A DNA stretch of 21,928 bases, taken from positions 1-21,928 of the IMG/VR virus record IMGVR_UViG_3300048555_000067; one strand, written 5' to 3'. The translations under genes were made by a program, and so were the position numbers. This document shows, piece by piece, positions 1 to 21,928 of the stretch. The DNA comes from a virus. The notes beneath the pieces were generated by a model. That model made no database searches. It saw only the letters and a list, made by a program, of their open reading frames with translations, and was not told the DNA's origin. Positions within the stretch are counted from its first letter, which is position 1. Each line of letters starts with the position of its first letter.

Positions 1-117
1 AAACAAAATAGCAAAGGCAGATATTTTGCATTTAGAGGCTCTAAAAAAACAAAAAAAGAAAACAGGAAAAGTATTGATCACTTGATAAAACCTTATCCAA
101 AGAGGGGAGTAGAATGA
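1..117 (+). CDS. C-terminal end of an unidentified upstream protein (partial)
   Basis: Frame 1 is open from the first base to a TGA at 115-117, giving 38 residues that are very rich in lysine and arginine and end in KPYPKRGVE. The stop overlaps the next start as ATGA, the usual 4-base coupling of co-translated genes, which is the best reason to believe this is a real gene tail. The A-rich composition of the stretch could also keep a frame open by chance. The start and any domain lie outside the window, so no function can be given. Confidence 0.5.
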   Translation, partial: KQNSKGRYFAFRGSKKTKKENRKSIDHLIKPYPKRGVE

Positions 118-296
118 AAAAACTAACGCCAGCCCATGAGGCTGAACTGCGACATTTGAGAGGCCAAGTGGATCGTTTAGAGGGGGAGGCTTATCGCACA
201 AGCCCAGTTCCAGATGCACAGAACGATCTCTGGTTGGCGCGACAGGAATTGAAAAACTTTGTGAGTGGACTGAGACAAAACGATTATGAAATCTGA
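114..296 (+). CDS. hypothetical small charged protein, 60 aa
   Basis: This is a short, highly charged protein with no cysteines, no signal peptide and no membrane segment. Its composition and alternating hydrophobic residues suggest mostly helix, possibly a short coiled coil around residues 8-26 and 38-52. The ATG at 114 has a good purine-rich ribosome site (AGAGGGGAG) and overlaps the stop of the preceding frame by 4 bases. The next gene begins 12 bases after its stop with its own GAGGGAGAG site. I do not recognise the family. The spacing, ribosome site and operon position support a real gene, but the function is unknown. Confidence 0.65.
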   Translation: MKKLTPAHEAELRHLRGQVDRLEGEAYRTSPVPDAQNDLWLARQELKNFVSGLRQNDYEI

Positions 297-308
297 GGGA
301 GAGAACAG

Positions 309-638
309 ATGAATAAATGGCTAGAATTTGAAAGACTACAAGCGAGAACGAAAGGCCCAAGCGGCAAGCCTCTGCGACCACCGCTGCCGTGCGATAGAGG
401 GGAAAAGCGCAGTCAGACAGATACTGGCGCTTTTACGCCGATCTTGAGGGCGCTAGAAAAACACGGGCCAATGACGAGCAAAGACATTGCAAGGCTTTTG
501 AAAAAGAACTCTCACAATGTTTGTGGAACAATTCGCCACGCTGTTGACGCTGGTTTGGTTGTTAAAAAAGCTCACGTCCGATCAAGAAACGGGGGCAAAG
601 GCCACATGAATTGCTGGCTGTACCATATCGCGGCATAA
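309..638 (+). CDS. winged-helix DNA-binding protein, probable regulator
   Basis: Residues 1-40 are basic and proline-rich and probably flexible. Residues 43-107 fit a winged helix-turn-helix: a first helix (FTPILRALEKHG), then MTSKDIARLL as the turn region, a recognition helix around KNSHNVCGTIRHAVDAG, and a basic wing with LVVKKAHVRSRNGGKGH leading into a final strand. This is the pattern of small MarR- or replication-initiator-type wHTH proteins. The start has a GAGGGAGAG site 6 bases upstream. It is the last gene before a hairpin (648-676) and the first repeated promoter, so it could regulate the downstream cassettes, but that is inference. The fold assignment is from pattern only. Confidence 0.6.
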   Translation: MNKWLEFERLQARTKGPSGKPLRPPLPCDRGEKRSQTDTGAFTPILRALEKHGPMTSKDIARLLKKNSHNVCGTIRHAVDAGLVVKKAHVRSRNGGKGHMNCWLYHIAA

Positions 639-647
639 ATCGCATCG

Positions 648-676
648 GGGGAAAGTCGCCCATTTTGGCTTTCCCC
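648..676 (+). terminator. GC/AT hairpin after the winged-helix gene
   Basis: GGGGAAA (648-654) pairs with TTTCCCC (670-676), and an inner GCC/GGC pair (658-660 with 667-669) closes a 6-base loop, leaving a 3-base bulge. It lies 10 bases past the stop at 638. The bases after it (ATATTAATTAAATA) are AT-rich but are not a true T-run, so it could be a weak intrinsic terminator or an insulator ahead of the promoter at 712. Confidence 0.45.
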
Positions 677-682
677 ATATTA

Positions 683-698
683 ATTAAATATATTTAAT
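683..698 (+). promoter_or_regulatory. AT-rich palindrome upstream of promoter 1
   Basis: ATTAAATATATTTAAT is a perfect 16-bp palindrome that ends 13 bp before the TTGTAT box at 712. The overlapping 13-mer ATATTAATTAAAT (677-689) recurs exactly at 1851-1863, upstream of the second promoter. It could act as an UP element or a protein-binding site. AT-only palindromes also arise easily by chance. Confidence 0.35.
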
Positions 699-711
699 TT
701 GTATTTTGCTA

Positions 712-739
712 TTGTATCTCCGATCAGAATGCCTATATG
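712..739 (+). promoter_or_regulatory. promoter of the repeated module, copy 1
   Basis: TTGTAT (712-717), a 16-bp spacer and TATATG (734-739) resemble a sigma70-type -35/-10 pair. The stretch from 734 to about 766 is nearly identical to those starting at 1899 and 3161: TATATGTATTGTGTAAG followed by ATCAAAAATTCAAAAA. It drives the gene pair at 780 and 1037, with the start codon about 41 bases past the -10 box. The conservation of box spacing and leader in three places is the main evidence. A phage-specific polymerase or activator could equally be the reader. Confidence 0.6.
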
Positions 740-762
740 TATTGTGTAAGATCAAAAATTCA

Positions 763-782
763 AAAAATGGAGAGACCCAATG
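763..782 (+). repeat. duplicated ribosome-binding segment, copy 1
   Basis: AAAAATGGAGAGACCCAATG contains the ribosome site (GGAGAGA) and the start codon of the 780 gene. The identical 20-mer is found at 1020-1039 before the next gene. Confidence 0.8.
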
Positions 783-1040
783 GAAACGCTTGAAGACCTT
801 TTTAACGAAATTGTACATGATGTTATGGTTTCTGACAAATTCTCTAAACCAATCGTTGCAAAATGCTTCAAAAACCAAGACCAAGGATGGGGCAGTGTGT
901 GGACGCTTTCAATAGATGGCGTTTCGCAACGAGGCGTTTACGCAGAGAAAATGGAATACTTTGCTGATGTACTAGATCGTATCCAACATGAATTAGATAT
1001 GGAAAATTTGCATATTCTTAAAAATGGAGAGACCCAATGA
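780..1040 (+). CDS. hypothetical protein, 86 aa
   Basis: This is a small acidic protein with two predicted amphipathic helices (residues 3-20 and about 60-78) around a central strand-like segment with QGWGSVWTLSI. There is no signal peptide, membrane segment or recognisable catalytic motif. Translation starts at 781-adjacent ATG after GGAGAGACCCA, within the 20-base segment that is duplicated at the end of this same gene, so its last residues KNGETQ are encoded by the second copy. It is the first gene after repeated promoter 1 and overlaps the next gene by 4 bases (ATGA). The strong ribosome site and coupling support a real gene. Function is unknown. Confidence 0.65.
   Translation: METLEDLFNEIVHDVMVSDKFSKPIVAKCFKNQDQGWGSVWTLSIDGVSQRGVYAEKMEYFADVLDRIQHELDMENLHILKNGETQ
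1020..1039 (+). repeat. duplicated ribosome-binding segment, copy 2
   Basis: The 20-mer at 763-782 occurs again here. It serves as ribosome site and start codon of the 1037 gene and simultaneously encodes the C-terminus of the 780 gene, whose TGA stop overlaps the ATG. Confidence 0.8.
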
Positions 1041-1468
1041 AACCGAATAAATCACAAATCAAAGCGCGTATCGAAGAGCTTGAAGTAATGTTGGCTGACG
1101 CCACTCCAGAACAAATTGCAAAATCTAAATCCGACAGTGTTCGCCTGTCTGAAATTCTTGATGAATTGAAAGATGAGAGCGGTCAAAAAGATACATTGGT
1201 TGAAGAATTTAAGACGTTAGACCTTACCTTGAACAACGCATTTCATGAGTTGAAAAACTTTAAAGATACAATGGCTGCTGATTTGATGGTTGTTTCTACG
1301 CGCTACGTTGTCATCAACAACAAAGACCTTATCAGCCCCGCTGGATTTCACCCAGACGAAAAAGTTTACATCCAAAGCACAATTGCAATTCACACAGACA
1401 GCTTGGAAAATTTGCCAAGTTCAAACGAAAAACTTTATGCTTTTGAGGTAAACCCAATAGCTGCTTAA
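1037..1468 (+). CDS. hypothetical protein with N-terminal coiled coil, 143 aa
   Basis: Residues 3-75 are strongly helical and charged, with a heptad-like pattern (ARIEELEVMLADATPEQIAK onward), and suggest a coiled coil or helical hairpin. Residues 85-143 look beta-rich (LMVVSTRYVVI, KVYIQSTIAIH). It has no cysteine, signal peptide or membrane segment. It is translationally coupled to the 780 gene by ATGA and shares its duplicated ribosome segment, so the two probably form one transcript under promoter 1. A TTCG hairpin follows 7 bases after its stop. I do not recognise the family. A structural or partner-binding role would be a guess. Confidence 0.65.
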   Translation: MKPNKSQIKARIEELEVMLADATPEQIAKSKSDSVRLSEILDELKDESGQKDTLVEEFKTLDLTLNNAFHELKNFKDTMAADLMVVSTRYVVINNKDLISPAGFHPDEKVYIQSTIAIHTDSLENLPSSNEKLYAFEVNPIAA

Positions 1469-1475
1469 TCAACGG

Positions 1476-1489
1476 GGGGCTTCGGCCCC
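1476..1489 (+). terminator. GGGGC-TTCG-GCCCC hairpin
   Basis: A perfect 5-bp GC stem is closed by the very stable UUCG tetraloop, just after the stop of the 1037 gene. No T-run follows (TCATCCAACG), so it is a poor intrinsic terminator. Protection of the upstream mRNA 3' end or insulation between cassettes is more likely. The context TTAATCAACGGGG is shared with the hairpin at 2214. Confidence 0.55.
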
Positions 1490-1518
1490 TCATCCAACGA
1501 TTTAGAAAGGATCAAAAT

Positions 1519-1848
1519 ATGAAACTCTACACCAACGCAAAAGGCCAGTGGGTCGGAACGCAAGCCGAAGCCAAGACAATTGGCGCGGAGCAGACTGAAG
1601 TTCCCACCGACAAGCCCAGCCTGATGGCGTGGCTCAACAACAGGACAGAGGCTGCAAATGCCTTTGGCTTACCAGTGGAGCCAGTGCCAGCCCCAGTGGT
1701 CACTGAGAGGGTGACAAGCCACCCACAGGGCCGACCACACCCTTGGGTGACCATCAGGGAGTGCGCTGAGAAAGCATCGCTCAAAGACTTGGGTCACGCT
1801 CTGGCGATCTACATGAACCGTGTCGATGAATTGCTGGACGATCAATAA
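1519..1848 (+). CDS. hypothetical protein, 109 aa
   Basis: The N-terminus (MKLYTNAKGQWVGTQAEA, then EVPTDKPSLMAWLN) resembles a small protein family I have seen in phages of marine Alphaproteobacteria, whose role is unknown. The middle (residues 55-75) is proline- and valine-rich and probably a linker. Residues 76-109 form a likely helical end (CAEKASLKDLGHALAIYMNR). The start has AAGGATC 8 bases upstream. The gene lies between the TTCG hairpin at 1476 and the second promoter module, so it is either read through from the 1037 transcript or has its own weak promoter. There are no catalytic motifs and no membrane segment. Confidence 0.65.
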   Translation: MKLYTNAKGQWVGTQAEAKTIGAEQTEVPTDKPSLMAWLNNRTEAANAFGLPVEPVPAPVVTERVTSHPQGRPHPWVTIRECAEKASLKDLGHALAIYMNRVDELLDDQ

Positions 1849-1864
1849 AAATATTAATTAAATG

Positions 1865-1891
1865 TATCTGGGGGTATTGTATTCCCAGATA
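1865..1891 (+). promoter_or_regulatory. inverted repeat centred on the -35 box of promoter 2
   Basis: TATCTGGG (1865-1872) and CCCAGATA (1884-1891) are perfect 8-bp arms separated by 11 bases that hold the TTGTAT box (1877-1882). It may be an operator covering the -35 box. As RNA from an upstream transcript it would form a hairpin followed by TATTTCTTAT, a weak terminator. Promoter 3 has the same geometry with different arms. Confidence 0.5.
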
Positions 1892-1904
1892 TATTTCTTA
1901 TATG
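1877..1904 (+). promoter_or_regulatory. promoter of the repeated module, copy 2
   Basis: TTGTAT (1877-1882), a 16-bp spacer and TATATG (1899-1904) are followed by TATTGTGTAAGAG and an A-rich leader to the ATG at 1945. Spacing and sequence match copies 1 and 3. It should drive the 1945, 2255 and 2521 genes. Confidence 0.6.
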
Positions 1905-1944
1905 TATTGTGTAAGAGAAAAAATTAAAAATCAGGAGAGAGACG

Positions 1945-2208
1945 ATGACAACCATTACATTAAACCAAAATGAAATTAAAGTTAATGGCCGCACAGTCTA
2001 TGACACGGTGCGCGTTGATAATATTGAAAAAGTATCTGGCGGCGTATGGGCTGGCGAAACAAGCAGAGGCGATACCTTTCGCATTATCGGCGGTTTTGCT
2101 TCTGGTGGTGGCCGCAACGAATGGTTCCTAGAATATCCTGTTGGATACGGTGACCAATCAATTCGCGCCAACAGCGCAGTCAAGTGCTTCAAACTGTTAA
2201 TTGTTTAA
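1945..2208 (+). CDS. hypothetical beta-rich protein, 87 aa
   Basis: This small protein is made mostly of alternating beta-type segments (TITLNQNEIKVNGRTVYDTV, GGVWAGETSRGDTFRIIGG), with a glycine-rich centre and no membrane segment. It is the first gene after repeated promoter 2, with a strong TCAGGAGAGAGACG ribosome site. Its stop lies in the same TTAATCAACGGGG context as the 1037 gene and is followed immediately by a TTCG hairpin. I do not recognise the family. Confidence that it is a gene rests on the promoter, ribosome site and position rather than homology. Confidence 0.65.
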   Translation: MTTITLNQNEIKVNGRTVYDTVRVDNIEKVSGGVWAGETSRGDTFRIIGGFASGGGRNEWFLEYPVGYGDQSIRANSAVKCFKLLIV

Positions 2209-2213
2209 TCAAC

Positions 2214-2227
2214 GGGGCTTCGGCCCC
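2214..2227 (+). terminator. GGGGC-TTCG-GCCCC hairpin, second copy
   Basis: It has the same 5-bp stem and UUCG loop as the hairpin at 1476, a few bases after the stop of the 1945 gene, again with no T-run. The ribosome site of the next gene begins about 16 bases later, so transcription probably continues. Confidence 0.55.
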
Positions 2228-2249
2228 ACCCACTATCCAATCAGGAGAC
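2225..2249 (+). repeat. duplicated 25-base leader, copy 1
   Basis: The segment, which contains CTATCCAATCAGGAGAC, is identical to 2490-2514. It carries the ribosome site (AGGAG) of the 2255 gene and overlaps the 3' arm of the hairpin at 2214. Confidence 0.8.
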
Positions 2250-2254
2250 AAAAA

Positions 2255-2473
2255 ATGAAAATCACTAAAGCAGCCATCCAAGCCCTCGCCACCCAATCGG
2301 TCAAAGCTCAATATGCCCGTGAGACTGACAAGGCTTTGTATCTGGAAGAAATCATTGTTTTGGCTGGCTTTGACATCAGCCTGACTGACCGCCCCGATCA
2401 ATGGGATCGCTGCATCGAATGGCTTGAAAACGCCATCGCTGCTAGATGGACGGCTGCACGTTATTTAGTTTGA
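2255..2473 (+). CDS. hypothetical protein, 72 aa
   Basis: The frame is open from 2201, but the ATG at 2255 is chosen because it has TCAGGAGAC 5-6 bases upstream; an earlier start would overlap the 1945 gene and the hairpin. The product appears all-helical, with segments around residues 4-16, 20-36 (RETDKALYLEEIIVLAGFDI) and 48-66 (DRCIEWLENAIAARW). It has no membrane segment and no metal-binding motif. The family is not recognised. It is probably co-transcribed with the 1945 and 2521 genes from promoter 2. Confidence 0.6.
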   Translation: MKITKAAIQALATQSVKAQYARETDKALYLEEIIVLAGFDISLTDRPDQWDRCIEWLENAIAARWTAARYLV

Positions 2474-2489
2474 CAAGGGCTACCGCCCA

Positions 2490-2514
2490 CCCACCCACTA
2501 TCCAATCAGGAGAC
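2490..2514 (+). repeat. duplicated 25-base leader, copy 2
   Basis: This exact copy of 2225-2249 supplies the AGGAG ribosome site of the 2521 gene. The two copies lie 265 bases apart and bracket the 2255 gene. Confidence 0.8.
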
Positions 2515-2520
2515 CATCCA

Positions 2521-3117
2521 ATGACATACGATCTAAACACACAGCGCCCATTCATTTCAGCTTTGGTTGAGAATGCGCTATACGGCCTCGACGGCACTAA
2601 GTTTGCGCTGACAAAAAGTCAGAAGGCCAAGGCGCTAAAAGTGTTGGTTGTTAAAAAGCCAAACAGTGGCAGAAACAATTGCTCATATGCTTGTCACAGT
2701 TCAATTGTGATTAACTTGTCATATTGGCAGATCAAAAACATCGTGAGCGGCAAATATGAAAATGGACATAAATGTTTTGAGGATAAAGTTCTGGACGGCC
2801 ACGTCTATTATAACGAATACAAATCATTTGACTCCAACGCCAAATGCGGTGGCACGTTTATCAAAACAGGCGATGTCGATCACGGCAACCTGATCCAAGT
2901 TTTGCATGAAGTCGCTCACTATGTGCAGTTTACATTATATTGCGCGGATCGGAGCATCGGGCGCTACCTGCGTAAGCCGCATGGCGATGGTTTCATCCAC
3001 ATCTATTCGCGACTGCGCGAGGCGTTCTGTAACGATCCAGCCACCCGCGCAGCATTCATCAGGCGATGCAACGAACAAGCATTTGCTGACGTGTGGCTTG
3101 CCCTTGATGCAGCCTAA
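2521..3117 (+). CDS. SprT-like zinc metalloprotease domain protein
   Basis: The 198-residue product contains the zinc metalloprotease signature HEVAH (H129, E130, H133) inside a helix (LIQVLHEVAHYVQF). About 20 residues later comes HGDGFIHIYSRLR, where H154 is the natural third zinc ligand. HExxH followed by an H-G-x-x-F segment is the layout of the SprT/Spartan family. Known cellular members cleave DNA-protein crosslinks; phage members are uncharacterised. The C-terminal zinc ribbon of bacterial SprT is not visible. Internal cysteines at 54, 58, 85 and 109 are not in a clear CxxC array. The ATG at 2521, with AATCAGGAGACC upstream, is preferred over the in-frame start at 2446, which would overlap the 2255 gene. 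Cytoplasmic, with no signal peptide. Confidence 0.65.
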   Translation: MTYDLNTQRPFISALVENALYGLDGTKFALTKSQKAKALKVLVVKKPNSGRNNCSYACHSSIVINLSYWQIKNIVSGKYENGHKCFEDKVLDGHVYYNEYKSFDSNAKCGGTFIKTGDVDHGNLIQVLHEVAHYVQFTLYCADRSIGRYLRKPHGDGFIHIYSRLREAFCNDPATRAAFIRRCNEQAFADVWLALDAA

Positions 3118-3130
3118 TAAATTATTTAAA

Positions 3131-3158
3131 GATACCCCTTGATATATCTTGGGGTATC
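3131..3158 (+). promoter_or_regulatory. inverted repeat centred on the -35 box of promoter 3
   Basis: GATACCCC (3131-3138) and GGGGTATC (3151-3158) are perfect 8-bp arms around TTGATATATCTT, itself nearly symmetrical (GATA-TATC). The TTGATA box sits in the centre. The position relative to the promoter equals that of the repeat at 1865, but the arms differ. It may be an operator, or a terminator for the 2521 transcript. Confidence 0.5.
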
Positions 3159-3166
3159 ACTATATG
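3139..3166 (+). promoter_or_regulatory. promoter of the repeated module, copy 3
   Basis: TTGATA (3139-3144), a 16-bp spacer and TATATG (3161-3166) are followed by TATTAGGTAAG and ATCAAAAATTCAAAAA, matching copy 1 closely. It drives the 3209 gene and probably those to about 4310. Confidence 0.6.
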
Positions 3167-3208
3167 TATTAGGTAAGATCAAAAATTCAAAAATCAGGAG
3201 ATCAAAAA

Positions 3209-3778
3209 ATGGCATACGATCCAACACACGAATATGAGCATAACTACCACCCGTCCATTGAAGCGCGGAAGCTGGAAAATTATGTAAACTCTAAGCGTCA
3301 GACTTGGATCGCGTCTGATGATCGTGCCGCAGAAATTATTGATTTTGTGAGCGGCTATGATGAAAAGGACGAAGGTTTCTTTCCAGCCGTCAAGAAGGGC
3401 ATTTGGAAGTTTGGCCGTCCTACCGAAAATATGCGTGACACAATGGTACGCATTCTGGACAAACGTGCCGCTCAAGCCGCCGAATGGGCTACCAGAGATG
3501 GCAAGTGCGAGTTTGTTGGCACAGTAGGTCAGCGTCAGACTTTCACCCTTACAGTAAAACACGTTGTGGAACTAGAAGGCATCTATGGCTGGACTTGGCT
3601 GCACATTTGTCGTGATGCTGACAATAACGTCATCATCTACAAAGGCTCACAAGATTGGGGCAACGGTTCTCAAGTAACTTGCATGGCAAAAATCAAAGAA
3701 CATGGTGTTCGTGATGGCGTAAAGCAGACCATCATCCAGCGCCCCACAAAAGTCAAAATCAACGGCGAAGACTATTAA
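3209..3778 (+). CDS. hypothetical protein with OB-fold-like C-terminus, 189 aa
   Basis: Residues 1-95 are mixed helical and acidic. Residues 100-185 form a run of predicted strands: FVGTVGQRQTFTLTVKHVV, then YGWTWLHICRDADNNVIIYKG, then VTCMAKIKEHGVRDGVKQTI. This strand order, ending in KEHxxxxGVKQTIIxR, recalls OB-fold-like modules found at the ends of assorted phage proteins, sometimes involved in single-strand nucleic acid binding. That parallel comes from memory of the pattern only. It is the first gene after repeated promoter 3, with AATCAGGAGATC upstream. A GC hairpin follows 7 bases after its stop. No membrane segment and no catalytic motif are seen. Confidence 0.65.
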   Translation: MAYDPTHEYEHNYHPSIEARKLENYVNSKRQTWIASDDRAAEIIDFVSGYDEKDEGFFPAVKKGIWKFGRPTENMRDTMVRILDKRAAQAAEWATRDGKCEFVGTVGQRQTFTLTVKHVVELEGIYGWTWLHICRDADNNVIIYKGSQDWGNGSQVTCMAKIKEHGVRDGVKQTIIQRPTKVKINGEDY

Positions 3779-3784
3779 CCCAAC

Positions 3785-3802
3785 GGGGGCCATCGCGCCC
3801 CC
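3785..3802 (+). terminator. GGGGGC-CATCGC-GCCCCC hairpin
   Basis: A perfect 6-bp GC stem with a 6-base loop lies just after the 3209 gene, in a CCAACGGGGG context like the two TTCG hairpins. No T-run follows (ACCAACCAAGGAG), and the next ribosome site starts 10 bases later. It is more likely an mRNA-stabilising or insulating element than a terminator. Confidence 0.5.
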
Positions 3803-3821
3803 ACCAACCAAGGAGAAAAAA

Positions 3822-4025
3822 ATGGCACGTAGAAGTTTTAAAATCTTTGGAATTAAAGATGGTGGATCGGAAGAATGGGTCGATACTGTCAGCAGCCCCA
3901 AAGCAGGAAAAGCCGCACATGAGGCAATGAAGACAGAAGGGTATTACGATTACATCCGTTGCCGCGATTGCTTGGGCGGCTTGCGCTTTGAATACAATTT
4001 AAAAACAGGGAGGAAGACAGCATGA
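3822..4025 (+). CDS. hypothetical small protein, 67 aa
   Basis: This basic protein has a beta-type start (RSFKIFGIKDGG, EEWVDTVSSPKAGKAAHEAM) and a single CRDC motif at residues 47-50 followed by a strand (LRFEYNLKTGRK). One CxxC could form half of a zinc site or a redox pair. The next gene encodes a protein with two CxxC pairs, so the two may be functionally related. AAGGAG lies 7 bases before the ATG. The TGA stop overlaps the following ATG (ATGATG). The function is not recognised. Confidence 0.65.
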   Translation: MARRSFKIFGIKDGGSEEWVDTVSSPKAGKAAHEAMKTEGYYDYIRCRDCLGGLRFEYNLKTGRKTA

Positions 4026-4186
4026 TGATCCCCTGCCCAGAATGTGATTACACAGGCCACAAAGGCCGAGTAGAAAAAACATTGTACCAGCGTTTCGGTG
4101 GAACGCTGGAGCCTGTTGGAGAATGGGTCGATTGCGATTACTGTGATGGCAGTGGCGAAGTTGAGGAGGATGAAGATGAGCGATGA
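4022..4186 (+). CDS. DnaJ-type zinc-ribbon miniprotein, 54 aa
   Basis: This short frame encodes a 54-residue acidic protein with CPEC at residues 5-8 and CDYCDGSG at 38-44. The second matches the CxxCxGxG repeat of the DnaJ cysteine-rich domain exactly, and the two pairs could bind one zinc. A linker with YQRFGGTLEPVGEW separates them, and the end is very acidic (GEVEEDEDER). It starts with tandem ATGs that overlap the previous stop by 4 bases. The last 11 bases overlap the next gene. Such single-zinc miniproteins in phages often act as protein or nucleic-acid binders, but no role can be assigned here. The conserved cysteine spacing makes a chance frame unlikely. Confidence 0.65.
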   Translation: MMIPCPECDYTGHKGRVEKTLYQRFGGTLEPVGEWVDCDYCDGSGEVEEDEDER

Positions 4187-4310
4187 GAAAGTAGTAAAAT
4201 TTCCCAAACCTCTTTCTAACATTGATCGGCAGTTTCTTGAGCTTGAAAAGCAGCGTGAATTGATCAGGGAGCAGGCGCGACAGCTTGCTTCTGTTCACAA
4301 GCCCAAATAG
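4176..4310 (+). CDS. hypothetical helical miniprotein, 44 aa
   Basis: The frame is open from 4098, but the ATG at 4176 is chosen because a strong GAGGAGGA site precedes it by about 6 bases, inside the end of the zinc-ribbon gene. The product is a short N-terminal strand-like segment (EKVVKFPKP) followed by a long amphipathic, glutamine- and arginine-rich helix (residues 16-40). It has no cysteine and no membrane segment. It ends 6 bases before the TATAAT box at 4315, closing this cassette. Function is unknown. Confidence 0.55.
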   Translation: MSDEKVVKFPKPLSNIDRQFLELEKQRELIREQARQLASVHKPK

Positions 4311-4314
4311 CCGC

Positions 4315-4341
4315 TATAATGCCCCTAATTCCACTTAGGGG
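4315..4341 (+). promoter_or_regulatory. TATAAT box with adjoining inverted repeat over the ribosome site
   Basis: A perfect TATAAT (4315-4320) is followed one base later by CCCCTAA (4322-4328), a 6-base loop and TTAGGGG (4335-4341). The right arm contains the AGGGGG ribosome site of the 4352 gene. The repeat therefore covers the expected transcription start and, if transcribed, would hide the ribosome site in a hairpin. The best -35 candidate (TTCACA, 15 bp upstream of the box) is weak. Either a DNA operator or an RNA control element is possible. Confidence 0.45.
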
Positions 4342-4351
4342 GTGATGACCC

Positions 4352-4828
4352 ATGATCGATCCTGTGAGCGCCTACGCTGCCGCCACAACCGCCTATAAAG
4401 GTGTTAAAATGCTGCTGCAGGCTGGCCGTGAAATCGAAGACGTTTCAAAGCAGCTTGGGTCTTGGTATAGCGCAGTGGCTGATATTACTCGCGCCGAATC
4501 ACAGCGCAAGAACACAACGTGGTTGGAAAAGAAACAGCACGGCGAGGCATCAATTGAGCAAGAGGCGATGGACATCACGATCCGCGCCAAAAAATTAAAA
4601 GAATTTGAATATGAAATTCGCGTAATGCTGGACTATAGATTTGGTTTAGGCACCTATGAAGGTATGCTTGATATGCGCCGAAAAATTAGGGCAGAGCGAG
4701 AGCGCACGGTATATGCCGCAATGGAGAGCAAGCGCCAAATGGCAAACAATCTTGCTATCACGGGATTGGCTGTGGGCATTGTGGCCGTTTTGGGAGGCGG
4801 CATTTATTTGCTGACGCTTGTGTTATGA
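4352..4828 (+). CDS. conserved phage protein with C-terminal membrane anchor, 158 aa
   Basis: The N-terminus (MIDPVSAYAAATTAYKGVKM) and the following AGREIEDVSKQLGSWYSAVADI resemble a small protein family I recall from many marine phages, including cyanophages; its function is not known. Residues 60-130 are helical and highly charged. Residues 133-157 form one hydrophobic segment (LAITGLAVGIVAVLGGGIYL), so the protein is probably tail-anchored with most of it in the cytoplasm. The start follows AGGGGGTGATGACCC, part of an inverted repeat, and a TATAAT box lies 32 bases upstream. The stop overlaps the next start as ATGA. Its place next to two small exported-looking proteins suggests an envelope-associated role, possibly in lysis or superinfection exclusion; both are guesses. 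Confidence 0.7.
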   Translation: MIDPVSAYAAATTAYKGVKMLLQAGREIEDVSKQLGSWYSAVADITRAESQRKNTTWLEKKQHGEASIEQEAMDITIRAKKLKEFEYEIRVMLDYRFGLGTYEGMLDMRRKIRAERERTVYAAMESKRQMANNLAITGLAVGIVAVLGGGIYLLTLVL

Positions 4829-5034
4829 CAGGCTCTTGGGTGCTGTACATTATTATATTCTTTGTAAATGGTGAAACGATTGTGTTGGAAAATGATGAAA
4901 AATTTAAAACAGAAGATCAGTGCTGGGCCGCAGGCATGATAAAGGGGCCGTATCTTTTAGAGAAAACTTCACATATTTTTGGCGTACCTGTGAGGGGCAG
5001 TTTTTCATGCCAGAAGGCAGGGCAGAATGCTTAA
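4825..5034 (+). CDS. small hydrophobic-N-terminus protein, 69 aa
   Basis: Residues 4-14 (SWVLYIIIFFV) form a short hydrophobic stretch, followed by a strand-rich domain with two cysteines (33 and 62) that could make a disulphide outside the cytoplasm. It starts by 4-base overlap with the membrane-anchored 158-residue protein and overlaps the next gene by 8 bases, so all three are probably co-translated. The hydrophobic segment is short for a transmembrane helix, so it may be an uncleaved anchor or just a core strand. The function is not recognised. Confidence 0.6.
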   Translation: MTGSWVLYIIIFFVNGETIVLENDEKFKTEDQCWAAGMIKGPYLLEKTSHIFGVPVRGSFSCQKAGQNA

Positions 5035-5296
5035 AGTTTTATTGATGTCCGTAACGTTGGCTGGCGTTGCCAATCCCACGCACGTTCAGTGCCACCTGTG
5101 GAAAAGGCTTACCGACAAAAATACGGGTCAGAAAATTTGCGTCTATCGCTTTACAGCGGGGTATGGAGGTCTGGCCTATCATTACCCAACTCGCAGCTTC
5201 AAAGAGTGTCCCAAGGTCTTTTCCTGCGTCTATGAAAAGAAAGACAAGCGCCCAACGCTAAACGAGATATTGGATGGGTTAAGGGACGGCTTCTGA
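5027..5296 (+). CDS. small secreted-type protein with signal peptide, 89 aa
   Basis: The N-terminus (MLKVLLMSVTLAGVANPTH) reads as a signal peptide with a plausible cleavage after GVA. The remainder contains four cysteines (22, 38, 61, 67), an even number suited to disulphides in the periplasm. There is no good lipobox, so a lipoprotein is unlikely. It overlaps the previous gene by 8 bases, and its TGA stop is one base from the stop of the convergent late operon. A spanin-like or envelope-modifying role is conceivable from the context, but no spanin hallmark is seen. Confidence 0.6.
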   Translation: MLKVLLMSVTLAGVANPTHVQCHLWKRLTDKNTGQKICVYRFTAGYGGLAYHYPTRSFKECPKVFSCVYEKKDKRPTLNEILDGLRDGF

Positions 5297-5297
5297 G

Positions 5298-7706
5298 CTA
5301 CTGAGCGGCCTGTCGTACCTGTGCCGCTGCGTCAGTGCCTCTGAGAGCCTCTATGAGAGCCGCTGTGGCCCCTTTTGCATCAAATTGCATTGTCGGTACT
5401 TTCACGCTGTCATACGCCGCCTGTGCCTCTGGTGTGGCCGCTTCGGCTGGCCCCACGCTGCTTTCATTTGTTGAAGACGCCAACAGTGCAGCCTCCAAGA
5501 ACCCACGGCCATCACTAATATTGAGAGCATTTGCCAGTCGTTTAAACGCAGGCGTTTTAATCGCAGCAGCAATTTCTGGTTCAGACGCTGAGACTGCAAG
5601 TTTTTTAAATGTAGGACTATTTAAAAAGTCACCCGCCGCAGAAATTTTTTCTTTGCTGCCTTTATTTAAAAGCATATCACCTATAGTGTCCACGGCCATA
5701 GCCCCAGCTGGGCCTCCCGCCGCCTGACCAACCCCAGCGCGAACTATCCTGTTGCCCATAATTCCTTGGAATACTCTTTTCACAAGACCTTCAGCCGTCA
5801 ATGCTTGTACAAGAGCCTGATTAGCCTTACCTGTCTGTAGGACGGCCCCACGGGCCTGTGTGATGCGTTTAGAGATGTTATTAAGGTCAGACATAAACTG
5901 ACTACTGTCTTCGCCTAAAATGCCAATAATTTTATTATAGACAGGCTTGTTTCGCTTTAGACCCTCAAATGTTTTTGAAAATTTGGCAAAATCAAACGGC
6001 CCGTCGAAACCTACGGCTTCAGATACTGACAACGCATTTATGGCCGTAGCCATTGCTTCACGCTGTAGCTCTTTTGGAATGACTTTTAATAGTCTGTTGA
6101 GGCCAGCTATATCACCTTTAGTTCCACTTGTTATTGCCGTCCTCAGTTTTCCTGCCAGACTGCCTTCGCCATCTTTGCCAAAAAATGTGACAATGCGCTT
6201 TTCTAGAGCTTTTTGCTTTGCCGTTGTTTGATTTGCTAAACGTAGTGCGGCTCTAGCTTCGTCTCCACCAACCCTCTGCGCCGTTGCAAGATAATCTTCG
6301 GTTAATGCTCCATATATACGTTTTGCAGTGCCAGTATCCATATCGGCAAATTCACCTTCGCCCTTGTTTATGGCTTTACCAATACCGTTTCTAAACTTTT
6401 TCAATGCGGCGTAAGTCAAGGGCGTGTTTGGGTCTGTCAATGTATCGAAAAGCATCTTTTCTTTGCCTGTCAGCGCGTTTACGCCACCAAGTTCTTCAAG
6501 CATTTTATTTAACAGCATTACACTATTTTGTGGTTCAACCAGTGAGTTTGCTGGAACTACTGAATCAACTTGATTGTACAGTCCTTTCGCAGCTTGTTGC
6601 AAAGATGTTTGTGTCTGTTTTAACGCTGTTTGAATGCGATCTGAAATTGATGCAACATCTGGAGTTGCGTCAATTGTCGCCATCATTTCGTCTGCTTGCT
6701 TAGATGCAGCAACAACAATATTTCTAAAATTTGCTTCGGCTTCTGATCCTGCAATTGATCGGCTTAGACCAGCCGCGCTTCTTAGCTGCGTATTGTCGCT
6801 CAGAACGTCTGCTGGCACGTCAATGCCAAGGCGCTCTGCCGCTGCCGCTGCGTCTGGATTTACTTTAGCCGCTGCCGCTAGTGCTTCCGCTGCCTTCTGT
6901 GAGCCTCTGCCGCCAGTGGAAGCCACACGAATTAACTCGCCCAACGCATCTGGAGTTAGGGTAGGTGCCGCCTGTGCTGCGGCCTGTGCTGCCACAGGAG
7001 CCGTGGGGGCCGCTGCAACGGGGGCAGGGGCTTGAGCAGTACGCATTGCTGTGATCTCGTCAGGCGTAAACTGTCTAGCCACCTGTGCCTCTGTTATGCC
7101 GCCCACGCTTGGATTAACCATTTTACGGCCACGCATTAGAGAGCTTGGAGAACCCATAAAGGCGTCTGGCATTGCCATCATGTCACGCGCAAATCTTGTT
7201 GCGTTTCCCTCGCTCATGCCTGCCTTCATAAACAGGTCTGCAATGCCACCAATAACGTATCCAGCACCTTCTGAAGCGGTGCCTGCCACGGTTAACGCTG
7301 AATCACCAATAAGCTCCAAAGCCAATTGAACGGCTTGGGGGATGGAAATCATGGGGCCGTCTTTTAATGACGGGTCTTTGGCCTTCTGAGCATCGCTGTA
7401 GCCGTACAGCAAGACTTCATCAGGTACATCAACAATGCCACCCTCACCAGACATGTTAAAACCTGTTGCTGCCTGTTCAGCCAGTTCACGCCCCTCTTGG
7501 GACATTTGCTGACGCAGTGGAACAGAGGCTTTTTTAGGTTGCACTGTGACCGCGCCATCATCAGCGCGTGGAATTATTGGGTCAGAAGTGACGGCTTTGG
7601 CTTCTGTTTTTTTAGCTTCGGATTGGTTTTTACTCGCAAGTCTTGCCTTTGCAAGTTTTGCTTTTGCTAAAAGAGCGTCTCTAAGAAGATCATCTGCCTC
7701 TGACAT
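5298..7706 (-). CDS. large internal virion / DNA-ejection-type protein, 802 aa
   Basis: This is the last and longest gene of the late block. Residues 1-60 are lysine- and alanine-rich helix. Residues 140-160 carry a mildly hydrophobic glycine-rich stretch. Residues 224-250 are an Ala/Pro linker. Residues 250-800 are alanine-rich and helical throughout, with a second glycine-rich hydrophobic patch at about 655-675. Size, helix content and position after the tail hub and beside two other such proteins match the ejection proteins of podoviruses (P22 gp7/gp20/gp16 or T7 inner-core analogues), which enter the host envelope with the DNA. No lytic transglycosylase or peptidase motif is visible. AGGAGAT lies about 9 bases before the ATG, and one base separates it from the upstream gene. 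The role is inferred from context. Confidence 0.65.
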   Translation of the reverse strand: MSEADDLLRDALLAKAKLAKARLASKNQSEAKKTEAKAVTSDPIIPRADDGAVTVQPKKASVPLRQQMSQEGRELAEQAATGFNMSGEGGIVDVPDEVLLYGYSDAQKAKDPSLKDGPMISIPQAVQLALELIGDSALTVAGTASEGAGYVIGGIADLFMKAGMSEGNATRFARDMMAMPDAFMGSPSSLMRGRKMVNPSVGGITEAQVARQFTPDEITAMRTAQAPAPVAAAPTAPVAAQAAAQAAPTLTPDALGELIRVASTGGRGSQKAAEALAAAAKVNPDAAAAAERLGIDVPADVLSDNTQLRSAAGLSRSIAGSEAEANFRNIVVAASKQADEMMATIDATPDVASISDRIQTALKQTQTSLQQAAKGLYNQVDSVVPANSLVEPQNSVMLLNKMLEELGGVNALTGKEKMLFDTLTDPNTPLTYAALKKFRNGIGKAINKGEGEFADMDTGTAKRIYGALTEDYLATAQRVGGDEARAALRLANQTTAKQKALEKRIVTFFGKDGEGSLAGKLRTAITSGTKGDIAGLNRLLKVIPKELQREAMATAINALSVSEAVGFDGPFDFAKFSKTFEGLKRNKPVYNKIIGILGEDSSQFMSDLNNISKRITQARGAVLQTGKANQALVQALTAEGLVKRVFQGIMGNRIVRAGVGQAAGGPAGAMAVDTIGDMLLNKGSKEKISAAGDFLNSPTFKKLAVSASEPEIAAAIKTPAFKRLANALNISDGRGFLEAALLASSTNESSVGPAEAATPEAQAAYDSVKVPTMQFDAKGATAALIEALRGTDAAAQVRQAAQ

Positions 7707-7707
7707 A

Positions 7708-9138
7708 TTAATTATCTCCTGATTCTAATTCAGCCGATCTTGCTATGTAAGCCTTTAACTCAGCGTTTGATAATTTTGCTGTTTCAAGATCAATCGCATC
7801 AATTTCTGCCGCAGACATTTCTGATATTTCTACAGCATATTCTGTAATTTCTTCTTGGCTTGTAGTCTCTCTTTTCTCAAGCTCAACCATCCAATCGCCA
7901 ATACTATTTCCTTTAGACAAGAAACTTGCGGCCTCTTGAAGATTAAGAAGAAGTTTTTTCTTTGCATCAATTCTTTCTTGCACCCAACCCTTTAGATAAT
8001 CTTCATCCATGTTTTCGGGCAAACCAATATCAAGAGCCAAATCAAGCTCACCTTTGCTAAGAGCGCCAAACGTAACTGAACCAACAACTTCCAAGCCTAG
8101 CCTTCCTCTGACGTTTGCCAACTCAGTGGCTGATCTGCTTATGTCGGGAAGGAACTGAGCAAAGAAGCCAGTCTGCGCTCCACTTTCCAATGCACGTTTT
8201 GCATCTTCAAGCGTAGCAATATTGGTTCTTACCTTCAGCATATCTTTGTAAGAATCACCCACAATTTCAGATGACAAGCCACCAAGCGCCCTTTGCTGCG
8301 ATCTCTTGCCTTGAATTTCAATGCCACGCTCTTCTGCTATTCTAATAGCGTCAGTACGGGCATTTCCTGTCAACTCGTTTCCAACCCCGTCTAATACTTT
8401 AGAAGTACCGTCTTTCATTACGGTAACAACTACGCCGCTATCAAGTATTTTACTTGATTGAACTTCTGCTGCATCTTCTGATGTAGCACCTTTACTGTCT
8501 GTCCAATCTACTGGTGGAACAGAACTCCAGCCTTGAGCTTCAAAATCAGCGGCATCATTTTCGTTTTTAACCACAGCAGGATCAAAGCCAGTCTTATAAA
8601 ACTTACGCTCTTTGAAAGTGCTGCCTGTCCCAGTTGTCTTATCAACACTTTTAAATCTCGCGCCTTGTTTTTGCAGATCGGCAAAGCCTTTGGCTGTTAA
8701 GAAGTCACGGTATGCTGGTTGAAAAGCTCCAGTTGGTTTGCCTTTGTCATCCAAGACTGGAATTTCAATCATGTATTCTTTCGGATCGCGGTATGTCGCC
8801 GCCTTCGGCTTTAGCGTTGGCGCAAGGCTAAACGCCGTAGAGGCCACTTTCTGATCCCTGTCGCGCTTCTCTTTCTTTTTGGCAGTCAGGTAGTCAAGCG
8901 GCACAAGGCCAGCCCCAACAGCCGACCCAAATAATGTGGAACCCGGCTCTGATGCCTGCTTGCCCATTTCCAGAAAGTATCTCAGAGAAGCCTCCCAAGG
9001 ATTGGCCTCTTCAACAGGGGCGTACATGGCGCTGGCTGCGTCAAAGGCTTTCTGCGCTCCAGCCTTACTGCCAGAAAGCATTCCCAATGCACCCATCATT
9101 TTGTCAAATTCAGTAGTGTCGCTTGCGCCCAGTTCCAT
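7708..9138 (-). CDS. internal virion protein candidate, 476 aa
   Basis: The N-terminal 100 residues (FLEMGKQASEPGSTLFGSAV, then GLVPLDYL and a KKKEKRDRD segment) resemble proteins I recall between the tail-hub and ejection genes of marine podoviruses. The centre (residues 110-260) is mixed with many charged turns. Residues 270-476 are strongly helical, with ERETTSQEE-type charged stretches suggesting coiled coil. There is no signal peptide, and only the SAVGAGLVPL segment is mildly hydrophobic. It sits between the 339- and 802-residue proteins and probably acts with them in the virion core. It starts 16 bases after the upstream stop, with an AAGG/GGGG-containing spacer. Assignment rests on context and composition. 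Confidence 0.6.
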   Translation of the reverse strand: MELGASDTTEFDKMMGALGMLSGSKAGAQKAFDAASAMYAPVEEANPWEASLRYFLEMGKQASEPGSTLFGSAVGAGLVPLDYLTAKKKEKRDRDQKVASTAFSLAPTLKPKAATYRDPKEYMIEIPVLDDKGKPTGAFQPAYRDFLTAKGFADLQKQGARFKSVDKTTGTGSTFKERKFYKTGFDPAVVKNENDAADFEAQGWSSVPPVDWTDSKGATSEDAAEVQSSKILDSGVVVTVMKDGTSKVLDGVGNELTGNARTDAIRIAEERGIEIQGKRSQQRALGGLSSEIVGDSYKDMLKVRTNIATLEDAKRALESGAQTGFFAQFLPDISRSATELANVRGRLGLEVVGSVTFGALSKGELDLALDIGLPENMDEDYLKGWVQERIDAKKKLLLNLQEAASFLSKGNSIGDWMVELEKRETTSQEEITEYAVEISEMSAAEIDAIDLETAKLSNAELKAYIARSAELESGDN

Positions 9139-9154
9139 GCTCTAGCCCCTAGCC

Positions 9155-10174
9155 TTATGAGTTCATCAGTTTATACGCGCTGTACAGACTACCCAAACCG
9201 CTAAGTGTCTGGCCGTACACCGAAGGATCAGCAGCCATCTGTGTGCCTGTCTGGAAGCCTCTCGACGCCTTGCTGTACGGCGTTTGGGACAATGCCCCCA
9301 GAGCAAAGTTAAGCTGCTCCTGTGGATAATCCCGCTGATCTAAATAATCAGCATAGGCCAAATCAAGCGCACGTTGATCAAGTAGGCGCGTGGCCTCGCC
9401 AGATGTAATGAGACCCTGCGCCGTTTGCGCCTGCAAGTCAGCCGCCAGTGTGCCAGCAGTTGCGTAGGCATCCATCTGACCAGCCTTTGCTGCCTCTTCG
9501 GTTTCATACGCACTTCTGAGTGCATTTTCTGCGCTAAACCGATTGGCACGTTCTGTGTCGAAGCGACCAGCAGCAAAGTCTAATCCTTCGCGTCCTGCCG
9601 TGGCTCTAAGGTCTCCAGCGGCCTTTGCGCCTTCTCCTGCCGCTGTGCCTTCCATAATGCCCAGACGTGATCCAAAGGCACCACCGCCCCTTGCAGCACG
9701 GCTTCTTGCCTCGTTTTGAGCGCGAATAGTTTGCTCTTCTATTTCACGCACGGCAGGGTTCATGGCGTCTTGGTAAATGTCCATAAACGGCTGCGCTGTG
9801 TCCATGCTAAATGGATCGCCCATAAGCTCTTCGCGTGTTGCTGCTTCATAGCCTTGTCCTAACGTGTCAGCTACAGCAGTGTAATCATCCAAATACGGCT
9901 TGAAAGTATCATCAAGAGTGCCAAGCATTTCCATGCCCTCGCGCTCCTGATCTGTCAGCTTGCTGTTCTGTATAACATTTCCCATAGCATCCACGCCACC
10001 ATATGTCGCAATTCGATCACCCGAATATGTTGGATAGTCAGACGCTGCTATTTCGGCAGCTTTTTCAAATAATGATCGGCCAGCAGAGGAGACCCAAGAT
10101 GGAACTTCATCTGCGCTATATGTGTCAGATGAGCTTGGTAGCGACGAATATGATGGTGTGCAGAAACTGCCCAT
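9155..10174 (-). CDS. tail/ejection-associated virion protein, 339 aa
   Basis: The layout matches a family common in podoviruses: a serine-rich N-terminus, a GDRIATYGG motif near residue 55, a DIYQDAMNPAVREIEEQTIR helix (about 130-150), then AARGGGAFGSRLGIMEG (about 160-176) and long alanine-rich helices. The ARxxAAxGGAFGSR type of motif is what I recognise; the family is usually listed only as virion or ejection protein. The GGAGG ribosome site lies inside the end of the GNAT gene, whose stop directly abuts this start. It is followed by the 476- and 802-residue candidates, giving a three-gene ejection block. There is no transmembrane helix. Confidence 0.65.
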   Translation of the reverse strand: MGSFCTPSYSSLPSSSDTYSADEVPSWVSSAGRSLFEKAAEIAASDYPTYSGDRIATYGGVDAMGNVIQNSKLTDQEREGMEMLGTLDDTFKPYLDDYTAVADTLGQGYEAATREELMGDPFSMDTAQPFMDIYQDAMNPAVREIEEQTIRAQNEARSRAARGGGAFGSRLGIMEGTAAGEGAKAAGDLRATAGREGLDFAAGRFDTERANRFSAENALRSAYETEEAAKAGQMDAYATAGTLAADLQAQTAQGLITSGEATRLLDQRALDLAYADYLDQRDYPQEQLNFALGALSQTPYSKASRGFQTGTQMAADPSVYGQTLSGLGSLYSAYKLMNS

Positions 10175-10612
10175 TTAAGCCTCCGTAAATAACGAACCGA
10201 CTTTGCATAAGCCAAGCCGCTCGTAAAAATTATCTTTGCGATCTATATCGCCAGAATAGACGTGGCCCAACTTAACTGGGACGCCAGCCTCCTGACCGAT
10301 TTTCATAAACTTTTTAATCAGTCGGGTGGCGATGGTGGATTTCCTATGCTGTCGATAGACGAAAAACCATTTATCAGCCAGATACTTTTTGTCGCTCCAC
10401 CAGTCGGTCATTTCTGCACCACCAATTGATCCAATAATTCTGCCGTCTATTTCAGCGACGAGAACAACGCCATCGTGGATACATTTGCTAATGGCAGCGA
10501 TCAACTTATCAGACCTGATTGGCGACACATCGTGAACTGTTTCGGAGTGCATGACGTGCAGCATTCCGTACAATGCAGATATATCCAGAGGTGTCGCCAC
10601 TCTGATCATCAT
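10175..10612 (-). CDS. GNAT-family N-acetyltransferase
   Basis: The 145-residue length and pattern fit GNAT enzymes, which transfer acetyl from acetyl-CoA to an amine. Residues 1-45 give the first strand and helices. VVLVAEIDGRIIGSIGGAEM (about 49-68) is the beta2-beta3 hairpin. WFFVYRQHRKSTIATRLIKKFM (starting near 86) is motif A, with the pyrophosphate-binding loop RKSTIA. The usual first glycine of RxxGxG/A is threonine here, which is unusual but tolerated in some members. NFYERLGL near residue 129 is the typical motif B end. Acetyltransferases among podovirus tail genes are known from related marine phages, but the substrate is unknown. A virion protein or host factor is possible. The start overlaps the upstream stop (TAATG). 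Confidence 0.8.
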   Translation of the reverse strand: MMIRVATPLDISALYGMLHVMHSETVHDVSPIRSDKLIAAISKCIHDGVVLVAEIDGRIIGSIGGAEMTDWWSDKKYLADKWFFVYRQHRKSTIATRLIKKFMKIGQEAGVPVKLGHVYSGDIDRKDNFYERLGLCKVGSLFTEA

Positions 10613-10950
10613 TAGCCCATGCCACCCAGTGCGCCCATTTGCCCCTCAGAAGCCATCTGACGAGGCATAGGGGCTTGTCCACCGCCTGCGCCACCCTCTA
10701 TGGCCGCAATAAGCTCTGCAAGCTCTGGCAGCAGCTTCATAAGCACTGAGGCTATTTCTGGTGTGATAACACTGTCGAGCATTGCAAGTTCTTGCTCAGA
10801 CATTCCACCCAGACGCGATACGAGAGCAGCCGCGATTTCTGGCGATGCTTGGCCCATGTCTCTTTGTGGGCGTCTTTCTTCTCGCATATTTGCGCCACGC
10901 ATATCTGGCATATCTGGCATTTCTGCTTTCATCATATCTTTATTAGGCAT
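10612..10950 (-). CDS. methionine-rich small virion-block protein, 112 aa
   Basis: The N-terminus is unusually rich in methionine, aspartate and arginine (residues 1-35, with DMPDMRG repeats). A helical core (residues 36-85) contains LAMLDSVITPEIASVLMKLL, a pattern I recall from small proteins in marine podovirus late operons. The end is glycine- and methionine-rich and probably disordered. It is coupled on both sides by one-base TAATG overlaps. Function is unknown. Small size and position next to the ejection genes suggest a virion-assembly or minor structural role. There is no membrane segment. Confidence 0.65.
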   Translation of the reverse strand: MPNKDMMKAEMPDMPDMRGANMREERRPQRDMGQASPEIAAALVSRLGGMSEQELAMLDSVITPEIASVLMKLLPELAELIAAIEGGAGGGQAPMPRQMASEGQMGALGGMG

Positions 10951-11969
10951 TACGCTTCCTTCGCTTTATATAGAACAGACCAGTCAGTTTTTTCGCAGAA
11001 GAAGCCAACCGACCAGCAGATTGGTTCCAGAATTTTTCTATAAATCTTGCCCAGATAATCGGGCTTGTCTCGCTTGCCGTAGATGTAGGCGATTTCGTTG
11101 GCTCTGTGTTGGGCTAGGTGACGCCAGAGCTTGACGCCTCTACCTTTACGCATTTGCTTTACAACGTGTACGGCCCATACATGATATCCATTGACGTGTT
11201 GTGGCGTCAGGTGATCTCTGGTGAAGCGATAGTCCAGCAATACGTTTTGCCTGCTCATCACGCCCTGCCGCTGTAGTTCGTTGCAGATCACACGCCCCCC
11301 AATAGACGCGCCAATAAAACCGCCAATTGGGCCACCAATGGCTGTACCAATTGCGCCACCGATCCCAGATTTTACGCCACCTTTTATGGCGTCACCCGCA
11401 TCTTCGCCTGCCAACAAGCCGCCAACCGTGCGGCCTATACCATAGCCTGCTCCAGCGCCATAAGGAGTACCTTTTGGAACCACAACATCAGAACCGGGAA
11501 ACATTGATTTACCACCAACACTAATGGCTTCACCAAAACCCATTGGATTATTTCCGCTCATTAAACGGCCAACTCTTCCACCAAAGAAACTTCCCAATTC
11601 GCCAGCCGCTGCGATCTTCATTGGCCCCATGTCAGTTGATTGTGCATTTCCAGTTCGCGGTGAAGCCACCATTGGTTCGCCGTTAAGAGTTGTGCCACCA
11701 AAGTCTGGCACAGTGGAGAACGTGCGGGTGCCTGTCTTGACGGGCTTTACAAATTCATACATTGGCATCGCGGCAGTGCCGTAAACGTCTTGAAGGCGCA
11801 AGCCTTCAGCAAGTTCTGGCGCGACTTGAGACTGCATTTGATAGACATCTACTGTTTCCATGCCGTCTTCTGCTGTTGGCAAAACACCTAGATTTCCATA
11901 TGGGTCTGGGAGAGCAATTCCGCGCTCATCTGTGAGAGCAATGCCATTTGCGTCATACTGAACTGCCAT
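10950..11969 (-). CDS. virion protein with glycine-zipper membrane segment, 339 aa
   Basis: Residues 1-115 are a mixed N-terminal domain. Residues 166-226 form a dense glycine zipper (GGVKSGIGGAIGTAIGGPIG and flanks), typical of segments that insert into or cross membranes. After it comes a conserved-looking domain beginning VICNELQRQGVMSRQ and running through GYHVWAVHVVKQMRKGRG, a module I recall at the C-terminus of many phage tail or injection proteins. The architecture suits a protein that helps the DNA pass the host envelope. The ATG at 11969 is chosen over the adjacent TTG, because it overlaps the upstream stop as TGATG. Function is inferred from the domain layout. Confidence 0.65.
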   Translation of the reverse strand: MAVQYDANGIALTDERGIALPDPYGNLGVLPTAEDGMETVDVYQMQSQVAPELAEGLRLQDVYGTAAMPMYEFVKPVKTGTRTFSTVPDFGGTTLNGEPMVASPRTGNAQSTDMGPMKIAAAGELGSFFGGRVGRLMSGNNPMGFGEAISVGGKSMFPGSDVVVPKGTPYGAGAGYGIGRTVGGLLAGEDAGDAIKGGVKSGIGGAIGTAIGGPIGGFIGASIGGRVICNELQRQGVMSRQNVLLDYRFTRDHLTPQHVNGYHVWAVHVVKQMRKGRGVKLWRHLAQHRANEIAYIYGKRDKPDYLGKIYRKILEPICWSVGFFCEKTDWSVLYKAKEA

Positions 11970-12292
11970 CAAGTTATCTCCAATAGTGAAGCCACAACGT
12001 GCAGCCTGTTGGCCGTTGCTGCCGTGACCTTAATGATTTCGTCCTCTTGAACGGTGAGAGGCTGGGTCAAAAGCTCTACCGTCGTATTAGCACCGATTGC
12101 CTTAACTTTAAACAAAGAAAATACAGCGGCTGATGCGTCTGTAATTGTGACCGTAATTGTATCCGCATTCCCACTGTCTTCGGACACTAAGATTGACTTG
12201 ATCAAAGTAGTGGTTGCGCTGGGCGCGGTGTACAGCGTTGTGGCATTTGTCGTTGTTAAATCGACCTTGGCATTTTTGTAATTATTAGCCAT
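11969..12292 (-). CDS. small beta-rich virion protein, 107 aa
   Basis: The sequence is rich in threonine, alanine and valine, with regularly spaced strands (LYTAPSATTTLIKSILVSED, then ADTITVTITDASAAVFSLFK). This looks like a jelly-roll-like or Ig-like beta domain of the type used in phage tail or decoration proteins. The ATG at 12292 overlaps the upstream TAA (TAATG). A GTG five codons earlier is possible but would need a longer overlap. There is no clear ribosome site, so translation is probably coupled to the upstream gene. Location directly after the hub genes suggests a tail component. Confidence 0.6.
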   Translation of the reverse strand: MANNYKNAKVDLTTTNATTLYTAPSATTTLIKSILVSEDSGNADTITVTITDASAAVFSLFKVKAIGANTTVELLTQPLTVQEDEIIKVTAATANRLHVVASLLEIT

Positions 12293-12477
12293 TAGCCCAT
12301 GAACCACGCTGTAGCTTCGGCCTGATCAACGGCTGTCTGCAACCCCTGCGATGCTGCAAAATATGTCGCCTGCTTTTCAAGCTCCAGAGTGTTTACCAAT
12401 CGCCCCATATAACCCTGCTGATATTGCTGGGGAGGTGACGGCAGTCGCAAGATTGCAAGGGGTGCTGCGCGGGTCAT
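12292..12477 (-). CDS. conserved small virion-block protein, 61 aa
   Basis: The core PPQQYQQGYMGRLVNTLELE is a pattern I recall from short proteins that sit just downstream of the tail-hub gene in several marine podoviruses; its role is not known. The rest is a probable helix ending in a TAWFMG tail. The start overlaps the hub gene stop by 4 bases (ATGA) and the stop overlaps the next gene by 1 base. The conserved neighbourhood and tight coupling make it a real gene despite its size. Confidence 0.65.
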   Translation of the reverse strand: MTRAAPLAILRLPSPPQQYQQGYMGRLVNTLELEKQATYFAASQGLQTAVDQAEATAWFMG

Positions 12478-14387
12478 CGTAATCCATCCATCTTTGTGTC
12501 GATCCGAAGGTCACCAAGCCGCCATTCGTCTTGCGTACCTGTGCTTTCAAACTTCAAAGCAATTTGCCGACCCTTGACGCGAGTGCTGATTTTCTCTGTT
12601 GTAGACGTAATATTAAACGGCCCCTTTATGGTCTCGCTGGCGTTGGGATACTTGCGCGTATTCATGTATAGCGAGACGGTGCTATTGGCCCCCATCGTTG
12701 CGTCAGGAATAATCCGATCCACCATGTAAAGGTTTTCGCCCTCTGCTGTGATTTCACGGGGCGCTGCCTCAATAAATGCAGTCATCGCTGCACCATCGTT
12801 ACTTGTTCCTGTCTCATGGTTGTACAAAAAGCCTTGAGGGCTAAATGCAAATGGTTTTTCGCGTGAGCCGAATGCATCGTTCCAAGCCGTTCTGTCCATT
12901 GATCCAATCGACCATACTTTTTCGTTGTAATTATAGGTCACATAACTGTCTGGCTCTGGATTAGTTGTCCCTGCTGTATTTTGGTCAGAGACATAGAACC
13001 ACGTTACTTCGTTAAATTCGACATTATGACCAGCCACAGTTTTATCAAAAAATTGCGTTTGCAATCTATCAAAGACAAAATGTTTTAATGGACATGGTAT
13101 TTCGTTAATTACACCATCGTATATATAGAACGATCTATTGCCCATCCAGTATGTATTGCCGTCAATTGCAATCATAGAGTTTAAGCCAATTGCGCTAGTG
13201 CCAGTACCAAGTAATCTGAACGAAAATATAAATGGCTCACCAACGAATGTCATGCCATACACAGCCTCGTCGGTGGATATAATTGTTTCTTCTCGCGTGT
13301 TAACCAAGGCAACAATTTTGGTTCCAACTTCAAGCCTTTGATCGCCAGCAGTATTGAGTGCTGTTGGAGCAAATTTTGTAAAATCTTCTTGCGTAGACCA
13401 ACGCACTAACATTGGGTCTAGTGTTCCAGAGCTTCCATCGGCGGCAACATATACACTGGCTCCAGCGGCAATAAAATGTCTGTCGGGAAAGCTGACAACA
13501 GTTGCCCGAACTTCCGCAGGCACAGACGCTGCTCCTGCCAGACTGGACACAAGAACGGCCCTTGCTGTTGTTGATCCAGATGTATCCCAGTAATATATCT
13601 GTCTGCCTCTGACATTGGCAATTAAATCTTCGCCCCAAATATTTAAACTCCATGAAGAGTTTTCAAGATTTACTTGAGACAAAGACAAAGACCTTGGTGT
13701 GTTCCAAGTTGATTCATTCCATCCACCAACACCCCAACCAAGCGCGGGAGCAGCACTTTGTGTGCCTAATCCTTCGGCAGAACCAATAAGATATTTTATG
13801 TCTATTGTTGTACCGCCGCCTGTGGCACCACTTGTTGCTGCATCGGGCGATTGTATTGAATAAGAATTAGAGTCAATATAAGTTATTTGATACCCTGCCA
13901 TTCTGTTAATTGTTTCGGCAGATATGCCACCTGTGGCAGTGGCAGAATTTATTACAACAAAATCACCGTTTGAAGCTCCATGAGAGTTATCGGTTACAGT
14001 AATAGTTGTGCTGCCACTTGTTACAACCAAAGGATTAGAGAGATTACTTGTGGTTTTTCGCAGCGGCGTAATGTCATAAATCGCGTTGTTTTGAATTATG
14101 TAAAGATGATTGTCTGTCCCGACAGCTATTCTGTCAACACCATCAGACGCTCTCCAAAAAACTATTTTTCGGCCAATGCCAGTCAGCGTAGCTTCAGTAG
14201 ATGTTGTTTGCCCAGACGAATCTAATGCGTAAAATTTGTCTTTTTCCCATCCACCAATTTTCTCTGGGTATCCGTTAACAAAACGAACAAGGTCACTGTC
14301 CACATAAAATGGGCCGTTTTTGCCAGCAGAATATTCTGTGGTATCTTTGACGATGCCAGCGTTGTATTTCAGCAATTGCAGTGACAT
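12474..14387 (-). CDS. P22 gp10-like tail hub / DNA stabilisation protein, 637 aa
   Basis: The N-terminus (AGIVKDTTEYSAGKNGPFYV, then VRFVNGYPEKIGGWEK) and the later segments GVDRIAVGTDNHLYIIQNN, ALGWGVGGWNESTWN, NIWGEDLIANVRG and IYYWDTSGS match the gp10-like packaged-DNA stabilisation family of podoviruses as I know it. In P22, gp10 forms the six-fold hub under the portal and gp4 ring, sealing the packaged DNA and carrying the spikes. Repeated strand blocks with W and G suggest a propeller-like core. The length is at the upper end expected for phage relatives. The gp4-like gene at 21022 supports a P22-type tail. The ATG overlaps the endolysin stop by one base (TGATG). Confidence 0.8.
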   Translation of the reverse strand: MSLQLLKYNAGIVKDTTEYSAGKNGPFYVDSDLVRFVNGYPEKIGGWEKDKFYALDSSGQTTSTEATLTGIGRKIVFWRASDGVDRIAVGTDNHLYIIQNNAIYDITPLRKTTSNLSNPLVVTSGSTTITVTDNSHGASNGDFVVINSATATGGISAETINRMAGYQITYIDSNSYSIQSPDAATSGATGGGTTIDIKYLIGSAEGLGTQSAAPALGWGVGGWNESTWNTPRSLSLSQVNLENSSWSLNIWGEDLIANVRGRQIYYWDTSGSTTARAVLVSSLAGAASVPAEVRATVVSFPDRHFIAAGASVYVAADGSSGTLDPMLVRWSTQEDFTKFAPTALNTAGDQRLEVGTKIVALVNTREETIISTDEAVYGMTFVGEPFIFSFRLLGTGTSAIGLNSMIAIDGNTYWMGNRSFYIYDGVINEIPCPLKHFVFDRLQTQFFDKTVAGHNVEFNEVTWFYVSDQNTAGTTNPEPDSYVTYNYNEKVWSIGSMDRTAWNDAFGSREKPFAFSPQGFLYNHETGTSNDGAAMTAFIEAAPREITAEGENLYMVDRIIPDATMGANSTVSLYMNTRKYPNASETIKGPFNITSTTEKISTRVKGRQIALKFESTGTQDEWRLGDLRIDTKMDGLR

Positions 14388-14839
14388 CAGAACATGGTCT
14401 CAAAATGTGGAGCATCGATAAAGGGCCTACGTCCCTGTGATCTGCGAATGTCTATATAGCTGTTCATAGCGTCCTCTGCGCTACCCTCCCAAGCACCTAG
14501 ATCATTAACAGTCCACGCAGCGCCCCAGCGTAGCTTTACGCCCACAGCCTCTGCGCCTTCTTTCATGGCGTCTGCAATTTCATCATAGAGGTTCAGTTCC
14601 CATCTGCCGCCATCGCAGTAAGCCATCAAATCAACGGCGTTACCGTCGATGTGTTTTGACCTCATGGTTTGCGAAGCCCCTTTTGCAACCAAAGCACGTT
14701 GCTCGTCTATTGTTCGCAGTCCACAAATTACCGAAAAGTCTTGTTTTGTAACGCCGATAGCGTACTTCACGACAGCCACCATTTTTTCGTCTACACCGTC
14801 CAGCCTAGATAGACTTCGTTTGCTTAACTTGTAGCCCAT
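14387..14839 (-). CDS. endolysin, M15 family peptidoglycan peptidase
   Basis: The 150-residue protein has the M15 zinc-peptidase signature SKHIDGNAVD at residues 61-70 (S-x-H-x-x-G-x-A-x-D; zinc ligands H63 and D70) and DAPHFE near the end (H145 as third ligand). The start CGLRTIDEQRAL (about 39-50) is the usual strand-turn of VanY/M15C enzymes. Such phage enzymes cut the L-Ala-D-Glu or similar bond in the stem peptide. There is no signal peptide, so it should depend on the holins encoded just upstream in the same transcript. It is close to the usual length of single-domain phage endolysins, with no cell-wall-binding domain. Confidence 0.88.
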   Translation of the reverse strand: MGYKLSKRSLSRLDGVDEKMVAVVKYAIGVTKQDFSVICGLRTIDEQRALVAKGASQTMRSKHIDGNAVDLMAYCDGGRWELNLYDEIADAMKEGAEAVGVKLRWGAAWTVNDLGAWEGSAEDAMNSYIDIRRSQGRRPFIDAPHFETMF

Positions 14840-14841
14840 AA

Positions 14842-15297
14842 TTATTTCCCTGCATATTTACTGATTGCCCGATTTCCGAACCAAAATGCCAGAACTGCGC
14901 TGAATAATCCAGATGTCTCCCCATCCCACATGAGATCGACGGCCTGCATCCAGTCTCCACCAGCCTGCGTGACCTTGACCATAATCACGACTTTTGTGGC
15001 TACGAACAGTCCGAAAAAGGCATAAGTAACGATAGGACGAACAGAACCCCGAAGAGCGTTGATAAAGCCTCCAGCGTCAATAGATCGGTCATGTGCGTAC
15101 AGCCCCTTTGTTTCTTCGATGTCTGCCTTCTTGTCTAGCTCGACCAGCTTCATCTCAGAACGCTTTTGGGCAAGCTCTGTCTCGATTTGCATCATTTCAA
15201 TGCGGTGCTTTTGCTGCTGATTGGCCTTAAAGTAATCAAGAACTGAAGGCAGAAACGATGATCCGAAGCCCAGCAGGCTTCCCAGAAGAGCCATCAT
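14842..15297 (-). CDS. GTA-type three-helix holin
   Basis: Residues 2-20 form an amphipathic or weakly hydrophobic helix. Residues 22-75 are a charged coiled-coil-like stretch (QQQKHRIEMMQIETELAQKR). Then come a positively flanked hydrophobic helix at about 86-107 (RPIVTYAFFGLFVATKVVIM) and a final one at 128-146 with FSAVLAFWFGNRAISK. This RP-T-Y-hydrophobic start and the FWFGNR end are typical of the three-TM holin family described first in gene transfer agents. It makes the membrane holes that release the endolysin, encoded 2 bases downstream. The start overlaps the small holin gene by 4 bases; ATG at 15294 is an alternative. Confidence 0.82.
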   Translation of the reverse strand: MMALLGSLLGFGSSFLPSVLDYFKANQQQKHRIEMMQIETELAQKRSEMKLVELDKKADIEETKGLYAHDRSIDAGGFINALRGSVRPIVTYAFFGLFVATKVVIMVKVTQAGGDWMQAVDLMWDGETSGLFSAVLAFWFGNRAISKYAGK

Positions 15298-15497
15298 GCT
15301 TTTTCACCGTTTATGAAGATGCCAAAACAGCCAGTAAGTGCGCCCATACAGACGCTAACCAAACCCGCTTGGGCATTTGTTACTTGATCTGGGGGGATAG
15401 ACATAAACCAGTGAACACTTTGATACGTCAGCACCGTAACAGCCAGCATCATTATTCGCGGCAAAACTTTGAATTTATCAAACGTCTCTGGTGTCAT
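15294..15497 (-). CDS. small two-helix holin-like protein, 67 aa
   Basis: The N-terminus MTPETFDKFKVLPR leads into a first hydrophobic helix (residues 14-33). A short loop with PPDQVTNAQ precedes a second helix (about 43-62, GLVSVCMGALTGCFGIFI) with a charged end (NGEKA). Two helices with a short loop and charged C-terminus are the class II holin pattern, and similar sequences are common in marine phages. It is followed directly by the larger GTA-type holin, so one may be the pore former and the other an antiholin or partner. Confidence 0.75.
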   Translation of the reverse strand: MTPETFDKFKVLPRIMMLAVTVLTYQSVHWFMSIPPDQVTNAQAGLVSVCMGALTGCFGIFINGEKA

Positions 15498-15501
15498 AAT
15501 T

Positions 15502-15681
15502 TTACCCCATTTTTATTAACACAGTCATAAGCATCAAGATTATTGCCGCACTGGCACCGATCATAATTCCTTCTAAACGCTTAATGCGCGTAAAGACCTC
15601 TTTGAATTGTATCCGCACCTCTGTTTGCAAAGCAACAACATCCCTTTCCAGCGCAGAGACGCGCTCATCTATATCTGGCAT
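15502..15681 (-). CDS. XhlA-like membrane protein of the lysis cassette, 59 aa
   Basis: Residues 1-36 form a heptad-type coiled coil (DERVSALERDVVALQTEV, then FTRIKRLEG) and residues 38-57 a single transmembrane helix (IMIGASAAIILMLMTVLIKM). This is the layout of haemolysin XhlA-type small proteins, which act with holins in some phages. ATG at 15681 is preferred to the TTG two codons upstream. It overlaps the preceding small gene by 17 bases and lies just before the holin. An antiholin or spanin-related role is possible. The topology is clear, but the function is inferred. Confidence 0.65.
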   Translation of the reverse strand: MPDIDERVSALERDVVALQTEVRIQFKEVFTRIKRLEGIMIGASAAIILMLMTVLIKMG

Positions 15682-15850
15682 GGTCAAAATAAACTTGCTT
15701 AACCCAAGAGGTCACATCTATTAGATCATTGTGTGCCTTTGTAAAGTCTGGGTGACAATATGCTGAGTGCATAACTTTTTCTCTTGCATCTTTCATTTCA
15801 CCATGCACGACTTTAATTTTGTACATCAATTCTGGGGGGATAAGTTTCAT
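15665..15850 (-). CDS. hypothetical small protein, 61 aa
   Basis: This is a soluble, mostly helical protein rich in lysine and histidine (VHGEMKDAREKVMHSAYCH and following). It has one cysteine, no signal peptide and no membrane segment. It starts with a 4-base ATGA overlap with the tail-assembly-chaperone-like gene, with GGTGG-type purines upstream, and its end overlaps the XhlA-like gene. Position and coupling support a real gene at the head of the lysis cassette. The family is not recognised. Confidence 0.55.
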   Translation of the reverse strand: MKLIPPELMYKIKVVHGEMKDAREKVMHSAYCHPDFTKAHNDLIDVTSWVKQVYFDHARYR

Positions 15851-16086
15851 TCAACCACCTTTTGAGGCCACTCTTCAAGATTAAGAACAGGCCAATTTGA
15901 AGAGTTTTCAAGATTTCTTAAAGTTGCACGGTACGTTGCCCAAGCAGTTGTCATGGTGGGAGTGTCTGAAAGACCCATCCAATCCGTTGCTTCAAGTAAT
16001 TGCTTTACAACAGCCATTGTCCCTTCATCGGTCATAGAATTAGGGTAATTGTTGGCATACAAATTCAACACTGCTTCATCGTACAT
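15847..16086 (-). CDS. tail fibre assembly chaperone-like protein, 79 aa
   Basis: The segment EATDWMGLSDTPTMTTAWAT followed by YRATLRNL and NWPVLNLEEWP fits the pattern T-D-W-x-x-L-x-D...W-x-x-Y-R-x-x-L-R...W-P of the phage tail assembly chaperone family (Pfam Phage_tail_APC). Members assist folding or attachment of the fibre, and some are virion-bound. It lies 4 bases after the large tail fibre gene, the usual place for such a helper, and has AAAGGA 7 bases upstream of the ATG. The N-terminal 27 residues are not recognised. It is a short but ordinary member of the family. Confidence 0.75.
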   Translation of the reverse strand: MYDEAVLNLYANNYPNSMTDEGTMAVVKQLLEATDWMGLSDTPTMTTAWATYRATLRNLENSSNWPVLNLEEWPQKVVE

Positions 16087-16090
16087 TGTT

Positions 16091-18301
16091 TTATCCTTTA
16101 AACTCTATTATGACAGCTTGCCCCACTTGAAAGCCCCGTCCCGCAGTGCCAAAACTACTTGCTCCGTAGGCTTTTGGTTCTCTAGTAAACAATGGAGAAG
16201 AGCTTGGCCCGTACAACAAAACTAAGTCTGTTGGAGTCACTCCAAAAGTCGCTCCATCTGGGCCATGACCAGTGTCATAATGACCATAATATGTACCAGA
16301 ATCATATCCTTCAGAAGTAGGTTTTGCATTAGTCCCACCAGCAGGTAGATAGAACTCTTTTCCTACATAATTTGTCCAAGCAACAGCATTACTATCCCTA
16401 CTACCCCCTACTCCACCAGCAGTTGCAGTACCATCGTTGCCTCCTAAACCGCCACCGTGTCTCATGTTTTGACTACTGTTTTGGTTTGATACCCAAACAG
16501 TACCGTTATAAAGTTTGCCTGTCCCAGAATTTGAAGTACCATTGTAAGCTCTTCCACCAACACCCGCTGGTGAACCGCTTCCAGCCCCCCCAGAAAGGAC
16601 AAGATTAGCGTTGTTGTAAGTGGTTCCAGAGGAACCTCTTCCCTGACCACCGTTAGCGTTGAAATCGCCACCGCTGGCTACTCCACCATTTAAATCACTG
16701 GTAGGGTTGTAAGACAATCCACCTTGCGGGTATCCTGCGTACATATCAACCCCCGTGCCGTTTACACGTAGTCTAGAAGCGTCATTTGGAGTGCCAACAT
16801 TTGATTGATCCTGCACTTGATAATTTCCAGAAATAGTCAATGACGAAGGCAAAGAAGATGTAATTATCTTTTCGGAGTAAGAGCTTCCACCACAACCAGC
16901 AGAGTAATACACGGTACTTCCAATACTTCCATAGCTTACTACAGCTTGTCCACCTTGCATAAATATGCCAATAGACGTAGTTCCTGCGCTTATTGTCCGT
17001 GTCTCTGAATAGGCTGATGCATTGCTGGCATTATGATAACGATTTATTATTGCCGCCGAGGGCATATCAAAATCTGCCACCCAATGAGTGCTATCAACGC
17101 CTACAATAATACCAAGACCATCTGCTTCCACTATCTTTGACGGCATTATTCTAGAGTTCATATACACAACACCAGATGCGGCCCTTACTACCACATCTGA
17201 GTCTGTGGTGTTTCTCAAACCAAAAAACACACCCGCCGTTGCTGTAGGTAATTTAAGGATAGCCGCTGAATTTGTAACATAGATTAAAGAACCAGACTGT
17301 GCTGCGGTTAAGGTGGTTTCACCACTGCTACTAACTGTTATAACGCTTCCCATAAATCCACTGGGCATATCAGACCAAGCCACATCAGTTCCATCAGATT
17401 TCAGAAAATAACCACTTGTCCCAGCAGCTAAAGGTGTAGACACGCCAGAGCTATTTCCAACGTCAATAGAGCCGCGTGTCAGGTCGCGTGTGACTGTGCC
17501 AGAGAACACCGCATTGCCGCCCTCAGACATATCAAGAGACAATGCAGTAATTTCTGTGCCTCCGTCATCACCTTTCAACAAAATGTCTTTGTCTTGAACT
17601 TTAGACTTGATGACAAGGTCACTGGACACACCTTTAAATTCACCAACAGCCGTGCTGCCTTCATTCAAGAAAAGGCTTCCATCTGGCTTTAAAGTAATAT
17701 GACCCGCAGCCGCTGCTGCATCTGTAGTCGCTATTTCCAACGCACCATCTGCTGCGACAGTTATTGTGGCTGTGTCGCCTGACGATCCAGTCATCGTAAT
17801 GACTTTGCCATTTAAATCGATATCATCGACGGTGGCTTGGTTCGCAGTTATAATGTCAGTCACCGTTGTTCCAGCCAGATTTACATCTGTCAAAAGATCG
17901 TAGACAACGCCGTTTGTGCTGCCCCCACCGTCTGTGGCGATCATTTTGACCTGACCAGCGGGAATTGCAATACCCGCTGGGCTTGAGCCTTGCTTCATCG
18001 TCAGAGTTGCAGACGTTGCGTTCTCAATCAGCCAAACCTTTGAGATGGTCGCTGGTAAAAATGTTACTGTGCAAGCCTGACCGCCACCACTCAATCTCAA
18101 GTACATACTGCGGTCAGCATCCAGTGCGCCATCCGCGAGTGTTATGTTATCTGTGGCGGCATTCGCAATAGCGCGTGTGCCGTAGCTGAACGCCTCCGCA
18201 ATCATTTCTAAGTTTAGGTTCGTGACCGTACCCCATGCCCCGGACTGATCTCCAGTCGCCATTTCATTGAGGCGTAAGTCATTATCATAGGATGAAGCCA
18301 T
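16091..18301 (-). CDS. tail fibre / receptor-binding protein, 736 aa
   Basis: Residues 1-150 (with SYDNDLRLNEMATGDQSGAW near the start) are the virion-attachment part found in marine podovirus fibres. Residues 150-310 contain repeated short beta units (KVITMTGSSGDTATITVAAD, then ITLKPDGSLFL) typical of a trimeric fibre shaft. Residues 310-420 form another beta domain. Residues 440-736 hold the tip, where 538-640 is extremely glycine-rich with GGAGSGSPAGVGG and GGGLGGNDGTATAGGVGG, followed by a compact end (FGTAGRGFQVGQAVIIEFKG). The glycine runs resemble polyglycine-helix adhesins such as the T4-like S16 gp38. It should recognise the host surface. AAGGATC lies upstream of the ATG, and one base separates it from the upstream gene. 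Confidence 0.78.
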   Translation of the reverse strand: MASSYDNDLRLNEMATGDQSGAWGTVTNLNLEMIAEAFSYGTRAIANAATDNITLADGALDADRSMYLRLSGGGQACTVTFLPATISKVWLIENATSATLTMKQGSSPAGIAIPAGQVKMIATDGGGSTNGVVYDLLTDVNLAGTTVTDIITANQATVDDIDLNGKVITMTGSSGDTATITVAADGALEIATTDAAAAAGHITLKPDGSLFLNEGSTAVGEFKGVSSDLVIKSKVQDKDILLKGDDGGTEITALSLDMSEGGNAVFSGTVTRDLTRGSIDVGNSSGVSTPLAAGTSGYFLKSDGTDVAWSDMPSGFMGSVITVSSSGETTLTAAQSGSLIYVTNSAAILKLPTATAGVFFGLRNTTDSDVVVRAASGVVYMNSRIMPSKIVEADGLGIIVGVDSTHWVADFDMPSAAIINRYHNASNASAYSETRTISAGTTSIGIFMQGGQAVVSYGSIGSTVYYSAGCGGSSYSEKIITSSLPSSLTISGNYQVQDQSNVGTPNDASRLRVNGTGVDMYAGYPQGGLSYNPTSDLNGGVASGGDFNANGGQGRGSSGTTYNNANLVLSGGAGSGSPAGVGGRAYNGTSNSGTGKLYNGTVWVSNQNSSQNMRHGGGLGGNDGTATAGGVGGSRDSNAVAWTNYVGKEFYLPAGGTNAKPTSEGYDSGTYYGHYDTGHGPDGATFGVTPTDLVLLYGPSSSPLFTREPKAYGASSFGTAGRGFQVGQAVIIEFKG

Positions 18302-18302
18302 A

Positions 18303-18743
18303 TCAATCGATCCTTACAATTGCGGTGTCTTTGGTTGCAGCGGGAAATACGATGCGGAAAGTACCACCAGAAACAGAGAAGTCACCGCCAAAATCAAGAA
18401 TTGCGATTGCACCTCTTGCGTTGCTAGATGCATCGCCCAGCGTCTTGTTGTAAATCAAAGCACCACGGGCAGTAAATGTTGCGCTTGTCCACTGTGGATC
18501 ATCCGCATCAAAAACTCCGCTAGTGCTGTTTTCAGCAACAGCCTTGTTTGCCAATGCAACGCCGCCAGTAGTGTAGCCATTGCCATTGGCGACTTCATTG
18601 GCAGTGATGTAACCATCAGTAGTCGCATTAAGTGTCGCGCTACTTGTGTAAAGCGCAACATAAATATTGTCGCTGTCTAGGTGGTGGTCACCCAGAAGCA
18701 CGTCTTTTTTAAACAGCGTACTCATCGCCTGTGTGATAGCCAT
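18303..18743 (-). CDS. small conserved virion protein, 146 aa
   Basis: The frame continues upstream to 18818, but ATG at 18743 is chosen because GGAGG lies 9 bases upstream and it sits one base after the stop of the adaptor gene. The sequence is mainly beta with an early helix (MSTLFKKDVLLGDHHLDSDN, then IYVALYTSSATLNATT). This fits a family of small structural proteins with a pattern like IxVALY...TxxF.ARGALIYN that I recall from marine phage virions. No enzyme motif or membrane segment is seen. It lies between the adaptor and fibre genes and could be a collar or fibre-attachment subunit. Confidence 0.65.
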   Translation of the reverse strand: MAITQAMSTLFKKDVLLGDHHLDSDNIYVALYTSSATLNATTDGYITANEVANGNGYTTGGVALANKAVAENSTSGVFDADDPQWTSATFTARGALIYNKTLGDASSNARGAIAILDFGGDFSVSGGTFRIVFPAATKDTAIVRID

Positions 18744-18744
18744 A

Positions 18745-19371
18745 TTATATGCCTCCGTTGTATTCTGCTGCGTAGTCGCGTTGCATCTCTTGTACAGTAA
18801 GTTGGACTGCTTCGTCAAACTGGGTTTTATACAGAGATAAAGTCTCTGGCGCTTTTAAAAACGCAGAAGCCTCGTACAGAGCCGCAGCCAATAAAACTGT
18901 CGAAGCGTTAGTGTCGATCCAAGTATTGGGATTGCCGTTACTCAGTCCCGTCTCAGGCGCGATAAAGTCCACACTGTAGGCCAAGGCCGCAGAAGGCGTG
19001 GGAGCCAGTGTAATGACCGTGCCAGCCGTTCCTGCGCTGTCTGTGCTGTACATTCGTGGGGTGCCTTGTGTTGCCGCATTGGGCCAGTAATCTCGGATGT
19101 AAGAATCCACCCTGTGGTCGAGATACGTCACAACATTTGTGTCGGTAATTGATACCTGTCGGATCATTCTCGCTGTGGGAATTGTGTATGACGCCGTGCC
19201 TTGCACAAGATTGGCCGCAGCAGATGTCGAGCGAAAGCACGGCATATTTGGCAGGCGCTGAAAAACCATTTCTTCAGCCTGCGCTATTATCGTGTCAATA
19301 GACGCGACAAACTCTGTCGAGTCATCCTCCAAAAACGCTTGGATATTGGCCTTGAGTGTTGTGTAGCTCAT
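18745..19371 (-). CDS. head-tail adaptor-like protein, 208 aa
   Basis: The opening pattern (SYTTLKANIQAFLEDDSTEF, then IDTIIAQAEEMVFQRL) followed by a beta hairpin region (GTASYTIPTARMIRQVSIT) and a C-terminal helical bundle (TVLLAAALYEASAFLKAPET) matches the phage adaptor family related to SU10 adaptor and T7 gp11-type proteins. These form the ring between portal and tail. A second adaptor-like protein (gp4-like at 21022) lies two genes upstream, so the two may form successive rings. GAGGATGAATAG precedes the ATG. No cysteine pair or membrane segment stands out. Confidence 0.72.
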   Translation of the reverse strand: MSYTTLKANIQAFLEDDSTEFVASIDTIIAQAEEMVFQRLPNMPCFRSTSAAANLVQGTASYTIPTARMIRQVSITDTNVVTYLDHRVDSYIRDYWPNAATQGTPRMYSTDSAGTAGTVITLAPTPSAALAYSVDFIAPETGLSNGNPNTWIDTNASTVLLAAALYEASAFLKAPETLSLYKTQFDEAVQLTVQEMQRDYAAEYNGGI

Positions 19372-19381
19372 CTATTCATCC

Positions 19382-21022
19382 TCAATTCCATTGACCCGTT
19401 CCATATCCAGCCTCGCCCCATGTTGTTATAAGACGCACTGCCTCTGATCCAGTGGCCCCTGTGCCGCCAAGTCCACTTACTGTGAGGTTTGAGTCAATTG
19501 CAACGGCCTCAGAACCAACCGCTGCTGTGCCGCCAGTGCCGCTGACATTAAGTATTCCATCTGCATTTATAGTTTCAGCACCAACAGCACCCGATCCACC
19601 AACGCCAGTTTCAGTGATTATTGCATCCGCAGAAATGCCTTCAATTCCAACGGCACCTACGCCACCCAGACCAGCGGTGTGTGGGCTTCCATTAAGATCA
19701 CCCCAACCGCCTTGGCCCCACGCGCCTATTCCCCAGCCGAATGCCTCCACAGAAACAACATTGCCAACAGATGCTGTACCACCAGCACCTGTGGCTGTCG
19801 GCAACCCTTCAATAACGCCTGTGCCTACGCTGCCAGAGCCACCAACACCAGTTGCGATCTCATCAAGCTCTACTGGGACAGTGCCACCCGAACTTGTCAA
19901 TGCTGGAGTATTAAGCTGACCACCCATTAAGTTATGGTTAGTGCAGTAGTAATAAAGTGTTGGTGCGTTGTCAGCCACAACTATCTGGGTGTAAGCATTG
20001 GCCTGTCCCGGCGTTCCAGAGGTTGTCACACCTGTTGTGTACTCGCTGCCTCCACCATGCGTCCCATTTGCTGTTGTGCTAAATCGCAACGGATGCCCAT
20101 TGTTGGAGGACGCACTTTGATCGAAGCGATATGTGCTGCCTTCTGTCAGGCTTATAGTTGGCGCTGGGCCTCCAGCATCTATGTAATATCTGTTGCCAGC
20201 GGCTGTAGATTGAACAGTTATCGCAAGAGAAACAGTTCCTGATGATGGGGTGTAAGACGTTCCACCCATTAGATTGTGATTAGTGCAATAATAGTAAAGT
20301 GTTGGCGCACCAGCAGCCACCGTTATTTCAGTGTAAGCCCCAGCATTTCCCGGCGTCCCTGACGTTGTCACGCCTGTTGTGTATTCACTTCCCCCACCAT
20401 GCGTTCCGTTGGCTGTTGTGCTAAATCGCAATGGGTGACCATTGTTGGAAGATGCAGATTGGTCAAAGCGATAAGTTTGCCCCTCTTGCAAATAAAGCTG
20501 CTGTTGAAGAACACTATCAACATAATATCTGTTGCCAGCGGCTATGGCTCCGACGGTTATCGCATATTCTAGGTAGGATGCGCTGACCGTAGCAACTTCA
20601 CCAGAACCAGAAAGACCTGTTGCGGATACGTCTGTCGTGATAAACAATGACGTGCTGCCAACCGCTGCTGTGCCGCCAACGCCAGTCTGAGATGTGTTGA
20701 TCACTTCAAAGCTGGATGTTTGACCCACAAACGCTGTTCCAGCAATCCCAACATTAGTTGTTAATCTGCGATCAACAAATATATCGTAATTATAACCTAT
20801 GAATACTTCGACATTTTCGGGGTCATTGTCTGGCCGTGGATTAAACAGGGCCGTGGCATCAACAACATTTTTTGCAGGCGTTAATTGTGGGTTTTTTGGC
20901 TCCCAATCTTCTGGCGCTACGCGCAGGCCGTCCCAAGTCGTTTTTAATTGCGTATAGGGAACCCGCAGGCCACTTCTATCGCTTATCGCTTGAGATTTTT
21001 TGCCCCGTGCGTATTTTGCCAT
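19382..21022 (-). CDS. virion protein with two cupredoxin-like motifs and Gly-rich repeats, 546 aa
   Basis: Residues 1-90 are an attachment-like domain (TQLKTTWDGLRVAPEDWEP). Residues 153-256 and 267-371 are two copies of one module, 114 residues apart. Each has NNGHPLRF (H196, H310) and then TLYYYCTNHNLMGG with C246/H249/M252 and C360/H363/M366. His, Cys, His and Met in that order are the ligands of type-1 copper proteins, and the CxxHxxM spacing equals that of amicyanin. Residues 390-530 are degenerate glycine/alanine repeats of about 20-40 residues (GVGGSGAVGAE, GLGGTGATGSE), plus a GWGIGAWGQGGWGD segment. The start overlaps the gp4-like stop (TAATG). It is probably an external tail or fibre component. 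Copper binding is inferred only. Confidence 0.7.
   Translation of the reverse strand: MAKYARGKKSQAISDRSGLRVPYTQLKTTWDGLRVAPEDWEPKNPQLTPAKNVVDATALFNPRPDNDPENVEVFIGYNYDIFVDRRLTTNVGIAGTAFVGQTSSFEVINTSQTGVGGTAAVGSTSLFITTDVSATGLSGSGEVATVSASYLEYAITVGAIAAGNRYYVDSVLQQQLYLQEGQTYRFDQSASSNNGHPLRFSTTANGTHGGGSEYTTGVTTSGTPGNAGAYTEITVAAGAPTLYYYCTNHNLMGGTSYTPSSGTVSLAITVQSTAAGNRYYIDAGGPAPTISLTEGSTYRFDQSASSNNGHPLRFSTTANGTHGGGSEYTTGVTTSGTPGQANAYTQIVVADNAPTLYYYCTNHNLMGGQLNTPALTSSGGTVPVELDEIATGVGGSGSVGTGVIEGLPTATGAGGTASVGNVVSVEAFGWGIGAWGQGGWGDLNGSPHTAGLGGVGAVGIEGISADAIITETGVGGSGAVGAETINADGILNVSGTGGTAAVGSEAVAIDSNLTVSGLGGTGATGSEAVRLITTWGEAGYGTGQWN
19910..20224 (-). repeat. cupredoxin-like module, copy 2 (residues 267-371)
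   Basis: This is the second copy of the module within the 546-residue virion protein, with ligands H310, C360, H363 and M366. Residues 297-339 are identical to residues 183-225 of copy 1, although about twenty bases of the coding DNA differ. Confidence 0.8.
20255..20566 (-). repeat. cupredoxin-like module, copy 1 (residues 153-256)
   Basis: This is the first copy of the module, with ligands H196, C246, H249 and M252. Only about 10 residues separate its end from copy 2. The linker between the strand EGQTYRF and the one before it differs from copy 2 (DSVLQQQLYLQ versus DAGGPAPTISLT). Confidence 0.8.
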
Positions 21023-21705
21023 TAATATAAATTCAGCGCAGTTGGCTGAACCCTCAAACTTACGCCATCGTTATCTGACGCTGCCGCAAACGTGAATGCC
21101 CTTTCGTAGATTTCGTTTAAGACTTGAAACCTATCGGGGGCGTTTTTCAACGCCAGCTTGCTTGCAAGACCCGCGCAGATGCAGTCGCTCCAGCGATATG
21201 GCACGTCAGCGTCTTGATTGCTGGCCGTGATGTCATCTAGCTGGTTTACTGACCAATAATTTAAGCTGTATGTGGTCACGTCTGGTATTTGCCAGATGTA
21301 AATCAGCGGCGTATATTGCTTATCCAGCATATACTGTGATGGCTTTCCCGAAGATGTTTTGTTTGGCAGTTGGTTATAATCCGCAATGGACACACGATTG
21401 ATAATTTGGTCAGACGTGTCCGTGCCTGCGCTATCTCTAATGACGGCGTCCATAATGTCGATGGTGCCAGCAGGAAGCGTGTACGGCGTTGTCTGGTCTT
21501 TTACCAGCGTCAGGGTTCTTTGCTCTACTGCCCAGTAATTGATGCCTCTGTTGGCCCACTCACTAAACAACAGGTTTAGGCTGCGCCGTGCAGATACAGC
21601 TTTGTAACCTGTTTGGGTTTGCGGATCGATACCACACCGCTCAAATGCCTCTGCGATGATTTCTTCAACATCTGGGCGAAACGCTACTGTGCCTGATAGT
21701 GCCAT
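21022..21705 (-). CDS. P22 gp4-like tail accessory factor
   Basis: The 227-residue protein follows the P22 gp4 family closely in pattern: EIIAEAFERCGIDPQTQTGY, ARRSLNLLFSEWANRGINYW, LVKDQTTPYTLPAGTIDIMD, then a helical end with YRWSDCICAGLASKLALKNA. In P22, gp4 attaches below the portal ring after packaging and receives the gp10 hub. The hub homologue at 12474 supports this. The start has an AGGATTG site, and its stop overlaps the next gene by one base. Cysteines at about 24 and near 180 are not paired in a known motif. Length is somewhat above P22 gp4. Confidence 0.82.
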   Translation of the reverse strand: MALSGTVAFRPDVEEIIAEAFERCGIDPQTQTGYKAVSARRSLNLLFSEWANRGINYWAVEQRTLTLVKDQTTPYTLPAGTIDIMDAVIRDSAGTDTSDQIINRVSIADYNQLPNKTSSGKPSQYMLDKQYTPLIYIWQIPDVTTYSLNYWSVNQLDDITASNQDADVPYRWSDCICAGLASKLALKNAPDRFQVLNEIYERAFTFAAASDNDGVSLRVQPTALNLY

Positions 21706-21714
21706 GAAGCAATC

Positions 21715-21928
21715 CTATGCGTAATGTTTTTTCATCCGCATGACGATATTATATGTATCGCCAGCGGCCCCAAGGCCAGTTGTTGTGAACAGGACATCAC
21801 CAGTTGTGCTTCCATATTCTACAGTTGACGGCAATCCACCAAACTTGCTGAAGTCTTGGTATCCAATATCATCAGCAGCCATATGCATCATTATGACATC
21901 TGTGCCTGCGTCTGCTTCTACCATGACT
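21715..21928 (-). CDS. C-terminal part of a conserved virion-block protein (partial)
   Basis: The frame is open to the window edge. The ATG at 21924 has open sequence before it, so the true start is probably outside. The visible 69 residues (MMHMAADDIGYQDFSKFGGL, then VLFTTTGLGAAGDTYNIVMRM and a basic end) are beta-rich and glycine/threonine-rich, like small proteins near the capsid gene of marine podoviruses. It sits 9 bases upstream of the gp4-like gene, in the place where capsid or decoration proteins are found. No specific function can be given. Confidence 0.5.
   Translation of the reverse strand, partial: VMVEADAGTDVIMMHMAADDIGYQDFSKFGGLPSTVEYGSTTGDVLFTTTGLGAAGDTYNIVMRMKKHYA

Follow-up and report, generated by a model that had tools for sequence, protein, structure and literature searches.

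The stretch of DNA analysed here (the window) is a virus record of 21,928 bases. Its minus strand carries structural-type genes and an endolysin gene, and its plus strand carries small genes up to position 5296. In the related contig G002, genes for a helicase, a Cas4-type exonuclease, a Sak4-like protein and a single-strand-binding protein lie further up the strand on which the homologous gene is found, and the "early" strand is named by this gene content. The features around the start of the gene at 4352 are listed below. The two arms were recognized from sequence and fold, the loop, the ribosome site and the -35-like hexamer from sequence, and the small competing hairpin from folds; the transcript start is a prediction.

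3161-3178, plus strand: nearest upstream promoter-like repeat, TATATGTATTAGGTAAGA, one of three copies (0.03 expected) and a possible source of read-through RNA
4170-4310, plus strand: small upstream open reading frame (ORF) of about 46 aa, ending in ASVHKPK and a stop, the last gene of the early-type operon
4292-4320, plus strand: conserved promoter block at -60 to -32 relative to the ATG, with 1 of 29 columns variable over 23 loci
4294-4299, plus strand: TTCACA, a -35-like hexamer matching at 5 of 6 positions, with a short spacer of 15 nt, inside the end of the upstream ORF
4315-4320, plus strand: TATAAT, the -10 box, invariant in 23 loci and followed by G at 4321
4322-4328, plus strand: left arm CCCCTAA, variable in relatives
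4327, plus strand: predicted transcript start, an A 7 nt past the -10 box
4329-4334, plus strand: loop TTCCAC
4335-4341, plus strand: right arm TTAGGGG, with a fifth G at 4342
4337-4346, plus strand: ribosome site AGGGGGTGAT, strong and overlapped by the right arm
4340-4351, plus strand: competing small hairpin GGGT-GATG-ACCC, possible in both kinds of RNA
4352-4828, plus strand: ORF of 158 aa (phrog_32327), predicted to be all-helical with a mean pLDDT of 75.6
5027-5296, plus strand: ORF of 89 aa, the partner gene, with a homolog downstream of the 158-aa gene in the tabulated loci with enough sequence

The 158-aa ORF belongs to a PHROGs family without an assigned function. Searches of Pfam and NCBIfam with this ORF gave no match, and the best match of its model in the PDB fold search reached only E 0.65. 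Among the viral matches (E ≤ 0.001), the named ones were uncharacterised proteins and the rest carried no name. A hydrophobic C-terminal segment, seen by eye, is the basis for labelling the product a membrane protein. An extra ORF of 69 aa was found at 4825-5034, between the 4352 and 5027 genes, and was present in some but not all close relatives.

The plus strand reads TAG (4308-4310), CCGC, TATAAT, G, CCCCTAA, TTCCAC, TTAGGGG, GTGATGACCC and ATG at 4352. The inverted repeat CCCCTAA-N6-TTAGGGG spans 4322-4341, and 4342-4351 is the remainder of the ribosome site and the spacer. The sequence-only reading of this DNA had placed and described the box, the repeat and the overlap with the ribosome site correctly. 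AGGGGGTGAT can pair with ten bases of the 16S tail, one of them as G-U. The exact repeat occurred once and was still the sole match when up to 3 mismatches were allowed, with 0.53 expected by chance. TATAAT by itself is no rarity in the window (4 on the plus strand and 8 on the minus strand); the rare thing is the combination. This was seen in a looser scan of the layout, in which a TANNNT box was followed 0-3 nt behind by a left arm of 5-7 nt, a G-rich complement and the start codon of an ORF no shorter than 40 aa. The 4352 site was its only match in the window. Among six pieces of two related contigs the scan found only the homologous site, in L108 (G001) and L111 (G002), and gave zero matches in L107, L109, L110 and L112. 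A search of the window against the riboswitch, thermometer and leader families of Rfam 15 at the gathering score gave no match, and a riboswitch or thermometer reading was dropped on that account.

Relatives were collected by a search of viral contigs with the 158-aa protein, which gave 290 stretches, of which the best 80 were used. A scan with the ribosome-block pattern contributed five more contigs (L088, L090, L091, L101 and L102), giving a comparison set of 85 loci besides the window. A promoter-block scan contributed only L105, which was excluded from the counts because its sequence stops within the leader; loosening the block pattern brought in no further contig. The window and 22 of the 85 loci have TATAAT at -36 to -38. 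It was absent from -60 to -1 in all 62 of the other loci that were long enough, L051 being too short.

Variable columns were counted over the window and the 22 loci, with gaps at contig ends (e.g., L090) counted as variable. The upstream stretch and the ORF showed 116 of 219 and 336 of 477 variable columns, respectively. By comparison, 1 of 23 columns varied from -60 to -38 and 0 of 6 in the -10 box, and the right arm with the ribosome site (-17 to -6) showed 0 of 12. The promoter block is thus far more conserved than its surroundings, though it is partly coding. The left arm (5 of 8 columns variable) was no better kept than the loop (4 of 6). In the left half-site, C4322A was found in 1 of 23 loci and T4326C in 4 of 23, and one base was deleted in 7 of 23, altering the spacing. 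The CCC adjoining the -10 box was kept in all 23 loci.

Conservation of the pairing in relatives, a check that the sequence-only reading had put forward, was examined over eight pairs in 8 distinct rows (10 given), with a divided outcome. Three central C-G pairs and one A-U pair were constant in 8 of 8 rows, but the other four pairs were missing in some rows, the outermost existing in L001 only, and no pair had changed on both sides in the 8 distinct rows. L001 adds an eighth pair, and L014 allows a shift to C-G pairs in another register. The evidence for the hairpin is weaker than that for conservation of the promoter block.

Upstream of the 4352 gene lies what is likely a real promoter. A scan with the sigma-70 consensus did not list the site because it has no acceptable -35 hexamer at 16-18 nt. 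Group members carry TATAAT with a G or C behind it, not the T4 late box, TATAAATA. TGTTCACA was found at the same distance in L091, whose annotated upstream ORF stops short of it. A recurrent late-promoter motif was considered and dropped: TGTTCACA-N11-17-TAYNRT occurred once per contig in the 10 contigs searched and is therefore not a repeated phage promoter there.

In bacteria, transcription commonly begins about 7 nt past the -10 box. The base at this distance is A4327, and an A was found there in 8 of 8 distinct aligned rows. Since the predicted start follows CCCCT, RNA from this promoter would carry too little of the left arm for the stem to form; the hairpin would therefore be possible only in RNA begun further upstream. 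The sequence-only reading, which proposed an RNA hairpin that shuts translation, did not take this consequence into account. Its proposal is plausible and backed by the genomic context, but with a start at A4327 the hairpin could act on read-through RNA only.

Candidate sources of such RNA lie upstream, where near-identical promoter-like repeats, TATATGTATTRKGTAAGA, precede small ORFs at 734-751, 1899-1916 and 3161-3178. Going by these three copies, read-through into the 4352 leader is plausible. Palindromes were seen by eye upstream of two of the copies, over the -35 region, at 3131-3158 (GATACCCC-N12-GGGGTATC) and 1866-1890 (ATCTGGG...CCCAGAT), and may serve as the operator for a regulator of early genes. 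Also seen by eye, between plus-strand genes, were GC-rich hairpins resembling GGGGC-TTCG-GCCCC, at about 1476-1488, 2214-2227 and 3785-3802, with no run of T behind them.

The isolated 34-nt leader was predicted to fold into exactly the CCCCTAA/TTAGGGG hairpin at -10.5 kcal/mol. This fold is ordinary for its composition (z -1.16), and 30 of 200 shuffles fold as well. In long RNA the predicted stem at 4322-4341 overlaps AGGGGGTGAT. The cost of opening 4337-4343 was computed for read-through and short RNA as the mean over many transcript ends. The costs for the window, L001 and L010 were 10.5, 13.7 and 7.0 kcal/mol in read-through RNA and 7.7, 6.5 and 6.5 kcal/mol in short RNA, respectively; in L010 the contrast was negative in some contexts. 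For 11 of 11 representatives of the TATAAT group, opening the site cost more on average in read-through RNA than it did in short RNA, by 0.5 to 7.2 kcal/mol. In L091 and L013, both in late orientation, the costs were 6.7 and 9.9 kcal/mol in read-through RNA and 6.5 and 7.5 kcal/mol in short RNA, respectively. The contrast of 2.4 kcal/mol in L013 is near the 2.7 of the window because a CCCCTAA further upstream in L013 can pair there. This upstream CCCCTAA, in the leader at 3609-3675 of L013, could form a long-range pairing with the ribosome site, closing a large loop, with a read-through cost of up to 12.2 kcal/mol. The GGGT-GATG-ACCC hairpin masks part of the ribosome site in short RNA too. 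Overall, the predicted folding contrast is modest and depends on context.

As a masking control, random segments were put between the box and the ribosome site in 2000 trials per locus. For the window, 90 of 2000 random segments masked the ribosome site as well as the natural one, as did 361 of 2000 shuffles of the segment. The corresponding numbers of random segments for L001, L017, L014, L021, L016 and L006 were 1, 13, 68, 104, 244 and 245 of 2000, respectively.

Protein similarity to the window and to G002 was used to class the neighbouring genes in the relatives. Of the 22 contigs with TATAAT, 19 had early genes in the same orientation as the gene and/or structural genes in the opposite one, whereas late genes lay on the same strand in 57 of the 63 loci without it. 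The other 6 loci without TATAAT showed only early genes on the opposite strand (2) or nothing (4). Because the group was defined by TATAAT, gene position is the independent fact. An endolysin gene or its neighbour (phrog_6637) followed downstream on the same strand in 33 of the 63. Two named phages agree. In Limnohabitans phage DC31, counting downstream from the homolog, the third gene encodes an L-alanyl-D-glutamate peptidase. In Roseobacter phage CRP-5, a putative lytic transglycosylase is encoded on the strand of the homolog, which comes four genes after it. The gene thus has a late-strand position in most relatives seen, and in this lineage it would have been flipped onto the early strand.

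Among the remaining contigs with TATAAT, L006 gave no information, and two contigs of about 6 kb, L088 and L101, were conflicting. L088 has a TATAAT-type leader, yet head-type late genes lie upstream on the same strand; L101 has such a leader, yet early genes are convergent downstream. These two contigs are either chimeras or real rearrangements.

The nearest thing to a control is provided by L013 and L091, in which the gene pair lies behind a large structural-strand gene, with early genes convergent. The large upstream gene product of L091 is 95.6% identical to the protein of G002. Both loci keep the ribosome block TTTAGGGGGTGGTAACCC, with TACAGT in place of TATAAT and no adjacent CCCC. A tree was built from 63 distinct coding sequences, with identical ones merged, L051 and the truncated L090 left out, and the root at the midpoint. 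The TATAAT label required two changes on it, one gain and one loss, so the association between box and position does not reflect many independent events. L013 was nested within the TATAAT group (support 100/99). Given the midpoint root and the long branch of L091, the direction of change is one that we infer. L013 and L091 have nearly identical leaders in spite of their different proteins, and the leader of L013 may therefore have been exchanged by recombination and not have decayed.

The layout was also searched for in viral contigs in general as TATAAT-N-CCCCY-N4-14-RGGGGG, together with three control scans; the figures are samples among the matches listed. Distinct sites were counted without the 4352-gene group, with a following ATG ORF of at least 50 aa as the criterion. 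Among the matches listed, 13 of 78 layout sites were followed by such an ORF, compared with 5 of 80 when the arm was moved to 12 nt (p 0.047) and 2 of 81 when it was moved to 7 nt from the box (p 0.002). When a scrambled hexamer took the place of TATAAT, the figure was 7 of 85 (p 0.15, not significant). When ATG, GTG and TTG starts were counted, the figures among the matches listed were 16 of 100 sites before removal of duplicates, and 14 of 80 against 11 of 88 in the 12-nt control, where ATG alone gave 13 against 5. The excess of the layout before ORFs in other phages is thus modest and suggestive only. ORFs preceded by the layout encode an HNH/NUMOD4 protein (L146), an endonuclease VII-like protein (L178), an FRG-domain protein (L140) and a DUF1643 protein (L188). 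In L141, L146, L178, L188 and other unrelated contigs, TATAAT stands directly before a C-rich arm complementary to the ribosome site of an ORF, and several of the ORFs of unrelated layout contigs resemble mobile or recombination endonucleases.

The best single reading of the site is that TATAAT is the private promoter of a relocated late gene pair and that the hairpin silences translation from read-through RNA, as in T4, although we put this at somewhat short of an even chance; a promoter plus an inert hairpin comes close behind. Polymerase arriving from the upstream early-type operon would make mRNA with both arms, the hairpin would cover the ribosome site, and little 4352 protein would be produced. 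When the TATAAT promoter fired, RNA would begin at about A4327, inside the repeat and without CCCCT, so that no hairpin could form and the gene would be translated. The layout, the conserved promoter block and the association of the layout with gene position are observed, while the start site, the timing of the promoter, upstream read-through and the effect on translation are inferred. We counted in favor of this the layout itself, unique in the window and in two long relatives, the gene positions (19 of 22 against 57 of 63), the promoter block (1 of 29), the lack of TATAAT and CCCC in L013 and L091, the sign of the opening cost (11 of 11) and the logic of T4 e and I-TevI as described in the reports cited below. 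Counted against it were the absence of compensatory change, a left arm as variable as the loop, the small contrast in some haplotypes, the contrast of L013 being about that of the window, masking by random loops, the absence of a good -35, the contexts of L088 and L101, and a history with a single gain and a single loss. An ordinary sigma-70 promoter could also be active early, which would defeat a lock on timing.

The strongest competitor, which we regard as a serious though lesser possibility, is that the promoter of the relocated gene is real and the hairpin is a by-product, without a lock function, of a C-rich stretch beside a very G-rich ribosome site. This would fit a conserved promoter block next to a left arm that is not conserved, the absence of covariation, an unexceptional fold (z -1.16), the small folding contrast in L010, L006 and L018, and the ORF-proximal rate among the matches listed, which with a scrambled hexamer (7 of 85) did not differ significantly from that with TATAAT (13 of 78, p 0.15). 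However, it does not readily account for CCC beside the -10 box in 23 of 23 group loci and its absence in late-orientation contigs, or for masking in L001 and L017 that is far better than with random loops (1 and 13 of 2000). The hairpin might instead shut the gene on a polycistronic RNA and be opened by ribosomes ending at TAG 4308-4310. That stop is only 11 bases ahead of the left arm, and the upstream ORF was kept in the group loci inspected, but translational coupling of this kind leaves the conserved TATAAT and its restriction to the early position unexplained, and ribosomes at the stop would be near enough to touch the arm only briefly. We consider it quite unlikely. Least likely is the operator at the start site that the sequence-only reading offered as its other option, in which a dimeric repressor on CCCCTAA-N6-TTAGGGG would block the promoter. 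A near-perfect palindrome does lie just downstream of the -10 box; even so, 7 of 23 loci have half-sites spaced differently by one base, other loci carry mutations in the left half but none in the right half (the ribosome site itself), and no second copy exists in the window at up to 3 mismatches. The operator was dropped as the main reading because its left half and spacing vary while its right half is constant.

Read-through RNA silenced by a hairpin has known parallels. The T4 e, soc, 49 and I-TevI mRNAs sequester the ribosome site and/or the start codon in a helix; for T4 e, the structure arises in long early transcripts, and RNA begun at either of two late promoters is without its 5' part (PMC3014915). 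I-TevI is under the same control as T4 e, similar arrangements occur in other homing endonuclease genes, and genes of the I-TevI type are late genes carried on long early or middle polycistronic transcripts (PMC2988022). As in these cases, RNA started upstream could fold over the ribosome site of the 4352 gene, RNA from the near promoter is predicted to be without the 5' strand, and a gene that is late in relatives stands at the end of an early-type operon. Unlike T4 e and I-TevI, however, the phage and the gene are unrelated, the box is TATAAT and not TATAAATA, and the hairpin is weaker and variable. In IS10 and IS50, transposase is protected from outside promoters, because read-through RNA folds over the ribosome site and RNA from the inner promoter does not. 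Here too only read-through RNA would mask the ribosome site, but IS10 and IS50 are mobile elements, with low transposition rather than timing as the aim. A literature search aimed at T4-type control, not at this phage, found no account of this marine phage site.

If silencing of read-through RNA is the true explanation, a device documented in T4-type phages would extend to an unrelated marine phage lineage, and the same gene in two orientations, with and without the lock, would offer a comparative case for testing the purpose of the hairpin. The layout is also a sequence signature that can be searched for. If this explanation is false, the site would be an ordinary promoter with a G-rich ribosome site. 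A broader scenario, which we consider rather unlikely, is that the pair was flipped from a late into an early operon, that the lineage acquired the promoter-plus-hairpin lock and lost it on flipping back in L013, and that the device is general, should the layout before HNH, endonuclease VII-like and other genes of unrelated contigs count. If so, these phages would represent a natural evolutionary experiment, in which the lock exists to stop translation of late genes from early read-through and was reached independently of T4.
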